From contig JAEUVU010000001.1 of NCBI GenBank assembly GCA_016786725.1, positions 108,760 to 172,759 of the forward strand: a stretch of 64,000 nt of DNA, given 5' to 3'. The position numbers were made by a program, and so were the translations under genes. Each line of letters opens with the position of its first letter. Within the stretch, counting starts at the first letter, position 1. This document shows positions 1 through 64,000 of the stretch, piece after piece. The stretch comes from Ferruginibacter sp. Lineage in GTDB: Bacteria; Bacteroidota; Bacteroidia; Chitinophagales; Chitinophagaceae. The notes below the pieces were generated by a model, which worked only from the letters and a program-made list of their open reading frames with translations, was not told the DNA's origin and did not search any database.

Positions 1-243
1 AAAGGAAGGCCTGATACAAAGTTTTTTGGAGAAGCCACAGGCGGTTTTGCAACCAACACGGGTTGGGAAATTATAAATGATAAAATAATAATGGTAATTT
101 CAACAGGTATGTTTTGCGACAGAAACGGGGTTGTTTATGAAAAAAACATTCCGGTTGATATGGAAGTTTTGTTTGAAGTTGAAAAAAATACTGACAAAGA
201 CAAGTGCATAGCAGAAGCCGTAAAATGGTTACGAACAGAATAA
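1..243 (+). CDS. S41-family peptidase, C-terminal end (partial)
   Basis: Open from the first base to the stop at 241-243, giving 80 residues of a protein that begins outside the window. The visible part fits the end of the catalytic domain of tail-specific-protease-like (S41) peptidases: G-R-P-D-T-K-F-F-G-E-A-T-G-G, then a short strand with N-D-K-I-I-M-V-I-S-T, then D-R-N-G-V-V-Y-E-K-N-I-P-V-D. This matches the family pattern of a Gly-rich turn, a 'dG..l.lt' strand and a 'G.p..Gi.PD' loop. The catalytic Ser/Lys lie upstream and cannot be seen. Family assignment is fairly good; substrate is unknown. Confidence 0.7.
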   Translation, partial: KGRPDTKFFGEATGGFATNTGWEIINDKIIMVISTGMFCDRNGVVYEKNIPVDMEVLFEVEKNTDKDKCIAEAVKWLRTE

Positions 244-345
244 CAGCTTTAAACACCCTATTGGCATTAACTGGCTGAGGGCTTAACCCGCCACCGGCAA
301 TGTGTAAACAGTATGCTTGTAATTCTAACCGGCAACAAAGAAATT

Positions 346-1230
346 ATGAAATTGTTTTGCTTTCTTTTTTCAGTAACACTTTTTTCCTGCAACTTTCAGG
401 CAAAAAAGCCTGAGCTAAATCCTTTGAAAGAAATTGAACCGGTTAACTATTCAGAAATAGATAACCAGGTTCAAAATATACTTGAGGAAAACAATGGTAA
501 ATTTCCGCTGATTAAATTTGAGAAAAAAAAGGGAAACAAACATTTAATTTATTTTGGCGAACAACACGGAAACGACCCAAACGATCCAAGGTTTGATACC
601 ATTCAAAAATATTTTTCCCTTTACAAACCGGCAATTCTGCTAAATGAAGGCGGACCGGTTGCTGATAGTCTTCACTTCACAAGCAGGGTAGATGCTATAC
701 AAAAAAAAGGAACAATCGGTTTTTTAAAATTTTTGGCAGACAATGCTAAAGTAAAACTTCAAAATGCAGACTGCCCGGACAGTCTGGAGATAGCTTCTCT
801 GTTAACAAAATACAACAGAAATAAAGTTCTATACTTTTTAGTTTTACAGAGGTTTGTTCCTCAATTTACAGCAGGCTACGATGGGGCAAAAAAACTGGAA
901 ACAGAATACGGAAAATTTACAGGAAAATATTTAGAAACAAGGTGCAATCTGAAACTTACAGAAAATGAAAAACAGTGGGGCTATTTTGAAAAACTATACG
1001 CCGAAAATAATGCTGACAAAAAAATAGACCTCGAAAACTTTGATCTGTCTCAAACAGAATTTGACAAAGGGGATTTGGGGAATATCAGCAGAAGTTCATT
1101 GCAGATAAGGGATAGCGTAATTATTGGAAATATTTACAAAACCCTGCAAAAGCACGATATCGTTTTTGTAGTTTTTGGAGCAGCACATTTACTTGCTGAG
1201 AAACCAACATTAGAAAAACTGTTTGAATAA
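346..1230 (+). CDS. TraB/ChaN-like putative lipoprotein
   Basis: Product of 294 residues. The ATG at 346 is chosen over the in-frame ATG at 313 because it opens directly on a lipoprotein signal (M-K-L-F-C-F-L-F-S-V-T-L-F-S-C) with the lipobox Cys at residue 15. The mature part has G-E-Q-H-G-N-D near its start and V-F-V-V-F-G-A-A-H-L-L near its end. This pair of His/Glu motifs resembles the TraB/GumN and ChaN haem-binding-like folds, in which an early G-E-x-H and a late G-x-x-H frame the active site. The exact subfamily and any substrate are unknown. The gene is AT-rich and lies in a same-strand series of small genes with structured spacers. Confidence 0.5.
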   Translation: MKLFCFLFSVTLFSCNFQAKKPELNPLKEIEPVNYSEIDNQVQNILEENNGKFPLIKFEKKKGNKHLIYFGEQHGNDPNDPRFDTIQKYFSLYKPAILLNEGGPVADSLHFTSRVDAIQKKGTIGFLKFLADNAKVKLQNADCPDSLEIASLLTKYNRNKVLYFLVLQRFVPQFTAGYDGAKKLETEYGKFTGKYLETRCNLKLTENEKQWGYFEKLYAENNADKKIDLENFDLSQTEFDKGDLGNISRSSLQIRDSVIIGNIYKTLQKHDIVFVVFGAAHLLAEKPTLEKLFE

Positions 1231-1251
1231 TCTTGCATAATATTGCTTCCA

Positions 1252-1364
1252 CTGGTATTTAGAGCGGGGCCCTGATTGCTCAATAGTATACTGCATCCGG
1301 GTTTTGCGAAACAGTTTTATTAATTACAGAGCAGGCTGTGAAAACCCCGCTGAGACAATACCAG
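1252..1364. repeat. Imperfect hairpin repeat with outer and inner arms
   Basis: The spacer between two same-strand genes folds on itself. Outer arms CTGGTATT (1252-1259) and AATACCAG (1357-1364) pair perfectly. Inner arms AGCGGGG (1263-1269) and CCCCGCT (1345-1351) also pair, with short unpaired spacers of 3 and 5 bases between them. The right half carries GAAAACCCCG at 1340-1349, shared with the element at 7067-7146. The two-step arm layout resembles folded single-strand recombination sites, but no integrase consensus is visible. Confidence 0.5.
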
Positions 1365-1389
1365 CAAAACGAATAATTATATTTAAACA

Positions 1390-1773
1390 ATGAGTACATG
1401 GCGAAAAATGGCAATTGAATGTGCACCTGAATTAAGATCAGAATTTCAGGCAGACGATTTAACGCCATACGATGTTTTTATGGAGCTTCTTCCCATTTTA
1501 AGAAAAGCCCATATTGACAAGGATAATGAAAGGTTAGAAAAAATATATTCATATGCAGCATGGTGCCACCAGCAAAAGGACAAGAAGCTATGGAATGCAG
1601 CCGGAGTCAGTTTCTACGAACACCTGGCCGACACAGATGAAACATTTACGCAACTTACAAATTGGATTAAAAAGGAAATTTATTTTGACATAAGAAACTT
1701 GCTTTATCAAAGAACAGACGAGGAGAAAATAAAAAGCCTTGATAAATATTACGGTTACAAAACGAAGAAGTAG
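1390..1773 (+). CDS. Uncharacterised small soluble protein
   Basis: 127 residues with no signal peptide and no membrane segment. It is rich in charged and aromatic residues and probably mainly helical (D-V-F-M-E-L-L-P-I-L-R-K-A-H, then W-C-H-Q-Q-K-D-K-K-L-W-N-A-A-G-V-S-F-Y-E-H-L). I do not recognise a characterised family; the pattern is like small DUF7674-type proteins, which is only an impression. It starts 26 bases after the hairpin repeat that ends at 1364 and reads in the same direction as the genes on both sides. Function cannot be inferred. Confidence 0.6.
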   Translation: MSTWRKMAIECAPELRSEFQADDLTPYDVFMELLPILRKAHIDKDNERLEKIYSYAAWCHQQKDKKLWNAAGVSFYEHLADTDETFTQLTNWIKKEIYFDIRNLLYQRTDEEKIKSLDKYYGYKTKK

Positions 1774-1887
1774 GTACAGTGCCACCAGCAAAGGTTTTTA
1801 AGCAAGGTGTGGCAGAATGGGCACAGCTTTATTTGCCTGCGTTTGATGGGGATTGTAAAAAACTATACTCTTAAATGAAAAAAGCAT

Positions 1888-2331
1888 ATGGCAACAAAAA
1901 CAAAAACAAAAACTACAGAAACCGAAGTAAATGTAACTGATTTCATTAACTCATTTGTTGACAACGAACAAAAGAAACAGGACAGTTTTCGCCTGATTGA
2001 GCTGATGAAAAAATGGTCGGGCTTTGAGCCAAAAATGTGGGGGCCTACCATGATAGGTTTCGGAAGCTATCATTACAAATATGCCAGCGGGCATGAGGGC
2101 GATGCTATGCTGATTGGTTTTTCACCGAGAAAAGCCGAATTTTCACTGTACGTTTCTGCACCGGGAAATGACAATAAACAACTGCTTGATAAATTGGGAA
2201 AGTATAAAATGGGCAAAGCCTGTATTTACTTTAAAAAACTGGCAGATATTGACCTTGGCATTTTAGAAAAACTAAGTAAAGCTACAATCAGGTACATAAA
2301 CGAGCACCACGAATGTGCCTGCAGGGAGTAA
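1888..2331 (+). CDS. DUF1801 domain protein (YdhG-like)
   Basis: 147 residues, cytoplasmic. After a Thr/Lys-rich start the protein has the DUF1801 layout: an N-terminal helix with F-I-N-S-F-V-D, then W-S-G-F-E-P-K-M-W-G-P-T-M-I-G-F-G-S-Y-H-Y-K-Y, then L-I-G-F-S-P-R-K-A-E-F-S-L-Y-V and a late K-A-C-I-Y-F-K-K-L-A-D-I-D segment. This fold is shared with frataxin-like iron-chaperone candidates of Bacillus, but the biochemical role of most members is unsettled. It is the last gene of the same-strand strip at the left end of the window. The preceding 114-base spacer holds the pair TGCCACC / GGTGTGGCA, which can form a bulged hairpin. Confidence 0.75.
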   Translation: MATKTKTKTTETEVNVTDFINSFVDNEQKKQDSFRLIELMKKWSGFEPKMWGPTMIGFGSYHYKYASGHEGDAMLIGFSPRKAEFSLYVSAPGNDNKQLLDKLGKYKMGKACIYFKKLADIDLGILEKLSKATIRYINEHHECACRE

Positions 2332-2482
2332 GGGTAACCTTAAACAATGGCCTTTTGCAAAGGAAAATGATAAATGAGGTAAGATTTTTTTCTTACAGCG
2401 ATTTCTCAAAAGGTTGATTGATTACAAAATCTTTGCCGCTCAGCCGCTGCCGGTAAAAAAGCCAATGAATAACCCTGTTCAA

Positions 2483-3955
2483 TTAGGATCGTTGTTGTTG
2501 CTGCTGAATGGTTAACACGATAAACTCGGCAGGGCGAACCAGCGCCAGCTTAACCGTAACCAGCAAAACCCCATCAAGAATATCCTGCGGTGTCATGGTG
2601 GCTCCCAGGCCTGTCTGCACATCAAAAGCCTGTTCGGGCGATGCGCCTGCCAATGCGCCCTGTTGCCATAAACTGTTCAGGAAGTTATTCATCATGCTCT
2701 TCATCGTTACCCAGGTTGCTGCAACATTGGGTTCAAAAACGTAGGCACGGCAGGCAAGTTTCAGCGATTGTTCTATCATGATCATGGTTCTGCGTACATT
2801 GATATAACGCCAGTCCTGGCTGTTGCCATCCAGTGTTCTGGCACCCCACACCAGGCAGCCCTGGCCGGGGAAGGGGCGTATTGCATTTACCGATTTACCG
2901 CTGCTTACATCAATATTCATATCCTGTTGCTCTTCGGCTGAAATATTTACTGCCGGAGAAACAGCCATCGAAATAGAAACATTGGCCGGCGCCTTCCAAA
3001 CACCTCTTGTGCCATCAACCAGCGAATAAATGCCGGCGATGGCACAGGAAGGCGGCAGCAGGTTTAACCGGTTTTTTATCTCATTTACCAGTTGCACATA
3101 AGTGTTGCTGCAGGCCATCAGCGCCTGGTGCAGGATGCGGTTTTGAGTGCTGGTGGGGGAGGCAGCTACGGCATTGTTCCAATCGTCAATGGCGGCTGAT
3201 ACGTCTGTTTCGGGCAACATTGTTTTCAGCGCTTCTGTTGATACATCCATATTTGTAAAATCAACTTCATCTGCTGCAACCACCGAAGCGTTAAGCCAGG
3301 GGTAATAGGCGGCGCCATAATTCAATGCTTCGGTACCAATTGCCTCTCTGAATGCTGTTAAAGTAGCATTTGTTGAAGCATCGGCAGCATCCGGTATCAC
3401 ATCAAAAATGCCAAAGCGGCTTTGTGTGTTGGCACAGTGTGCTAATACCTTTTTATACAAATGGTAGCACTGGTCCCTATCGTTCACAAAGTCGGGCAAT
3501 ACCACAAGGGTTGGTTCGGGCGTTTTTTCAAGTGTATCAAATACTGCATCCGAAAGGTCGGCAGGATTGACCTCCGTTATTTTATTTGCTCCTTCACCAT
3601 AAGTGCCTACAGAAAGAATATAGCAACTGCCACCGCCGTTGAGGTAAAACAACCGCATACAGTTATACAGGTAAAATATGGTTGCCGGTTGTATAACCAT
3701 ATCAGGTTGAAACTGATTGATAATTGCCGGTGCATTTTTAATAGCAAAGCGATGATGATAACCATGTCCAAACCATTGCATATATTCTGCAAAGGAGGTT
3801 ATGTAAATTGGTTTACCAATTAACGAAATACCTTTGTGTTCTGCTTTTTGGGTATAACCAATAAAAACGGGTATGGCTGTTGCAACAGCAACGGCTGAAT
3901 TTGGGAATGCATTTTCTTCTTCAATATAAATTCCCGGTGTTTGGTTAGTTGCCAT
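2483..3955 (-). CDS. Contractile tail sheath protein, orphan
   Basis: 490 residues. The N-terminus P-G-I-Y-I-E-E and the C-terminal block Y-I-N-V-R-R-T-M-I-M-I-E-Q-S, F-E-P-N-V-A-A-T-W, F-L-N-S-L-W-Q-Q-G-A-L-A-G-A, then R-P-A-E-F-I-V-L are the standard signature of phage-tail, R-pyocin and extracellular contractile injection system (eCIS) sheath subunits. The length fits the long sheath paralogues of eCIS. Sheath proteins normally sit beside tube, baseplate and AAA+ ATPase genes. None lies within this window: its neighbours are a DUF1801 gene and a free T9SS sorting domain. A complete reading frame and normal codon use argue against decay. Role here is unknown. Confidence 0.9.
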   Translation of the reverse strand: MATNQTPGIYIEEENAFPNSAVAVATAIPVFIGYTQKAEHKGISLIGKPIYITSFAEYMQWFGHGYHHRFAIKNAPAIINQFQPDMVIQPATIFYLYNCMRLFYLNGGGSCYILSVGTYGEGANKITEVNPADLSDAVFDTLEKTPEPTLVVLPDFVNDRDQCYHLYKKVLAHCANTQSRFGIFDVIPDAADASTNATLTAFREAIGTEALNYGAAYYPWLNASVVAADEVDFTNMDVSTEALKTMLPETDVSAAIDDWNNAVAASPTSTQNRILHQALMACSNTYVQLVNEIKNRLNLLPPSCAIAGIYSLVDGTRGVWKAPANVSISMAVSPAVNISAEEQQDMNIDVSSGKSVNAIRPFPGQGCLVWGARTLDGNSQDWRYINVRRTMIMIEQSLKLACRAYVFEPNVAATWVTMKSMMNNFLNSLWQQGALAGASPEQAFDVQTGLGATMTPQDILDGVLLVTVKLALVRPAEFIVLTIQQQQQRS

Positions 3956-4137
3956 GGCAGTTGGTTTATGGGAAATGTTTAAACAGGCTGTAATACAACT
4001 AAGTTAGTTTTTTTTCAGTGGGTTGTCTTGCTTTCCTGCTGCACAGCAGGTAAGCCGTATTCATGGCCGGTGTAAAGCAGCGGTGTATGAGGATGCCTGC
4101 AAAACTTATTCATCGTTCAATAAACAGTTCCTTAGTA

Positions 4138-4413
4138 TTACCTTCTGCGGGAAATGAAAAATCTTGCTACTGCAACCCTAACACCTGACTTTTGCATCTC
4201 AAGAAAATACATACCATCCTCCCACTGGCGCTGATCCATCTGAATGTTGTTTCTGCCCACGTGAAGTGTTTTTGGCTGCTTTAACCTGCGTGCACCTTGG
4301 GCATCATAAAAATTAAAAACGACTTCTGCGGGAGTTTCCGTGAAAAGAGAAACGGTGAAATAGCCGTTATTAGGATTGGGGTAGATTTGCAATGAAATGG
4401 CATTCTGGCTCAT
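4138..4413 (-). CDS. Free-standing T9SS type A sorting domain
   Basis: 91 residues that consist almost entirely of a T9SS type A C-terminal sorting domain: L-Q-I-Y-P-N-P-N-N-G-Y-F-T-V-S-L at the start, N-I-Q-M-D-Q-R-Q-W-E-D-G-M-Y-F-L-E-M in the middle, then the final strand and a basic tail R-R-R. There is no signal peptide and no cargo in front. An in-frame TAA lies directly before the ATG, so the frame is not simply the visible end of a longer protein. It points toward the sheath gene 182 bases downstream. It may be a relic of a lost surface protein or a real small protein. Confidence 0.65.
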   Translation of the reverse strand: MSQNAISLQIYPNPNNGYFTVSLFTETPAEVVFNFYDAQGARRLKQPKTLHVGRNNIQMDQRQWEDGMYFLEMQKSGVRVAVARFFISRRR

Positions 4414-4724
4414 TTATTGATTTTTGAAATGAAGATAGAATTTTCTTTTTATTTACCTGCCTGCACCTGACTTTAAGCCATTGCCGGTAATTCGCCCACA
4501 TTCACTGCATTCGTTAACTGCTGCCTGTTAATGGTAATTGCCCGTACTGCTATGCCAGTCGCATAAACATGCTGTAAATATGAACATCACCGCTAACTGT
4601 TCACAAAATCTTTTTTTGCCGGATATGTCTGTTTACTGGCCGGATGCCCGGCAGCAGCCTGGTTTATTTCTGTGTCTTGGGCACGGGCTTAAGCCCGTAT
4701 TTAATCACACAAAAATTTTACACC
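4414..4724. other. Gene-free stretch with a perfect 16-base palindrome
   Basis: This 311-base divergent region holds no convincing gene. The only clear structure is ACGGGCTTAAGCCCGT at 4683-4698, a perfect palindrome 26 bases before the start of the downstream T9SS protein. It could be an operator, a hairpin in the leader RNA or a dispersed REP-like element. No convincing promoter match was found. Confidence 0.5.
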
Positions 4725-7058
4725 ATGAAAAAAATGATTTTTTTTACCTGGCTTTTGCTGCTGTTGGCATTGTTTGCCAACGCACAAAGAACAATGGGTA
4801 CAGGTGAGCAGCGCACAGGCTGTAATTTTATTGACAACAACACATTTACGGCACCCATACCGCCGTACAATCCAAACGATCCGGGTATATACGGCCTGCC
4901 CTTTAACCTGGGCTATGTACCCTTTTGGATACCCTCGCATGGATCGGCCAATATTTATGGCGGCAGTTACTATAATGATCCGCCACCCTTTGCCAATGCT
5001 GGTTACTCCAGGATGTTTGCAGGGTTCTTACCGGACGACGGCAATAACAGCGAGGGTATTGCACAAGCCATTACACCCCTACAGCAGGGGGGTAAATATG
5101 CCCTCAGTTTTTTTGAACGCATGAAAAAGTATGTTGCCAGCGATGTAAATGTTGACAATTTTCATATTTACCTGATGCATTCGGCTGATGCTGTGAATTT
5201 TGATCCCACCAGTTTTGCTATCCCTGCCATACCGGCCAGTGCACAACAGGTTTACTGTGAACAAAACATTTCAAATCAAAACTGGAAACAGGCATTGGTA
5301 TGTTTCACCGCAAACAGCAATTATGATATGATCTGGATGTTTCCAAAATGTAACCGGATATCCGGCAGTCAGCAGGTTATGAGCAGTATCCTGGTATCCT
5401 ATCCAGAACTCATCAGCCTGGATGGTTTTACGGCAGGCGCTGCACCTGTGCCCACTCAGCCTAATTGTACCGTTGATATTGGTCCTGTAAGACCGAACTG
5501 TGGTGTAAGAAATGCCATATTCAGGTGGTTTGCTCCCAACGATCCCGGCTTCAGCAACCCAATTGCTCCCAGTTACGCACTCCCCAGTCAGCAGTTGAGT
5601 GTTGATGCATCTATCCCCGCCAACATCGGTACCTGGACATTGAGAATGATTGTACCGGGCGCTCAGAATTATGGATCCTGTGGCAGTACCTGTACCATAC
5701 AGGCGAAGGTAGACCTGCCCAACTGCGGTTCAAGCTGGCCCAAAGTGTACCAGGGCAAGGCGTCACAATACCTTGGCAAAGATGTTTCAGGCAACATTTT
5801 TATGTACCTGCATTCGGCCTCTTTTGCCAACAACTTTAATCATGCAGGGGCTTTACCCGCCACCCAAAACACCGGGGAATATACGGTACAGTATAGCGCT
5901 GCTGGTTACACGAACTGGGCTGCCGATGGAAAAAGTGTTCAATACAGCCTTAATTCCGGGGATGTGCAGTTATACGACTGGATGAGCATGCACAATACCC
6001 AATATGTAAATGGTACAACCGGCAATGCTTCCGCAGGCCCGGCCATTGTACCGGCCGGCGAACTGATCATAGCCGAAGCCGCCAATGGCAGCATCATCAG
6101 CCGGGACCGGGCGAACTTTTATGTACATACCGTAAATAATACAACCACCAGCATACCGCTTGCCGCCCCTTACTATGTAAAATTTAACCCGGTTACCAAC
6201 AGCCTGCTGGTTGTAAGTGTTACATCCAACACAGTGCTTACATTGCAGCAATACCTGTTACAGAATAACCAGCTCAACCTGCAGCTTAGCCGGCAACTGC
6301 CTAATGGCACTCTTCAGTTTTTGCAAATGGATAACAGCGACAGGCTCTTTGTTGTACAAAACAGCCAGGTGCAGGAGTGTAATTATACCGCCAATCCGGT
6401 CACCTTTTCCACTCCGTCTCTCACAGGTTTTAATAACACCGCAATACTTGCCCTCAGTTCCAATAATCCCTATACAGAAAGCCGCTGCCTTGTGTTTAAC
6501 AATGCCGACAATTATTTTTATGCATTAGATTTTGCCAGCGGCAATTCCAGAAAAATACAATCTTCGGGTACAGGCACCAACTTGATCCCCCTCCTGTATA
6601 TGTTTGACGGTAATGAGGTGTACCTGGCAGGCACAATTTTATATAACACCACTTTTACCATCGGTAATCAAACCATCGCAGCCGTACCACCGTATGGCAA
6701 TTCTGTTTTCATTGCAAAATTTAACCTGCTGAGTGACTTTACCCGCAGGGAGGCAGGAAATGCCATGGTACAGAGAAACGCTGATGCTTTGCCGGAAAGC
6801 CTTTCGTTTACGCTTTCGCCCAATCCTGCAACAGGCAGCACTTTGGTACTTCAAATCACGGAAAAGTTACCCAAGGCCTCAACGGTAGGGACGTACAGGA
6901 TATCCATTGCCGACCCGGCCGGGCGTATTCTGCTGCAAACAACCAGCAATTTGCCCCGTGTTAATTTAAATATAACCGGTTTAAAGCCAGGCCTATATTC
7001 GCTAAAGGTGATGAATAGGCAAGGCGGCACCACCACCAGAATGTTTATTAAGGAATAG
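4725..7058 (+). CDS. Large secreted protein with T9SS type A sorting domain
   Basis: 777 residues. The ATG at 4725 is preferred because it opens on a signal peptide (M-K-K-M-I-F-F, hydrophobic core, A-N-A-Q cleavage region). The in-frame ATG at 4644 would bury that signal behind 27 residues. The mature protein has an extracellular-looking N-terminal half with N-N-N-T-F-T-A-P-I-P and G-L-P-F-N-L-G-Y, similar to the entry part of gliding-motility-type surface proteins. A repetitive region of sheet-like strands follows. The last ~80 residues are a T9SS type A sorting domain (S-F-T-L-S-P-N-P-A-T-G, G-L-K-P-G-L-Y-S-L-K-V, M-F-I-K-E). It is expected to be exported by Sec and then T9SS to the cell surface. 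Ligand unknown. Confidence 0.85.
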   Translation: MKKMIFFTWLLLLLALFANAQRTMGTGEQRTGCNFIDNNTFTAPIPPYNPNDPGIYGLPFNLGYVPFWIPSHGSANIYGGSYYNDPPPFANAGYSRMFAGFLPDDGNNSEGIAQAITPLQQGGKYALSFFERMKKYVASDVNVDNFHIYLMHSADAVNFDPTSFAIPAIPASAQQVYCEQNISNQNWKQALVCFTANSNYDMIWMFPKCNRISGSQQVMSSILVSYPELISLDGFTAGAAPVPTQPNCTVDIGPVRPNCGVRNAIFRWFAPNDPGFSNPIAPSYALPSQQLSVDASIPANIGTWTLRMIVPGAQNYGSCGSTCTIQAKVDLPNCGSSWPKVYQGKASQYLGKDVSGNIFMYLHSASFANNFNHAGALPATQNTGEYTVQYSAAGYTNWAADGKSVQYSLNSGDVQLYDWMSMHNTQYVNGTTGNASAGPAIVPAGELIIAEAANGSIISRDRANFYVHTVNNTTTSIPLAAPYYVKFNPVTNSLLVVSVTSNTVLTLQQYLLQNNQLNLQLSRQLPNGTLQFLQMDNSDRLFVVQNSQVQECNYTANPVTFSTPSLTGFNNTAILALSSNNPYTESRCLVFNNADNYFYALDFASGNSRKIQSSGTGTNLIPLLYMFDGNEVYLAGTILYNTTFTIGNQTIAAVPPYGNSVFIAKFNLLSDFTRREAGNAMVQRNADALPESLSFTLSPNPATGSTLVLQITEKLPKASTVGTYRISIADPAGRILLQTTSNLPRVNLNITGLKPGLYSLKVMNRQGGTTTRMFIKE

Positions 7059-7066
7059 GTGGCCAT

Positions 7067-7146
7067 TTTGTATCTCATCGGGGTTTTCGTACCAGGCCTG
7101 TTTTAATTCAAAAACGCTTGCAGCGAAAACCCCGGTGCAGTACAAA
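7067..7146. repeat. Hairpin repeat, same family as 1252-1364
   Basis: Starts 8 bases after the stop codon of the T9SS gene. Inner arms CATCGGGGTTTTCG (7076-7089) and CGAAAACCCCGGTG (7124-7137) pair with one mismatch around a 34-base loop. Outer arms TTTGTA (7067-7072) and TACAAA (7141-7146) pair perfectly. It shares GAAAACCCCG and a T-rich loop with the element at 1252-1364. It could also act as a terminator, but no U-tract follows the stem on either strand. Confidence 0.5.
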
Positions 7147-7291
7147 TAAATGAAACTGCCATTCTAAAAAGAAAAATAGTTACCGGTAAAAGAGAAAGGA
7201 TTTAATTTTAGGATGCAGTAACATTTCACCTTCATTTATCAATATCTTTTATCGGTTTTTTTCACCACCGGTATAGCAGAAAATTTTCTGA

Positions 7292-8920
7292 TTATAAGAG
7301 ATTAACTTGCTTTCCCATCTCTGCAGCAATTGCTGCATTCACTTTACTTAGTACCCTGCGTATATCGCCATTGGTTTTAACAGCAGCCCTGGGCGTACGT
7401 GGCAGTTTGCGTTTTTTTTCCTGGTGCAGCAATGCATTCACCATGGCATGCTGCAGGTGGTTAGGCTCATCATCGTCTTTATCATATTCGGTTGAAGCTG
7501 CCAGTTCCTGAAGGTCTTCGGCGCTCATGGTTATTTCTGGCCAGGGCTCTGTACGCATCGCATCTGCAAACAACTGTGTTGAAGCTGTGAACGGCAGCAC
7601 ACTGGCATCACGATTAGTTAAATGGCCCAGGTTCCATTTATCGCAGAGGGTGCGTATGAAAGAAGTGTGTTCAAATGGTTCGTTCACGATCGTATTCGGG
7701 TTTATCCATGAAGAGATCATCACCGTTGGTACCCGTATACCCGGCCTGTTAAAACCAAAGCCCATCTGGCCTTTGCTGTTATCGGGCGGTACCGCGGTTG
7801 ATGGTGGTGGTACATGATCGTAGCAGCCGCCATGTTCATCAAAAGTGATGATGAGCAGGGTATTATCCCTGTATTGTTTGCTGTTGCGTATGGTATTGTA
7901 AACATCTAATATCAGTTTTTCGCCCAGCTTAAGTGTGGCGGGTACCGATTTTTTACTCTCCGAAAAAGGGTGCATATCATTATGCCTGAACATAAACTGC
8001 GGCTCCAGGAAACTGTATTGGGGCAAACTTCCTGCACTTACATCATTTTGAAAATCTTTAAACTCTTTGGTACCCCACACATATTTATCGCCATGCACCA
8101 ATGCGGTAAGGCTGAGCGGCCATATGTGCGAATAGATGTTCCAGGAAATATTGTTTTTACTCATCCGGTCAAAGATGGTTTCCCTGCTCCACACATGGCG
8201 TACCCAGGAATGCATTTCTGTAAAGTCGTCAAATATTTTGGTGAGCCAGCAGTCACCATACTCCTCAAGCGGGTTAATTACTTTACCGCCTGAAGTGGCT
8301 GCATGAAAGAATGCCCGGTTGCACCAGGTTTGGCTGGGTACCGAGCAAAACCAGTGGTCAAAAACTGCAAACCCTTTTGCCAGCCCACTCAGTACAGGCA
8401 CCTGCTTATTATCAAAGCACTGCATTATCACTTTGTATTGATCGTAAGTAACCTTGCTGAGCGGTTCACCATTAAAGGTACTCTGCAGGTTACTGATATA
8501 ATCTTTTATAAAACCATCCATTGCTGCCTTGTTGGGAACAGGACTGGGCAGGTTATAAGGCTTCTTCATCTGGTAGGCCAGTTTGCCCTGGTTCTGTTTA
8601 TCAATATGGCCAAACAGTTGCGTATTTATGTGTGGGTACTCTTCACCTGGGTCTGGGTAGGGCTGTGTAAGATCGTTGCCCACATAAACCTGTAGTGGTG
8701 TACCTCCTTTACCTTCGCCCATATAATCAGGTATCATATTATAATAGGGCGGGTTGCCAAAATTCAATCCTGCAAACTGTTTACCATCCGGCAGGTCGCC
8801 CTGGTTATATAAATAACCAAGCAGGTTATCAAAAGAGCGGTTCTCCATCATAAGCACAACCACATGCTCAAATTTGTTGAGGTTATTTATTGCATCAGCA
8901 GCCTGGCCGGGTGTTGACAT
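7292..8920 (-). CDS. Phosphoesterase family protein (phospholipase C / acid phosphatase type)
   Basis: 542 residues of the bacterial phospholipase C/acid phosphatase family (alkaline-phosphatase-like fold, Pfam 'Phosphoesterase'). Visible metal and catalytic motifs: M-M-E-N-R-S-F-D-N-L-L-G-Y close to the N-terminus, W-C-N-R-A-F-F-H-A-A-T-S-G-G in the middle, and T-F-D-E-H-G-G-C-Y-D-H-V-P-P-P around residue 365. Family members hydrolyse phosphodiesters or phosphomonoesters, often phospholipids. Unlike most relatives it has no signal peptide: the metal motif begins by residue 25. Export, if any, would need another route, or the enzyme is cytoplasmic. A basic tail with K-K-R-K-L follows the catalytic part. 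Transcribed alone. Confidence 0.88.
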   Translation of the reverse strand: MSTPGQAADAINNLNKFEHVVVLMMENRSFDNLLGYLYNQGDLPDGKQFAGLNFGNPPYYNMIPDYMGEGKGGTPLQVYVGNDLTQPYPDPGEEYPHINTQLFGHIDKQNQGKLAYQMKKPYNLPSPVPNKAAMDGFIKDYISNLQSTFNGEPLSKVTYDQYKVIMQCFDNKQVPVLSGLAKGFAVFDHWFCSVPSQTWCNRAFFHAATSGGKVINPLEEYGDCWLTKIFDDFTEMHSWVRHVWSRETIFDRMSKNNISWNIYSHIWPLSLTALVHGDKYVWGTKEFKDFQNDVSAGSLPQYSFLEPQFMFRHNDMHPFSESKKSVPATLKLGEKLILDVYNTIRNSKQYRDNTLLIITFDEHGGCYDHVPPPSTAVPPDNSKGQMGFGFNRPGIRVPTVMISSWINPNTIVNEPFEHTSFIRTLCDKWNLGHLTNRDASVLPFTASTQLFADAMRTEPWPEITMSAEDLQELAASTEYDKDDDEPNHLQHAMVNALLHQEKKRKLPRTPRAAVKTNGDIRRVLSKVNAAIAAEMGKQVNLL

Positions 8921-9161
8921 GGAATTAAGTTTTAGATTTTAAAAATGATGAATCAATATACATGATATTATTTTATTATAAAAATTGAACCGAAAATTTA
9001 TCAACCTGATCCGGGGCAATAGTAAAAATTAAAAGACAGGATGCTGGTTCTCAATCCGGAAGTGTAAAGTATTAGATGCAGGAGTTTTAAGGCATAGGGG
9101 TTTCGCAAAGAGATGCCTGTACTATTGCAGGATTATTGTGAAAAGTTGCTAAAACAAAAAA

Positions 9162-9241
9162 CTGTACAGATTAAAATCCAAAAACGGCGGCGGGAGTTTT
9201 ATAAATATTGCCGTTTGTATTTCCGGAACTAATCTGTACAG
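9162..9241 (-). terminator. Nested hairpin terminator downstream of the 9276-10202 gene
   Basis: Outer arms CTGTACAGATTA (9162-9173) and TAATCTGTACAG (9230-9241) pair over 12 bases. An inner pair AAACGGC / GCCGTTT lies between them. On the minus strand the structure begins 34 bases after the stop of the lipoprotein gene and is followed by a run of T (A-run at 9155-9161), as expected for an intrinsic terminator. The two-level stem is larger than usual for a simple terminator. It sits inside the 355-base stretch 8921-9275; the rest of that stretch holds nothing I can name. Confidence 0.6.
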
Positions 9242-9275
9242 CTTTTTCATTATTAAAATACTATCTTTTTGCTTG

Positions 9276-10202
9276 TCAGGGTTTGGCAAAATCTACGGTT
9301 GGTCTTATCGAAAACGGCAAACTTGCATAGGCGCCGGGATAGAAACAGGCAGCGCCACCATCGGTAAGCAACGTGTTATTGAAATCGCCGGTGATAAACT
9401 TATTGATACAGCCGCAATCGAAGTGGAAACCCATTTCGGGAGCGCCCACACCGCCCGGAGAAATTACACCGGAATAAACACAGCTGGCTCCCAGCAGGCC
9501 GGTACCCGTATTTACATTATATACCCTGCCGTTGGGCCCGGTCATACGCATTACAAACAAGCGTCCGTTACAGTCAAACGTGAGTCCTCTTAAATTAATC
9601 CCCAATGGCACTGTATTGGCCAGGCAGGTTACCGAAGGGAATCCCCCAACATTGATGATCACAATGCGATTGTTGCCGGCTACCGTGGTACTTGAATTGA
9701 TGGCATAATACCTGCCTGTTGCCGGGTCTCTTTCAATGTCTGAAAGATTCAGGTTTGTAATGCATCCCGGTGCAATTGCTGCGGCTGATGCTACATTAGG
9801 ATCGCCGATTGCAAACTTGATGAGTTGGTTGGGGAAATTACCGCCGTTGGTAACGCCCCATGCAGTTCCGCTTGCCGGGTCAACTGCCAGTCCCGACATT
9901 TTGAGTACTGGTACGCCACCAACACGCACGATATTATCGCCCATAGAGCCTATTACCGGAACTACTAAAACCGGCCCGGCGCTGGGTGAACCTGTAATTT
10001 TATAAATAAGTGAATTGCCGTTTGACGGGTCTAATGCAAGGTTGTAGTAACCCGGCTGGCAGGCAGCAGCAGCCTCAGCCGCTTCTGCTTTGCCTGAAAC
10101 ACCGGCAGGGTTATTTTCCTGATTTACCTCTTCACTTTTTCTGCAACTGCTGAAGAAAAGAGCAGCGGCGGTTATCGCCGCTAAGAATAATGTCTTTTTC
10201 AT
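9276..10202 (-). CDS. Putative surface lipoprotein with beta-propeller-like repeats
   Basis: 308 residues. Lipoprotein signal M-K-K-T-L-F-L-A-A-I-T-A-A-A-L-F-F-S-S-C with the lipidated Cys at residue 20, then an Ala/Glu-rich linker. The rest reads as short strands with the pattern 'L-A-V-D-P-A-S-G-T-A-W-G-V-T', 'I-E-R-D-P-A-T-G-R-Y-Y-A-I-N' and 'L-T-F-D-C-N-G-R-L-F-V-M', typical of propeller blades (DUF4394/NHL-like look). A Cys-rich C-terminus (F-D-C-G-C-I-N) may form disulfides. No enzymatic motif is seen. Followed by a strong terminator, so probably monocistronic. Confidence 0.65.
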   Translation of the reverse strand: MKKTLFLAAITAAALFFSSCRKSEEVNQENNPAGVSGKAEAAEAAAACQPGYYNLALDPSNGNSLIYKITGSPSAGPVLVVPVIGSMGDNIVRVGGVPVLKMSGLAVDPASGTAWGVTNGGNFPNQLIKFAIGDPNVASAAAIAPGCITNLNLSDIERDPATGRYYAINSSTTVAGNNRIVIINVGGFPSVTCLANTVPLGINLRGLTFDCNGRLFVMRMTGPNGRVYNVNTGTGLLGASCVYSGVISPGGVGAPEMGFHFDCGCINKFITGDFNNTLLTDGGAACFYPGAYASLPFSIRPTVDFAKP

Positions 10203-10557
10203 TTTTAACTAATTGAATTTTGAACTTACAGTAACGTTAGTAAGTATCACGTTCTGCATAGTTGAAGGTTGGATTACTTTATGGGGAAGATAGTATTTGA
10301 TGAAAATATATACAAAACAAGTGCCATTTATAGAAAATGTTAATATCTTTTCAGGGGGATAATATTGCAGCAAATGACTTTGTTAAAACGAAAGCTGCTT
10401 TTTATTGCCTGGGCTTTAGCAATGGTATATTTTAATTTCAGGATAGATTTTTAGGAAACAATTTAGGGTGGATATAAAGGAAGATAATGGCTTACAGGCC
10501 AGTCATTAATCACTATCAGGCTGCAGAAATTAGCCTGAAAAGAAATCAATACATCTG
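10203..10557. other. Gene-free stretch between two lipoprotein genes
   Basis: No gene longer than about 26 codons is plausible in these 355 bases. A short stem CAGGCT/AGCCTG lies near 10517-10537, just after the stop of the upstream minus-strand direction would be read last. Otherwise I see nothing beyond AT-rich promoter-like sequence for the downstream minus-strand gene. Confidence 0.4.
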
Positions 10558-11892
10558 TTAAAATATCTGGGCCCTGGTTGTTTCATTAACCGTTGTAGCC
10601 GGGTTTACCAGGTTTACAATGCTGGATCGTATCATGCCAATGCCTTTTGCAAACCATCTTTCTTCTTCAGCTACGGGTATATCACCCAGGCCAATAACGG
10701 TAGCAGTGTAAGTATATTTCATCCTTATCACATTATTATATGTAATGGATGCAACGGTCTGTGTTTCGCCCTTGGCCAGTATCAGCGCATCTACCCGGAT
10801 GTTTGACAGCGGAAAGCCCATGGCAACATTGGGGCCAAAGTTTTTAAACCAGGTAAAATTTACAGCTTTTGTAGAATCCAAAACCATGTATTCCTGGTTG
10901 ATGGGGTTATCCAATACACCCAGGTTACCATCAATGTATTGATAGTATTCACCACCGTTCTTGCGGTTGTAAATCGAATCGGTAGGTGTGCCATTGTCTT
11001 TTACTTCAAAAATTTTATAACTGTTGGCGCCAAATGTTTTTGAGTTGGCACTCACCTGCACATAGGTAGTATCGGATGGGGTGCCTCCAACCAGTTTAGC
11101 GCTCCAGTTACTGTTAGTTGTTTGCGGCACATAATCTAAATTAGGTGGCGGCGGCGCTGCTGCCACATTAATAGCAAACGAACAAACAGCGCCTCCGCTG
11201 GCTACCCTGTAATTATAGGGTGGCGGGCTTACCGCTACCGGTGTGCCGCCTGCAGTTAAAGTAACCTGTGTGTTGCCGGCAGCAGCAAATGTGCCGGAAC
11301 CGGAAAAAAACACGCCATTAACGGTATCGCTGTTAATTGTCCACGGGCCGGGAATAGTTACCGCTACATTAAGAGTAACGGTATGCTGTGCACCAACAGG
11401 CGAGCCTGCAGTATATACACCGGTGCCGAACGCAGTACCGGCGCAGGTAAAAGTATAGGCAGCGGGTGGTGTTGTTGTGGCGTTTACATACACATCAATT
11501 TTGCAAACACTTGTTCCAAAAGTGAAAGTAAAAGTGTGGGCACCGGCTGTAGTGGGTGTACCAAAAGCCCTTATTTGAATGGTGTTGATACCTTTTGATG
11601 TTACTGTACCTGAGCCGCTAAAATAAAAACCGCCTACAGTATCGCTCTTTATAATGTAAGTGCCTGTTTTAGTAATATCTGCATAAAGCTCTATAATATC
11701 TGTTGCTTTTAAAACTGAATCTTTTGTAAAAGAACCAAATATTAAACCGGGTAAACAAATTCCCGAAGCAGATTTTAACGAACCAACAGCTTTTCCATCA
11801 TCAGCAACCCCATCAAAACTCAGTTCTTTCTGGCAGGAACTGAAAAGGATTACAGCAGTAACCAATAACATGTAATGTATTAAATACTTCAT
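10558..11892 (-). CDS. Putative lipoprotein with two tandem Ig-like repeats
   Basis: 444 residues. Lipoprotein signal ends in I-L-F-S-S-C (Cys 20). Two tandem units of about 95 residues follow: each contains a G-T-Y-I-I-K-S-D-T-V-G-G-F-Y-F-S-G-S-G-T type segment (second copy G-P-W-T-I-N-S-D-T-V-N-G-V-F-F-S-G-S-G-T) and ends in a Pro-rich linker. A C-terminal globular part (from about residue 255, N-L-D-Y-V-P-Q-T-T-N-S-N-W-S) is unrelated to the repeats. The repeats look like secreted Ig/FnIII-type modules. Function unknown. The region facing the next gene (11893-12094) is divergent and carries a short inverted repeat. Confidence 0.65.
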   Translation of the reverse strand: MKYLIHYMLLVTAVILFSSCQKELSFDGVADDGKAVGSLKSASGICLPGLIFGSFTKDSVLKATDIIELYADITKTGTYIIKSDTVGGFYFSGSGTVTSKGINTIQIRAFGTPTTAGAHTFTFTFGTSVCKIDVYVNATTTPPAAYTFTCAGTAFGTGVYTAGSPVGAQHTVTLNVAVTIPGPWTINSDTVNGVFFSGSGTFAAAGNTQVTLTAGGTPVAVSPPPYNYRVASGGAVCSFAINVAAAPPPPNLDYVPQTTNSNWSAKLVGGTPSDTTYVQVSANSKTFGANSYKIFEVKDNGTPTDSIYNRKNGGEYYQYIDGNLGVLDNPINQEYMVLDSTKAVNFTWFKNFGPNVAMGFPLSNIRVDALILAKGETQTVASITYNNVIRMKYTYTATVIGLGDIPVAEEERWFAKGIGMIRSSIVNLVNPATTVNETTRAQIF

Positions 11893-11963
11893 ACAGCTTT
11901 TTTGAGAAATATAAATTTACAGTTTTTTACAGATAAGAACTTTGATGCTGCAGCCCAAATAAA

Positions 11964-11989
11964 TTTACCTGTCCTAAAAAACAGGTAAA
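11964..11989. promoter_or_regulatory. Inverted repeat in divergent intergenic region
   Basis: TTTACCTGT (11964-11972) and ACAGGTAAA (11981-11989) pair perfectly over 9 bases around an 8-base spacer. It lies between the divergently transcribed 10558-11892 and 12095-13579 genes, so it could be an operator serving either one. It has no U-tract and does not follow a gene end. Function is inference only. Confidence 0.3.
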
Positions 11990-12094
11990 ATCGCCTGTAA
12001 AATTAAGAATGTCTATTTATACTTTTAACCTGCTTACACTGTTGCGGCATTCTTTTTAGAAAAGACATTTTTTATTAACCATAAACCAACCAAC

Positions 12095-13579
12095 ATGAAT
12101 AAGAACTACTGTTACGTGATTGCCGTATTGTTGCTGGCATCAACGTATATTGCCTGTAACAACAGCAGCGATAAGCCTGCAGATGAAGAACTCAGCCAGT
12201 CTGGCTTTACCATCCGCTTTATGCCAAGGCCGCCGGTTGATATTGATTCAAATGCCACTCCGGAGCAGTTGGCCAGCTTTGCCTGGGAAGAATTATTTGC
12301 CCTTAACTGGAAATCATCTTACCCGGCTAATGGCCTGCGTGATTCTCCCGATACTACCTGGGATTATACACAGCCTTCACCCGACCTGGTGGTTTGGGAA
12401 ACCTTTGGCCACCGTGCCGAACTGCGGCCATGGAGCAATGTGATGATGCCTTTTGATAAGCCGCCTCACTACAGTTATGGCATTACATTAAAACCACTGA
12501 ACCCCGGTGATAAGCTTGACCTGTTTAATGTACTGGATGAGAACAACGAGATAGGCTCCTGCAACATGTATGCATTTTCAAAATCGGGTGGCCAGCCCGA
12601 TCCGATGAACCTGGTAAGATACCAGGCCAAAGTGAACCGGGATGAATATGAATACATCTTCAACAATTTTTCCGACTCGGCCAAACTGATAACGGCCAGG
12701 GCAAAAACACTTGCCCATATAAATAAGTATAAATCTTATGATTCGCTGGGTACGCCCAATTCCTGCGACTGTAAGGATAAAACCGTTATCAACCTGCCTT
12801 GCGGAGGCAGTACAGATCCGGCAACCCAACGCATCATTATCGGGGCCATGGAAATAAAAACCGCCTGGAGGCCGCTTACCAGCCGGGATGATGCATCACA
12901 ATTTCTTACACGTACGGTAGTAACTTTTATTCCGGATTCCGCCAATCCAAACACGGTGTATTATACCAATAAAGTGTATGGACTGATAGGCATGCACATC
13001 ATTCACAAAACACGCAATAACGAAGATTTTGTTTTTGCAACCTGGGAGCAGGTAAATGCAGAAAAAGACAGCATGGGTTATGTGTTGCTCAACAATGGAC
13101 TTGATTCTGGAACCGTACACCCGGCATTTCCACGCCTGCACCCGATAGCCTCTGTTACTGACTCTTCTACCGCCTATGCCCACCGGTTATTAAGGAAAAA
13201 AAATCCAAAGTCTGTTTTGCTTAATTACCGTTTGGTAGGTGTGCAGGCAAAGCCAGGCAACAACACCAGTGCCTACAGTTTCTTCCTGGCCAATGCAGTG
13301 GTTGAATCCGATTCTACCTTAGCCAATTTCCGGGGCAGTGGTATTGGTACGCCGCACAATGCCAAACCCAATATACTGTACCGCAATAATAATATGATCA
13401 GCATGGGCGGTTGCCAGGGATGCCACGGAGTGGCGCAGGTAGCATTGGGCACCGATCTTTCTTTTTTATTAGACAATGTTGGCAAGCCGGTTTTTACGCC
13501 TGATATATTAAATCAGCAGGCAGCGCTGGCACAACGTGCTGCTAAAATAAAAGTGCTTATAAAAGCTACAGGCCGTTAA
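12095..13579 (+). CDS. Lipoprotein with a C-terminal haem c motif
   Basis: 494 residues. Lipoprotein signal with Cys at about residue 21 (T-Y-I-A-C-N-N). The long central part is rich in Trp and Asp with no recognised enzymatic motif; it includes C-D-C-K-D-K and L-P-C-G-G, so further thiols are present. Near the end, M-G-G-C-Q-G-C-H-G-V-A-Q holds one C-x-x-C-H haem-attachment motif (Cys 440, Cys 443, His 444). A cytochrome-type role at the outer or inner membrane is plausible, but only one motif is seen and no clear distal Met is identified. The gene ends shortly before a strong terminator. Confidence 0.7.
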   Translation: MNKNYCYVIAVLLLASTYIACNNSSDKPADEELSQSGFTIRFMPRPPVDIDSNATPEQLASFAWEELFALNWKSSYPANGLRDSPDTTWDYTQPSPDLVVWETFGHRAELRPWSNVMMPFDKPPHYSYGITLKPLNPGDKLDLFNVLDENNEIGSCNMYAFSKSGGQPDPMNLVRYQAKVNRDEYEYIFNNFSDSAKLITARAKTLAHINKYKSYDSLGTPNSCDCKDKTVINLPCGGSTDPATQRIIIGAMEIKTAWRPLTSRDDASQFLTRTVVTFIPDSANPNTVYYTNKVYGLIGMHIIHKTRNNEDFVFATWEQVNAEKDSMGYVLLNNGLDSGTVHPAFPRLHPIASVTDSSTAYAHRLLRKKNPKSVLLNYRLVGVQAKPGNNTSAYSFFLANAVVESDSTLANFRGSGIGTPHNAKPNILYRNNNMISMGGCQGCHGVAQVALGTDLSFLLDNVGKPVFTPDILNQQAALAQRAAKIKVLIKATGR

Positions 13580-13605
13580 GCAATATTTATAATGCTGCAT
13601 ATACT

Positions 13606-13643
13606 CAGCAAATAAGCCGGTGGTAACACCGGCTTATTTGCTG
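13606..13643. terminator. Bidirectional hairpin terminator
   Basis: A perfect 17-base stem, CAGCAAATAAGCCGGTG (13606-13622) with CACCGGCTTATTTGCTG (13627-13643), around the loop GTAA. It lies between two convergent genes, 27 bases after the stop at 13579 and 37 bases from the stop of the minus-strand WG-repeat gene, and probably serves both. Confidence 0.8.
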
Positions 13644-13679
13644 TTAAATAAATTAAATCAAAATACAGGATTGCATTTT

Positions 13680-14144
13680 TCAGTTTTTTATATCCAGTAT
13701 CATTTCCTGCCCGTCTTTTACAGCTCTTATTGCATTGTTTTTGCCAATAGTTATTTTCTCGTACTTATTATCAATAAGTATTTTACCCTGTTTGTTTATC
13801 ATGCCTGCAAGCCCGTTGCGGCGGGTGATTGCAAAAGAGCCTTTAAAACTGCTGATAGATTCGTAAATATTAGGAACAATCACTTTGCCTTCCATATTCA
13901 GCATGCCCATTTTGCCATCTTTGGTAGTGTATGCTATGGCATCGTTGCCAAAGGCGCCAATCTTATCATAAGTTGGTTTTACAATCTCCCTGCCATCCTG
14001 CGACAGCAGGCCGCAGTGCCCGTTTTTCCATACAATGGCAAGGCCTTTATTGAATTTACCTATCTTATCATATTGTTTGCTTACTTCCTGTGCATATGAG
14101 GTAAACATACATAGTGACAGGAAGAGTATGATCAGCTTTTTCAT
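13680..14144 (-). CDS. Secreted WG-repeat protein
   Basis: 154 residues. Signal peptide M-K-K-L-I-I-L-F-L-S-L-C-M-F-T-S-Y-A-Q with cleavage near residue 19. Three WG/KWG-type repeats of about 35 residues follow, each shaped as 'Y-D-K-I-G-x-F ... G-x-x-x-x-D-G-x-x-I-V-x-P-x-Y': G-L-L-S-Q-D-G-R-E-I-V-K-P-T-Y-D, M-G-M-L-N-M-E-G-K-V-I-V-P-N-I-Y and M-I-N-K-Q-G-K-I-L-I-D-N-K-Y. The family is common in Bacteroidota and usually of unknown ligand. It is at the short end of the family's size range. Transcribed alone. Confidence 0.85.
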   Translation of the reverse strand: MKKLIILFLSLCMFTSYAQEVSKQYDKIGKFNKGLAIVWKNGHCGLLSQDGREIVKPTYDKIGAFGNDAIAYTTKDGKMGMLNMEGKVIVPNIYESISSFKGSFAITRRNGLAGMINKQGKILIDNKYEKITIGKNNAIRAVKDGQEMILDIKN

Positions 14145-14483
14145 GATGAGTATTATTAGGATGTTTGTTTTTAATACTTACAAGGTAAATCCACATATAA
14201 GAAGGTATAAATGACAGCAGGCATTGAAGCACATGATTGTTATCAATAAATGTAAGGTTATACAACGCCTGTAAACCCACGAATACATCAGGAGGATTTC
14301 AATGTCTTTCTTATTTTGAAAATGTGATGTTTGCAAAATACTGATGTTACAAAAAGCAATTTTTTTAAAGAAAAACTTTATTTTTTTTTGAATCTGGAAA
14401 AAAAAACTCATTTCTGTTGTCTTTAATGTCATTTGGCAGGATTATTGTTTTGATGTTTAAACATTTAATGGTAAATTTATTTA
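14145..14483. other. AT-rich divergent intergenic stretch
   Basis: 339 bases between divergent genes, presumably carrying both promoters. It contains long A and T runs (14380-14411) and a 12-base palindrome ATGTTTAAACAT (14453-14464) 20 bases before the GTG start of the next gene. I see no convincing gene in it. Confidence 0.4.
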
Positions 14484-14873
14484 GTGAAAAAAATAACTGC
14501 TATACTGTTTCTTTTCATCTACCTGTTTTATACAACAGGAATTCACGAGTTGTTTAAGTTTAATGCACTCATTGATCATTTTCACCAAACCCGGGATCAG
14601 CAAGGGCCCCTAAGCTTTTCACAATTTCTGTTCATGCATTATGTAACTGATGATCTAAATGACAGGGATAATGAACAGGATAAACAGTTACCTTTTAAAT
14701 CTTCTGAAACCTGTGTTTCAAACAGTATGACATTTTGTATTCCGGTTCAGCCTTCACAGCCTTCAGCGGTTCGTTCTTTTATAATCTCCTGCCCGGCTAA
14801 AATATTTGCCCGGGATGTATTCATACATTCAGATTTCAACTCCAGCATCTGGCACCCTCCCCAGTTAGTATAG
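14484..14873 (+). CDS. Small exported protein of unknown function (GTG start)
   Basis: 129 residues. The start is a GTG; no in-frame ATG precedes it within the open frame. K-K-I-T-A-I-L-F-L-F-I-Y-L-F-Y-T-T-G forms a signal/anchor segment, followed by H-E-L-F-K-F-N-A-L-I-D-H-F-H-Q. The rest is polar with several His and Cys residues and ends S-I-W-H-P-P-Q-L-V. Small exported proteins of this look often precede surface or metal-handling genes in Bacteroidota, but I cannot name the family. The large T9SS gene starts 93 bases downstream on the same strand, so they may share a transcript. Confidence 0.55.
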   Translation: MKKITAILFLFIYLFYTTGIHELFKFNALIDHFHQTRDQQGPLSFSQFLFMHYVTDDLNDRDNEQDKQLPFKSSETCVSNSMTFCIPVQPSQPSAVRSFIISCPAKIFARDVFIHSDFNSSIWHPPQLV

Positions 14874-14965
14874 TAATATCACGGCCTGTGTCAATAGCAG
14901 CCTGTAATGGGCTATGGCTGTACGTACTTGTTGAATAAATTACTTTACTGCTTAAATCAATTAAA

Positions 14966-17785
14966 ATGAAAAAAGTCGCCATACTGGCAACATGTATCAT
15001 GTTGTTTTCAGTAAATCTGTTTGCACAGTTCTCTACGGACTGGATAAGACCTGCAGAAGCCTACCAGAAAAACGGCGTAATGCTTGCACGGGATAACCAG
15101 GATAATGTTATCACTACCGGTTACTGGACCAGCAATAATATCTACACCCGCAAGTATAACAAATTTGGTGTTTTGCAGTGGGAAACCACTTCGGCATCGG
15201 GAATAGCCAGCAATTACGAACGTCCGGTATGGATAACTACAGATAATAACCGAAATGTTTTTGTGGCGGGTTACCGTTATGCAGGTGCCTCTACCGCCAA
15301 TGCGATGGTGGTTTTAAAATACAGTGCCGACGGTTTGCTGCTATGGAAAAAAATAGTTGAGCCGGTTAACTACCTGGTGGGCATGAATCTGCGATGTGAA
15401 GTAGATAATAACGGGAACCTGTATGTTGGTGCAACCGGTGTTGGTGTGCTTCCCGGATTTGCTTTGATCAAATTTGATCCCAACGGTACTATACTTTTCA
15501 CACAGCACAGTGCTGCAAATACTCCTGGTTTTTTTAACTCCATGCGTGTAAAAGATAATAAGGTTGCCCTGAGTGCATCAGGTGGCCCTCCGGCCGGCGG
15601 AGACCCTAATATTGCTACAGTTGCAGTATGGGACACTTCAGGTGCGTTTATGTGGGGAGCAGGTGTGCAGGGCCGTGGTGGCAAAGATGTGGAGATTGAT
15701 GATGCAGGCAATGTGTATCTGCTTACCTGTTTTTTTAACCAGGTAACAGCTGCCAGCGAGATGGACATTGAGCTGTTTAAATTTGATGCATCGGGTACAC
15801 AGTTATGGAAAAGAGATTTTGATTTTGGAGGTACAGAAATACCCTCAAGATTTACATTGGTTGCCGGCAAGTTAAGCCTGATAGCGCAGGGTAACATAGC
15901 AGCATCTTATTTTGACTGGGTTACCATGCAAACAGATACAGATGGTAATATGCTGTGGAATACAAGATATAATGCCTCGTCTGGCAATGATGAAATTCCG
16001 TATTTTATTGCAGCCAAAACCAACGGAGAAGTGTTTGTAACGGGAAAGGGTGGCCCAAGTCCCGATCCTAATAATACTTCTTATTTACGTATGCTTACTT
16101 TAAAGTACAGCAATGCAGGCTCGCAAACCTGGATAGACTCAACCAATATTTACAGCGGATGGGGATATGGTTGTACGCTTGCAAGTGACAACAGTTTGTA
16201 TGCGATAAGCAGCACAGCCATGTCGGCTTTCCATTTTCTTGACCATACAGGTGCCGGGCCGTGCAATGTGCCCACAGGGCTTGCAGTAGCCAATATTACT
16301 AACAGTTTTGCTACTTTTTCGTGGACGGCAGTGCCTAATGCAACCTTATATCACCTGCGGTACAAGCCGGTTTCTTCCACCACCTGGAACGTGGTTTCGT
16401 ACAATCTTACCAGTATTAATGTGTTTGGCCTGTATGCAGGAACTACCTATGAGTATGCCGTAGAAGCAGTTTGCGATAATGGCCCCACAGGCTATGGCCC
16501 CACACAAATATTTACCACAACGGGTACAGCTATTTGCACTTCCGTTGGGCAAAACCAGACACAGGAATATTTAAGCCAGGTTTGGCTGATGAGTGGTTTC
16601 AATAATGTGTCGGGCAATAATAATGGTTATGCTGACTTTACAAATATTTCGGCCCCTATTACCAGGAACCAGCTTGTACAAGGTTACCTGTCTGCACTGG
16701 TGCCATTTCCGGAGTACGAGTATTACAGTATATGGATAGATTATAACCATGATAATGACTTTGATGATGCAGGAGAAGAAGCAGTAACATTGTACACCGA
16801 TTTTACCGGTCTTATTGGATTTAATTTTACAGTGCCGGCAACAGCCGCTTTGGGCGCCACCCGTATGAGGGTAGTTATGAGCCATGATAGCCCTGCAACA
16901 CCTTGCGGTACTTATGCCAGGGGCGAAACCGAAGATTATACAGTAGTGGTAAACGATGGCAGCATTAACCCGCCGGCCGTGCCTTTGGGGCTTACTGTTT
17001 TTAATATCACCAATTCAAGCGCCGTATTTGCATGGACACCTGATAATACTGCAGCCTCGTACAACCTGCGGTATAAAAGGTTTACCGAAAATACCTGGAC
17101 CATTGCACCCTCAACCATTCCTTCAATAGCAATACCTGGTCTTGCTGCCAGTACCGATTACGATTATGCGGTGGAAGCAGTAGGCAGCGCAGGCCGTTCG
17201 GGCTACAGTTCTACACAGGCTTTTACCACACTGGGTCCTATACTGCCAATAAACGGATTAAACTTGTGGGCTGTGCGCCAGGGAACAAATGTGTTGATAA
17301 CATGGAACACATCTTCAGAACAAAACAGTGCAAGGTTTGAAATTGAAAAAAGTGTTGATGGAATTAACTTCATAAGTATAGGCCAGGTGCAGGCAGCAGG
17401 GTATAGCACAAATCTGCGTAGTTATCGTTTTATTGATATGAATGCAGGAAATACATTACTGTTTTACCGCTTAAAAATTATTGATGCCGGGGGAAGCCAT
17501 AAGCTTAGCGATATAAGGGCTGTTTTAAAAACTGCCGCTGCTCAGGATTTGCTATTATATCCAAACCCTGCCGTTTCGGATGTAAATATTGCTTTAAGCA
17601 AAGCTGCGGCAGAAGATATGAATTTACAAGTTGTAAATCAAATGGGGCAGGTTGTTGTAAACAACCGCATCAATAAAGGAGTACAACTGTATAACCTAAC
17701 TGTAAGTAATCTTGCAAAAGGAATGTATGTTGTTAAATTAACCGGCAAAGAAACAGTGCTTGTGAGAAAACTATTTGTAAAGTAA
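14966..17785 (+). CDS. T9SS-exported surface protein with FnIII and GEVED domains
   Basis: 939 residues. Signal peptide M-K-K-V-A-I-L-A-T-C-I-M-L-F-S-V-N-L-F-A-Q. Residues ~25-430 are SBBP-like propeller repeats (D-N-Q-D-N-V-I-T-T-G-Y, D-N-N-R-N-V-F-V-A-G-Y, D-N-N-G-N-L-Y-V-G-A). A first fibronectin type III module follows (P-T-G-L-A-V-A-N-I-T-N-S), then a GEVED domain (W-I-D-Y-N-H-D-N-D-F-D-D-A-G-E-E, G-E-T-E-D-Y-T-V-V-V), a second FnIII, a linker domain and a type A T9SS sorting domain (L-L-L-Y-P-N-P-A-V-S-D-V, G-M-Y-V-V-K-L, V-R-K-L-F-V-K). This is classic architecture of a gliding/adhesion-type or hydrolase-associated surface protein; the ligand is unknown. Confidence 0.9.
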   Translation: MKKVAILATCIMLFSVNLFAQFSTDWIRPAEAYQKNGVMLARDNQDNVITTGYWTSNNIYTRKYNKFGVLQWETTSASGIASNYERPVWITTDNNRNVFVAGYRYAGASTANAMVVLKYSADGLLLWKKIVEPVNYLVGMNLRCEVDNNGNLYVGATGVGVLPGFALIKFDPNGTILFTQHSAANTPGFFNSMRVKDNKVALSASGGPPAGGDPNIATVAVWDTSGAFMWGAGVQGRGGKDVEIDDAGNVYLLTCFFNQVTAASEMDIELFKFDASGTQLWKRDFDFGGTEIPSRFTLVAGKLSLIAQGNIAASYFDWVTMQTDTDGNMLWNTRYNASSGNDEIPYFIAAKTNGEVFVTGKGGPSPDPNNTSYLRMLTLKYSNAGSQTWIDSTNIYSGWGYGCTLASDNSLYAISSTAMSAFHFLDHTGAGPCNVPTGLAVANITNSFATFSWTAVPNATLYHLRYKPVSSTTWNVVSYNLTSINVFGLYAGTTYEYAVEAVCDNGPTGYGPTQIFTTTGTAICTSVGQNQTQEYLSQVWLMSGFNNVSGNNNGYADFTNISAPITRNQLVQGYLSALVPFPEYEYYSIWIDYNHDNDFDDAGEEAVTLYTDFTGLIGFNFTVPATAALGATRMRVVMSHDSPATPCGTYARGETEDYTVVVNDGSINPPAVPLGLTVFNITNSSAVFAWTPDNTAASYNLRYKRFTENTWTIAPSTIPSIAIPGLAASTDYDYAVEAVGSAGRSGYSSTQAFTTLGPILPINGLNLWAVRQGTNVLITWNTSSEQNSARFEIEKSVDGINFISIGQVQAAGYSTNLRSYRFIDMNAGNTLLFYRLKIIDAGGSHKLSDIRAVLKTAAAQDLLLYPNPAVSDVNIALSKAAAEDMNLQVVNQMGQVVVNNRINKGVQLYNLTVSNLAKGMYVVKLTGKETVLVRKLFVK

Positions 17786-17809
17786 CAATAAGCAGTATTA
17801 ATTTTTATT

Positions 17810-17842
17810 AACCGGCTGGTATAAGTACCAGCCGGTTTTTTT
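17810..17842 (+). terminator. Intrinsic terminator after the T9SS gene
   Basis: AACCGGCTGGTA (17810-17821) and TACCAGCCGGTT (17826-17837) form a perfect 12-base stem around the loop TAAG. A T-run follows directly (17836-17842). It is 25 bases after the stop codon at 17785 on the same strand. Confidence 0.85.
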
Positions 17843-18004
17843 ATTACATAAGCTTAGCCTTTCAAATAAACTTCTTTTAATGTGTGGTACAAAAAAAATA
17901 CATCGTTTTTAACGGTTTAGTTTTTATTTTTGCGTTGGCTGTTACCGTTATCCTTTGTTTTATCCCCCTTTACCCCAAAACCAGCATTCGAAAAAAAAAT
18001 CGTT

Positions 18005-19141
18005 ATGATATTTATATTATTTACCCTTGTAATGATTGGCATGGCCGTAGCCATGTATTTTATTATTACCCAAAGGCTAACAAAAAAAATAGAGGAAGAA
18101 AAAATAAAAACGCAGGAAATTATTGAACGTTATGATACTCTCAATAAAGCTACCAAAGAAGGTATCTGGGATCATGACCTGCTTACCAGCGAAACCTTTT
18201 ATAACGACCGCCTGCTGATGATATTGGGCTACTCAAAAGAAGACCTGAAAGACAACCATAGCTGGTGGAGTGATAATATACACCCCGACGACTGGAATAG
18301 GGTAAAGCTAAAAATAGATGAGAAACTTGGTAACTCAGATTATGTATGGCAGGATGAATACAGGTTCAGGTGCAAGGATGGAAGCTACAAGATTGTGAAC
18401 GACAGGAGCTATATTATACGCAACACCCAGGGCAAACCCATCAGGCTGATAGGCGCTATGAACGATATTACCGATGAAAGACAACAACAGGAAGCTGTTG
18501 TGGCAAAAAAACTGGAGCATAAAAATGAACTGGGCAAAGCCATTATACAGGCACAGGAAGAAGAAAAGAAGCTTATAAGAACAGAACTGCATGAAGATAT
18601 TAACCAGGTACTGGCTTCCATTAAACTATGCTTTCATGATATTTACAACGGCGGCAAGGAAGATGAAATGGCAAAGGAAGGTATTGCACAACTGAATGAC
18701 GTGATCTTTAAAATAAGGCAGTTGTCAAACAGGCTTTCTCCATCCGGGCTTGAGTATTTCGGAATCATTGCTTCCATAAAAGACATGATTTCGATGAAAG
18801 AAAATCTTTATCCCGTTACAATTAATTTTACACACCATTCATTCAGCGAAGACAGGGTTGATAAGGAACTGGGCATTTTTATTTACCGTGTAATGGCAGA
18901 TATTATCAACAATATGTTCTTTACCAAAAATGGAAAACCAACAACAATAGCAATCAGCATCAAAAACAGCGATGGAAAATTAGAGATATTAATTAAAGAC
19001 AACTGCCCGGTAAAAGATACACACACCCTCATACTTCAGCGCCACATAGCCGGTATAAAAAATATGCTTGAAATGTATAATGGCGAAATTAAAGTAACTG
19101 CTGATAACGATAAAAATATAGTTACAAGTATCTCCTTTTAA
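18005..19141 (+). CDS. PAS-domain histidine kinase with a degraded ATPase domain
   Basis: 378 residues from the ATG at 18005, which opens on a membrane segment (M-I-F-I-L-F-T-L-V-M-I-G-M-A-V-A-M-Y-F-I). An in-frame ATG at 17930 would add 25 residues. A PAS fold spans about residues 45-155 (Y-E-R-F-R-like core E-Y-R-F-R-C-K-D-G-S, then N-D-I-T-D-E-R). The dimerisation/phospho-acceptor segment is L-I-R-T-E-L-H-E-D-I-N-Q with His 196, as in HisKA_3 kinases. The ATPase region is unusual: I-I-N-N-M-F-F-T-K-N lacks the usual N-x-x-K-H-A, and D-N-C-P-V-K-D replaces D-x-G-x-G. It may be a phosphatase-only or inactive partner. No regulator gene is adjacent. Confidence 0.75.
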   Translation: MIFILFTLVMIGMAVAMYFIITQRLTKKIEEEKIKTQEIIERYDTLNKATKEGIWDHDLLTSETFYNDRLLMILGYSKEDLKDNHSWWSDNIHPDDWNRVKLKIDEKLGNSDYVWQDEYRFRCKDGSYKIVNDRSYIIRNTQGKPIRLIGAMNDITDERQQQEAVVAKKLEHKNELGKAIIQAQEEEKKLIRTELHEDINQVLASIKLCFHDIYNGGKEDEMAKEGIAQLNDVIFKIRQLSNRLSPSGLEYFGIIASIKDMISMKENLYPVTINFTHHSFSEDRVDKELGIFIYRVMADIINNMFFTKNGKPTTIAISIKNSDGKLEILIKDNCPVKDTHTLILQRHIAGIKNMLEMYNGEIKVTADNDKNIVTSISF

Positions 19142-19248
19142 ACATCAGGGTAATGGATGAAAAAATGATGTAAAAAGCAACCTTTTTTGCAAAACAGAAT
19201 ATTATATTTATTCAGTTAAAACGATTGTAATTAATTATCTTATTTGCC

Positions 19249-19581
19249 ATGGAAGAAGTTTTGCAGGTTGATGAAAGTATTTGTCAGCAGTTGCTTTCAT
19301 CGGGCCTTAATACAGAAGGCATACAGGCTTCTCTCAAAGAAAAAGGGATATCGGATGATGACCTGGTAGCAGCTTATATGGATACCATAAAAAAAATGCG
19401 TTATTCAAAAAGGCGAAACATGGGTTTTACTTTTATGGCAGCGGGAGCATTTCTTGGCTTTCTCAGTTGTGTGCTTACCATCTCTCATGTATTGCCGCAG
19501 ATGTTTGATTTTATTTTTTACGGGCTAACTACCCTGGCCGTATGCATTGTGGTGCTGGGGCTTTATTATGTGTTTGAGTAA
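19249..19581 (+). CDS. Small membrane protein of unknown function
   Basis: 110 residues. The N-terminal half is soluble and helical (Q-L-L-S-S-G-L-N-T-E-G-I-Q-A-S-L-K-E-K-G-I-S-D-D-D-L), with an SHOCT/UBA-like rhythm. Two membrane segments follow (F-T-F-M-A-A-G-A-F-L-G-F-L-S-C-V-L-T and F-Y-G-L-T-T-L-A-V-C-I-V-V-L-G-L). It lies 107 bases after the histidine kinase on the same strand and could be co-transcribed. No family is recognised with confidence. Confidence 0.6.
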   Translation: MEEVLQVDESICQQLLSSGLNTEGIQASLKEKGISDDDLVAAYMDTIKKMRYSKRRNMGFTFMAAGAFLGFLSCVLTISHVLPQMFDFIFYGLTTLAVCIVVLGLYYVFE

Positions 19582-19830
19582 GATCTGGGCGGTGGCTCCC
19601 GTGATTGGGGAAATTAAAAAACAAAAAGCGCCGTAATTGTGTCATCTGTTGGCGCCACCTTCATCGAAAACAGCTTTGCCCGCCATTTGTTCTTAAAGAG
19701 GGCATTAAAAAACTCATTAAACTCAAAATCTATTTACAGGAAAATAGTTGATTTTACGCAGCCCCTGGTAATTGCCTTTATAATAATATGGGTTGCATTT
19801 CATGCAGGTAATGTTACAGAACTTCATCTT

Positions 19831-21678
19831 TTATTCAGTAACTTTTAATAAGGTTACTTTTCCATCCATGGTAGAAACAAGGATATTGTTTTTGTTCAGT
19901 ACCCTTACCGTATTCACCATCGAATTATCTATCTTATGTGCCCAGGCTGCTTTTTTTTGTACAGCATCAATGGCGTACACAATGCCGTTGCGTGTGCCGA
20001 AAAAGATCATACCATCTTTTTCGGTTAACATAGAGGGTGCATGTTCATATCCAAATCCTGCATGCAGTTTCCAGGCTGTTTTTTGCAATTCCCTGGAGGT
20101 AGCAAAAGCAGAAATGGTATCATTCATCGTTTTACCATAAACATATTTACCATCCTGGGCAATACCTATTGATTCCCTTACACCGGATTCTTTAGTACGC
20201 CAGAGTGCCTGGCCTGTTACGGCATCAATGGCGCTTAGATAACGATCGGGGGCTACAATGTAGATCACATCATCTTTTACTACCGGAGTACAGGCAGCAG
20301 GAGAATAATTCCTAACTGTTGATCCGTTACTCCATTTCCAGTTAAGCCTTCCGGTATGCTTATCAACAGAATATAAGTATGTGTCCCATGCACCAAAAAT
20401 TACAGCTTCTTTATTAATAACCGGTGTGCTTACAACCGGTCCGTTAAGGCCATTAAAGCTCCATATCTCTTTTCCTGTTTCCAGTTCAATGGCACGAAAG
20501 TTATGATCGCTTCCGCCGATATACACGATATTGTTTTCTATTAACGGGCAACCCAATACTGCTGCACCGGTCTTTAATTTCCAGACCAGGTTGCCTTTTT
20601 CAGTTAAACAATATATGTATCCATCAGTACTGCCAAATACAATTTTATTTTTAACCGCTGCAGGTGACGAATAAACGGCGCCACCTGTTTTATATACCCA
20701 TTTCTGCTTACCACTCTTTAAAGAGAGAGCGCTTACAGTGCCCTGCTGGTTTCCAAAAACAACAATGTCATTTATTACTGCCGGTGTAGAGATCACATTG
20801 GCATCGGAGCTAAAAATCCAATGCTCTTTTACCTGGTGATATTGGGTGTTTACACCATAATCCGGCCGGGTGAATTTTTTGCTGATATCATAATTATGTT
20901 TCTCCACCTTTACACCAGCCCAGTTTTTCATCTCCCCGCTAACAGGTTTTCTTTCAGCAAATAAAATAGAATCCACTCTTACACTCACTAAATTATATCC
21001 TCCTTCGGTTTGCCTGGCCCGCAGGTTCGATCTGCCCATAATACCGGGAATGTCTTCAAAGTTCAATATCTTATTGGCATGTCCGTGCCCGCAAAGGAAC
21101 AACAATGTATTTCTCGATTTAAACATATCCGTCACTTCATACCAGTTATCCATCTGGTTATCCATAGGGTAGTGGTTGAGAAAGATAACGGGCATATTTG
21201 AATCAGTAGTGTCCAGGATATTTTTCATCCAGTTCATGGCATCACGGGGAATATGGCCATCACTCATTCGTACATAAGGGCCGGATGAGCAACCGATAAA
21301 ACGAATGCCCTTATGGTCAAAAACAAAGCGGTCGCTGCCGAAAGTGGTAATAAAGCCCATGCCGCCGGTTTCACTCCAGCCCACATCATGGTTTCCGGGT
21401 ATGATATAATATTTCACATTTAAAGAATCAAGCAGTTTTTTTGCCCTTGGCAGTTCTTCATTGGTGCCCAATTCGGTAATATCACCGGTTATCACCACAA
21501 AATCAATATCGTGCATGTTATTGATGTCGGCCACAGTTCTGCGTAGATCTTCGTCTGCGTTGCCGTTTGGCGATCCTATGTGCGTATCGGAAAGGAATGC
21601 AAAACGAAAAGGTTTTATCTGTGCAATTGCTGCAACAGAAAAAATGATCATACAGAAAAGGAGCAGGTGTTTTTTCAT
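19831..21678 (-). CDS. Metallophosphoesterase fused to a PQQ-type beta-propeller
   Basis: 615 residues with a signal peptide (M-K-K-H-L-L-L-F-C-M-I-I-F-S-V-A-A-I-A-Q). Residues ~23-240 form a calcineurin-like phosphoesterase: F-L-S-D-T-H-I-G, V-I-T-G-D-I-T-E, I-P-G-N-H-D-V-G-W and L-C-G-H-G-H-A-N carry the metal ligands. From about residue 285 there are six or more PQQ/WD-like strands (A-V-Y-S-S-P-A-A-V-K-N-K-I-V-F-G-S, G-S-D-H-N-F-R-A-I-E-L-E-T-G-K-E-I-W-S). The catalytic domain probably faces the periplasm and the propeller may bind its substrate or a partner. Quinoprotein activity is unlikely without the alcohol-dehydrogenase active-site residues. Transcribed alone. Confidence 0.88.
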   Translation of the reverse strand: MKKHLLLFCMIIFSVAAIAQIKPFRFAFLSDTHIGSPNGNADEDLRRTVADINNMHDIDFVVITGDITELGTNEELPRAKKLLDSLNVKYYIIPGNHDVGWSETGGMGFITTFGSDRFVFDHKGIRFIGCSSGPYVRMSDGHIPRDAMNWMKNILDTTDSNMPVIFLNHYPMDNQMDNWYEVTDMFKSRNTLLFLCGHGHANKILNFEDIPGIMGRSNLRARQTEGGYNLVSVRVDSILFAERKPVSGEMKNWAGVKVEKHNYDISKKFTRPDYGVNTQYHQVKEHWIFSSDANVISTPAVINDIVVFGNQQGTVSALSLKSGKQKWVYKTGGAVYSSPAAVKNKIVFGSTDGYIYCLTEKGNLVWKLKTGAAVLGCPLIENNIVYIGGSDHNFRAIELETGKEIWSFNGLNGPVVSTPVINKEAVIFGAWDTYLYSVDKHTGRLNWKWSNGSTVRNYSPAACTPVVKDDVIYIVAPDRYLSAIDAVTGQALWRTKESGVRESIGIAQDGKYVYGKTMNDTISAFATSRELQKTAWKLHAGFGYEHAPSMLTEKDGMIFFGTRNGIVYAIDAVQKKAAWAHKIDNSMVNTVRVLNKNNILVSTMDGKVTLLKVTE

Positions 21679-21787
21679 GAAAGCAAGTTAAGCAATTAGC
21701 GCTGGTTAGCTGATGCTGTATTACCAGGAAAAATGTTGTTTTAAAAAGTTGCCTTCAAAATAATATATTTGATTATAATTTGAAAAA

Positions 21788-22585
21788 ATGAAAAAAATAT
21801 CCTTTGCCCTGGTATGTTTTTTTTCATCACAGTATGTGAATGCACAGGTAAGCGATAGCACTGTAAAGATATTGGTAAAAGATATCTGCAACTGCATAGA
21901 TACTGTTGATATAAATATGCCAGAAACAGAGTTGAAAAAGGCAATCGGTTTATGCAAGACCATATCGCTTACCAACCTGCTCAACCGGCAACTGATAACT
22001 CCTGAATTATTGACTGATGAAAAAAAATCGGCCTACCTGGAGAACAGAACCTTTAAGCAACTCGCTGAAAGCTGTGAAGCTATAAAGCGTATAGTGGCTT
22101 CATTAAACAAAGTTCCCTCTTACCGGGAAAAGAACGCAGATAATATTTTTACACCCGCCGTTTTTTTTAAAACATACGGATTAAAACCCGGAGAAGTTAA
22201 CAACCTGCTGCATGTATATAACAGTGAAAATATAGGTGAATCAAAATGCCAGCGCCTGGTTGATATACGCTGGACTTTTGAAAGCGAAGCCGATGCTTTG
22301 GAATGGCACCGCAAAAAAATAAGAGAAAATTCAGAATCAGGTAACCCTGTTAAGGAACGTATTGAAATAGAAGGAGCCGCAGCATTACAGGTATTTCGGG
22401 AGGGGAGCGGTGCAGCAAAAATGCTTAGTGATTTTGGTTTGAAACAGCGCCATCATTATTTTCTTTTTGTGTATAAAAATATAGCCTGCAAGGTATTTGT
22501 TGCTACCGATGATAAAACCGATACCAGGGAACTGGTTGTTTTTGCAGAGGCTGCTGTTAAGCAATTAAAAGCGGTAATCCCTTAA
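21788..22585 (+). CDS. Secreted protein of unknown function
   Basis: 265 residues. Signal peptide M-K-K-I-S-F-A-L-V-C-F-F-S-S-Q-Y-V-N-A-Q. The N-terminal part has a C-N-C-I-D motif and helical stretches; the C-terminal part is mixed alpha/beta (H-H-Y-F-L-F-V-Y-K-N-I-A-C-K-V-F-V-A-T-D). I do not recognise the family. A sequence TATATTTG at 21764-21771 matches the Bacteroidota -7 promoter consensus TAnnTTTG and lies 16 bases before the start, but no well-spaced -33 partner is visible. Convergent with the peptidase gene 12 bases downstream. Confidence 0.7.
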   Translation: MKKISFALVCFFSSQYVNAQVSDSTVKILVKDICNCIDTVDINMPETELKKAIGLCKTISLTNLLNRQLITPELLTDEKKSAYLENRTFKQLAESCEAIKRIVASLNKVPSYREKNADNIFTPAVFFKTYGLKPGEVNNLLHVYNSENIGESKCQRLVDIRWTFESEADALEWHRKKIRENSESGNPVKERIEIEGAAALQVFREGSGAAKMLSDFGLKQRHHYFLFVYKNIACKVFVATDDKTDTRELVVFAEAAVKQLKAVIP

Positions 22586-22597
22586 AATATGCTGAGG

Positions 22598-24970
22598 CTA
22601 TTTCTTCAGCACTGCCTCAAACAACTTAAATATACGCTTGTATTCATCAGTCCAGCTGCTTGACTCCACAAAGCCATGGTCTTCCATTGGGTACGAAGCC
22701 AGCTCCCAGTTATCCTTTCCCAGTTCTATCAGGCGTTGCGATAATTTTACTACATCTTGATAATGCACATTTACATCTACCATTCCATGGCACATCAATA
22801 AATGCCCTTTTAATCCTTCAGCAAAATAAAAGGGAGAGCTTCTTCTGTAAGCAATACTATCAGTGAAAGGTTCATTAAGTATATTGGATGTGTAACCATG
22901 ATTGTAATTAGCCCAATCTGTAACAGGCCTTAAAGCAGCGCCTGCTGCAAAAACATCCGGCTTGTTGAACATTCCCATCAATGTAATAAAGCCCCCATAG
23001 GAGCCGCCGTACAATCCCACATGCTGTGGGTTTACACCATAGGTTTTCACTAAATAATTCACAGCATCCACATGATCACTTAAGTCTTTACCTCCCATAA
23101 AACGATAGATGCCGGTTCTACAGTTGCGGCCATAACCGGCGCTGCCACGGTAGTCAATGTCCATTACATAATAACCATTATCTGCCAGCATATTGTTAAA
23201 CATATACTCCCTGAAATAACTGCTCCACCACTTATGTGCATTTTGCAGATAGCCTGCGCCATGCACAAATAACACAGCCGGTTTATTGGGATGCGGATTG
23301 GCAGGTTTGTAAACCCTTGCATAAACCGGTGCACTATCGGCGGCAGTAAATGTTATCAGTTCCGGTTCACGCCAGGGATAGGATCTGAATTCATCACTCT
23401 GCGCTTGGTTGGTAATTTGCTCAATCTTTCCATCTGGTTTATTTTCCTGCAGATACAATTCCCATGGTTTGTTGGAGTAAGAATAAAGTATGGCAATGTA
23501 TTTTTCATCCCTTGAGATGCTTACCTGGTTAGCGCCGGTCATGGTTGTTATGCGTTCTTTTTTTCCATCGGCAATTGTTAAGCGATAGAATTGCTGATCG
23601 CCAGGATGCACTTCATTGGTAGTGATGTAAAAATATTTTTTGTCAATAGAGAGCAGTGCCTGCTGCACTTCATATTTGCCCGATGTTAATGCCTGCTTTT
23701 GTTTTGTATTTACATTGATGGTATAAAGGTGGGAATAACCGGTTGCCTCAGACTGAAACCAAAATGTATTTTCATCTGTCCAGCCTGTGTTGCGCCCCAA
23801 AATGCCGGGGCCGCCGATCCAGGCTTCATCACGCTGGCGGTCTAAAAGATTTAATTTGTTGGCAGCCCTGTCCCAACTCATCAGCCAGCGGTCTTTGTTG
23901 TCGTTGGATCGGATATCAAGTACTACATAATTGCCTTTTGGCGACCAGGAAACAGCAGCAAAACTTACATCACGGTTTGCATTTTTCTTTTTTCTTTCTT
24001 CTAATTGTTTGGGATAATCCTGCACATAATCAGGCAGGTCTTTTATACCGGGGATGGAATCGGTTTTAATGGCAAATACAGTATCTCTTTCCCTGTCGTA
24101 CATAAAAAAATCAGTGGTGCCCTGTACCGAACCAACTTTTGTACGGGCCGGTATATCTGTTGTAAACCCGGTTTCGGTAACATAGCTGGGCACAATAGTA
24201 GTTTTATTACTGGCAGCAGCCTTAAACAAACGGTAGCTGATAAAACGTCCGTCGGGGCTTATATTCAGCCCCTGCAATGTTTTGTCTTCTAAACTAACTG
24301 TCCGTAATTCTTTTGGCTTTGGCAATGATTTATTATATGCTTCGCCCAGTTCTTTTTTTTCTTTTCTTGAACGTAACACTTCAAAATACTGCAACTGGTC
24401 TCTCTTCAGCCAGTCTTCCTGCTGGTTTTTTACATCTTTGTTTGCTTTACTGCCGTCTCCGGTTTTAATATTGGTGAGCTGCATGGTTTCGCCGCTTGCA
24501 ATATCCCATGCGTATAAATTCTGGGCCCGGTTGTAAACGATCTTTGTTTCATTAAAAGAAAACTGCGGAGTGTTTTCAAGGTCGGTTGTTTGGGTGATGC
24601 GTTTTGTTTTGCCGCTTTTCATCTCAGTATAAAAAACATCGTCATCCTTTATATACACATAAGCATTGCGGGGTTGGTTATATATAAAATTGCCGGTTGA
24701 ATTTTGGTTTTGAACCTGTGCCTTTGTTGCCTTTGCCGGTATTTTATTATTGAGTGTGATATAGTAAAGTGAATCAGAAGGCGTTTTCTCCGGGTTCCAG
24801 TTAAAATAAAGACAGGTACCATCATTGCTCCATTGGAGGCCGGAAGGGGAGGTGCCGATCCATACCGGGTCTCTCATGATCTTTTCAACGGTTAATTTAT
24901 CAAGCTTTTGTTGTGCGGCAAGCTGAAGAGATGATATAAACAACAGGGATGTAATAATTAATTTTGGCAT
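22598..24970 (-). CDS. S9-family serine peptidase (DPP4-like)
   Basis: 790 residues with a signal peptide (L-I-I-T-S-L-L-F-I-S-S-L-Q-L-A-A-Q). The N-terminal ~520 residues form the propeller of prolyl-oligopeptidase family enzymes. The C-terminal alpha/beta hydrolase has G-L-Y-G-G-S-Y-G-G-F (Ser 657), H-G-M-V-D-V-N-V (Asp 732) and M-E-D-H-G-F (His 765), a full catalytic triad. Upstream V-L-F-V-H-G-A-G-Y is the oxyanion-side strand. Size and layout match dipeptidyl-peptidase IV-like enzymes, which remove N-terminal dipeptides in the periplasm; exact specificity is not visible. Transcribed alone. Confidence 0.92.
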   Translation of the reverse strand: MPKLIITSLLFISSLQLAAQQKLDKLTVEKIMRDPVWIGTSPSGLQWSNDGTCLYFNWNPEKTPSDSLYYITLNNKIPAKATKAQVQNQNSTGNFIYNQPRNAYVYIKDDDVFYTEMKSGKTKRITQTTDLENTPQFSFNETKIVYNRAQNLYAWDIASGETMQLTNIKTGDGSKANKDVKNQQEDWLKRDQLQYFEVLRSRKEKKELGEAYNKSLPKPKELRTVSLEDKTLQGLNISPDGRFISYRLFKAAASNKTTIVPSYVTETGFTTDIPARTKVGSVQGTTDFFMYDRERDTVFAIKTDSIPGIKDLPDYVQDYPKQLEERKKKNANRDVSFAAVSWSPKGNYVVLDIRSNDNKDRWLMSWDRAANKLNLLDRQRDEAWIGGPGILGRNTGWTDENTFWFQSEATGYSHLYTINVNTKQKQALTSGKYEVQQALLSIDKKYFYITTNEVHPGDQQFYRLTIADGKKERITTMTGANQVSISRDEKYIAILYSYSNKPWELYLQENKPDGKIEQITNQAQSDEFRSYPWREPELITFTAADSAPVYARVYKPANPHPNKPAVLFVHGAGYLQNAHKWWSSYFREYMFNNMLADNGYYVMDIDYRGSAGYGRNCRTGIYRFMGGKDLSDHVDAVNYLVKTYGVNPQHVGLYGGSYGGFITLMGMFNKPDVFAAGAALRPVTDWANYNHGYTSNILNEPFTDSIAYRRSSPFYFAEGLKGHLLMCHGMVDVNVHYQDVVKLSQRLIELGKDNWELASYPMEDHGFVESSSWTDEYKRIFKLFEAVLKK

Positions 24971-25356
24971 AGAAGTAATTTACAGCCATAAATATATTTT
25001 AATTCCCGAACTTAAATTTCGGAAATTGAAGAGTGGTTAATGAGGCAGAATAATAATTTTATTGGTAATCAGAGAAAAAAATGTTTACAGGCATATAAAA
25101 TCAACTCCTGAAACCTGGCAACCTGTAAAACGTTTCCCGTTCATAATTGAATAATTCAAAAGACCCGGATCAATTGTGCATTTGGCATAGCATCAATGTT
25201 CTCTGTCTTTTTTCTTCTTCGCATATTTAATTCTTTTTCACCATTATTTTTTACAGCCTGTGTTACAAGTATATTTTTTGGGTTTAATCGTAACATTTTT
25301 TTCACTTTTGAATCATTAGCTTTAAATCATCTTTCACCATCCCAAAACTCTATACA
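24971..25356. other. Divergent intergenic stretch without a gene
   Basis: 386 bases between divergent genes. TTTACAGG (25084-25091) and CCTGTAAA (25122-25129) can pair around a 30-base loop. The part nearest 25357 is pyrimidine-rich with CACTTTTG near 25309, one mismatch from the -7 consensus. Nothing else is recognisable. Confidence 0.35.
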
Positions 25357-25791
25357 ATGAAACACGTACTCCTTCTTTCTTTTTTAAGCATGGGAATTTT
25401 ATCTGTTAACAGCAGCTACCCTGGCAAAAACAAAAACCTTAATGCTGAACCCAATTTTTTATCTATCGGCAGCACTGATGGAAGCCAGCCCGAACCTGAA
25501 TCGGAAAGGATGCCGGCAGCAATATTCAGAAGCCAGGATGCCTGCCGGGTAGAACTTAAAGATTTTGTATTTGATGTTGAGTTTAAAATTGTAAGCGCCA
25601 CGGTGTACTTCTCCGGTACCAATTTTAAGAACGTGGAAACCGGTTTTATTAAAAGTAAGGATCTGAAACCCATCAAGAATTTAATGTCCCGTTGTGCGCC
25701 CGGTACCATGGTTGTTTTCGACAATGTAAAAGTTATTGGCCCGGATAACCTGGTACGTACAATACAAGGTACCAGTTATTTATTGAGGTAG
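25357..25791 (+). CDS. Secreted protein resembling a single GldM C-terminal domain
   Basis: 144 residues with a signal peptide (M-K-H-V-L-L-L-S-F-L-S-M-G-I-L-S-V-N-S). After a linker, residues ~52-143 follow the pattern of the last domain of gliding-motility protein GldM: C-R-V-E-L-K-D-F-V-F-D-V-E-F-K-I-V-S, then K-P-I-K-N-L-M-S-R-C-A-P-G-T-M-V-V-F-D-N-V-K-V, then G-P-D-N-L-V-R. In GldM this domain contacts the T9SS outer-membrane ring. Here it is alone, so it may be an adaptor or an evolutionary fragment. The match is from remembered pattern, not a search. Confidence 0.55.
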   Translation: MKHVLLLSFLSMGILSVNSSYPGKNKNLNAEPNFLSIGSTDGSQPEPESERMPAAIFRSQDACRVELKDFVFDVEFKIVSATVYFSGTNFKNVETGFIKSKDLKPIKNLMSRCAPGTMVVFDNVKVIGPDNLVRTIQGTSYLLR

Positions 25792-25816
25792 TAGCTGAAT
25801 AAGTAAAAAATTTCTA

Positions 25817-25854
25817 ACACAAGGGTTCGCAATCAGCGAACCTTTGTGTCTTTT
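25817..25854 (+). terminator. Intrinsic terminator
   Basis: ACACAAGGGTTCGC (25817-25830) pairs with GCGAACCTTTGTGT (25836-25849) with one G-T pair, loop AATCA, followed by CTTTT. It lies 25 bases after the stop at 25791. Confidence 0.8.
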
Positions 25855-25886
25855 AGATATCTGGTCTTTCTTCGTTCAATATGTTT

Positions 25887-26372
25887 CTAATTTTCACCCT
25901 TTACTTTCCTGATATAATCCTCATGTTCCTTTAAATGTTCTTCCGGCGGCACTTTTACTGAGAGCGGCCCATTGCCGATGATCATAAAATAAATGAGCAG
26001 CAGTAAAACAATAACAGAAAGAAACAATTCGGAATAAGGGCTGAAAGCAGCACGGGTAGCATTAATGTTCACAAAAATGATGGCACCCAGTAAAACAGGC
26101 AGTTGTATTAAACAGGCAGCACGGGTAAACAGGCCCAGGGTTAAAAAGAAGCCGCCAAGGATGTGGGCAAAAGCAACATAGTGCGCCATGAGGATGATCA
26201 TAAATTCACTGAAGGGAGAGGTAAGTTTCATCAGGCTGATGAGGCTGCTGGTATTGTGTAAAAAATCTACGCCTTTATAGCAGAGAAAGATACCTAAAGC
26301 TATACGGATAATGTCCAGCCATTTGGGGTGATGCCTGTCACCCCAATACTCAAATTTTTGAATGAGGTTCAT
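25887..26372 (-). CDS. DoxX-family membrane protein
   Basis: 161 residues from the ATG at 26372 (M-N-L-I-Q-K-F-E-Y-W), preferred over the in-frame ATG at 26423 because the extra 17 residues are poorly hydrophobic and unlike family N-termini. Four membrane helices: I-A-L-G-I-F-L-C-Y-K-G-V-D-F-L, M-A-H-Y-V-A-F-A-H-I-L-G-G-F-F-L-T-L-G-L-F-T-R, L-P-V-L-L-G-A-I-I-F-V and S-V-I-V-L-L-L-L-I-Y-F. The G-G-x-x-L-x-L-G-L-x-T-R stretch in helix 2 is the DoxX signature. Members act in thiosulfate, thiol-redox or unknown roles; none can be assigned here. Confidence 0.8.
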   Translation of the reverse strand: MNLIQKFEYWGDRHHPKWLDIIRIALGIFLCYKGVDFLHNTSSLISLMKLTSPFSEFMIILMAHYVAFAHILGGFFLTLGLFTRAACLIQLPVLLGAIIFVNINATRAAFSPYSELFLSVIVLLLLIYFMIIGNGPLSVKVPPEEHLKEHEDYIRKVKGEN

Positions 26373-26561
26373 AACGTATAATTTAAAGCGTGAAGAAAAA
26401 GAACTTGTATAAATATAATTCAAATAAAAAGGAAATGCAAGTACTGTTTAATAGCATGGGGAAAAAAGATGATCTGATGCAGCTAATTGTCCCAACGGGT
26501 TGTCACTTATAGTCAAGTGGTCTTTAAGCCCGCCTATTATTCAACCAACAACCCTTACAAC

Positions 26562-27611
26562 ATGAAACACTTACAAAAACTATTTATGTTGCTGAGCATT
26601 ATTGCAGTTATAAGTTCCTGTAAAAAAAATGATATTATCCCCGTAGCAAAAAATGTATACATAGCAGGGCGGCTATCCAATGGAACCATTGGTGTTGCTG
26701 CATACTGGAAAAATGGTGTGGCAACACAGGTAACAAATGGAACAAAAGCATCTGTTGCTTATGCTATTGCTGTAAGCGGTAGCGATATATATGTTGGAGG
26801 AATTGAAATAGATGATCCAAGTGGGCACGCAACTTTAAAATATTGGAAGAACGGAGTACCAACAACCCTTTCAATGAGTAGCTCTTTAGCCGAGTTTGGT
26901 TCAATGACCGTGGTTGGAAAAGATGTTTATGTATCAGGCAGTGAGATGGAAAACATGACACATGTTGCTAAATATTGGAAAAACGGAATTGAAACAAAGT
27001 TAACAGATGGAACAAACCATGCAAGCGCCAATGCAATAGCTGTGTCCGGCAATGACGTTTATGTATTGGGTAGTGAATGGGGAAGTGGTACAAAGCTTTG
27101 GAAAAATGGAACAGCTATTAATTTGCCAGGTTTACGTGGCCCATATTCTATTGCTGTTGCAGGAAAAGATGTTTACGTGGGATGCAATCAGTTGATCGGA
27201 ACAACGGAAGTTGCTGTATATTGGAAAAATGGCCAGGTAGTACGACTTTCAGATGGAACCAAAGATGCCCGTCTCAGGTCAATAGCTGTTGATAATAATG
27301 GCGTAGTTCATGCTACAGGTTCTGAAATTGATCATATAAATGTTCCTATACCTAGATATTCTGTAGGGAAATACTGGAACAGCAAGGGAGCTTCGGTAAA
27401 TCTTTCCAATGCTGTCGAGTGGAATTGGATGAACCCTTATGCCATTGCTGTATACGGAAATGATGTTTTCATTGCGGGATATGAGATGGATGGATTTAAC
27501 GGTAATAATTATACAATTACCAAGTTCTGGAAAAATGGTGTGGTAACTGATATTGGTAATAAAACATCGGGTATCGTATCTGTTGGCATGGCAATATTTG
27601 TAACAGAGTAA
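26562..27611 (+). CDS. Lipoprotein with Y-W-K-N-G propeller-like repeats
   Basis: 349 residues from the ATG at 26562, which opens on the lipoprotein signal M-K-H-L-Q-K-L-F-M-L-L-S-I-I-A-V-I-S-S-C; the earlier in-frame ATG at 26487 adds a non-signal-like leader. About seven repeats of 40-45 residues follow, each with 'A-V-x-G-x-D-V-Y-V-x-G' and '[KV]-Y-W-K-N-G-x-x-x-x-L'. The regular pattern suggests a seven-bladed propeller on the cell surface. No catalytic motif. Followed after 17 bases by the convergent NagA gene. Confidence 0.75.
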   Translation: MKHLQKLFMLLSIIAVISSCKKNDIIPVAKNVYIAGRLSNGTIGVAAYWKNGVATQVTNGTKASVAYAIAVSGSDIYVGGIEIDDPSGHATLKYWKNGVPTTLSMSSSLAEFGSMTVVGKDVYVSGSEMENMTHVAKYWKNGIETKLTDGTNHASANAIAVSGNDVYVLGSEWGSGTKLWKNGTAINLPGLRGPYSIAVAGKDVYVGCNQLIGTTEVAVYWKNGQVVRLSDGTKDARLRSIAVDNNGVVHATGSEIDHINVPIPRYSVGKYWNSKGASVNLSNAVEWNWMNPYAIAVYGNDVFIAGYEMDGFNGNNYTITKFWKNGVVTDIGNKTSGIVSVGMAIFVTE

Positions 27612-27628
27612 TTTTATTCCGGGAAGTT

Positions 27629-28741
27629 TTATGAGATCAAGCGAAGTTCATCAGCGCTGTTCAATAGTTCCGGCAATAATACCATGTTTGACCGGTATCC
27701 TCTGCCGATCATACCCAACTTATCATCAAACCCCATTATCTGTGCAGGGTAAAGGCTGCACATACGAATGGCTTCGCCGGTTTCAATGCCTACATGCTTT
27801 ACCAGGTTTTGAAATGCCTTGTACATAGTTAATGCCGATCCGCTGAGGATATTATCGGCGGTATATTTATCTCCATCGGGTTGATGTTGGTAATAACCTT
27901 CGGTTGATGTTGTAACAGCATCGGTAATGGCAAACAATCTTTCTCCCATTATCTTTTTTGCAATCCTTATTGCAGCATAATCTACATGATAACCATCTGC
28001 GATAATGCTTGCCTTTATTGCCGGGTGATCAAACGTAGCTCCAACGAGCCCCGGGCTGCGATGTTGTAACGGGCTCATGGCATTGTATAAATGCGTTACT
28101 GCATCAATACCATTATCAAAACTTTCTATTGATTCCCCGTAAGCAGCATTGCTATGGCCTGCAAATATTTTTACACCGGATGATCTGATAAGATCAATTA
28201 CTTCTCTGCTGCAAACTTCAGGAGCAAGCGTGATGATCCTGATAACATCTTTGCCATAGTTTAGCAATGCTTCAACTTCCTGTAATGATGGACGGTGAAT
28301 GAGCGATTCAATATGGGCGCCTCTTTTTTCTTTATTTATCCAGGGGCCTTCGGCATGTAATCCTAAAATACCTTTGCCGCCTTGTTGCCAATATATTCTT
28401 ATTGCATCAATGCATTTATAAAACACTTCGGTTTTGTTGGTTGCAACAGTGGGCATGCAAAAAGCAGCGCCACCGCTGTTGCTGTATTTGTTTAATAAAT
28501 GTAAGGAATTGGTATCGGGATAAACTGCAAACAGTTTTTCATAAGCGCCATATATCTGCAGATCAATAAATGCCGGGGCAATTATGCTTTCACCAAAATT
28601 TTTTGTTTCAATACCTGCCGGGATATCAGTTTTAGACAATACCTTTTTGATTATGCCATCTTCAACTATCACTGCATGATGGTTGAGCCATTCATCACCT
28701 GTAAAAATAAGATTGGCTATATATGCTTTTGCTGCACCCAT
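27629..28741 (-). CDS. nagA: N-acetylglucosamine-6-phosphate deacetylase
   Basis: 370 residues, cytoplasmic, full length for the family. It removes acetate from GlcNAc-6-phosphate, linking cell-wall or chitin amino sugar uptake to glycolysis and UDP-GlcNAc supply. Metal and catalytic positions are visible: L-H-A-E-G-P-W (Glu 131), F-A-G-H-S-N-A (His 196), T-H-L-Y-N-A-M (His 217) and I-T-D-A-V (Asp 274). I-D-L-Q-I-Y-G near residue 60 is the usual N-terminal strand of amidohydrolases in this subfamily. No glucosamine-6-phosphate deaminase gene is adjacent. The minus-strand outer-membrane protein gene ahead ends at 29341, so transcription is probably separate. Confidence 0.9.
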   Translation of the reverse strand: MGAAKAYIANLIFTGDEWLNHHAVIVEDGIIKKVLSKTDIPAGIETKNFGESIIAPAFIDLQIYGAYEKLFAVYPDTNSLHLLNKYSNSGGAAFCMPTVATNKTEVFYKCIDAIRIYWQQGGKGILGLHAEGPWINKEKRGAHIESLIHRPSLQEVEALLNYGKDVIRIITLAPEVCSREVIDLIRSSGVKIFAGHSNAAYGESIESFDNGIDAVTHLYNAMSPLQHRSPGLVGATFDHPAIKASIIADGYHVDYAAIRIAKKIMGERLFAITDAVTTSTEGYYQHQPDGDKYTADNILSGSALTMYKAFQNLVKHVGIETGEAIRMCSLYPAQIMGFDDKLGMIGRGYRSNMVLLPELLNSADELRLIS

Positions 28742-28786
28742 GCAATTTATTGAATTGGTTGCAGCAAAAATAACAAAGAGTTGAGC

Positions 28787-29341
28787 TTATTTTATTTTTA
28801 AAACAATACCACCCTGTATCTGGGTAATATCACGCCCGGCTTCAACATTAATACCAAAGGAAGGAGTTATAAAGTAGGAAACACCAACAAAGCCTCCGAA
28901 TACCGGTATCACTTCGTTTTGCTTAATCTTTACATTCTCATTATTAGTATAAGAATACTGGTTGAAGCCTGCGCCTGTAGAAAGCCCTGCATAGGTATCT
29001 AATCCATTTACATTCCAGCCATGGTGCCATGCTGAACGGCCGCCTGCAATGAATGTGTGCGTTTTATAATTGGCCAGTACGCCACCACCATTGGAAAAGG
29101 TGCCACCCACCTGGCCACCAAGGGTAATAACACCAGGGCCGGCCTGCCACATACCAACTTCCAAAGCGGCTTTAGTGCCCAGGGCTGATTTATAGTAGTT
29201 GCTGTTATACTCATTGCCTATACCAGCACCGGCGTTAAATAATACGCTGCCTTTTTCTACTATGTTTTGTGCATTAATAACTGAGGTAAAACTGAACGCT
29301 ATGCCCAGTAAAACAGGGGAGATTAAGGTTTGTTTTTTCAT
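28787..29341 (-). CDS. Small outer-membrane beta-barrel protein
   Basis: 184 residues. Signal peptide M-K-K-Q-T-L-I-S-P-V-L-L-G-I-A-F-S-F-T-S-V-I-N-A-Q. The mature protein is Gly-rich with alternating strands (G-S-V-L-F-N-A-G-A-G-I-G-N, L-G-G-Q-V-G-G-T-F-S-N-G-G-G, G-G-F-V-G-V-S-Y-F-I-T-P-S-F-G-I-N-V-E-A-G) and a final I-V-L-K-I-K strand. This is the layout of an eight-stranded OmpA/OmpW-like barrel. Ligand unknown. Gap of 45 bases to nagA on the same strand, so co-transcription is possible. Confidence 0.75.
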   Translation of the reverse strand: MKKQTLISPVLLGIAFSFTSVINAQNIVEKGSVLFNAGAGIGNEYNSNYYKSALGTKAALEVGMWQAGPGVITLGGQVGGTFSNGGGVLANYKTHTFIAGGRSAWHHGWNVNGLDTYAGLSTGAGFNQYSYTNNENVKIKQNEVIPVFGGFVGVSYFITPSFGINVEAGRDITQIQGGIVLKIK

Positions 29342-29495
29342 AGCCTTTAGAAAACAAATATTATACCACCTGTTTTTATTTTATGCAAGCCTCTGTTAAT
29401 TAAATTAAAAAGTAACAGATCACTAAGTACACAGCGTAAATATTATTTTAAGCTGTATTTCTTTTTGGCAGAAAGAATTTACCTAACTTCCATGC

Positions 29496-30548
29496 ATGAA
29501 GCATTTTAAGTTTTATTCCAAGGAAGACATTTTATCCATGACAGGGGTAAGACGTTTTGAAACGAAAATGGGAGAACGTGTGAAGTTTTTAAAACCCGAT
29601 AGTGAGTGGCCCGAGGTTTTAAAAGAATCTGACGCTAAATATGTGGTTTTAGGTATCCCTGAAGATTTTGGGGTAAAGGCAAATTATGGTGTTGGCGGAA
29701 CAGAAACAGCCTGGTTATCCTTTCTTACTTCTTTTTTAAATACGCAAAGCAATGATTTTTTAACAGGAGAGAATATCTTGATACTGGGCCATTTCGATTT
29801 TGGTGATATAAAATTCCTGATAGAGAACAATGCCTATAACCCCGAAGAAAAAATTAATGCTTACCGCCATGCACTTAATCTTGTGGATGAAGAGGTAGAG
29901 AACCTGATAAAAGTAATTGCATCTGCAAAAAAGATTCCCATAATTATCGGCGGCGGACATAACAACGCCTACCCCATCATTAAAGGTGTTGCCAAAGGCT
30001 TGCATAAGGCCGACATGATCCCACTCTCACAGATCAATTGCATTAACCTTGATGCTCATGCGGATTATAGTGTGGCCGAAGGCAGGCATAGCGGCAATGG
30101 TTTCCGGTATGCAGAGGAAGACGGCTATCTTGGTAAATATTTTGTTGTGGGGCTTCACGAAAATTATATTTCGCAGAATGTATTAATGGATATTCATAAT
30201 AATCCTTTTATTGATTATATCAGTTATGAAGAGATATTTATTCATGAACGGAAGAATTTTATACAGGCTGTAGCTCATGCAACGGGTTTTACAGAAGACA
30301 GCTACACAGGTATTGAGATAGACCTTGATTGTATTGAAAATATTTTAAGCAGCGGCATTACGCCAAGCGGCATTACACCCTTAATGGCACGTAAATTTGT
30401 AACTTTTGCTGCGCAGGATTCAAAACCGGCTTACCTGCACATAAGTGAGGGTGCTACTCAATTGGCTGATGGAAGAAAAAATATAACAACCGGTAAACTC
30501 ATCAGTTACCTGGTTAGCGATTTTATTAAAACCCTTACGCAGGATTGA
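29496..30548 (+). CDS. Arginase-family hydrolase, formimidoylglutamase-like
   Basis: 350 residues, cytoplasmic. Binuclear manganese motifs of the ureohydrolase family are present: G-G-G-H-N-N-A-Y (His 155), N-L-D-A-H-A-D (Asp 186, His 188, Asp 190) and G-I-E-I-D-L-D (Asp 276, Asp 278). The typical final 'S-x-D-x-D-x-x-D-P' is changed to I-E-I-D-L-D-C-I-E-N. Length and the extended N-terminus resemble Bacteroidota formimidoylglutamases of histidine degradation, but no other hut gene is present, so arginase or agmatinase-like activity cannot be excluded. Confidence 0.8.
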   Translation: MKHFKFYSKEDILSMTGVRRFETKMGERVKFLKPDSEWPEVLKESDAKYVVLGIPEDFGVKANYGVGGTETAWLSFLTSFLNTQSNDFLTGENILILGHFDFGDIKFLIENNAYNPEEKINAYRHALNLVDEEVENLIKVIASAKKIPIIIGGGHNNAYPIIKGVAKGLHKADMIPLSQINCINLDAHADYSVAEGRHSGNGFRYAEEDGYLGKYFVVGLHENYISQNVLMDIHNNPFIDYISYEEIFIHERKNFIQAVAHATGFTEDSYTGIEIDLDCIENILSSGITPSGITPLMARKFVTFAAQDSKPAYLHISEGATQLADGRKNITTGKLISYLVSDFIKTLTQD

Positions 30549-30549
30549 T

Positions 30550-31251
30550 TTACCTGAGCTGATCCGCAATTTCTTTTTCTGTTGCAATACCATCTTTACG
30601 CCAAACCTGTTTACCATCTTTAAAAACAATAAAAACGGGCAATGCAGTAACATTGTATGCCTGCAGAATATCCTGGTCTCTGCCGCCATCTACTTTTATC
30701 AGGGTAAATTTGTCTTTGTTATTTTCTGTGAGGCTTTTTAAAACCGGTTCCATCTGTTTACAGGGCGGGCACCAGGTTGCACCAAAATCAACAAGTATAA
30801 CTTTAGAGCCTGCAATGGTATTATTTAATTCACTAATGCTCATTTGTTTTTCAGTGCTGGCTCCCTCCAAGGGCTTGCTGGCGGCACGCCAGGCATTGGT
30901 GCCTCCTTTTAATTCATATACATGGGCATAACCCATTTCACGCATTTTAGATGCTGCGGCTGCACTTCTGCCACCGGCCAGGCAATACACATACACGGGT
31001 TTGTTCTTATCAATAAAAGCCAGGCGGCGCTCAAATTCTTTTTTATCATTCCAATCGGCCTGCAGGGCGTTTTTAATATGGCCGCTGAAAAATTCGCCAG
31101 AGGTTCTTACGTCCAGTACCTGGATATTTTCTTTGGTGGTTATCTCTTTTTCAAATTCATCGGCTGTTAGTGCATTTTTTGACTGGGCAGTGCAAGAGCC
31201 CATCATCACACAAAACAAAGCGGCAGGTAAAATATTATACAGGAATTTCAT
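30550..31251 (-). CDS. Rhodanese-thioredoxin fusion lipoprotein
   Basis: 233 residues. Lipoprotein signal ending V-M-M-G-S-C (Cys 20). Residues ~28-130 form a rhodanese domain: I-Q-V-L-D-V-R-T-S-G-E, then the active-site loop Y-C-L-A-G-G-R-S with Cys 90. Residues ~135-233 form a thioredoxin domain: V-D-F-G-A-T-W-C-P-P-C (Cys 161 and Cys 164) and A-L-P-V-F (cis-Pro 205). C-P-P-C is typical of periplasmic thiol oxidoreductases. The fusion suggests sulfur or persulfide exchange coupled to thiol reduction in the periplasm. TAAATTTG (minus strand, 31264-31271) matches the -7 consensus 12 bases upstream of the start. Confidence 0.9.
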   Translation of the reverse strand: MKFLYNILPAALFCVMMGSCTAQSKNALTADEFEKEITTKENIQVLDVRTSGEFFSGHIKNALQADWNDKKEFERRLAFIDKNKPVYVYCLAGGRSAAAASKMREMGYAHVYELKGGTNAWRAASKPLEGASTEKQMSISELNNTIAGSKVILVDFGATWCPPCKQMEPVLKSLTENNKDKFTLIKVDGGRDQDILQAYNVTALPVFIVFKDGKQVWRKDGIATEKEIADQLR

Positions 31252-31286
31252 TTTGTTTTTTTACAAATTTACTCTCTTAATGCCAT

Positions 31287-31323
31287 AAAATAAGCCATCA
31301 CAGTATATGTGACGGCTTATTTT
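31287..31323 (-). terminator. Hairpin terminator of the BON/SH3 operon
   Basis: AAAATAAGCCATCACA (31287-31302) pairs with TGTGACGGCTTATTTT (31308-31323), one G-T pair, five-base loop. It starts 15 bases after the stop of the SH3 protein gene (31339) on the minus strand. Confidence 0.75.
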
Positions 31324-31338
31324 AAAACGGTTTATTTT

Positions 31339-31755
31339 TTAAAGTGGGGAAAGGTATTGTGCAAATGCATATCCTTCTTCTCCATCAGCAGTCCTGATCT
31401 TCCACCAGCTGTCATCTGTTTTTTCAACCAGCGTAACAACTTCGTCATGCGCTGCTTTACCAACAATTTCACCTTCGGTGCTTGGTGTGCTCCTGATATT
31501 AAGGTTTGTGCTTTCGGTAGTTACTTTTAATTGTGCACCGGCATCGGCCTTAATGTCAATGTTCATCATCAGGTCGCCGCTGGCCATGTTGGGGTCTATT
31601 TTATCATACAATGCCCAGAGTGCGTCATAATCCGCAGTGCTTTTAGCTGTACCGCTTATATGCAATACACCGTTTTGTTCTGATGAAGCTAAGTTGGCAA
31701 CACCCAATGTGGTGGCCGTTTGCAATAACTCAGCATATTTATCCTGTAGTGCCAT
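31339..31755 (-). CDS. BON-like and SH3-domain protein
   Basis: 138 residues, no signal peptide. The N-terminal half (residues ~1-70) has a BON-like shape (L-H-I-S-G-T-A-K-S-T-A-D-Y-D-A-L-W). The C-terminal half is a bacterial SH3 domain (L-N-I-R-S-T-P-S-T-E-G-E-I-V-G, D-D-S-W-W-K-I-R-T-A-D-G-E-E-G-Y). SH3 domains of this type bind peptidoglycan or other envelope components, although this protein has no visible export signal. It lies 26 bases after the BON lipoprotein gene, so the two form an operon closed by the hairpin at 31287-31323. Confidence 0.75.
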   Translation of the reverse strand: MALQDKYAELLQTATTLGVANLASSEQNGVLHISGTAKSTADYDALWALYDKIDPNMASGDLMMNIDIKADAGAQLKVTTESTNLNIRSTPSTEGEIVGKAAHDEVVTLVEKTDDSWWKIRTADGEEGYAFAQYLSPL

Positions 31756-31781
31756 TTTTGTTAATTTTAATTATGATTAAT

Positions 31782-32276
31782 TTATTTCTTTTCAGTCAAG
31801 CCTGTTACATCAGAAAGCACCTTTGCTGATGCCAGCAACTGCATGATGGTCATTCTCTGTGCTTTGGTAACTGCGCCTTTTAATACAGCTTTGTCTCCAA
31901 CAAATTCAACAGTAACACCTGCCATATCTTTCAGGCCATCTTTTACCTGCTGCATTTTAGCTGCATCAATAGTGGTGGATAAAGAAGCCGGCGGTGGCGG
32001 AGGTGGAGCAGCAACCGTACAATTATTCACTACACTTTTTACGCCTTTAACAGCTTTGGCAGTTTCTTCGCAATGTGCTTTGCAGGCATCGTCTTTACAT
32101 TCGCCGCCGAGGGTAACAACACCATCTTTAACATCTACAGTTGTTGAGGCCATCGTGGGGTCTGCCTTTAATGCTTTCTCTACATTGGCCTTAATGTCGG
32201 CATCTTTTGGTTTGCAGCTTACAAAAAGCATAGTGGCTGATACTACAACAGCCAGCAGTAATTTCGTCAGTTTCAT
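31782..32276 (-). CDS. BON-domain lipoprotein
   Basis: 164 residues. Lipoprotein signal M-K-L-T-K-L-L-L-A-V-V-V-S-A-T-M-L-F-V-S-C. Residues ~25-90 form a BON domain (I-K-A-N-V-E-K-A-L-K-A-D-P, T-V-D-V-K-D-G-V-V-T-L-G-G-E, V-K-G-V-K-S-V-V-N-N), carrying an extra C-K-D-D-A-C-K-A-H-C insertion. A run of Pro residues separates a second BON-like half (V-E-F-V-G-D-K-A-V-L-K-G-A-V). BON domains attach to membranes or phospholipid. It precedes the SH3 protein in the same operon. Confidence 0.85.
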   Translation of the reverse strand: MKLTKLLLAVVVSATMLFVSCKPKDADIKANVEKALKADPTMASTTVDVKDGVVTLGGECKDDACKAHCEETAKAVKGVKSVVNNCTVAAPPPPPPASLSTTIDAAKMQQVKDGLKDMAGVTVEFVGDKAVLKGAVTKAQRMTIMQLLASAKVLSDVTGLTEKK

Positions 32277-32389
32277 TTTTTTTGGTTTTAGTTATAATTG
32301 AGATTACAAAGTAGGTATTTATTGTGAATTTAAAATTATGTTCTTTTACATTGTGCAAAAAATACAGGCTTTTGTTTTTGCATGGTGTA

Positions 32390-33175
32390 TTAAAGGCATC
32401 CCAGCCTGCCGCCATCTACCGGTAAATTAATGCCATTAATGTATGCTGCAGCAGGCGAGGCTAAAAATGCCACTGCAGCACCAAATTCTTCCGGCTGGCC
32501 AATCCTGCCTGCCGGAATTTCGGCAACCAGCTGTTTCATAACTTCTTCTTCGCTTATGTTGGCAGCTTTGGCTTTAGAGGCAATAACATAATCGGCCCTT
32601 ACCGTTTTGGTAAAGCCGGGTAAAACATTATTTACAGTAATACCAAAAGAACCAAGCTCTGTAGCCAGTGTTTTTGCCCAGTTGGCAACAGCAGCCCTGA
32701 TGGTATTGCTTACACCTAAACCTGTAATAGGGCTTTTAACCGAAGTAGAAATAATGTTAATGATCCTTCCAAAACCAGCTTGCTTCATACCTGGTACCAC
32801 AGCCTGTGTAAGGTTGTGGTTGTTGATAAGATGATTGTTGAATGCAGCTAAAAAATCCTCCGGCTTAGCCGATAATGCAGCGCCACCGGGAGGGCCGCCT
32901 GTATTGTTTACCAGGATGTGTATGGTGTTGGTCGTTATAAATCCATCAATGGTGGATTTAACTGCTGATACATCAATAAAATCGGCAACAAGATATTGGT
33001 GCTGCTGCCCTTTACTGCTGTCAAGGGTTTTAACTGCCTCTTTTAATTTTTCTTCATTGCGGGCCATTAATACCACATCGCAGCCCGATAAAGCAAGCTC
33101 AACTGCGCTGGCATAACCAAGCCCCTGAGTGCTCCCGCATACAAGGGCCTTTTTGTTTCTAAGATCAAGGTTCAT
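32390..33175 (-). CDS. Short-chain dehydrogenase/reductase, atypical active site
   Basis: 261 residues with an SDR Rossmann fold: L-V-C-G-S-T-Q-G-L-G-Y-A (nucleotide loop), N-N-T-G-G-P-P-G-G (NNAG-like), I-I-N-I-I-S-T-S (catalytic-strand Ser) and I-N-G-I-N-L-P-V-D-G-G at the end. The usual Y-x-x-x-K is not present: the segment reads G-L-G-V-S-N-T-I-R-A-A-V, with Ser and Arg near the expected Tyr and Lys. This pattern is seen in a sub-group of SDRs often annotated as 3-oxoacyl reductases; the true reaction is unknown. Transcribed alone. Confidence 0.85.
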   Translation of the reverse strand: MNLDLRNKKALVCGSTQGLGYASAVELALSGCDVVLMARNEEKLKEAVKTLDSSKGQQHQYLVADFIDVSAVKSTIDGFITTNTIHILVNNTGGPPGGAALSAKPEDFLAAFNNHLINNHNLTQAVVPGMKQAGFGRIINIISTSVKSPITGLGVSNTIRAAVANWAKTLATELGSFGITVNNVLPGFTKTVRADYVIASKAKAANISEEEVMKQLVAEIPAGRIGQPEEFGAAVAFLASPAAAYINGINLPVDGGRLGCL

Positions 33176-33228
33176 GCAGATTATTTGTATAAAGCTACTA
33201 CAAAAACACTACTGAACTTTGCAGTCTT

Positions 33229-33882
33229 TTAATCTTCTTTGATAACTGCGTCCGGTATCACTTTTTTCTTAACCATATCCTTAATAATCTTCAAGCCGTT
33301 TTCATGTGCAAGCTTATCTGTACTATTAGGATCAAAAGACCTGGTTTGTACAGAATAGATCATCTTGTCGTCCTTCACTTCAAATAAACTGGCTTCCCAG
33401 AAATAAGTGGTGGTAGTAATGTAATATCCCGGGGTAAAAACCCTTTCATAAATATTTGAATAATATTTATCAAGGCCCCCATGCATATTTTGATTTGACG
33501 GCTGATTATAGAATCCGCCGGGATAATATTTTTCTTCTTTTTCTTTGTTCAGCAATGCAATGGTTATCACTGCATCAACCCCGGTGTTTTTAAATTCTTC
33601 AACAATTTCTGCAGCCGTAAGTTTTTTATACGCTTTTGCCTTATAAACATCTGTGGAAGAAAAAGCACGATAACCCTTGGTCATCAGGTCATTCACCAGG
33701 TGTGTTTCCATCTGGTGCCTCACCATACTGTCTTTTTCGGTAAGCAGGCCCCAAACCATAATATTGCGGTAAGGCTTTGTTTCAGTATTTTCTGCTTTCC
33801 AGGAAGTGCTTATTTTGGTTGAATTGCAGGAAAGGATGAATGTGGTTAAAATAGTTGCTGCAATTAATGATATCGGTTTCAT
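33229..33882 (-). CDS. Putative lipoprotein, DUF4136-like
   Basis: 217 residues. Lipoprotein signal with L-S-C-N-S-T near residue 19. Mixed alpha/beta: Y-R-N-I-M-V-W-G-L-L, a segment with V-D-A-V-I-T-I-A-L-L, a Tyr/Gly-rich loop (Y-Y-P-G-G-F-Y-N-Q), and F-W-E-A-S-L-F-E-V-K-D-D-K-M-I-Y-S-V-Q-T. The order of strands resembles DUF4136-type lipoproteins. A TAGGTTTG element on the minus strand (33897-33904) lies 15 bases upstream of the start. Function unknown. Confidence 0.65.
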   Translation of the reverse strand: MKPISLIAATILTTFILSCNSTKISTSWKAENTETKPYRNIMVWGLLTEKDSMVRHQMETHLVNDLMTKGYRAFSSTDVYKAKAYKKLTAAEIVEEFKNTGVDAVITIALLNKEKEEKYYPGGFYNQPSNQNMHGGLDKYYSNIYERVFTPGYYITTTTYFWEASLFEVKDDKMIYSVQTRSFDPNSTDKLAHENGLKIIKDMVKKKVIPDAVIKED

Positions 33883-34013
33883 AAAATAAATTTGTACAAA
33901 CCTAAGCCCGGCTTTGTTTTTAGCCTATGATTTCAGGCATGGTAAAACCTATTCCCTGTCATAATTGATCCTGACCTGGCTACTGTATTTACTTGCTCAC
34001 ATTTTTAAATTAT

Positions 34014-34022
34014 TGTGGATAA
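34014..34022 (-). promoter_or_regulatory. Single consensus DnaA box upstream of the topoisomerase operon
   Basis: TTATCCACA on the minus strand (TGTGGATAA on the plus) is the consensus DnaA box. It lies 78 bases before the start of the topoisomerase IV B-subunit gene. Only one exact box was found nearby, so it is more likely a regulatory or chance site than an origin. Confidence 0.35.
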
Positions 34023-34099
34023 TTCACAACGGGCAAAACTCCTTCCATTCAGTTATATTCGCAGCAAAAAAAGGGTAAGTATTAATCTTATAATAAGAT

Positions 34100-35992
34100 A
34101 TGCCAGAAATAGAAAAGAACGATTATAATGAGGAATCCATACGCAGCCTCGACTGGAAGGAACACATAAGGCTACGCCCCGGTATGTACATTGGCAAACT
34201 GGGCGATGGCAGCAGTGCGGATGATGGTATTTATGTTCTGATGAAAGAGGTAATTGACAACTGCATTGATGAGCATACCATGGGTTATGGCAAGCATGTG
34301 GATGTAACTATCAAAGACAAAACCATTACCGTTCGTGATTATGGCCGGGGCATTCCATTGGGTAAAGTGGTGGATGTGGTAAGTAAGATAAACACCGGAG
34401 CAAAGTATGACAGCAAGGCTTTTCAAAAAAGTGTTGGGTTGAACGGTGTTGGTACAAAAGCAGTAAATGCACTCAGCAACTATTTTAAAGTGACTGCTTT
34501 CAGGGATGGAAAAGAAAAAACAGCAGAGTTTGAAAGAGGGGTTTTAACGCAGGAGCATAAAGAAGTAAAAACAACTGAAGAGAACGGCACGCTGGTAACT
34601 TTTGTGCCGGATGATAAGATATTCAAGAACTTTCATTTTGTACAGGAATACCTGGATAACCAGTTCTGGAATTACTGCTACCTGAACGCAGGCCTGGTGA
34701 TGAATCTGAACAACAAAAGGTATGTAAGTAAAAATGGTTTGCTTGATCTGCTGCAGCGCAAAACCAACGAGGATGAAATACGTTATCCCATCATTCATTT
34801 AAAAGGTGAGGATATAGAAATAGCCATGACACATGAAAATGATTATGGCGAGGAATATTACAGTTTTGTGAACGGGCAGTTTACAACACAGGGGGGTACG
34901 CACCTGGCAGCTTTCAGGGAAGCTTTAATAAAAACGGTACGTGAATTTTATAAAAAAGATTACGACGCTACCGATATACGTGGCAGTATTTGTGCAGCTA
35001 TCAGTGTACGTGTGCAGGAACCGGTTTTTGAAAGCCAGACCAAAACCAAACTGGGCTCTCAAACGGTTTATGAAGGCGGTCCAAGCATGAGGAATTTTAT
35101 TGGCGATTTCCTGGGAAAAGAATTAGACAATTTTCTGCATAAAAATCCAGAAACGGCAGATGCACTAAAAAAGCGCATTGAGCAGAATGAAAGAGAGCGC
35201 AAGGATATGGCCGGCATTAAAAAACTTGCCAACGAAAGGGCCAAGAAGGCAAATCTTCACAATAAAAAATTAAGGGATTGCAAGTTTCATTACAATGATG
35301 AAGCAAGCGGCAAAGACAAAGATAAAATTGCGGAAAAGCAAAAAGAAAGTACCATTTTTATTACCGAAGGGGATAGCGCCAGCGGAAGCATCACCAAGGC
35401 CCGGAATGTAGATACGCAGGCTGTATTCAGCTTACGTGGAAAACCGTTGAACTGCTTTGGCCTTACAAAAAAAGTGGTTTACGAAAATGAAGAGTTCAAC
35501 CTGCTGCAACATGCTTTGAATATTGAGGAAGGTTATGAAGGGCTGCGTTACAACAACATTGTATTTGCAACCGATGCCGATGTGGATGGTATGCACATCC
35601 GTTTGTTGCTTATGACTTTCTTTCTGCAATTCTTCCCTGATCTTGTAAAGAACGGCCACGTTTATATTTTAGAAACGCCTTTGTTCCGTGTAAGAAATAA
35701 ACAGGAAACAATTTATTGCTACGATGAAACCGAAAAGACGGAAGCAATAAAAAAACTGGGCAGCAAACCAGAGATAACAAGATTTAAAGGACTGGGAGAG
35801 ATCAGCCCCGGCGAATTTGCACGTTTTATAGGAGAGGACATGAAACTGCAGCCGGTAATGCTTTTACCCGAAACACATATCCAGCAATTGCTGGAATATT
35901 ATATGGGCAAGAACACACCAAGCAGGCAGGATTTTATTATTGATAATTTAAAGGTGGAGATGGACCTGGTAGAAGAGACAATTCAAAAGTAA
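34100..35992 (+). CDS. parE: DNA topoisomerase IV subunit B
   Basis: 630 residues. ATPase motifs of the GHKL fold: [20 protein letters not shown] and [13 protein letters not shown]. Toprim region: [10 protein letters not shown] and [15 protein letters not shown]. The C-terminus has [14 protein letters not shown]. Length fits ParE/topoisomerase IV B rather than the longer GyrB of many bacteria. It forms the ATP-driven gate of the decatenating enzyme with the A subunit encoded in the same operon at 36857-39376. The operon order is parE, DUF1835 gene, parC, hydrolase. Confidence 0.92.
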
Positions 35993-36008
35993 AAATTCAA
36001 AAGTAAAA
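35981..36008 (+). repeat. Perfect 14-base tandem duplication at the parE stop
   Basis: ATTCAAAAGTAAAA is present twice in direct tandem (35981-35994 and 35995-36008). The first copy contains the parE stop codon; the second fills the spacer up to the ATG of the next gene. It looks like a recent slippage duplication and affects the spacing between the two genes. Confidence 0.75.
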
Positions 36009-36839
36009 ATGATTCACATAGTATTTCAAGAAGCAGATATTGAAGCGCTTCAAAAAAGTTTTGAGCTTGATGAAACGTTAAAGGCAGATATCATCCAGAT
36101 AAAGGATGATTATGCTGTGGGGCCTTTAAAGGATATTTTCACCCAGGAAGGGATTGAAGCCCGCAAGCAATGGCAGCGTGAAGTGCTGGCAGGCGGAGAT
36201 TATGACGGGCATGTAGATACAGGTATTGTTGATGATCCTAAAACAGTTGCAGATCTTAAGGAGCGGCTGAATAATGATCCTGAAGAACTTGTTTGGATAT
36301 GGGCAGCCCAAAACAAACACGATGTAAGCGGTTATTACTGGCTGATGAGCCAGTTAAAAGATTACCAGGGCAGGATATTTATTCTGTATTTGAATAATCT
36401 CCCTTTTTTAAATGAAAAGGGAAATTTGTTTTACCCGGTAAACCTCTTTGAGATACCAGCCAAAGAATTTGTGAAAGCAAAAAAGCTTGCACGGGAAATT
36501 ACGCCCAGTGAATTTGAAGTAGACCCCGATGAATGGGAAAAGCTTTGCAATGAAGATAAAGGCGTTCGTTTGCTGGAAGGTGGAAAAAAACTGGTGCAGG
36601 AGGGCTATGATTTTTATGATGCAGACCTTAAAAAATTTGTAACAGGGGATTGGCAAAAAGCATCCAAAATCATTCATACACATCTTACTAAAGCTAAACA
36701 CACAACCGGTGATATGTATTTGCTGTGGCGTTTAAAAGGAATGATTGCACAAGATATGTTTGATGTGCAGGGCACAGTGGGTAAGATGAAAGAATTTGAA
36801 ATAAAACAACATGCAAAAGTAGAAAGTGAAACTGCATAA
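36009..36839 (+). CDS. DUF1835-domain protein between topoisomerase IV genes
   Basis: 276 residues, no signal peptide. N-terminal region I-H-I-V-F-Q-E-A-D, then K-D-D-Y-A-V-G-P-L and W-I-W-A-A-Q-N-K-H-D-V-S-G-Y-Y-W-L fits DUF1835; the C-terminal half (from about residue 165) is helical and charged, possibly the companion DUF3658 domain. Family biochemistry is unknown. It starts 16 bases after parE and ends 17 bases before parC, so all three are co-transcribed. Its fixed place between the two subunits suggests a link to topoisomerase IV or chromosome segregation, which is inference. Confidence 0.75.
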   Translation: MIHIVFQEADIEALQKSFELDETLKADIIQIKDDYAVGPLKDIFTQEGIEARKQWQREVLAGGDYDGHVDTGIVDDPKTVADLKERLNNDPEELVWIWAAQNKHDVSGYYWLMSQLKDYQGRIFILYLNNLPFLNEKGNLFYPVNLFEIPAKEFVKAKKLAREITPSEFEVDPDEWEKLCNEDKGVRLLEGGKKLVQEGYDFYDADLKKFVTGDWQKASKIIHTHLTKAKHTTGDMYLLWRLKGMIAQDMFDVQGTVGKMKEFEIKQHAKVESETA

Positions 36840-36856
36840 GCGTGAAAAAGTAGATT

Positions 36857-39376
36857 ATGGCGAACAGTAAAAAATCAAAAGACGAATACGAACATACTGA
36901 TACCGGTTTAGGCGGTCAATACAAAACCTGGTTCCTGGACTATGCCAGCTATGTAATATTAGAACGTGCCGTGCCTGCTATTGAAGATGGTTTAAAGCCT
37001 GTACAGCGCCGCATTCTGCACGCCATGAAGGAAATGGATGATGGTCGTTTTAATAAAGTGGCCAACATCATCGGGCAGAGTATGCAATATCACCCCCATG
37101 GCGATGCAAGTATTGGTGATGCGCTGGTAAACCTGGGACAAAAAGACCTGTTGATTGAAACACAGGGAAACTGGGGCGATGTACGTACAGGAGACGAAGC
37201 TGCCGCATCCAGATATATTGAAGCAAGGTTGAGCAAGTTTGCTTTGGAAGTTGCCTTCAATGCAAAAACAACAGAATGGGCATTAAGTTACGATGGCCGT
37301 AAAAACGAACCGGTAACCCTGCCCATGAAATTCCCTTTGCTGCTGGCGCAGGGTGCCGAAGGTATTGCAGTGGGTTTGGCAACAAAAATTCTGCCCCATA
37401 ATTTTTGTGAACTCATCGAAGCTTCCATAAAATATTTGCGTGGTAAAAGGTTTGAGATTTTCCCGGATTTTCAAACCGGCGGTACGATGGATGCCACCAA
37501 CTATAATGACGGTGTTCGTGGAGGTAAAATAAGGGTGAGAGCGATTATTGAGGAAGTTGATAAAAAAACACTGGCGATACGCAACGTTCCCTTTGGTGTT
37601 ACCACCTCACAGCTGATGGAAAGCATAGTGAAAGCCAATGACCAGGGAAAAATAAAGATCAAAAAAGTTACTGATCATACCGCAGCAGAAGTGGAGATCA
37701 TTATCGAACTGGCGCCGGGCATTTCTCCTGATATTACTATTGATGCATTATATGCTTTTACCGATTGTGAAGTAAGTGTTTCTCCAAACGCTTGTGTTAT
37801 TGTAGAGGATAAGCCGCAGTTTTTAAAAGTGAGTGAACTGCTGAAAGCCGCTACAGATAACACAAAAGAGTTGCTAAAGCGTGAACTTGAAATTAAACTG
37901 GCTGAGTTGTATGAAAAATGGCATTTCACTTCTTTAGAGAAAATTTTCTTTGAAGAAAAAATATACAAGGAGCTTGAAAAGAAACATGAAACCTGGGAAA
38001 AAGTGCTGGAAGCAATAGACAAAGCTTTTACTCCTTTCAAGAAATTACTGAAGAGAGCAATAACCCGTGAGGATATCGTAAAGCTTACAGAAAAACCTGT
38101 ACGCCGAATTTATAAACTGGATATTGATGACCTCATTGAGCAAATCAAGGGCCTGGAAGCAGATATCAAACAGGTAAAGCACGACCTTGACAACCTTACA
38201 GACTTTGCAGTTGCTTACTATGAAAATCTGTTAAAGAAATATGGCAAAGGCAGGGAACGTAAAACTGAAATCAAACAGTTTGACACCATCCAGGCAAAGA
38301 CTGTAGCCATTGCCAACATAAAACTCTACGCAAATTTTGCAGATGGGTTTATCGGCACCGGTTTAAAGAAAGATGAAATGGTTGCAGAAGTTTCCGACCT
38401 GGATGATATCATTGCCTTTACCAAAGGCGGTATCATGAAAGTGGTAAGGGTGGCAGACAAGGTATTTATAGGGAAAGATATTCTGCATGTGGCCGTTTTT
38501 ATGAAGAATGATGAACGAACGACCTACAACATGATTTATGTTGACGGTAAAACCGGCGTAAGTCTTGCTAAGCGGTTTAATGTAACGGGCATTACCCGTG
38601 ATAAAGAATATGATCTTACCAAAGGTTCTGATAAAAGCAAGGTTCATTATTTTTCGGCCAATGCCAATGGCGAAGCAGAAGTAGTTAAAATAATTTTAAG
38701 CCCCAATTGCAGCGCACACAAAAAAGAGTTTGATTTTTATTTTGAAGAACAGGATATTAAAGGCAGGAACAGCATTGGTAACCAGGTTACAAAATACCCG
38801 GTCAAATCTGTAAAATTTAAAGAAGCAGGCAAATCAACACTGGATGCCAAAAAGCTTTGGTTTGATAATAAGTTTGGCCGCCTGAATACAGAAGAGAAGG
38901 GAGAATATCTTGGCAAATTTGAAGCCGAAGACCGGTTGCTGGTTATTTACAACGATGGTAATTATGAAATTACCGACCAGGAACTCACCCAGCGCTTTGA
39001 TACCGAAAAAGTCTTGCTGATCGAAAAATTTGATACAGAAAAAATTATAACAGCGGTTTACTTCGACAAAGAAAAAGTACAATACAGTGTTAAAAGGTTT
39101 AAGATAGAAACTTCAACCCTGCACAATAAATTCTTTTTTATTAAAGAAGGAGATGGCAATTATCTTGAAGCAGTTACCACAGAAGAGGAACCGATACTGG
39201 CCATGCAAAGCGGCAGGGGGGCACAGGTTCGCAAGGCAAAAGTTACCATCAGCAAAGTGGTGGATGTAATGGGATGGAAGGCCCTGGGAAACAAACTGGC
39301 AGATTATAACAAATCCATCGAAATGGAATGGGTGCCAAAAACACCGAACAATCCGCAGGCTGAATTGTTTGAGTAA
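36857..39376 (+). CDS. parC: DNA topoisomerase IV subunit A
   Basis: 839 residues. Breakage-reunion motifs: D-G-L-K-P-V-Q-R-R-I-L, H-P-H-G-D-A-S-I-G-D-A and A-A-S-R-Y-I-E-A-R-L-S with the DNA-cleaving Tyr 120. The position equivalent to GyrA Ser 83 is Ala 84, which is the natural state in some Bacteroidota homologues. A coiled-coil (L-I-E-Q-I-K-G-L-E-A-D-I-K-Q) and a pinwheel-like C-terminal domain (from about residue 480) follow. With ParE it separates linked chromosomes after replication. Co-transcribed with parE and the DUF1835 gene. Confidence 0.92.
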   Translation: MANSKKSKDEYEHTDTGLGGQYKTWFLDYASYVILERAVPAIEDGLKPVQRRILHAMKEMDDGRFNKVANIIGQSMQYHPHGDASIGDALVNLGQKDLLIETQGNWGDVRTGDEAAASRYIEARLSKFALEVAFNAKTTEWALSYDGRKNEPVTLPMKFPLLLAQGAEGIAVGLATKILPHNFCELIEASIKYLRGKRFEIFPDFQTGGTMDATNYNDGVRGGKIRVRAIIEEVDKKTLAIRNVPFGVTTSQLMESIVKANDQGKIKIKKVTDHTAAEVEIIIELAPGISPDITIDALYAFTDCEVSVSPNACVIVEDKPQFLKVSELLKAATDNTKELLKRELEIKLAELYEKWHFTSLEKIFFEEKIYKELEKKHETWEKVLEAIDKAFTPFKKLLKRAITREDIVKLTEKPVRRIYKLDIDDLIEQIKGLEADIKQVKHDLDNLTDFAVAYYENLLKKYGKGRERKTEIKQFDTIQAKTVAIANIKLYANFADGFIGTGLKKDEMVAEVSDLDDIIAFTKGGIMKVVRVADKVFIGKDILHVAVFMKNDERTTYNMIYVDGKTGVSLAKRFNVTGITRDKEYDLTKGSDKSKVHYFSANANGEAEVVKIILSPNCSAHKKEFDFYFEEQDIKGRNSIGNQVTKYPVKSVKFKEAGKSTLDAKKLWFDNKFGRLNTEEKGEYLGKFEAEDRLLVIYNDGNYEITDQELTQRFDTEKVLLIEKFDTEKIITAVYFDKEKVQYSVKRFKIETSTLHNKFFFIKEGDGNYLEAVTTEEEPILAMQSGRGAQVRKAKVTISKVVDVMGWKALGNKLADYNKSIEMEWVPKTPNNPQAELFE

Positions 39377-39400
39377 GGTAAATTAATCTAAACATATTGT

Positions 39401-40318
39401 ATGCGATACCTTCTTATTTCATTTTTTGCAGTTTTTACTTTAAGCACAACAGCGCAGGACAGCCTTAACTTTTCCAAAACAGAGGTAATATACGGCCGAA
39501 AAGACGGCATGGCATTAACCATGACGGTGCTTACTCCAAAACAAAAAGCCAACGGAAAAGCAATCATCAGCGTAATAAGCGGTAACTGGATATCAGCAGA
39601 AAGATCGAGGCTGAGGTTTACAGAGTGGACGAAAATTTATGTTGATAATGGTTATACTGTGTTTGGAGTTATGGTTGGCAGCCAGCCCCGCTACACTATC
39701 CCTGATGAAATAACCGATCTTAAAAGAGCGGTACGCTTTATCAGATATAATGCGAAGGAATATAAAATTGATCCTGAAAAGATTGGCATAACCGGTTCTT
39801 CATCCGGCGGGCATTTATCATTAATGATTGCTACTGCAAGCGATAGCAGTAATACGAAATCTACCGACCCGGTTGATAAAGCCTCCGCCAGGGTGCAGGC
39901 TGCTGCTGTATTTTTTCCTCCTACCGATTTTATAAATTATGGCGGACCAAATACATCAGGCAAAATAAACCAGGCAGGGTTGGTATTAGCAAGAGTAGCT
40001 GCCGCATTCGATTTTAAAGTATGGAACGATACTACAGGAACTTATGTTTCAATCACCGATACTGAAAAAAGACTGGCTATTGCAAAAGAGATATCTCCGA
40101 TAAATTCAGTCACACCAGATGATCCACCAGTGATGATCGTTCATGGCGATAAGGATATGCTGGTTCCTAAACAGCAATCAGAATCTATCATTGCCAAACT
40201 TAAAGAAGCCAATGTTCCCAACAATCTTATCATTAAAGAAGGTGGAGGCCACGGCTGGAAGGATATGGAAACAGAACAAAAATATTTTGTGGACTGGTTT
40301 GATAAATATTTAAAATAG
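39401..40318 (+). CDS. Secreted alpha/beta hydrolase (esterase type)
   Basis: 305 residues with a signal peptide (M-R-Y-L-L-I-S-F-F-A-V-F-T-L-S-T-T-A-Q). Catalytic triad positions: I-T-G-S-S-S-G-G-H (nucleophile elbow), V-H-G-D-K-D-M-L-V (acid) and G-G-G-H-G-W (His). The lid region and Y-G-R-K-D-G-M-A-L resemble BD-FAE/esterase-lipase subfamilies. Substrate not visible. It starts 24 bases after parC and may ride on the same transcript, but is functionally unrelated. Confidence 0.85.
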   Translation: MRYLLISFFAVFTLSTTAQDSLNFSKTEVIYGRKDGMALTMTVLTPKQKANGKAIISVISGNWISAERSRLRFTEWTKIYVDNGYTVFGVMVGSQPRYTIPDEITDLKRAVRFIRYNAKEYKIDPEKIGITGSSSGGHLSLMIATASDSSNTKSTDPVDKASARVQAAAVFFPPTDFINYGGPNTSGKINQAGLVLARVAAAFDFKVWNDTTGTYVSITDTEKRLAIAKEISPINSVTPDDPPVMIVHGDKDMLVPKQQSESIIAKLKEANVPNNLIIKEGGGHGWKDMETEQKYFVDWFDKYLK

Positions 40319-40354
40319 TTATTTCAGCATTCTCACTCATTTAATGCTACATTC

Positions 40355-40379
40355 GCTTCGCAAAAAATTAATGCGAAGC
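40355..40379 (+). promoter_or_regulatory. Hairpin ending one base before the start codon
   Basis: GCTTCGCA (40355-40362) pairs perfectly with TGCGAAGC (40372-40379) around a 9-base loop; the ATG of the acetyltransferase begins at 40381. Folding would hide the translation start region. It could equally act as a weak terminator for the upstream hydrolase, but no U-tract follows. Confidence 0.45.
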
Positions 40380-40380
40380 A

Positions 40381-40917
40381 ATGATCAGACTGGAACCTTT
40401 TGAAAGAAGCGATTTTCAACAATTGATAGATTGGGTTGACAGCGAAGAATTGCTTACACAATGGTCGGGTTCTTTATTCAGTTTTCCATTAACTGCAAGT
40501 AGTTTAGAGTGGTATTTAACAGATACCAATGTTATTAATGAGTCGGATGCTTTTGTTTATAAGGCAGTAGATGTTGAAACCGGTGAAGTGGTTGGGCATA
40601 TTTCGCTTGGTGGAATAAGCTGGAAGAACAGGTCGTCAAGAATAAGCAGGGTATTGGTTGGCAGCGAAAACAGGCATAGAAAAGGCATTGGGCAGCAGAT
40701 GACGAAAGCTGCTTTAAAAATAGGTTTTGAAGAACTTGGGTTGCACCGCATTTGCCTGGGTGTTTATGAAAATAACAAACCTGCACTTAACTGCTATTTA
40801 AAATGCGGATTTAATATTGAAGGTGTATCCCGTGACATCCTCTGGTACAACAATGAATATTTAAGTATGGTGGAAATGGCGATATTGGAAAATGAGTGGA
40901 AAGCCATGACACATTAA
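40381..40917 (+). CDS. GNAT-family N-acetyltransferase
   Basis: 178 residues of RimJ/RimL-like layout. The acetyl-CoA loop is R-H-R-K-G-I-G-Q-Q-M-T-K-A-A-L, preceded by the strand R-I-S-R-V-L-V-G, and the C-terminal part has N-N-K-P-A-L-N-C-Y-L-K-C-G-F. The acceptor substrate is unknown. Its stop codon and that of the opposite-strand reductase-like gene share the palindrome TTAA, so the genes overlap tail to tail. Confidence 0.85.
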   Translation: MIRLEPFERSDFQQLIDWVDSEELLTQWSGSLFSFPLTASSLEWYLTDTNVINESDAFVYKAVDVETGEVVGHISLGGISWKNRSSRISRVLVGSENRHRKGIGQQMTKAALKIGFEELGLHRICLGVYENNKPALNCYLKCGFNIEGVSRDILWYNNEYLSMVEMAILENEWKAMTH

Positions 40918-41675
40918 TACAGATAAGGTATCACAGCTTTTCTTTGTGCCGGATAATTTTCAAATTTATTTTTATACCATTTGTGATGCGCCATTGCACG
41001 GGGCACCAGGTTGGCTGCTGTCCAGATAAAGAAAGCCAGTGCAGGCATATTCCAGCAAAGCAGCGCAAAGCCACCCCATTCAATTAACTCTCCCATTAAA
41101 TTAGGGCAGCTTACCAAATTAAACAACCAGCCCTGCGGAACTTTATAACCTGTTTCACCGGGCTTGCGCAAATGAATCAAGATATTGTCTGCTTTCAGGT
41201 TTATCCAGAACCCGGCAAAAAATAAAATGATGCCGGTGATGAACCTGGGATCGGTTAACCAGCTCATTTGATAGTTTGCAAAATGAGAAAAATAATAGCC
41301 CAGCAATAAAGTATTGCAGAGGTTAAAGAAGATTGCAGAGATCACAATCAGTACAGGCATTTTTTTACCCCTGGTATGCAGGCGAAAGGGAAAAATAAAA
41401 CTGCGGTTAAAATAATGCAGGCAATATAAACTGATCATCAGCGCAACAACTAAATTCTCTGCACTTAAATTTTTTGCAAAGAAATAAAGCATGATCAGCA
41501 ATGCAGGCAGTTCCATCAGCATCCACCCAAAATGATTGGCAATTTGCGGCCCCCATTTATTGGTTGTGTGCCTGCCATAGGGAGCAACAACTTTTTTTAA
41601 CAGGAAAAAAATAATTACAGCAACGCCGATCCATAAATAAAAAAGTAACTGGTAGGTTGAAAATGAAATCAGCAT
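40914..41675 (-). CDS. Steroid 5-alpha-reductase-like membrane protein
   Basis: 253 residues with about six membrane helices. The C-terminal part has L-V-S-C-P-N-L-M-G-E-L-I-E-W-G-G-F-A, then a late N-L-V-P-R-A-M-A-H-H-K-W-Y, matching the NADPH-binding end of the steroid 5-alpha-reductase/isoprenylcysteine-methyltransferase-like fold. K-P-G-E-T-G-Y-K-V-P-Q-G-W-L-F precedes it, as in SRD5A enzymes. Bacterial members reduce enone double bonds in sterols or other lipids; the lipid here is unknown. Transcribed alone. Confidence 0.8.
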   Translation of the reverse strand: MLISFSTYQLLFYLWIGVAVIIFFLLKKVVAPYGRHTTNKWGPQIANHFGWMLMELPALLIMLYFFAKNLSAENLVVALMISLYCLHYFNRSFIFPFRLHTRGKKMPVLIVISAIFFNLCNTLLLGYYFSHFANYQMSWLTDPRFITGIILFFAGFWINLKADNILIHLRKPGETGYKVPQGWLFNLVSCPNLMGELIEWGGFALLCWNMPALAFFIWTAANLVPRAMAHHKWYKNKFENYPAQRKAVIPYLY

Positions 41676-41708
41676 ACAGCCGGAAGATACATTTTACCTA
41701 ATAAAAAA

Positions 41709-41727
41709 CAGCAGATAAAATCTGCTG
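41709..41727 (-). terminator. Intrinsic terminator of the RRM gene
   Basis: CAGCAGAT (41709-41716) and ATCTGCTG (41720-41727) pair around AAA, with A-rich sequence on the low-coordinate side giving a U-tract on the minus strand. It lies 29 bases after the stop of the RRM gene (41756). Confidence 0.75.
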
Positions 41728-41755
41728 CTTTTAGTTTTTCCAAAAAATAATTTTA

Positions 41756-42121
41756 TCAATATCCCCTGCGGTTACCGCCTCCACCACCGTAACTGCCTCC
41801 GCCGTTATAACCCCCGCCACCGCCACGGTTGCCACCGGGCCTGAATCCTCCGGGCTTAAATCCACCGCCGGAAGAACCGGTTTTTTCTTCAGCCTCTTTC
41901 ACTATCAGGGGTTTTTTGCCCAATGAAATATCTTTCAGGTTTTCAATTGCATCCTTTGCTTCCTCTGCATTTTGCATATCCACAAAACCAAAACCCTTGC
42001 TTTTGCCGGTTTCTTTATCCATCGCAACTCTTGCAGATACAACGGTTCCGAATTTTTCAAATATTTCCATCAATTCTGCATCATCCAGATCATAAGGCAG
42101 GCCGGCAACAAAAAGTTTCAT
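41756..42121 (-). CDS. Glycine-rich RNA-binding protein, single RRM
   Basis: 121 residues. One RRM spans residues 1-77 with RNP2 L-F-V-A-G-L-P and RNP1 K-G-F-G-F-V-D-M. The tail is Gly-rich with Arg, Asn and Tyr (R-P-G-G-N-R-G-G-G-G-G). This layout matches cold-shock-type bacterial RNA-binding proteins common in Bacteroidota, which bind single-stranded RNA and may act in cold adaptation or RNA turnover. Transcribed alone and closed by a hairpin terminator. Confidence 0.9.
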   Translation of the reverse strand: MKLFVAGLPYDLDDAELMEIFEKFGTVVSARVAMDKETGKSKGFGFVDMQNAEEAKDAIENLKDISLGKKPLIVKEAEEKTGSSGGGFKPGGFRPGGNRGGGGGYNGGGSYGGGGGNRRGY

Positions 42122-42318
42122 AAGAGTTATTTTGCGCCCGAAAATACTAAACTTATTCTGGTATTTGCATTTTGTTTAGCACAGGTTTTCAAATTATTTT
42201 TTTCAACGTAGAATTTTTAGTTTCGGATAGTAAAATTACGGTAGTATTTGAGTGAATGCTTGCTTTATAACTTTATCAACTATCATTTCTGCGGGTTGAA
42301 TAAACTGATCTTTTTACT

Positions 42319-42334
42319 AACTTTAATTAAAGTT
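42319..42334. promoter_or_regulatory. Perfect 16-base palindrome before a start codon
   Basis: AACTTTAATTAAAGTT is self-complementary over 16 bases and ends 4 bases before the ATG of the outer-membrane metalloprotease-like gene. It is a candidate operator or leader hairpin; AT-rich composition makes chance palindromes more likely. Confidence 0.35.
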
Positions 42335-42338
42335 CAAT

Positions 42339-45155
42339 ATGCGTATCATCATAATGTTTTTCTCCGGGTTTTTATTTTGTTTTCCGCTTTTGGCGCAAAA
42401 TTTTGGCGGCAACCCAGCATCCATAAAATGGAGGCAGGTAAACACTAGTAAAGCCAGGGTAATTTTTCCTGCGGGTTTAGACAGCCAGGCAAACCGCATT
42501 GCCAGCATGATGCAGATGCTCGGCAATACAACTGCAGCCACTATAGGTGGCAATCAAAAAAAATGGAATATTGTTTTACAAAACCAAACAACTGTTTCAA
42601 ATGCCTATGTACGCCTGGCGCCTTCGATGAGTGAATTGTACATGATGCCTGACCAGGATAATTTTTCTACCGGAAGCCTTCGCTGGGACGACAATCTTAT
42701 CATTCATGAAAACAGGCACATGCTGCAACTCAGCAACTTCAACAAAGGCTTTACCAAAGTATTTTCATTTTTGCTGGGAGAGGAGGGGCAATTGCTGGCA
42801 AACGGAATGATGATACCTGACTACTTTTTTGAAGGCGATGCTGTGTGGCAGGAAACACTGGTAAGTGCCCAGGGCCGTGGCCGGATGCCATCTTTTTATA
42901 ACGGTTTTAAATCTTTATGGCTGGCAAATAAAAATTATTCCTGGATGAAACTGAGGAATGGCTCTTACAAAGATTTCATTCCTGATCATTACGCTTTGGG
43001 TTACCAGGTTACAGCTTATGGTTATGAAAAATATGGTGAAGATTTCTGGAGAAAGGTTACCGATGATGCTGTGCGTTTCAGGGGTGTTTTTTATCCGTTC
43101 AATAATGCGGTTAAAAGATATTCGGGTAAAACATACCGGCAATTTACCAGTGATGCAATGCAGTACTTTAAAACAAAATCATCATTGCACCCTGCAGAAA
43201 CAGTTACTTTTCTTGCCAGGCCAGAAAAAAATAATGTTGTTGATTATAAATTCCCCCATTATATCAGTGATGACAGTATCCTTGTTACAAAAAGATCTTA
43301 CAAAGAGGTAAACAGCTTTACTGTTATTGCAGGAGGCAAAGAAAAAAGGTTAAGCGTAAGAGATATGGTGATTGATGATTACTATTCTTATAACAAGGGA
43401 AAGATAGTTTACGCAGCTTACCAGTCAGACCCCAGGTGGGCAAACAGGGATTACAGTGTTCTTAAAGTTTATAACATTTACACAGGCGGGCAAAGGCAAA
43501 TTACGCATCAATCAAAGTATTTTTCACCGGCTATAAATGCAGCTGGTACAGAAATACTGGCAGTAAAAGTTAATACAGATGGCAGCAATAATCTTGAACG
43601 TATCAATGCTGAAACAGGCAATCCTGTCAACAGGATACCTAATCCAAATAATTATTTTTTTACACAGAGCAAATATGTTGATGGCAATGCGGCGGTATCA
43701 GCAGTGAGAAACCCCGAAGGTAAAATGGCTTTGGTAAAAATTGATTTAACGAACGGAACAACTGAAAACTTAACGCCTTTTACTTTTAATGTGCTTGGCT
43801 ATCCGGCAATAAAAGGGGATACCATTTACTTTACTGCAATGAACGATGATGCTGACAGGATTTTCGCAGTATTGATGCAATCAAAAAAAATATTCAGGGT
43901 AACCGGTAACAGCAATGGGGTTTATTATCCTGCTGTAAATAACAGGGGAGAACTGGCAGTTTCGGTTTTTACCGCTGATGGTTATATGCCCGCTGCATTC
44001 GACCTTAAAAAATCTGAATGGGAAGAAGCAACTGCTTTCAACATACCAGTGGTAAGTGATGAGTTTTTTTCCGGCTCAAAAATGAAAGGTAGCGGCGCTT
44101 TATATTCTTTGGCCGAAAACGCTGCTGCATTGCCGGTTACAAAATATCGCAAATCATTCCGGCTCTTTAATTTTCACAGCTGGCGGCCCATAGCTGATGA
44201 TCCTGAATATGGCTACAATTTCTTCAGCGATAATATACTCAGCAGTTTTAAAAACAATATTTTCTATACATACAACAGGGCCGACAGGAGCCACACCATC
44301 GGCTTCAATACTGCCTTTGCAGGATGGTTCCCGGTTTTAAATGCGGGTGTGGAAGAAAGTTTTAACAGGACACTGGATACAGCTTTTGGTAAATCTGTAA
44401 GTTATAACGCTGCAACAGTAAAAGCCGGCGTTTCAATTCCGCTGCGCTTTGTTGGCGGCAGAACGAACAAATTTTTAAATTTTGGGGCAGGCTATAACCT
44501 GGAGCAGTATTATTACAGGGGTGTGGGTAAAAATGTGTTTGACAATAAGTCCATCAAATACATGAATGCATTTTTAAGTTTCAGTCATGTGGGCCAGCAG
44601 GCCAGGCAGCATGTAAACCCCCGCTGGGCGCAAACTTTATCTCTTAATTACCGGGATGCTTTTAATTTCAGCAACAGCCGCAAATTTGTTGCCCACGCAT
44701 CATTTTATTTTCCGGGCTTTGCCCGTAACCACAGCCTGGTAATCAATACGGCTTATCAAAACCGTGATACCCTGCCCGATCTTTTCAGCAAAGTATTTTC
44801 CTATTCACGTGGGTACGAAGCTTTAAGCACAAGGCGTATGTATAAAGTAGGTGTAAATTACCAGTTGCCGGTTTTATACCCCGACTGGGGTTTTGCCAAT
44901 TTGCTGTATTTTCAGCGCATAAGGGCCAATGCTTTTTACGATTACACCAATGCAAAAGCAAGGGTGAACAATTTACTCACTGAAATAATAAACAGCAGTA
45001 CCGGTGCCGAAGTATTTTTTGATACAAAGATATGGAACGCATACCCGGTGAGTTTTGGGGTACGTTTTTCTCATCTGCTTGATAAAGACCTGCTGAACCC
45101 GGCAGTTAAAAACAGATGGGAGATTATACTGCCTATAGGATTGATACCTGACTGA
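42339..45155 (+). CDS. Outer-membrane protein with metalloprotease and propeller domains
   Basis: 938 residues. Signal peptide M-R-I-I-I-M-F-F-S-G-F-L-F-C-F-P-L-L-A-Q. Residues ~115-175 have I-I-H-E-N-R-H-M-L-Q (H-E-x-x-H, His 123 and His 127) and P-D-Y-F-F-E-G-D-A-V-W-Q-E (Glu 165), the zinc-site layout of gluzincin/MA-type peptidases. Residues ~290-590 read as TolB-like propeller strands (V-D-Y-K-F-P-H-Y-I-S-D-D-S-I-L-V). The last ~300 residues have amphipathic strands of a beta-barrel (F-L-N-F-G-A-G-Y-N-L-E-Q-Y-Y-Y-R-G-V-G). A surface protease tethered by its own barrel is the simplest reading. The DUF2911 gene follows after 26 bases. Confidence 0.7.
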   Translation: MRIIIMFFSGFLFCFPLLAQNFGGNPASIKWRQVNTSKARVIFPAGLDSQANRIASMMQMLGNTTAATIGGNQKKWNIVLQNQTTVSNAYVRLAPSMSELYMMPDQDNFSTGSLRWDDNLIIHENRHMLQLSNFNKGFTKVFSFLLGEEGQLLANGMMIPDYFFEGDAVWQETLVSAQGRGRMPSFYNGFKSLWLANKNYSWMKLRNGSYKDFIPDHYALGYQVTAYGYEKYGEDFWRKVTDDAVRFRGVFYPFNNAVKRYSGKTYRQFTSDAMQYFKTKSSLHPAETVTFLARPEKNNVVDYKFPHYISDDSILVTKRSYKEVNSFTVIAGGKEKRLSVRDMVIDDYYSYNKGKIVYAAYQSDPRWANRDYSVLKVYNIYTGGQRQITHQSKYFSPAINAAGTEILAVKVNTDGSNNLERINAETGNPVNRIPNPNNYFFTQSKYVDGNAAVSAVRNPEGKMALVKIDLTNGTTENLTPFTFNVLGYPAIKGDTIYFTAMNDDADRIFAVLMQSKKIFRVTGNSNGVYYPAVNNRGELAVSVFTADGYMPAAFDLKKSEWEEATAFNIPVVSDEFFSGSKMKGSGALYSLAENAAALPVTKYRKSFRLFNFHSWRPIADDPEYGYNFFSDNILSSFKNNIFYTYNRADRSHTIGFNTAFAGWFPVLNAGVEESFNRTLDTAFGKSVSYNAATVKAGVSIPLRFVGGRTNKFLNFGAGYNLEQYYYRGVGKNVFDNKSIKYMNAFLSFSHVGQQARQHVNPRWAQTLSLNYRDAFNFSNSRKFVAHASFYFPGFARNHSLVINTAYQNRDTLPDLFSKVFSYSRGYEALSTRRMYKVGVNYQLPVLYPDWGFANLLYFQRIRANAFYDYTNAKARVNNLLTEIINSSTGAEVFFDTKIWNAYPVSFGVRFSHLLDKDLLNPAVKNRWEIILPIGLIPD

Positions 45156-45181
45156 TAGTAAATATTTTTTAACTTACCACC

Positions 45182-45748
45182 ATGACAGATATGTATAAAC
45201 AATCAAAACAGTATAATTTTAAAAACATCATGTATTGGTGCATTGCCTGCCTTTTGTTTTCAATAGTGGTGGTTTCCTGCGCCCAAAAGCACAAATCAAA
45301 ACGTGAAAGTCCCCCGGCCGAAGCCAAACAAATAATTGGCAGTACCAACCTGACTATCAGGTACGGCCAGCCTTCTGTAAAAGGAAGAACCATTGGTGTT
45401 AACCTGGAACCCATGCCCGATAAAGTTTGGAGGGCAGGCGCCAACGAAGCGACTGTTTTTGAAGTTGACAAAGATGTGTTGGTGGAGGGAAAATTATTGC
45501 CCAAAGGAAAATACAGTTTTTATATTTTACAACAGGGCGGCCGCTCCTGGAACCTTATTTTTAATAAAGCCTGGAACCAGTGGGGTACTGAATATGACCA
45601 GGCAAAAGATGTCTTCAGGGTTCCGGTGAGAGGATCAAAGCCGGCTGAATTTTCAGAAAAACTGGTTTATAAGATCAGCCCTGATGGAGTTGTAAGCCTG
45701 TTATGGGGAGATAAACAGATAGATTTTCAGGTGCAGGAAAAAAAGTAA
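45182..45748 (+). CDS. DUF2911-domain lipoprotein
   Basis: 188 residues from the first ATG; in-frame ATGs at 45191 and 45230 are also possible. A hydrophobic stretch leads to S-I-V-V-V-S-C-A, consistent with a lipoprotein. The DUF2911 domain follows: L-T-I-R-Y-G-Q-P-S-V-K-G-R-T-I-G, K-V-W-R-A-G-A-N-E-A-T, G-K-Y-S-F-Y-I-L and S-W-N-L-I-F-N-K. Function of the family is unknown; a second member lies at 57095-57925. It is 26 bases from the outer-membrane protein gene and probably in the same operon. Confidence 0.85.
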   Translation: MTDMYKQSKQYNFKNIMYWCIACLLFSIVVVSCAQKHKSKRESPPAEAKQIIGSTNLTIRYGQPSVKGRTIGVNLEPMPDKVWRAGANEATVFEVDKDVLVEGKLLPKGKYSFYILQQGGRSWNLIFNKAWNQWGTEYDQAKDVFRVPVRGSKPAEFSEKLVYKISPDGVVSLLWGDKQIDFQVQEKK

Positions 45749-45749
45749 T

Positions 45750-46418
45750 TTAATAGGCATTGTAATCTATGTTTTTTCCCATCGTTCCCCTGAACCTTTT
45801 CCAGAAAGATTCCCTTGATTTTAATGAAACAAAATTGCTGTTGCAGGCTTTTTGATACTCAATCCGGGGATTGATCATAAACGGCTGCATCATGCGGAGG
45901 GTATCAAATACAATCGGTATCAGCCCCACCTCTGCACTTATTTTTTTTCTTGCAAACCTTTTTAACTGTTTTGCCTGGAACGGATCGGTTGCCAAAGCAA
46001 TATGCTTAAAACCTAATTTTTTTGATTTGAGGTACACGTAGTATAAGTTTTCAGTACTGTGCTCGGCTTTGGTTTCGGCATAAACATTTTTTTCGGGCAC
46101 ACCCAATGCAATGGCGTATAAAGCCATGATCTCTCCTTCATAATAAGGGCTGCCAACTGATGAACCTGAAAACATAATGTTTTTTGCAATGCCTTTGTCA
46201 TATAAATGTTTGGCCCAGTAAACACGGGCTTTCATGGTGCTGTCCCAGCCGGTTTCGGTAAACGGTACGCCAGGTACTGCAATCATTTCATAAGTTTTGT
46301 TACTTGCTTTTTTATAATAGCGGGCAGTGGTTTTTTCGCTAAAGGAACAGGCATTAAATAAAATAACCGGTGCTGAAAAAATAATGCAGGTAAATAAGTT
46401 CCTTTTTTTGTTGTGCAT
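45750..46418 (-). CDS. YdcF-family (DUF218) lipoprotein
   Basis: 222 residues from the ATG at 46418, which opens on M-H-N-K-K-R-N-L-F-T-C-I-I-F-S and leads to the lipobox L-F-N-A-C; an in-frame ATG at 46466 adds 16 residues ahead of the signal. The domain has M-I-A-V-P-G-V-P, I-M-F-S-G-S-S-V, E-G-E-I-M-A-L-Y-A and H-S-T-E-N-L-Y-Y, the usual DUF218/YdcF motifs linked to envelope or vancomycin-related roles in other bacteria. No reaction is established. It follows the cyclophilin gene by 61 bases on the same strand. Confidence 0.8.
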   Translation of the reverse strand: MHNKKRNLFTCIIFSAPVILFNACSFSEKTTARYYKKASNKTYEMIAVPGVPFTETGWDSTMKARVYWAKHLYDKGIAKNIMFSGSSVGSPYYEGEIMALYAIALGVPEKNVYAETKAEHSTENLYYVYLKSKKLGFKHIALATDPFQAKQLKRFARKKISAEVGLIPIVFDTLRMMQPFMINPRIEYQKACNSNFVSLKSRESFWKRFRGTMGKNIDYNAY

Positions 46419-46479
46419 AAAAAACATTTTAACTACTAACACATTCAGCATAAAAAGGTTTGACAAATAGTATGAAAAA

Positions 46480-47061
46480 TCAAATCCTTGATATTTTTTT
46501 TATGGTGATTTTGTCAACAAATTTGTCTCCTGCACTTTTTTGTGCCTGAATTTTTCTTACCACGCTCATACCTTTAAAAACACTTCCAAAAGCTGCGTAG
46601 CCTTGTCCATCTTCGGTACCACGCCTGCCTGCATCAAGCGGGCTTTGGTCGCCAATGCAGATGAAAAACTCTGTATTGCCTGTACCGGGTTCCAGCCTTG
46701 CCAGGGAAATAGCGCCTGATTCATGCGTAAGGCCTGTTTGCCTGGTGCTTTCATGAGGTATGCCGGGGATGGTTATTTTTTTACCAGGGTTTGTTTGATA
46801 CATGCCGCCCTGTATAATGCCGGTGTTTGTAGCTGATGGCATTTCTTCTGTTTTTAATACCCGGTAAAATGAACTGTTATTGTAAAAACCGGAATCTATA
46901 TAAGATAAAAAGGCGGCCACAGTTTTAGGGGCTTTATCCGGAAAAAGCTCAACTTCAATATCGCCCAGTTGTGTTTCAATAAGTATGTGTGGGTTTTTAT
47001 ATGCCGGCTGGTTGCAGGAAAGAGCTAATAAAGAGGCAAAACAAAAATAGATCTTAATCAT
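46480..47061 (-). CDS. Cyclophilin-type peptidyl-prolyl isomerase, lipoprotein
   Basis: 193 residues from the ATG at 47061 (M-I-K-I-Y-F-C-F-A-S-L-L-A-L-S-C-N), chosen because it gives a lipoprotein signal; the frame is open to an ATG at 47133. Cyclophilin motifs: F-Y-R-V (catalytic Arg), I-I-Q-G-G-M, G-N-T-E-F-F-I-C-I and F-G-S-V-F-K-G-M-S-V-V. It speeds proline isomerisation of proteins passing through the periplasm. In an operon with the YdcF-like gene downstream. Confidence 0.88.
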   Translation of the reverse strand: MIKIYFCFASLLALSCNQPAYKNPHILIETQLGDIEVELFPDKAPKTVAAFLSYIDSGFYNNSSFYRVLKTEEMPSATNTGIIQGGMYQTNPGKKITIPGIPHESTRQTGLTHESGAISLARLEPGTGNTEFFICIGDQSPLDAGRRGTEDGQGYAAFGSVFKGMSVVRKIQAQKSAGDKFVDKITIKKISRI

Positions 47062-47133
47062 ACCCGTAATTTTTTTATGCAGAAAAAAGAAACATAAAAT
47101 TAATGTTAAACTGTATTGCCTGATTAATATCAT

Positions 47134-47162
47134 TTGTATATTTATTTTGTGCCGTATCTTTA
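47134..47162 (+). promoter_or_regulatory. Candidate Bacteroidota promoter for the repeat protein
   Basis: TTG at 47134-47136 and TATCTTTA at 47155-47162 are separated by 18 bases, close to the Bacteroidota -33/-7 pattern (TTG, then TAnnTTTG) with one mismatch in the -7. It lies 27 bases before the start at 47190. Confidence 0.35.
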
Positions 47163-47189
47163 TATCTCTAAATACCGCACAGGTTTTTT

Positions 47190-47873
47190 ATGAAAAGAAT
47201 ATTCTCAATTACAGTTTCACTTTTTTTATGCATGGTTGTTTTTGGCCAGCGCATTTCTAAAATAACTATAACCGGAAGCGGTTCTGTAAGTGATATCGTT
47301 ATCGGACTGGATGAAAATGTACAGGTATATCTTACCAAAGACGGACAGATAAGCAAATGGGGTTTTGACCGTTTTATTGGCTACCAGGAAAACTACAATG
47401 ATTACCTGGAGCCTTATGTGGGCAGGGTAGAATACTATTCACAAAATGATGATGCGGCCTTACGGGGTAAGGTAAAATACATCGGCAAAACCATGCTCAC
47501 TTATTATCCGTCTTACGAAATGGAATCGTTAAGAGGTAAATTAAAAAGCATCGGTTCGCTGAATATGGTTTATTACCAGGCTTATGAAGATAAGGCCATG
47601 GCAGGCAGCCTTAAAACAATCGGCCAGCAAAATATTGAGTGGTATGCTTCTTACGAAAACGAAGGCTTGCGTGGCAAGCTTAAAGGAGTAGGCGGAATAC
47701 AGGTTACTTATTTTGGTTCTTTTGAAGACAAAGCTTTTCGTGGCAAATTAAAAAGCATTGGCAGCAATTACTTTACATACTATTCCTCATCGGAGCAATA
47801 CAGCGGCAGTATGAAAAGCGGTGCAACCACCGTTACAGCCAATGGAATTAAGTTTTATGTGAGGGGTTGGTAG
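47190..47873 (+). CDS. Secreted protein with five 23-residue repeats
   Basis: 227 residues. Signal peptide M-K-R-I-F-S-I-T-V-S-L-F-L-C-M-V-V-F-G-Q. After a beta-rich N-terminus (S-V-S-D-I-V-I-G-L-D-E-N-V-Q-V-Y-L) come five units of 23 residues: 'R-G-K-[LV]-K-x-I-G-x(6)-Y-Y-x(2)-[YF]-E-x(3)-[LMF]'. Examples are L-R-G-K-L-K-S-I-G-S-L-N-M-V-Y-Y and F-R-G-K-L-K-S-I-G-S-N-Y-F-T-Y-Y. The even spacing suggests a solenoid or a beta-sheet stack. I do not recognise a named family. Confidence 0.75.
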   Translation: MKRIFSITVSLFLCMVVFGQRISKITITGSGSVSDIVIGLDENVQVYLTKDGQISKWGFDRFIGYQENYNDYLEPYVGRVEYYSQNDDAALRGKVKYIGKTMLTYYPSYEMESLRGKLKSIGSLNMVYYQAYEDKAMAGSLKTIGQQNIEWYASYENEGLRGKLKGVGGIQVTYFGSFEDKAFRGKLKSIGSNYFTYYSSSEQYSGSMKSGATTVTANGIKFYVRGW

Positions 47874-47894
47874 GTACAATTTATAATTGTGTGG

Positions 47895-47930
47895 GAATGG
47901 TTCGTGTTTTTCACGAACCATTCTCTTTTT
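47895..47930. terminator. Hairpin terminator between convergent genes
   Basis: GAATGGTTCGTG (47895-47906) pairs perfectly with CACGAACCATTC (47912-47923) around TTTTT, with T-rich sequence following. It serves the repeat protein gene and may also end the convergent phosphoesterase gene, whose stop is at 47930. Confidence 0.75.
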
Positions 47931-49045
47931 TATTTCAGATCACAATCTTTATTGCTGGTATAGTTAGGGTAGGGGTTTGTATTTTTCGTCCAGGTTAAAA
48001 TGGTACTGTCCCTGGTTGTAAAATTAACCGGCGATGGTATCCTGTAATAAGGTTTTTGTTTGGTAAAGCCCCTCGATACCAATTGCACTTTTCCGCTTTT
48101 TAAAATATTGATAACTGAATAGCCAAAGAATTTTGCTTCGCCCTGGCTGCCGGCATTACCGGCTATTATCTGGTAAGTGCCTGTATTGGCGGGCAATTGC
48201 CAGCGCTGGTAGTCATGTTCATGCGCCGATAACATGGCTACCACTCCCGCAGCATTAAATGCAGGCCAAAGCACCGGCCCTTCGGGTAATCCTTTATGCC
48301 CGGTGCATGATTTGCCACTTACATAATAGGGCTTATGGCCCAGCACAAAAATATGTTCAATTGCTTTGTTTGCCTTAAAAGCATTCAGCAAATTGAGAAT
48401 TGAATCGGTTGGCACAATCCCTTCAAGGCCATGGCGATGTTGTACTGTCGGGGGATTATAACTGTCTGTATTCATAACTATGAAAGCTACATTATTCCGC
48501 ACAAATGAAAATGTCATCCTGTTATCCAGGTTTGGAGTGCTTGCTATCTGCTTACGGTCGGCCGGCATATAAGGCGCCATATATTTTAACCATACATCCG
48601 AGGATCCTTTTAAAGGCTTTTCAGATCCATCAAGCATTTCATGATTACCCGGTACGGCAACTATTTCAATGCCCGATGTGGATATCTTACTGAATTTTGT
48701 GTCTTTATACTGCGCTACCCAGGCGCTTAGCTGATTGTTTAAATCTGTTGTATTTGTTTCGCCCAGCACCACATCTCCCAGCAAAAAGAAAAGGGCAGGT
48801 TTATCTGCAAGGTCAGTAACATCATTAAATATACTTTGCAGCGCCAGTACATTTGCTGTGGAAGCATTGGATGAATCGCCACTATCAACACGGTTGCACC
48901 CCATAAATGCAAAACTGTAAACAACAGGATCATTTGTTACTACAGCCGAAGACTCAACCAAAGGTTTGTCAGATTCTTTTTTCGAATCGTTGCAGGCTGC
49001 CAGCAGCAATAATAAACCTGCTGTAATGAGTTTTACTTTTTTCAT
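47930..49045 (-). CDS. Metallophosphoesterase lipoprotein
   Basis: 371 residues. Lipoprotein signal M-K-K-V-K-L-I-T-A-G-L-L-L-L-L-A-A-C. Calcineurin-like motifs: F-F-L-L-G-D-V-V-L (GDxx), V-P-G-N-H-E-M (GNHE), V-L-G-H-K-P and L-S-A-H-E-H-D-Y (GHxH-like). The first D-x-H motif is less clear (F-M-G-C-N-R-V-D appears in its place), as in some purple-acid-like phosphatases. Substrate unknown. Transcribed alone. Confidence 0.85.
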   Translation of the reverse strand: MKKVKLITAGLLLLLAACNDSKKESDKPLVESSAVVTNDPVVYSFAFMGCNRVDSGDSSNASTANVLALQSIFNDVTDLADKPALFFLLGDVVLGETNTTDLNNQLSAWVAQYKDTKFSKISTSGIEIVAVPGNHEMLDGSEKPLKGSSDVWLKYMAPYMPADRKQIASTPNLDNRMTFSFVRNNVAFIVMNTDSYNPPTVQHRHGLEGIVPTDSILNLLNAFKANKAIEHIFVLGHKPYYVSGKSCTGHKGLPEGPVLWPAFNAAGVVAMLSAHEHDYQRWQLPANTGTYQIIAGNAGSQGEAKFFGYSVINILKSGKVQLVSRGFTKQKPYYRIPSPVNFTTRDSTILTWTKNTNPYPNYTSNKDCDLK

Positions 49046-49243
49046 TTTAATAGGTGATTTAAGTGAGATGAATTGAAACAGGTTAATGCGGGAGCCGGAA
49101 TATATAATTGGCTTTTAGAAAGATATTGCTGGCCTTATATGCTATATTGATACAATATAAACATTAGTTTACTACAAAACAAAATAATGGGGAATAAAGT
49201 CAGTGTAATTATTGTGGAAGGTTATTGTAAGAAAAGCAACAGG

Positions 49244-49603
49244 TTACTGCACAACTATCTGTTCCGGCTTTTCAATTACGATCTCCGGCCTCTCTTTGTA
49301 TAAAATTATCCGGCCGGTAATGCATATTTCTTTATCCATCAGGTCTTCAACTTTTGATGTAAAAAGCGCCCGGGTGGTTTCCCAGATTACAACAGTCAAT
49401 AACTGGTTCGGATGATTGGCGCCGATATTCAGAAAGGTGGGTTTGTTTTTTGAATTTTCGAAATACCGCATGCCGCCTACCTTGCCGCAAACGGTAACAC
49501 TATCACCGATATGTTTGCTAACATCTTCTAATTTGATACTGGTTTGTGCACTAACGGCAATTGTGCAAAAAAAACTGAGCAGTGTGATAATAACTGGTTT
49601 CAT
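49244..49603 (-). CDS. Periplasmic OB-fold protein
   Basis: 119 residues with a signal peptide (M-K-P-V-I-I-T-L-L-S-F-F-C-T-I-A-V-S-A-Q). The mature protein has the strand pattern of a small OB-fold: H-I-G-D-S-V-T-V-C-G-K-V, T-F-L-N-I-G, L-T-V-V-I-W, K-E-I-C-I-T-G-R-I-I-L-Y and P-E-I-V-I. Similar exported OB-fold proteins bind oligosaccharide, peptide or nucleic acid; none can be chosen here. Transcribed alone. Confidence 0.7.
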   Translation of the reverse strand: MKPVIITLLSFFCTIAVSAQTSIKLEDVSKHIGDSVTVCGKVGGMRYFENSKNKPTFLNIGANHPNQLLTVVIWETTRALFTSKVEDLMDKEICITGRIILYKERPEIVIEKPEQIVVQ

Positions 49604-49687
49604 TAATTTTATTTAGGTGCAAAACTACCATAATTAACCACAGCTTTCTTTTATTTGCTTATTTTCATATCTGTTAAATATTCAAAA

Positions 49688-50377
49688 ATGTATAAGCCCA
49701 TATCTGCAGTTTTAATTGTGCTGCTGCTTGCAGGCAATATTTATTTTTATCTGAAGAGCAGGGAAAAGCCTGCACCGGCAGCTGAAGAAAAAAGCAGGAT
49801 GATAAATAAAACTTCCGCAGTTTCCTTTACTGCAAAGTATGCTGTGGCTGCTTACAATTTAAAAAATGAAATGATAAGGGTTGACAGCAGCCGTAATGAC
49901 CTTGAACTGTATGCGGCAAAAAAGAAATGCAATACAAAATATGCTTTTGTAATTAACATGCGTATCCCTTCTTACAAAAAAAGGTTCTTTGTTTTCGATC
50001 TTAAAAAAGACAGCATTCTTGATTCCGGATACGTGGCGCATGGTACCGGTTCCGAAACCTTCCGTAACGAACTGATGTTTTCAAATGTGCCCGACAGCCG
50101 CTGCACATCTCTGGGAAAATATAAAATAGGAGCTTCTTATAAAGGCATGTACGGTTTTTCGTACCGCTTACATGGCCTGGACAGCACCAACAATAAAGCG
50201 CTTGAACGTGCTATTGTTTTACACGGTCATAGTTGCATACCGGCCAAAGCCTATGATGATTATCCGCTTTGTTTTAGCTATGGATGCCCCATGGTTTCTG
50301 TAAAATTCCTGCAGGTATTAAAAGGATATATTTCCAAACAGGGTAAAGAACCAATATTGCTTTCAATAATTTATTGA
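49688..50377 (+). CDS. Murein L,D-transpeptidase-like protein
   Basis: 229 residues from the ATG at 49688 (M-Y-K-P-I-S-A-V-L-I); an in-frame ATG at 49655 adds 11 residues. An N-terminal signal-anchor is followed by a YkuD-like domain: A-I-V-L-H-G-H-S-C (His 179, His 181) and S-Y-G-C-P-M-V-S with the catalytic Cys 200. These match the L,D-transpeptidase catalytic family variant common in Bacteroidota. It is expected to crosslink or edit peptidoglycan in the periplasm. Followed by a hairpin 23 bases after the stop. Confidence 0.85.
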   Translation: MYKPISAVLIVLLLAGNIYFYLKSREKPAPAAEEKSRMINKTSAVSFTAKYAVAAYNLKNEMIRVDSSRNDLELYAAKKKCNTKYAFVINMRIPSYKKRFFVFDLKKDSILDSGYVAHGTGSETFRNELMFSNVPDSRCTSLGKYKIGASYKGMYGFSYRLHGLDSTNNKALERAIVLHGHSCIPAKAYDDYPLCFSYGCPMVSVKFLQVLKGYISKQGKEPILLSIIY

Positions 50378-50400
50378 CAAGTTTTTTATACAAAAAATAA

Positions 50401-50451
50401 GCCTTAAAGCGCAATCCAACGTGTATAACGGCTGCTGCTTTAAGGCAATTT
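50401..50451 (+). terminator. Probable terminator of the L,D-transpeptidase-like gene
   Basis: A 10-base stem (50401-50410 with 50437-50446) 23 bases after the stop at 50377, followed by AATTTTT. The loop of 26 bases is long for a standard terminator. Confidence 0.5.
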
Positions 50452-50629
50452 TTCGGTAAGCAATTTCATTATTACTTTCCTATAACTTCAGAGTTTTTTA
50501 AAACCTTGTATCCAATATCATAAACCAAAGGTAAAATGCCGGTAAGTAAAAAAGCAGCGTTATTATACCTGAAAAATATACAGGTGAATATACCTGTTTG
50601 TAATTAATGAAATAATGACCACAAATTAA

Positions 50630-50653
50630 GCCGCCCATTAGAAAATGGGCGGC
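50630..50653. terminator. GC-rich hairpin in the gene-free stretch
   Basis: GCCGCCCATT (50630-50639) pairs perfectly with AATGGGCGGC (50644-50653) around a 4-base loop, followed by CTACTTTTA. It does not follow a nearby gene end directly, so it may terminate a short transcript that begins in this region. Confidence 0.45.
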
Positions 50654-50884
50654 CTACTTTTAGAAAACCCCTGGAACGTCCTGCCGGATATAATGAGTGT
50701 TGTTCAAACATTCAAACATTGAAGCAGGAACCCAAATGTATTGCAGTGCAATATTTTAATGTGATTAACAGCAGGTTAGCAATTAGCTGGTGTATTTATT
50801 TATCAAAGTGAAGAAATATGTGCAGATAAAAACACCGTTTTTCTACGGTTTTTAAAATCAGGTATATATACGTGGTTGTGTTAA

Positions 50885-51553
50885 CTAAAGGCCTATCTGG
50901 AAAAAACCATTTTTAATTGCAAAAATAACCAGGCCTGCAGTGTTGCGGCAGCCGGTTTTTTGCAGCAGGTTATTGCGGTGGCCCTCCACTGTGCGGGGGC
51001 TTAAAAAAAGGCGTTCACCAATCTCGATATTCGACAGCTCCTGGCAAAGCAGCGCCAGTATTTCAGCTTCCCTGCCGGTAATTTCTATAGAGATGTTGTT
51101 GAGGTTTTTAATACCGGCAGCTTTGTATTGCGATGTTTTACGCATGGCTTCCAGCATAGACTGGTTAAAATAAAAGCCATTTTTATAAGTGGCATTGATG
51201 GCTGTAACCAGTTCTTCAATCTCACAGTTTTTGGTAAGATAGCCGCAGGCGCCGGCTTCTATCATCTTGCCGATGAACCTTTCCTGGTTGTAGGTAGAAA
51301 GTACCAGCACTTTTATAGAAGGATATTTTTTTTGCAGTACAGTGTTCAGTTCTACACCGTTCATCTCCGGCATTTCCATATCTATTAAAGCAATATGGGG
51401 TAATGTATCGCCTGCTTCCAGCTGTTCAATAAATACTTTTCCATTCTCAGCTTCAGACATCAATGTAAAACCTTCAACTGATCGTATCAAAGCTGCAAGG
51501 CCGCTCCTGAACAGTTGCTGATCATCAATTAAGGAAATAAGTATCTTATCCAT
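50885..51553 (-). CDS. Response regulator, NarL/LuxR type
   Basis: 222 residues. Receiver domain residues ~1-120 with acidic pair D-D near residue 10, phospho-acceptor Asp 58 in L-I-D-M-E-M-P-E-M-N-G and Lys in Y-L-T-K-N. The C-terminal LuxR-type helix-turn-helix is G-R-E-A-E-I-L-A-L-L-C-Q-E-L-S and L-S-P-R-T-V-E-G-H-R-N-N-L-L. It starts 5 bases after the cognate histidine kinase gene, so it is the output of this three-gene sensory unit. Confidence 0.93.
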   Translation of the reverse strand: MDKILISLIDDQQLFRSGLAALIRSVEGFTLMSEAENGKVFIEQLEAGDTLPHIALIDMEMPEMNGVELNTVLQKKYPSIKVLVLSTYNQERFIGKMIEAGACGYLTKNCEIEELVTAINATYKNGFYFNQSMLEAMRKTSQYKAAGIKNLNNISIEITGREAEILALLCQELSNIEIGERLFLSPRTVEGHRNNLLQKTGCRNTAGLVIFAIKNGFFQIGL

Positions 51554-51558
51554 ATTGC

Positions 51559-52335
51559 TTAAACCATTTTGGCCGGTACTGTTATTTTAATAAAAAACCC
51601 TTTTGCTGCAACAGGCATTTCGCTTGTTGCATTGATCATCCTTAACCTGGCTTCCACATTCTGCATGCCCATGCCGCTTTTTTTATCCCTGCCGGCACTT
51701 AATCCTTTTCCATCATCCTGGTAAGTGATGATGTAGTAGCTGTTTTCTTCAAAGCACTTCACCAGGATATTGGATGCGCCTGCATGTTTAACGGTATTGG
51801 TCAATAGTTCCTGTATGATGCGGTATAAAGCCAGGGAAGTTTGCTCATCAAAGCTATTTATTTTTTCGCCCGGCTCATTTTCAAAATTTACTTTAACCAG
51901 CCCTGCAGCATTAAAATTATCAAACAGTTCGTGCAGTGTATTTTCAAGGCCGAACAGGGCAAGCCCCGGGGGCGATAAACTATGAGAGATGTTGCGTACG
52001 GTTGTGATGATATTATCTATAAGCGGTTTAAATGCCGGTTTATCAGCCGTTGTTTCAACAGCCTGGCTCATGATCATTTTTAAGTTTGACAAGGATGCAC
52101 CTACATCATCATGCAGGTCGCGGCCAATACGTTTCCGTTCATCTTCCTGAGACAGCAATGTTGCATGCAACAACTGTTCGCTATGTTCAAGCTCTGCCTT
52201 TTGCATGGCTGCTTTTTGCTGGTTTATCCGGCGCTGGTAGCGTATAAAAAAGAAAATAAAAGAGGCCGCCAGGATAAAGGTGCCGCAAACTGCAAATACA
52301 ATCAATAAAAAAATATCCTCTGTTAGTTTTTGCAT
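51559..52335 (-). CDS. Sensor histidine kinase, HisKA_3 type
   Basis: 258 residues from the ATG at 52335; this start lies inside the last codons of the upstream membrane-protein gene (13-base overlap), which indicates translational coupling. One membrane segment (I-F-L-L-I-V-F-A-V-C-G-T-F-I-L-A-A-S-F-I) is followed by the dimerisation helix with E-R-K-R-I-G-R-D-L-H-D-D-V-G (His 75) and the ATPase motifs N-T-V-K-H-A and D-D-G-K-G-L. It has no sensing domain of its own, so the upstream six-helix protein may sense for it. The response regulator follows 5 bases later. Confidence 0.92.
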   Translation of the reverse strand: MQKLTEDIFLLIVFAVCGTFILAASFIFFFIRYQRRINQQKAAMQKAELEHSEQLLHATLLSQEDERKRIGRDLHDDVGASLSNLKMIMSQAVETTADKPAFKPLIDNIITTVRNISHSLSPPGLALFGLENTLHELFDNFNAAGLVKVNFENEPGEKINSFDEQTSLALYRIIQELLTNTVKHAGASNILVKCFEENSYYIITYQDDGKGLSAGRDKKSGMGMQNVEARLRMINATSEMPVAAKGFFIKITVPAKMV

Positions 52336-52961
52336 TTTATAAAGCCGATTGAAAAGAATAAATACATTATCACAAACAATGCTGCATGTATATTCCAAAT
52401 GATTAAAAAATTTGTCAATGATACTTTATAGGTAATCAAATTCGAAAAAATGAAAAGAATAAATGAGCCTGAAAAATAAAGGAATATGCCGGCATTAATA
52501 TAAAAGGCCGACAATGTGAGAGGCTTTAACTCTAATGCGGCAATTTTAGCAAAATAATTCAGGGCAAACAGCATACAGATAATACTCTCAGCATATCTTG
52601 TATAACTGCTGTATGTATAAATGCTTTGAAAAAATAAGGCATTTATTATACAAATTACAAGGAATGTAATCTGCAAAAAGTTATACCAACTCTTTTTTTT
52701 ATTTGTATTCAATGTGTACTTGTAAAACAAAATCAGCATTAACCCTTCAACAAGTGTAAATAAGTGAACTAATGGCAGATTATTCAAATGATATACCCTT
52801 GCTATAATAGTTGCTGCTGTATTAATTAATGCGGCTAAAACAAGATAATACCATATTACTTTTATGTTAAAAGGTAAGGCTTTGAATTTTATTAAGCCAA
52901 CTATTATGGGAATAAGGATACATAAAGGAGCAATAATTGAATTAAATGATTTCCAAAACAT
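52323..52961 (-). CDS. Six-helix membrane protein ahead of a histidine kinase
   Basis: 212 residues with about six membrane helices (S-I-I-A-P-L-C-I-L-I-P-I-I-V-G-L, Y-Y-L-V-L-A-A-L-I-N-T-A, L-F-T-L-V-E-G-L-M-L-I-L-F, F-L-V-I-C-I-I-N-A-L-F, F-L-Y-F-S-G-S-F-I-L-F-I-F and F-L-I-I-W-N-I-H-A-A-L-F-V-I-M-Y). No enzymatic motif. Its stop codon overlaps the start of the histidine-kinase gene by 13 bases, a strong sign of a working pair. It is a plausible sensor or modulator of the kinase; that role is inference. Confidence 0.8.
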   Translation of the reverse strand: MFWKSFNSIIAPLCILIPIIVGLIKFKALPFNIKVIWYYLVLAALINTAATIIARVYHLNNLPLVHLFTLVEGLMLILFYKYTLNTNKKKSWYNFLQITFLVICIINALFFQSIYTYSSYTRYAESIICMLFALNYFAKIAALELKPLTLSAFYINAGIFLYFSGSFILFIFSNLITYKVSLTNFLIIWNIHAALFVIMYLFFSIGFIKCKN

Positions 52962-53015
52962 AGTGCTTACTTATGCTGTTGCAATATTAAACTAAATACA
53001 GCTTTCCGTAAAAAT

Positions 53016-53047
53016 AAAAAAGCAGTTCATAATTGAACTGCTTTTTT
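53016..53047 (-). terminator. Intrinsic terminator after the 53069-54016 gene
   Basis: AAAAAAGCAGTTCA (53016-53029) pairs with TGAACTGCTTTTTT (53034-53047) around TAAT. On the minus strand the stem ends 22 bases after the stop at 53069 and has a U-tract. Confidence 0.85.
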
Positions 53048-53068
53048 ATTTAGTTTTAAAATGAAGTA

Positions 53069-54016
53069 TTAAGAAGAGTATTTATCATTAAGATGAGCAA
53101 ACACTTCGTTATACAATTTCAATACCTGCGGATTATTGCCATCTTCAATTGCTTGTAAGCAAGGTTTTAAATAATTACCGTAAAGGTCTTTGTAAATTTC
53201 TTCTTTGTTCTCATGCTTGTTAATAGCAGAAACTATTACGGGCGAACTGTGGTAATACATTTCTACCAAATGGCCGTTTTCAGTCTGCCACAAATCTTCC
53301 CTAAAAGAACGTAAAATATTTAATTCTGTTTCATCATTATTTTTAAAAAGAGTATCAACGATTTTGGTAGATATACATAAGCCATCACCACCGTCACACA
53401 TTTGTGGACACGGGCTTGTAAAATCCATCCAGATATTTAAATTTTTATTCTCTGCATCAAAAGCTTCCAAAACCGGATGAATCCCTTTACTGAATTCGCC
53501 CTCAGTTGGGGAATATCCTAAATTGAATTGCAGTGTGTCTGTTTCAGGATTATTGATAAATGTATTCAATTTATTAACGCCCCAAAAATCACCCCTATGT
53601 ATGGTTTTGATATTTTGTTCAGGATTTAAAGTATGTTCATGTTTAACATGGTTAAAAAGTATTTTCCAGGTTTCTTCTAACGGAACCTGTACTCCCGTAT
53701 GCAGAAAATACCCATCCTCCTGTATCATAATGTTAGGCAGGTTGCTTTTTGGCGAAGCCATGTTTTCACTGCAAGGCATTAAAACCAAGCAGGTTTCTGG
53801 CTTTGCTAAATCCTGTATTCCATACATAAAACGAATTCCCGTAACACCGTTTTCATTCAATATGTACGAAAGCAATTCTTTTAAAATTTTAAAGGATGAA
53901 ACCTTTTCATGGAAATGATTTTTAAAATTCTGTAATAAAAAATCTTTTTGCCCGCTTGAAATCATTTGCCCTACATCAGCAGGTTTTGTTTGCACTTGGG
54001 AGATGTTTTTTTGCAT
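53069..54016 (-). CDS. Two copies of an uncharacterised domain, one ending DFxxPCPQxCD
   Basis: 315 residues, no signal peptide. Two related segments are visible. Copy 1 (about residues 42-90): S-F-K-I-L-K-E-L-L, G-V-T-G-I-R-F-M-Y-G-I and L-V-L-M-P. Copy 2 (about residues 142-210): F-W-G-V-N-K-L-N-T-F, L-Q-F-N-L-G-Y, V-L-E-A-F-D-A-E-N, then W-M-D-F-T-S-P-C-P-Q-M-C-D with Cys 203 and Cys 207. The neighbouring gene at 54118-54528 encodes one copy with the same ending. The last ~100 residues are helical and charged. Each gene has its own terminator. I do not know a named family; function unknown. Confidence 0.7.
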   Translation of the reverse strand: MQKNISQVQTKPADVGQMISSGQKDFLLQNFKNHFHEKVSSFKILKELLSYILNENGVTGIRFMYGIQDLAKPETCLVLMPCSENMASPKSNLPNIMIQEDGYFLHTGVQVPLEETWKILFNHVKHEHTLNPEQNIKTIHRGDFWGVNKLNTFINNPETDTLQFNLGYSPTEGEFSKGIHPVLEAFDAENKNLNIWMDFTSPCPQMCDGGDGLCISTKIVDTLFKNNDETELNILRSFREDLWQTENGHLVEMYYHSSPVIVSAINKHENKEEIYKDLYGNYLKPCLQAIEDGNNPQVLKLYNEVFAHLNDKYSS

Positions 54017-54062
54017 AATTTTTAATTTAGATTTTGAGAAGATATCGTAATATGCAAAAAAA

Positions 54063-54095
54063 AACGAATAAATAAAATGTATTTATTTATTCGTT
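54063..54095 (-). terminator. Intrinsic terminator after the 54118-54528 gene
   Basis: AACGAATAAATAAA (54063-54076) pairs with TTTATTTATTCGTT (54082-54095) around a 5-base loop, with an A-run at 54056-54062 giving a U-tract on the minus strand. It lies 22 bases after the stop at 54118. Confidence 0.8.
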
Positions 54096-54117
54096 CCGCA
54101 AACTCATTTTAATCGAA

Positions 54118-54528
54118 TTAGTCCTCAAATAAAGGGCTGTCAATATCGCAAAGCTGAGGGCAGGGTGTTGAAAAATCATAAATACTGCTCTGCTCCACAA
54201 AGCCCCCTGAGCCATCAGGTACTTCGGTGCTTAAAACATCCAGGTTATTTGCATCAACCGGTACCAGCACCAGCTTTAAGGTTGATACATCTGTACTGTT
54301 GGCCATACCCAGGTAAGCCCTTACTGAAGTGCATTTGGTAAAATCGGCCAGCGATGCAATATCTTCCATCGGGATATTAAAGGCCCTGATATAGTTAGGA
54401 TCAGGATCAATACCTGAAATATAAGTACGCCAGTTGGCTGTGTAGCCTGTTCCTACCGATTCAGGAATGCCTGGACTTGGTACATTGTCTGTTAAGGTGG
54501 TTTCACCGGAAATTGTTTGGTTGTTCAT
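54118..54528 (-). CDS. Single-copy DFxxPCPQxCD-domain protein
   Basis: 136 residues, no signal peptide, acidic. After a Thr/Pro-rich start it has F-N-I-P-M-E-D-I-A-S-L, C-T-S-V-R-A-Y-L-G-M, L-K-L-V-L-V-P-V-D-A-N-N and finally Y-D-F-S-T-P-C-P-Q-L-C-D with Cys 123 and Cys 127 near the C-terminus. The same motif order occurs in the larger neighbour. The C-x-x-x-C could bind metal, form a disulfide or be a modification site; this is inference. The family resembles small uncharacterised Bacteroidota proteins with 'R-x-Y-x-G ... L-V-L-V-x-x-D ... P-C-P-x-x-C'. Confidence 0.75.
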   Translation of the reverse strand: MNNQTISGETTLTDNVPSPGIPESVGTGYTANWRTYISGIDPDPNYIRAFNIPMEDIASLADFTKCTSVRAYLGMANSTDVSTLKLVLVPVDANNLDVLSTEVPDGSGGFVEQSSIYDFSTPCPQLCDIDSPLFED

Positions 54529-54669
54529 GATGTTTTTTTTTTGGATTGTTTAAAATTTGTTACTTAAGAAAGGTAATAACGCATAAATTTCTAATTTATT
54601 ATGGCTGCGCCTGGCCTGGGTAAACTGCATTTACCCTTTGCTATTTCAGCAATTTTATAAGGGGATATA

Positions 54670-55431
54670 TTAGAGAGCTATTTCTACTCCTGTACTGAAA
54701 TTATAAGTGTCTGTAACAATGCCTGCCGGGGGAGAAGCATCGTATTGGTAATTCCAGTTGATGGCAACGGCTACTTTTTTTGCAGCCTTTACCTTTAACG
54801 AACTCTGGTTAAGCAACCGGTAATCGCCCACATCAAACAACACGGGCTGGTAATAAGTAGTTGTAGTAAGTTCTGTTTGCTTATTGGGTATATAAGTAAT
54901 GGACAGGTAACTGCTGAGGCGCCAGTCACGTATCAGTTGCGGATTTTGTTTTTCCTTTTCTATTTCATACATGGGTAAGGTACCGGCATACATGCGTAAT
55001 TTTTCGGAGCCCAGTATTTTAAATCTTGGCCCGGCGCCAAAAAGATACCGGTACTGCAGTTTGGTTACCACATTTTGCTGTACCTGTGTAAAGGCTTCCA
55101 GCCGAACCACTTGGGTGAGTTTGTAATTATAGCGGAAGTGCAGGAAGCCATGATCAACAAAAGCCTGATTATCGCCTTTTAAAAAACCATAGCCACCCAA
55201 AAAAAGATACAGGCTTTTTTTAGACTTGTATTGTACATGTGCATGGGCATTTACTGCAAACACTTTTTGCCCGAAATTACTCAACGAAAAGTTGCCGCCC
55301 AGCGTACCTGCCCAGCCTGTAGTATCGGTTTGGTAGCGCTGGCTTTCCATATTCACAATCTGCGCTGTACATTTTTGTGCGGCTGAAAAGAAGAACAGTG
55401 CAGGCAGCAGGTGCCGGTAATACTTTCTCAT
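54670..55431 (-). CDS. DUF481-like outer-membrane protein
   Basis: 253 residues from the ATG at 55431 (M-R-K-Y-Y-R-H-L-L-P-A-L-F-F-F-S-A-A), which opens on a signal peptide; an in-frame ATG at 55503 adds a weak leader. The mature protein has amphipathic strands typical of DUF481 (YdiY-like) barrels: F-L-G-G-Y-G-F-L-K-G-D, L-E-A-F-T-Q-V-Q-Q-N, L-F-G-A-G-P-R-F-K-I, S-S-Y-L-S-I-T-Y and an N-F-S-T-G-V-E-I-A-L end. Role in envelope unknown. Divergent from the following gene. Confidence 0.75.
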   Translation of the reverse strand: MRKYYRHLLPALFFFSAAQKCTAQIVNMESQRYQTDTTGWAGTLGGNFSLSNFGQKVFAVNAHAHVQYKSKKSLYLFLGGYGFLKGDNQAFVDHGFLHFRYNYKLTQVVRLEAFTQVQQNVVTKLQYRYLFGAGPRFKILGSEKLRMYAGTLPMYEIEKEKQNPQLIRDWRLSSYLSITYIPNKQTELTTTTYYQPVLFDVGDYRLLNQSSLKVKAAKKVAVAINWNYQYDASPPAGIVTDTYNFSTGVEIAL

Positions 55432-55556
55432 ATTTTGGCAGATTAATTTGGTTACAATATAACTGCATTTTTCAATTTTGAGGCGGTTGTTCAGTAGATG
55501 CAATGGAGTTTTATTGTATTGAAATCTGCCTTATCTTTAGAAAAACTACCGAAACT

Positions 55557-56465
55557 ATGTTCAGGCAACTCCTTTTGGCAGCAGCCGGCTCTTTTTTGTA
55601 CATGCCTTTTTGTGCGGCTCAAAAAAAAGGTATGCTTCCTTTAACAGGTATGCAATACTACAACGAAGGCATCTGGTCAAATTCAATTGCAGTTAAGATA
55701 AACGGAGAACAGTTGTATGGTAACAGGATACCCCTGGCCAGGGAAATAGAAATAAGCCTGCAGCAACCCACCGGTTTTGTGGCCGACAAGAAAAAAAATA
55801 TTTTTATAGGGGCCGAGTATTCACTCATATCTTCAAAAGGGGAAGTGTTAAGGAACATCCCCAACCTGTTATTTCAAAACGAGGCCAAAGGATTTGCCCC
55901 TAAAGACCAGAAGCAGGTATCTTTAAAATTTGGCATTGCCGAAGGGGTGATACAACCCAATTCCAAAGCCATTGTGAGGATACGGGTGTTTGACCTGAAA
56001 GGAAAAAAACAATTGCGGCTTGATTATCCCGTCAGCATTTCTTATCCTAAAGAAGCAATCTATTTTACCAAATCAGTTCAAACGATTAAAACCCCGCCCG
56101 GATCAATGTTGATGACTACAGAACTGAAACCCAAAAGCCTTGCTTTTTCGTTGGATACAACAGTAAAGGCCGAAACAAAAATGGCCTACCTGAGTATGGA
56201 TATTTCAAAAATAGCCGGGGCCGATGTGGTGGGCATGTTACAGGGCAAAGATTATTTTTGGGTGTACGATACCAGCTACCGGGAGGTAAAGATTAAAGAA
56301 ACACTCTTAAAAAAAGTAGGGGGAGCAATGGAAGGAGGCAATGTAAATTCTACTGTTAAAATTCCTTTTCGGTTAAAAACTGATAAAACAAAAGGCTACA
56401 CCATACGGTACCGGTGGGAAAGCGCCGATAAAAGACAGGTGATGGATATTGTGGTGGTGAACTGA
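55557..56465 (+). CDS. Secreted protein of unknown function
   Basis: 302 residues from the ATG at 55557 (M-F-R-Q-L-L-L-A-A-A-G-S-F-L-Y-M-P-F-C-A-A-Q); the in-frame ATG at 55503 lies before this signal. The mature protein is beta-rich with Ig-like spacing (F-V-A-D-K-K-K-N-I-F-I-G-A-E-Y-S, A-I-V-R-I-R-V-F-D-L-K-G, G-Y-T-I-R-Y-R-W-E-S-A). No catalytic motif. Divergent promoters shared with the DUF481 gene lie in the 125 bases before it. Confidence 0.65.
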   Translation: MFRQLLLAAAGSFLYMPFCAAQKKGMLPLTGMQYYNEGIWSNSIAVKINGEQLYGNRIPLAREIEISLQQPTGFVADKKKNIFIGAEYSLISSKGEVLRNIPNLLFQNEAKGFAPKDQKQVSLKFGIAEGVIQPNSKAIVRIRVFDLKGKKQLRLDYPVSISYPKEAIYFTKSVQTIKTPPGSMLMTTELKPKSLAFSLDTTVKAETKMAYLSMDISKIAGADVVGMLQGKDYFWVYDTSYREVKIKETLLKKVGGAMEGGNVNSTVKIPFRLKTDKTKGYTIRYRWESADKRQVMDIVVVN

Positions 56466-56554
56466 TTGTTTTTTACACCTTGTTAAATGTAGCAGGATAT
56501 TTGCTGTAACTTGCGTGTTTAAAAAACTTTAATCCTTTTAAATTGATAGTACAA

Positions 56555-57043
56555 ATGAAAACCGTTTTCCTTGTTCTGGCTTTTGGTATTGCCACAAAAT
56601 TGGTTAATGCACAATTAACTGCCACACCGGTTTGCCCTCCTTTTACAGTTGATGTGCTTGCCGGCAGCGTAAATGAGTTGGTTCCCAAATCGGCCATTGT
56701 TGAAATAAAAACCAAATTTCCCTGCTTTAGCAGCATCATTGAAAAAGATTCAGTAACCGTATGTGCCGGGGTTTTTTATCCAGATAAATTTATCAATTTT
56801 TATACCGGCAGGCAATATATAGAGATTGGCGAAAAGTTTAAAGGCAAATTAACGCCTGCCTTGTTAGGAACTGCCCGTGGCAACTTGTTTAATACACTCG
56901 GCCATCCTAAATTAAAAGACCCCGCCTGGGATGCCTACCAGATGGCTTACGGCACATTGATTTTATATTATAATGCTGCCGGAAAAATTAATAAGATACA
57001 GATGTGCGCCAGGGGTACAGATGCAATAAAACTTTGCCAGTAG
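56555..57043 (+). CDS. Small secreted protein of unknown function
   Basis: 162 residues from the ATG at 56555 (M-K-T-V-F-L-V-L-A-F-G-I-A-T-K-L-V-N-A-Q). The mature protein has several Cys residues (V-C-P-P-F, F-P-C-F-S, V-C-A-G-V, M-C-A-R-G), suggesting disulfides, and a conserved-looking G-R-Q-Y-I-E-I-G-E. I do not recognise a family. It starts 89 bases after the previous gene and ends at a bidirectional terminator. Confidence 0.6.
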   Translation: MKTVFLVLAFGIATKLVNAQLTATPVCPPFTVDVLAGSVNELVPKSAIVEIKTKFPCFSSIIEKDSVTVCAGVFYPDKFINFYTGRQYIEIGEKFKGKLTPALLGTARGNLFNTLGHPKLKDPAWDAYQMAYGTLILYYNAAGKINKIQMCARGTDAIKLCQ

Positions 57044-57051
57044 AATAAAAA

Positions 57052-57080
57052 AATGGCAGTAACACCAGGTTACTGCCATT
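57052..57080. terminator. Bidirectional hairpin terminator
   Basis: AATGGCAGTAAC (57052-57063) pairs perfectly with GTTACTGCCATT (57069-57080) around ACCAG. It lies 8 bases after the stop at 57043 and 14 bases from the stop of the convergent DUF2911-TPR gene, with A/T runs on both sides. Confidence 0.85.
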
Positions 57081-57094
57081 GAGAAAAAAATAAA

Positions 57095-57925
57095 TTACAA
57101 TCCTGCAATCAGGTCATTAGCCATCTTCACGTAATCATCGTTTTTAGCTTTGGTAGCAAGTTCTATCGTGGTATTGGCTGCTGCTTTGGCTGCTGCTTTA
57201 TCGCCCTGCTTTGCATGAATGCGTGCTTTAAGCATATACATCCAGAATGCTTCTTTATTGGCTTCAACAGCTTTGTTAACCCAGCTTAAAGCCTGGTTAA
57301 GGTCTTTACCATTATCATAGTAATAAGATGCAGCAGCAAAGTATGGCTTGTTATCTTTATTCATCACATTGTCTATCTGCTTCATTACTTTGGCATCGGT
57401 GCCTGTGGTAACCGCAAATTGTACATAAGTATTCTCCCACATCATTTCTACATTGCAGCTGCTGCCGGTAATATCTGCAAAATTGATGGTGAAGTTTTCA
57501 ACCGTAAAAGGGGTTTTAACTACATCTGCCTGAACCCTTACCACATCGTTCTCCTGCTTATAGGCGCTGGGTGAGTTTACAGTAACATCTTTAGATATGA
57601 TGATTGTCCATTTACCTGCATCAGGGATAGTAAGCAAACCATATTTGCCTGCTTTTACTTCGGTACCGCCAATGGTTACATCATCGCTGAAGGTGAGGGT
57701 GGTGGCGGCATTAGCCCCCGTGCGCCAAACCTTTCCAAAAGGAACCAGGTCGCCCATAATTTTCCTGCCTTTTTTTGCAGGGCGGCTGTAACTCAGTTCA
57801 ATTGACCCCAAAGCAAAGTTTTGCTTCACAGTTTGAGTAGGCGACGGCTGCGGTGTAGTTAATGTTTGTGCGTTGGCCAATGATAATAAAAACATGGCCT
57901 GTAAAAAGAAAAGGAATTTTTTCAT
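57095..57925 (-). CDS. Secreted DUF2911-TPR protein
   Basis: 276 residues with a signal peptide (M-K-K-F-L-F-F-L-Q-A-M-F-L-L-S-L-A-N-A-Q). The DUF2911 domain (residues ~35-170) has S-I-E-L-S-Y-S-R-P-A-K-K-G-R, K-V-W-R-T-G-A-N-A-A-T and K-A-G-K-Y-G-L-L. The C-terminal ~100 residues have TPR-like helices (A-A-S-Y-Y-Y-D-N-G-K-D-L-N-Q-A-L-S-W-V-N-K-A). It is the second DUF2911 protein of the window. Biochemical role unknown. Transcribed alone. Confidence 0.88.
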   Translation of the reverse strand: MKKFLFFLQAMFLLSLANAQTLTTPQPSPTQTVKQNFALGSIELSYSRPAKKGRKIMGDLVPFGKVWRTGANAATTLTFSDDVTIGGTEVKAGKYGLLTIPDAGKWTIIISKDVTVNSPSAYKQENDVVRVQADVVKTPFTVENFTINFADITGSSCNVEMMWENTYVQFAVTTGTDAKVMKQIDNVMNKDNKPYFAAASYYYDNGKDLNQALSWVNKAVEANKEAFWMYMLKARIHAKQGDKAAAKAAANTTIELATKAKNDDYVKMANDLIAGL

Positions 57926-58111
57926 AATGCAATTTTTTTATAAGCAAATGTAAGTAATAACCTATGAGAATACGGACAGTTGCATTGATTTAATGTTGCA
58001 ACAGCCTTTTTTCTTTGATCAGGTACAAATTTTTGGTACGATTATAGTTTATTTTTTGATTGTACCCCGGTAAACCTTTCCCGGCTATTGTTTACCATAA
58101 ACTTAAATACT

Positions 58112-58477
58112 ATGAAAAGTTTAAAATTTATATTACCAGCCCTGTTGATTGGCTTTATCAGTTTTGGAACAATATCCTGCAGCAGGTCTGATGATTATAA
58201 TCTCCCAGGCAGCGATACTGCAATCTATAAAGTGAATATCCAGGCAAACCAGTTCAGCCCTTCAGGCATTACCATGCTGCCGGCAAATAAAATAACCTGG
58301 ACAAATATGGATACGGATACACACAGCATTGTAAGTGATGATGGAATAAGTTTTAACAGTGGTAATATACCTTCCGGTGCCAGCTATAGCTTTATACCTT
58401 CTGCAACCGGCACCTATACCTATAAATGCGGTATTCACCCGGCCGTGCAGGGTGTGGTGTATGTGGTTACCAGGTAG
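58112..58477 (+). CDS. Cupredoxin-like lipoprotein
   Basis: 121 residues from the ATG at 58112 (M-K-S-L-K-F-I-L-P-A), preferred over an in-frame start at 58088 because it opens on the signal. Lipobox I-S-C near residue 23. The plastocyanin/amicyanin-like domain has T-D-T-H-S-I (His 71) and Y-K-C-G-I-H-P-A-V (Cys 106, His 109). Three of the four type-1 copper ligands are present; the position of the axial Met is Val 112. A periplasmic electron carrier is likely, with an altered copper site. Confidence 0.85.
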   Translation: MKSLKFILPALLIGFISFGTISCSRSDDYNLPGSDTAIYKVNIQANQFSPSGITMLPANKITWTNMDTDTHSIVSDDGISFNSGNIPSGASYSFIPSATGTYTYKCGIHPAVQGVVYVVTR

Positions 58478-58536
58478 TGATAGTTAATAAATGTCAGCAT
58501 AATATTTTTGGGACAGGAAATATTGCAGCAGTAATA

Positions 58537-58920
58537 TTATGATTGGTTTGCCGTTTTTCTCCTTTGTATCAAATGGAAAACTACATTCAAAACAAAACAG
58601 GCGATAAAGATGATCAGTGTTGCATTTTCAACCAATTGCGGGTCAACATTTTTACCGGTAAGTTTAAGCAACAGGAAATGGATATAAGAATTTGACCTGT
58701 CTTGATGACCCAATGCTTCTCTTGCCTGCCCGTGCCATTCGGTGCAGGCGCAATAGCCCCAGCCATACCATATACCCAGCACAAACCAGGAAAAAACGGT
58801 GAGCAGCATGGTAAACAAATGCAGCTTTCTTGCTTTTGCAAAAGCCCAGCCAACACAGTTGAACAAGGTAAATGCTGTGTGAAAAACAAAGAAGAAAATA
58901 TTGAGGAACTGGTACCCCAT
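58537..58920 (-). CDS. DUF2784 membrane protein
   Basis: 127 residues with about three membrane helices and the DUF2784 signature G-W-G-Y-C-A-C-T-E-W-H. N-terminal F-H-T-A-F-T-L-F-N-C and a central W-F-V-L-G-I-W-Y-G-W-G support it. Function unknown. It lies 21 bases after the GNAT gene, which itself lies 2 bases after the M61 peptidase gene, so the three form an operon. Confidence 0.88.
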   Translation of the reverse strand: MGYQFLNIFFFVFHTAFTLFNCVGWAFAKARKLHLFTMLLTVFSWFVLGIWYGWGYCACTEWHGQAREALGHQDRSNSYIHFLLLKLTGKNVDPQLVENATLIIFIACFVLNVVFHLIQRRKTANQS

Positions 58921-58941
58921 AATATGAATATACGGCCCATT

Positions 58942-59406
58942 TTATTTCAATCCCTTCCGCATAGCTATCATATGCTTTGCAAAACCAGTTTTTTCATAGG
59001 CTTTAATGGCAGATTCATTTGCGTGATACACATCTAATCTCAGTCCAGTAATATTTTGTGAAGCAGACCATGCTGCCAGTGCATCCATGATCATCTTATT
59101 TATCCCTTTTCCCCGGTGTTGGGGCACTACATACATGAACCCCAGGTAAGCATGTTGTGTATGCTGCAGGTAGGGTTTTGCCTCTTCTATCCGGGCATAG
59201 CCGCTGCCGATGAGTTTGTTATCCAGTTCGGCAACCAGCAGCTCAATATGATCCGCTGTTATCATTTTTTCAATATCATAATAATGTGTATTGGTTTTTA
59301 AGGTGGGGTCGAAAGGGCGTTCAGCGCTGATAACCCCCTGCTCAAAAACAAGCAGGGTATCCAGGTCTTTTAATTCGGCTTTTCTTATGGTTACCTGTTC
59401 CATCAA
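58942..59406 (-). CDS. GNAT-family N-acetyltransferase
   Basis: 154 residues. Acetyl-CoA loop V-V-P-Q-H-R-G-K-G-I-N-K, preceded by Y-L-G-F-M-Y and followed by L-R-L-D-V-Y-H-A-N-E-S-A. N-terminal R-K-A-E-L-K-D-L-D-T-L is the usual first strand. Acceptor unknown. It starts 2 bases after the peptidase gene in the same operon. Confidence 0.88.
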   Translation of the reverse strand: MMEQVTIRKAELKDLDTLLVFEQGVISAERPFDPTLKTNTHYYDIEKMITADHIELLVAELDNKLIGSGYARIEEAKPYLQHTQHAYLGFMYVVPQHRGKGINKMIMDALAAWSASQNITGLRLDVYHANESAIKAYEKTGFAKHMIAMRKGLK

Positions 59407-59408
59407 TT

Positions 59409-61712
59409 TTATTTATTCAGATATGCAGGTGGAATTGGCTGCTCTTTAGTTTCTTCATCCCAGGTAACACTCATAATAAACCAGCGGCCTTTTTCTTTAA
59501 TAAGTTCAACACTGTTGATGCCGCGTTTGGTGGTGGGGGGTGTAGTGCCTGCGTTGAATTCATAAGCAGTAAATACCTGGGCCACCGTTCCAAACTGGTT
59601 TACCGTGCGACCGATCTCTTTTTCGTTGAATGAATTTTTCATAAAGAAAGGCCCGTTGTTTTGTACATACTGTGCAGGAGAAAATTTGCGTAATTCTTTT
59701 TTTGCGTTAAAGGCAGCCATGTAAGCATCTTTGTGAAAAAGGCTGCGGAAGCGGTCCCAGTTTCTCGGGCCCGCAGGGCCCGAGATCACATCGTACAATG
59801 CTTTGATGATGCCATCAATTTCTGCCACATCTGCAGCATTTGCTGCAGGCGTTGCTGCTGCATAATTGTGCAGCCATGCATTGCGTATCTTAAGCTGTGC
59901 TGCCGTGGGGTTGGAAATAAAACGCAGCAAATGCTTTCGTGTTTTTTCTATTTTAAAAGCCGCTGCTGATAAAGTAACCAGTTCAATTTTTCCCGAAGCA
60001 TCGGTACGTTTTACTTTTACAGTAACGATGTCTCCTTCTTTAAGGTTGCCATACAATTGGGTAATTACATCGCTGATGTTGCTGATGTTTACCGGCATAT
60101 CATTTATACTTACCATTTCATCGCCCTCTTTATATCCCAGTTTTTCACCAAAGGCGTTCATGCCTTTTAGCCCAACAACAACTGCCCCCTGTTTATCTGA
60201 ACTGATCTTTACACCCCCAATTGTAAAATCACGGTAAATTTCTGCAGGTATATAATCCACCCCTGCCATATCAAAAAACTGCTGGTAGGGGATGGGGGTT
60301 CCTTTTTCAACATAAGTTTTAAAAAAATCTTTCACCTGCGGAAAAGTCATCTCTGTAATGATATCAAACAACTCAGCATCTTCAAAAAATTTATCCTTCC
60401 CGTATTTTATTGAAAGATCATGCTTCAGGTCTTTAATACCGTACTGTGCATTGGAGAGTTTTAGTAAATAAAGATCGAGGCAGGCAGATATCAGTGCGCC
60501 CTTTTGATATACATTACCATATTGCTGTGCCCACCTGCCTGCGCTTTCGGTACTTAATTCAGTAAAGGAAAGGCTGTCGTTGTAAAAAGAACGGGAACCG
60601 TTAATTTTTTGTGCCAGCGTTTCTAAAAACTGTTCAGGCGTTTTCATACCGCTCCATACCTGTACATGATGGGAGGTGTATTCGGTGCTGCCTTCATACA
60701 GCCATAAATGTTTTGAAAGTACAGTTTCATTAAAGTTGAATTCTTTTACTTCACGTGAACTGATGGTAAGCGGAGAAATGATATGGAAAAATTCGTGGGA
60801 TGATATATCCACTATCCCCTCAATGGCATCTTTTTCGGGGCTTTCATCAAGGCTGTAAAAAGAAGAATAGGAATGTTCCCAGGCGCCGGTTACCGCCTGT
60901 TTCTTTTGCTCGCTGTTGAAGTAAAAGATAAAAGCATATTTATCAACCGGCAGTTTGCCGCCCAGGTAATCTTTTGAACCCTGCAGCAATTTATCAAGAT
61001 TGGCCGCAATAAATTTTGAGGTGGCCTGTTTGCGTGGCGCATATACAGCCACCAGCACTTCAGCATTGCCTACAGTAATGGTGGTGGTATCGGGCAGCGA
61101 GTACATAATGGGGGAGTCGTACAAATGGTCTGCATTGCTGCAGATGAATTTATCATTAACAGCGCCGGTTGCAACGGGTTTTAATCCCGTAGCTGCATAA
61201 AACCCTGCCGGCTTGGTAAATGATATTTCAAAAGGCATTTTCTTCATGCCATCAAAATAACCAAATACGCCGGGTGTATTCAATACAAAATTTTTGCCTG
61301 CTTCAAAGCTGGTGCCGCACATGCTGTACACAAAATTTTCTATGGCTGCATCCCAGGTGTCTTCTACAGTATAACTGAGGCGGTGTATTTTTTTAGCTTT
61401 TTTAATAGTCCATTGGCATCCGCCCTGCCGTGATACCGGCAGTTCCTTATTTTCTTTGTCAAATGCTTTCAGGTCGTGAACGTACATGCCGTAATTGCTG
61501 TTCATGTACGTGCCGGGTACAATTTTTGGCAGGTAAAAACTGATCTCATTTTTACTGATGGCAGGAGCTACCAGCTCTACCTGCAGCTTATCGTCTATAA
61601 CTTTGGTGAGGTCAACATGGTATTGGTAAGCGGATTGTGCCCCGGCCTGTAAAGTTGAAAGGCAAAGGCAGGCACTGATGAGAACGCCTGCAGTTAGAAT
61701 ATTTTTTTTCAT
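59409..61712 (-). CDS. M61-family metallopeptidase with PDZ domain
   Basis: 767 residues with a signal peptide. The catalytic domain has S-S-H-E-F-F-H-I-I-S (His 306, Glu 307, His 310) and W-L-Y-E-G-S-T-E-Y with the third ligand Glu 340, the gluzincin zinc site of glycyl-aminopeptidase-like M61 enzymes. A PDZ domain follows at about residues 495-590 (G-Y-K-E-G-D-E-M-V-S-I-N-D). A C-terminal globular part follows. It likely trims exported peptides in the periplasm. First gene of the operon with the GNAT and DUF2784 genes. Confidence 0.9.
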   Translation of the reverse strand: MKKNILTAGVLISACLCLSTLQAGAQSAYQYHVDLTKVIDDKLQVELVAPAISKNEISFYLPKIVPGTYMNSNYGMYVHDLKAFDKENKELPVSRQGGCQWTIKKAKKIHRLSYTVEDTWDAAIENFVYSMCGTSFEAGKNFVLNTPGVFGYFDGMKKMPFEISFTKPAGFYAATGLKPVATGAVNDKFICSNADHLYDSPIMYSLPDTTTITVGNAEVLVAVYAPRKQATSKFIAANLDKLLQGSKDYLGGKLPVDKYAFIFYFNSEQKKQAVTGAWEHSYSSFYSLDESPEKDAIEGIVDISSHEFFHIISPLTISSREVKEFNFNETVLSKHLWLYEGSTEYTSHHVQVWSGMKTPEQFLETLAQKINGSRSFYNDSLSFTELSTESAGRWAQQYGNVYQKGALISACLDLYLLKLSNAQYGIKDLKHDLSIKYGKDKFFEDAELFDIITEMTFPQVKDFFKTYVEKGTPIPYQQFFDMAGVDYIPAEIYRDFTIGGVKISSDKQGAVVVGLKGMNAFGEKLGYKEGDEMVSINDMPVNISNISDVITQLYGNLKEGDIVTVKVKRTDASGKIELVTLSAAAFKIEKTRKHLLRFISNPTAAQLKIRNAWLHNYAAATPAANAADVAEIDGIIKALYDVISGPAGPRNWDRFRSLFHKDAYMAAFNAKKELRKFSPAQYVQNNGPFFMKNSFNEKEIGRTVNQFGTVAQVFTAYEFNAGTTPPTTKRGINSVELIKEKGRWFIMSVTWDEETKEQPIPPAYLNK

Positions 61713-61794
61713 GGCTTATAACTTTGCCGTAAAGAAAGGTATTTTTTTAAAACAGTGTTTACCGTTTGTACATCTGCAGGCAGTCCCCGGTATA

Positions 61795-62265
61795 TTACTG
61801 TTGCAGTTTCTGTTCAATCAATTTACCCACCTTCATGGCCCTGTTTTCCTTCCAGCCGCCGGTAAAGTCCTGGGTAATTTTTGTTTTAATGTACACCTGT
61901 AAACGGTTTCCCTCTGTTTTGTAATATACAGCTGTTATAGATGCCCATTCATTTGCCATCATTCCACGCTGGCCTATTATACATTTTTCTGCAGGATTTA
62001 TGACCGTGATGTTGTAATGATAAACTGCCAGGCTGGCTTTAATGAAATCAACCAGCAATTCTTCTGCGGGTATGGTTTCTTTTTCAAAATAATATTCGTT
62101 GCTGGTGGATGCTGTCCAAAACGGGGTTTCGGCCAGTTTGAATTCTTTTGAAAGCTTTTCAAAATCAACGGATGCTGCCGTCTGGCTGAAATCAGAAAGT
62201 TTTGCAGTACCAAGGCATCCGGGCAGCAATAAAACTGCAAGTAAAGCGGGCAGGATGGTTTTCAT
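61795..62265 (-). CDS. Putative lipoprotein of unknown function
   Basis: 156 residues. Lipoprotein signal M-K-T-I-L-P-A-L-L-A-V-L-L-L-P-G-C. Mixed alpha/beta mature part (I-T-A-V-Y-Y-K-T-E-G-N-R-L-Q-V-Y-I-K-T-K-I-T) with no motif I can name. It lies 82 bases ahead of the M61 operon on the same strand and might be co-transcribed. Confidence 0.65.
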   Translation of the reverse strand: MKTILPALLAVLLLPGCLGTAKLSDFSQTAASVDFEKLSKEFKLAETPFWTASTSNEYYFEKETIPAEELLVDFIKASLAVYHYNITVINPAEKCIIGQRGMMANEWASITAVYYKTEGNRLQVYIKTKITQDFTGGWKENRAMKVGKLIEQKLQQ

Positions 62266-62415
62266 GTCATTATTTTTTAATTACTCCCTGTAAAAATGAT
62301 ATTTTTTCAGGGTTACAAAATACAGATTCTCTTTTTTGAAAATGAATATAAATTAAGATTAACAGGCAGATAACATGCGCCAGTATGCCTTCGCCAAAAT
62401 ACCCTTTGCAGGGTA

Positions 62416-62446
62416 TTGCCTTCGTTTAAACCAGCTGTTAGTTTTG
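62416..62446 (+). promoter_or_regulatory. Bacteroidota-type promoter for the 62483 gene
   Basis: TTG at 62416-62418 and TAGTTTTG at 62439-62446, separated by 20 bases, match the Bacteroidota consensus (TTG ... TAnnTTTG) exactly. The next gene starts 37 bases downstream. Confidence 0.5.
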
Positions 62447-62482
62447 GGTTGTTAATCAATCTTAAACCAATAAAAACAAAGA

Positions 62483-63007
62483 ATGATGAAAAAAACAATT
62501 CAGCTATTATCCGTTTCCCTGTTTGCAGCCTGCAGCCTTTTTATGGGGTCGTGCAAAAAAGATTCTACGGATGCTTCGGGCAACCAGAACCTGGGCAGCG
62601 GCCAGGGCGAAGTGCGCTTTAGTTATTCCGGTGCACAAAGCGGCAGCTTTCAATCGGCAATCTCATTTACTACTGTGGCATCAAGTGGCGGCATAACCCA
62701 GATTGCTGCAACGGTTGTATCGGGCACAACTGCCAAAGTAGTGCAAATCGTTTTTCCTACCAATATTGCAACAGGCACTGCCACGCAGGCTTCGGCCGGC
62801 GCCGACCTGGCCAATAACTTTTTAATGTCGTATGCCATTGGCAGCGCCGGATGGGCAATAGGGGGCGGAACCGGTGCAGGCTTTACCGTTACTGTAACCA
62901 AAAATACCGGCACCGAAATGGAAGGCACTTTCAGTGGCGAACTGGGCAGCGACAGCGACCCAAGCAAGGTAACAACAGCCAGCGGATATTTTCATTGCAA
63001 GCTGTAA
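62483..63007 (+). CDS. Putative lipoprotein of unknown function
   Basis: 174 residues (an ATG at 62486 is equally possible). Lipoprotein signal ending L-F-M-G-S-C. The mature protein is rich in Gly, Ser, Ala and Thr with beta-strand spacing (S-G-G-I-T-Q-I-A-A-T-V-V-S-G, G-T-E-M-E-G-T-F-S-G-E), as in surface-exposed small lipoproteins. No family recognised. Ends shortly before a strong terminator. Confidence 0.65.
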   Translation: MMKKTIQLLSVSLFAACSLFMGSCKKDSTDASGNQNLGSGQGEVRFSYSGAQSGSFQSAISFTTVASSGGITQIAATVVSGTTAKVVQIVFPTNIATGTATQASAGADLANNFLMSYAIGSAGWAIGGGTGAGFTVTVTKNTGTEMEGTFSGELGSDSDPSKVTTASGYFHCKL

Positions 63008-63021
63008 GGGTTTTGATAATA

Positions 63022-63060
63022 AAAAAAGACCAGCGCTTTTAACGGGCGCTGGTCTTTTTT
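63022..63060. terminator. Intrinsic terminator
   Basis: AAAAAAGACCAGCGC (63022-63036) pairs with GCGCTGGTCTTTTTT (63046-63060) around a 9-base loop, ending in a T-run. It is 15 bases after the stop at 63007 and may serve the convergent gene too. Confidence 0.85.
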
Positions 63061-63142
63061 GTATCACCAGGAAATGTAAACCGGTTGATGATCACCCAGG
63101 GCCGGCAGCAGCCTGCCTTGGTGCAGCGGCAAAATGGTATCC

Positions 63143-63565
63143 TTAATTGGTTTCTTCAAATTTGGTGAGGGTAAGCCTTTGTGTGGGATAATCCGATCCC
63201 TCAAACTCCATGGTCAGGATGTTTTTCCCTTCTTTTCCTTCGATGGTGATGGTACCCGAAATGGCTGATCCATCGGTACGGGTAAGGGTGGTTTTAATAA
63301 AAGTTTTGCCTTCTTTAAAAGGTACTGTCCAGTTGCAGGTAATTGCATCTACCGTTCCATCCAGCGTAACATCGCCCGGCGAAAATTGTATCATTTTTGA
63401 ATCGTACACCACTTTGATCTCCCTTTCATCTTTGCTTTGCACAACACCAGAAGCATCCAGGTTTTCAAATCCACCTCCGTGCAGGATGTTTTTTTTATCG
63501 CACTGGCCATAACTGTAAATGCCTGCCAGCAGGGCAAATAAAATAAATACGGTTTGTTTTTTCAT
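63143..63565 (-). CDS. Small secreted protein of unknown function
   Basis: 140 residues from the ATG at 63565 (M-K-K-Q-T-V-F-I-L-F-A-L-L-A-G-I-Y-S-Y-G-Q), chosen for its signal peptide; the frame extends to an ATG at 63682 without one. The mature protein is beta-rich with the look of a lipocalin or META-type fold (I-K-V-V-Y-D-S-K-M-I-Q-F, G-T-I-T-I-E-G-K-E-G-K-N-I-L-T-M-E-F). No motif named. Transcribed alone. Confidence 0.65.
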   Translation of the reverse strand: MKKQTVFILFALLAGIYSYGQCDKKNILHGGGFENLDASGVVQSKDEREIKVVYDSKMIQFSPGDVTLDGTVDAITCNWTVPFKEGKTFIKTTLTRTDGSAISGTITIEGKEGKNILTMEFEGSDYPTQRLTLTKFEETN

Positions 63566-63600
63566 GGTCTTTTGTTTTTGATGTAATTGGCCCTGATAAG

Positions 63601-63756
63601 GGCCTGCAGCTGCACAATATAAGCTATTTAAACCGGTTAATTGCTTTTTCCTTTGTACCGGCACAGGTACGCCAGCGCTCATTTGCTGTGCCGCCTGCAG
63701 GCCCCCGCCTTGGTTCGGGGCACACGAAACAATTTTCGTTTCGTGTGCCCCGAACC
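63601..63756. repeat. Palindrome-rich intergenic element
   Basis: Three inverted repeats lie in 156 bases. GGCCTGCAG/CTGCAGGCC (63601-63609 with 63695-63703) encloses CGGCACAG/CTGTGCCG (63659-63666 with 63686-63693). Next to them is a perfect 19-base stem, GGTTCGGGGCACACGAAAC (63712-63730) with its complement at 63738-63756 around a 7-base loop. No U-tract follows the last stem on either strand, so it does not look like a standard terminator. It separates the secreted-protein gene from the Vsr-type gene. Confidence 0.6.
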
Positions 63757-63806
63757 GGGGTATAGGGCGACCGTTTCCATAGCAGCTGACAAAGAAACTT
63801 TAACAG

Positions 63807-64000
63807 TTAAATCTTTTGACTATTTATTACAGCCTTTATCTTTTTGACACATTTATTAGAATCCTTTTTTATTTCCTGTTCCCAAAATCTTAAAACCTTA
63901 AAGCCAAGTTTCTTTAATGCTTTATTATTTTCTATATCCCTTTGCATATTTCTTTCAATCTTTGGAATCCAAAACTTTCGGTTTGTTTTAATTTTCTTCT
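63807..64000 (-). CDS. vsr: Vsr-type very-short-patch mismatch endonuclease, C-terminal end (partial)
   Basis: Open to the right edge of the window; 63 residues of the C-terminus are visible, read on the minus strand and ending at a TAA at 63807-63809. The segment R-K-F-W-I-P-K-I-E-R-N-M-Q-R-D, then L-K-K-L-G-F-K-V-L-R-F-W-E-Q-E-I, is the conserved end of very-short-patch repair endonucleases and their DUF559 relatives. Vsr cuts T-G mismatches produced by 5-methylcytosine deamination and normally sits next to a DNA cytosine methyltransferase. Such a gene would lie beyond the window edge. The N-terminal catalytic Asp cannot be seen. Confidence 0.8.
   Translation of the reverse strand, partial: KKIKTNRKFWIPKIERNMQRDIENNKALKKLGFKVLRFWEQEIKKDSNKCVKKIKAVINSQKI

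Follow-up and report, generated by a model that had tools for sequence, protein, structure and literature searches.

A PCP-tail protein of Ferruginibacter as a candidate input subunit of a recurrent membrane protein, kinase and regulator cassette in Bacteroidota

Genes and features of the locus

The window, by which is meant the whole 64,000-nucleotide stretch of Ferruginibacter sp. DNA that was analysed, carries on its minus strand a gene cassette that opens with an open reading frame (ORF) for a 136-aa PCP-tail protein (54118..54528), whose conserved C-terminal tail reads DFSTPCPQLCD (residues 118-128; 54145..54177). A second ORF, for a 315-aa protein (53069..54016, minus strand), sits between the gene for the 136-aa protein and that for a membrane protein, and profiles divide its product into three parts. 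The first is a PCP-like domain lacking the Cys motif (approximately residues 14-103; 53708..53977), the second is a PCP domain detected by profile match and hhalign (approximately residues 113-213; 53378..53680) that contains DFTSPCPQMCD (53393-53425), and the third is a helical end with a CFI-box-like region (residues 223-279; 53180..53350) that matches NCBIfam NF041770 below its cut-off. A first-pass annotation of this DNA had described both ORFs with these motifs, had noted that the first half of the 315-aa protein is without DFxxPCPxxCD and had seen no export signal in either protein, all of which was borne out, the last by a crude export-signal test that flags neither.

The membrane protein encoded downstream (52323..52961, minus strand) has 212 aa, and hydropathy, conservation and loop charges predict seven TM helices in an N-out/C-in arrangement. 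Its gene is overlapped by 13 bases by that of a histidine kinase (51559..52335, minus strand), which matches HisKA_3 at 36.2 bits (cut-off 24) and HATPase_c at 30.6 bits (cut-off 26.4) in Pfam, and this is followed by a gene for a NarL/LuxR-type response regulator (50885..51553, minus strand; Response_reg 80.5 bits, GerE 51.7 bits in Pfam). By Pfam, the kinase and the regulator are a standard two-component system, with HisKA_3/HATPase_c in the one and a receiver plus a LuxR DNA-binding domain in the other. The kinase has one N-terminal hydrophobic segment as judged by eye and a LapA_dom match below the Pfam cut-off at its N-terminus, and Pfam names no separate sensor domain in it.

Two hairpins are predicted by folding within this run of genes, both on the minus strand. 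Directly 3' of the 136-aa gene lies an AT-rich hairpin with a T run (54056..54095; 78-base stretch, -17.4 kcal/mol, z -3.6), which is a possible attenuator or terminator, while a strong hairpin with a T run 3' of the 315-aa gene (53010..53051; 64-base stretch, -20.7 kcal/mol, z -7.9) is likely a terminator ahead of the membrane-protein gene; both were called by folding alone, and a simple consensus terminator scan lists neither. Because the strong hairpin stands between the 315-aa gene and that for the membrane protein, the window cassette may not be one transcript. The gap from the 136-aa gene to the membrane-protein gene is 1160 bp in all, with the 315-aa gene in between, and since the small gene abuts the membrane-protein gene in most other loci, as described below, the window hairpins are probably a local feature.

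The small-protein family and its duplicated domain

Comparison of the 136-aa with the 315-aa protein by BLASTP gives the 11-residue block DF[ST][ST]PCPQ[LM]CD as the sole significant match (E 5e-5). By profile-profile comparison, the family of the 136-aa protein aligns with the 315-aa profile over positions 147-209 (probability 94.5, E 8.3e-8). A whole-genome search with a 60-row family profile (alignment A4), built without the 315-aa protein, picks up its Cys-motif half (E 1.7e-6) as well as its other half (E 2.7e-6). A 45-row profile, from which the rows in the homologue list of the 136-aa protein had been removed and in which a few close relatives (for example from L008 and L010) are still present, scores the second (Cys) half at 27.7 bits and the first at 26.6 bits, against a best score of 8.3 bits among 769 scored shuffles (1000 made). 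AlphaFold2 predicts one order of the first six elements (helix, strand, helix and then three strands) for the 136-aa protein as well as for each half of the 315-aa protein, with two extra short strands after them in the 136-aa model (pLDDT 82.7); the five models of the 315-aa protein have pLDDT values of 78 (78.3), 62, 57, 49 and 41, one of them being confident. The duplicated, unnamed domain proposed in the first-pass annotation therefore stands, in that both halves match the profiles and have the same predicted element order, by which the models were compared, while the signalling-operon context and the CFI-box-like last third of the 315-aa protein had escaped that annotation.

The 315-aa protein, which has four homologues besides itself, is a rare double-domain version of the small protein. 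One of these homologues (P0103) and a homologue of the 136-aa protein (P0100) come from contigs that are both 6293 bases long and of the same source, and the two probably travel together. Double-domain PCP proteins elsewhere in the cassette operon are clear in L123 (34 and 46 bits), and those of L124 (5 and 42 bits) and L125 (12 and 47 bits) have a weak first domain; four further proteins (P0107 to P0110; 249 to 254 aa) have strong family scores and look double by length alone.

In its last third, 57 residues of the 315-aa protein (223-279) match positions 7-65 of the 69 in the NF041770 CFI_box_CTERM profile, with scores of 36.1 bits and, in the genome search, 39.3 bits, both under the cut-off of 40. 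The C-F-I that we take to be the signature of this profile is absent, the 315-aa protein reading L-C-I (LCIST) instead, and in the relatives L005 and L006 the reading is CFV and CFI, respectively. The region would thus be at most a distant relative of CFI_box_CTERM. Apart from this match, the 315-aa protein has a single Pfam match, which is below the cut-off (13.5 bits against 27), and PMC full-text searches, with subscription papers outside their scope, returned no paper on the CFI box. In L005, the CFI-box-like gene with the CFV reading adjoins a gene for a protein resembling a glycine-rich-domain protein, presumably GRDP-like (75-638 and 672-1295).

A search with the 136-aa protein finds 101 proteins at E<=0.01, itself included, with named relatives in Ferruginibacter, Taibaiella, Psychroserpens, Chryseobacterium and Hymenobacter, and with profiles the family is found in 36 of 298 genomes at the level of the order and in 51 of 395 genomes sampled across the phylum. 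The 136-aa protein has no match over the cut-off in Pfam, NCBIfam, PHROGs or PADLOC, the lack of a PHROG match giving no sign of a phage or mobile origin, and among its listed relatives (the best 120 of 176) any name given by the source is hypothetical protein. Two weak NCBIfam matches in the family were read as chance and set aside, one in L086 to a toxin B-subunit model (about 16 bits against a cut-off near 200) and one in L125 that is far below the cut-off and covers the first 37 residues only (17.9 bits).

The family as counted here comprises 117 genes at 112 loci, which were collected by their similarity to the small protein and to no other cassette member, with the 315-aa gene included and the near-duplicate loci L017, L020, L052 and L053 dropped beforehand. 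The most conserved positions in the 60-row alignment are R70, Y72, V89, D97, C123, P124 and C127, of which C123, P124 and C127 are invariant in these rows, the alignment leaving out L083 (which has no Cys pair), partial rows and near-duplicates. The first-pass annotation had named loss of the Cys pair from most homologues as the outcome that would speak against its reading, and such a loss was not found, C-P-x-x-C being present in 95 of the 117 family genes. Among the remaining 22, one has another CxxxC and 21 have none, including one cut by a contig end. Twelve of these 21 retain a P-x-P-P tail, such as PCPPYGDPNSPL or PSPPY, with seven keeping only the first Cys, one reading C-P-P-C and four having neither Cys. 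A single genus-level group (g143), other loci of which keep the Cys pair, accounts for all 12, so that the loss may have been a single evolutionary event, and the membrane-protein partner stays beside the cysteine-poor genes.

A crude test flags an N-terminal hydrophobic stretch in 23 of the 117 small proteins, and with two flags (L012 and L068) that are likely due to wrong starts, about 21 are left with an export signal. A lipobox is seen among the flagged proteins in five cases by a script pattern and in about 11 by eye. The PCP domain is thus predicted to lie outside the cytoplasm in some relatives, while most PCP proteins, those of the window included, are without an export signal.

The recurrent cassette and its membrane protein

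Tabulation of conserved neighbours, a check that the first-pass annotation had suggested, uncovered a cassette that recurs across loci of the phylum in the order PCP-tail protein, membrane protein (predicted 7 TM), HisKA_3 kinase and LuxR-type regulator. Downstream of the 117 small-protein genes (112 loci), a membrane protein is found in 112 cases, a kinase in 108 and a regulator in 102, and the gap between the small gene and the membrane-protein gene has a median of 13 bp and is at most 60 bp in 93 of 112. The five small-protein genes that are not followed by a membrane protein are L007 (contig end), one at a locus with masked letters, the double-domain genes of L124 and L125, which come downstream of the membrane-protein gene in their own operon, and L015, the one true orphan, which has neither membrane protein nor kinase. 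Nine genes are without a kinase, namely three at contig ends (L007, L079, L087), the orphan L015, L162, where the sequence read contains the pair and neither kinase nor regulator, and L078, L147, L154 and L157, where kinases are present and were missed by the cassette model. The small-protein genes nearly never occur without a membrane-protein gene. Tandem pairs of PCP and membrane-protein genes precede a single kinase in L137 and L145. At five loci (L078, L081, L147, L154 and L157), the usual kinase appears by look to be replaced by one of another build, with the PCP-membrane protein pair kept.

The membrane protein has seven helices by hydropathy, and in 34 relatives the mean number of Lys plus Arg residues is 3.3 in loop 1, 3.4 in loop 3 and 2.2 at the C-terminus, compared with 0.9, 0.9 and 0.6 in loops 2, 4 and 6; loop 5, which is predicted to be inside too, is low in these residues (0.7). 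This pattern leads to the prediction that the protein is N-out and C-in. N61 and Y162 are nearly invariant (alignment A5) and E72 is found in 41 of 47 cases, with N61 and E72 lying near the predicted outer face. The window membrane protein has no match over the cut-off in Pfam, NCBIfam or PADLOC, and five of six relatives searched against Pfam fall in no family, the sixth having only an MnhB match below the cut-off. Searches find the protein in 60 of 296 genomes, with five copies in the window genome and a maximum of eight (G124). In the window genome (G000), further paralogues on contigs C18, C10 and C1 (L122, L212, L213, L214) are seen with a kinase and mostly with a regulator, some led by small proteins that have an export-like start and other tails, and some without a recognisable partner.

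Upstream of 92 membrane-protein genes, a subset of all the search matches, there are 48 small proteins recognised by the profile, 35 unrecognised ORFs, five cases with no ORF and four with merely another membrane-protein gene, and a kinase follows 77 of the 92. That the membrane protein is also found without a recognisable partner suggests that it can probably work alone. Among 81 upstream ORFs of at least 70 aa, a P-x-P or PP tail is present in 66 and C-P-x-x-C in 25, and the 33 of these that the profile does not recognise include 21 with a proline tail, three with the Cys pair and 19 with a possible export signal. A proline tail is found in 12% of 1689 other ORFs, a control that still holds some cassette genes and so overstates the background; as the upstream ORF set also overlaps the loci gathered by way of the small protein, the contrast is a rough one.

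Divergence was compared across 89 complete cassettes, each holding one PCP gene; the window, having two PCP genes, is not among them. Rank partial correlations of pairwise divergence are 0.22 between the PCP protein and the membrane protein, 0.08 between the PCP protein and the kinase and 0.09 between the PCP protein and the regulator, with values of 0.65 for kinase and regulator and 0.23 for membrane protein and kinase. In 300 resamples, the correlation of the PCP protein with the membrane protein is greater than that with the kinase in 97% and greater than that with the regulator in 98%. PCP divergence thus tracks the membrane protein more than the kinase or the regulator, and the order of the correlations is that expected of a chain running from small protein to membrane protein to kinase to regulator, although adjacency of the genes could be a partial source of the correlation.

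Proposed role and comparison with known systems

The reading that we put forward, and to which we give slightly better than an even chance, is that the 136-aa protein is a dedicated input subunit of a four-gene signalling chain, docking on the membrane protein by its conserved tail. In this chain, the small protein would bind the neighbouring seven-helix protein, with the tail D-F-x-x-P-C-P-x-x-C-D, or its proline-only version, serving as the contact. A stimulus acting on the small protein would relieve or impose a hold on the kinase, which would then set the phosphorylation of the regulator, and the 315-aa protein, with its two domains, would serve this chain as an additional input subunit. 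If this is right, the small protein would be the point at which signals enter a system that our searches did not find described. A testable role would then emerge for a class of hypothetical proteins, and kinases that seem to be sensor-less would gain their missing sensor; PMC full-text searches, with subscription papers outside their scope, found neither a description of the cassette nor a title about it. A more specific version, which we regard as rather improbable, is that the PCP tail enters the outer face of the seven-helix receptor and so switches the one-helix kinase and the LuxR-type regulator, making the cassettes an expanded Bacteroidota family of private ligand-receptor pairs, each PCP-tail protein being the cognate ligand of its neighbouring receptor. 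Should it be true, the phylum would have a home-grown ligand-receptor logic made from families without a name in the libraries scanned, with several paralogous pairs per genome.

A comparable arrangement has been described in Firmicutes for LiaX-LiaF-LiaS-LiaR, where, in the portions of the two reports considered here, a surface protein and a membrane accessory hold the kinase, and LiaX is proposed to sense and to release the hold of the membrane accessory on the kinase (PMC10269926, PMC7191749). The cassette described here differs in that its membrane protein, in the window and in relatives, has no match to LiaF (PF09922) and is instead a predicted seven-helix protein, in that the 136-aa and 315-aa proteins have no Pfam match to the LiaX adhesin domain (PF13349), and in that its small protein ends in a PCPxxC tail and belongs to another phylum. 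The two are alike, as far as those portions go, in having a surface protein, an accessory membrane protein, a kinase without a large sensor domain and a LuxR-type regulator, a type to which we take LiaR to belong. By analogy, the cassette would be best read as working like LiaX-LiaF-LiaS-LiaR while being built from unrelated families. Another likeness is to 7TMR-DISM receptors, in which an N-out seven-helix module feeds a kinase, as is predicted for the membrane protein of the cassette, which differs in being encoded by a separate gene, in having no extracellular domain and in having no Pfam match to PF07695.

Among the alternatives, one that we consider unlikely is that the small protein, or a C-terminal CPxxC peptide derived from it, is a self-made, pheromone-like signal that is released from the cell and recognised by the seven-helix protein, from which it is relayed to the kinase and regulator. 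The agr and comQXPA quorum-sensing systems consist of genes for a small protein, a polytopic membrane protein, a kinase and a response regulator, and the cassette has the same four kinds of gene in the order small protein, polytopic protein, kinase and regulator. A subset of the small proteins are predicted lipoproteins or Sec-exported proteins, the conserved N61 and E72 of the membrane protein are near its predicted outer face, and the hairpin 3' of the 136-aa gene could favour an excess of the 136-aa protein. However, pheromone cores usually diversify, whereas few parts of this family are as conserved as the tail; a folded domain of more than 100 aa is predicted for the body of the small protein, and most members are without an export signal. 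The cassette also departs from agr and comQXPA in that its kinase has one hydrophobic segment and in that neither the membrane protein nor its relatives have an AgrB- or ComQ-family match in Pfam.

Equally doubtful, in our estimation, is a redox or metal sensor, in which the C-P-x-x-C pair would bind metal or toggle a disulfide and thereby switch the chain. The pair is common to 95 of the 117 genes, and the 12 genes that lack it while keeping the proline tail belong to one genus, eight of them with at least one Cys; this confinement of the cysteine-poor tails of recognised members to one genus also tells slightly against the input-subunit reading. The same C-P-x-x-C spacing occurs in synthetic peptides, for which the part of the report considered here describes a tendency of CPXXC motifs to form antiparallel inter-motif disulfides (PMC12509089), and this tendency, although that of designed peptides, keeps a putative redox role alive, above all for exported members. 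Against it, four of the 12 genes have no tail Cys at all and their cassette is intact, upstream partners outside the profile have a proline tail in 21 of 33 cases and C-P-x-x-C in three, and in members located in the cytosol the pair would normally be in the reduced state. Upstream of the membrane protein, a proline tail occurs more often than the Cys pair (66 against 25 of 81), and in g143 it is kept where the pair is broken, which leans towards recognition rather than thiol chemistry. The suggestion in the first-pass annotation that the Cys pair serves metal binding, disulfide formation or modification appears, on this comparison of tails, somewhat weakened.

Least probable is that the small protein stands at the output end, perhaps as an envelope or surface component produced under the control of the cassette beside its own regulator, since, even though a regulator often has its targets among adjacent genes and tail-collar genes lie nearby in 14 of the 112 loci, small-protein divergence follows the membrane protein and not the regulator, and PCP-membrane protein pairs duplicate together upstream of one kinase.

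The tail-collar genes (PF07484-like, MdpB-type) are divergent and upstream in 13 of these 14 loci (L013, L016, L018, L056, L057, L059, L061, L124, L125, L131, L136, L141 and L155) and downstream in the other (L127). Among 20 separately fetched collar clusters, taken from a longer list with 19 picked for having no known cassette and one for a membrane-protein match, three adjoin a cassette (L273, L281 and L291), and the collar cluster of the window genome itself (L272) is not beside one. With these counts of 14 of 112 loci and three of 20 clusters, and none at the window genome's own cluster, the collar genes were rejected as a general target of the cassette and are kept as candidates for some lineages only. 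Apart from the cassette and collar families, the first 52 loci show no striking recurrent neighbour, one large cluster of neighbours (13 loci) being a mixture of long secreted proteins and the rest occurring in three loci each. Upstream of the cassette in L010 (5118-6569) there is a clostripain-family gene (Peptidase_C11, 39.8 bits), near a second LuxR-type regulator. About 50 kb away from the cassette in the window, the minus-strand gene at 2483-3955 encodes a 490-aa protein, which we take to resemble a contractile tail sheath subunit.
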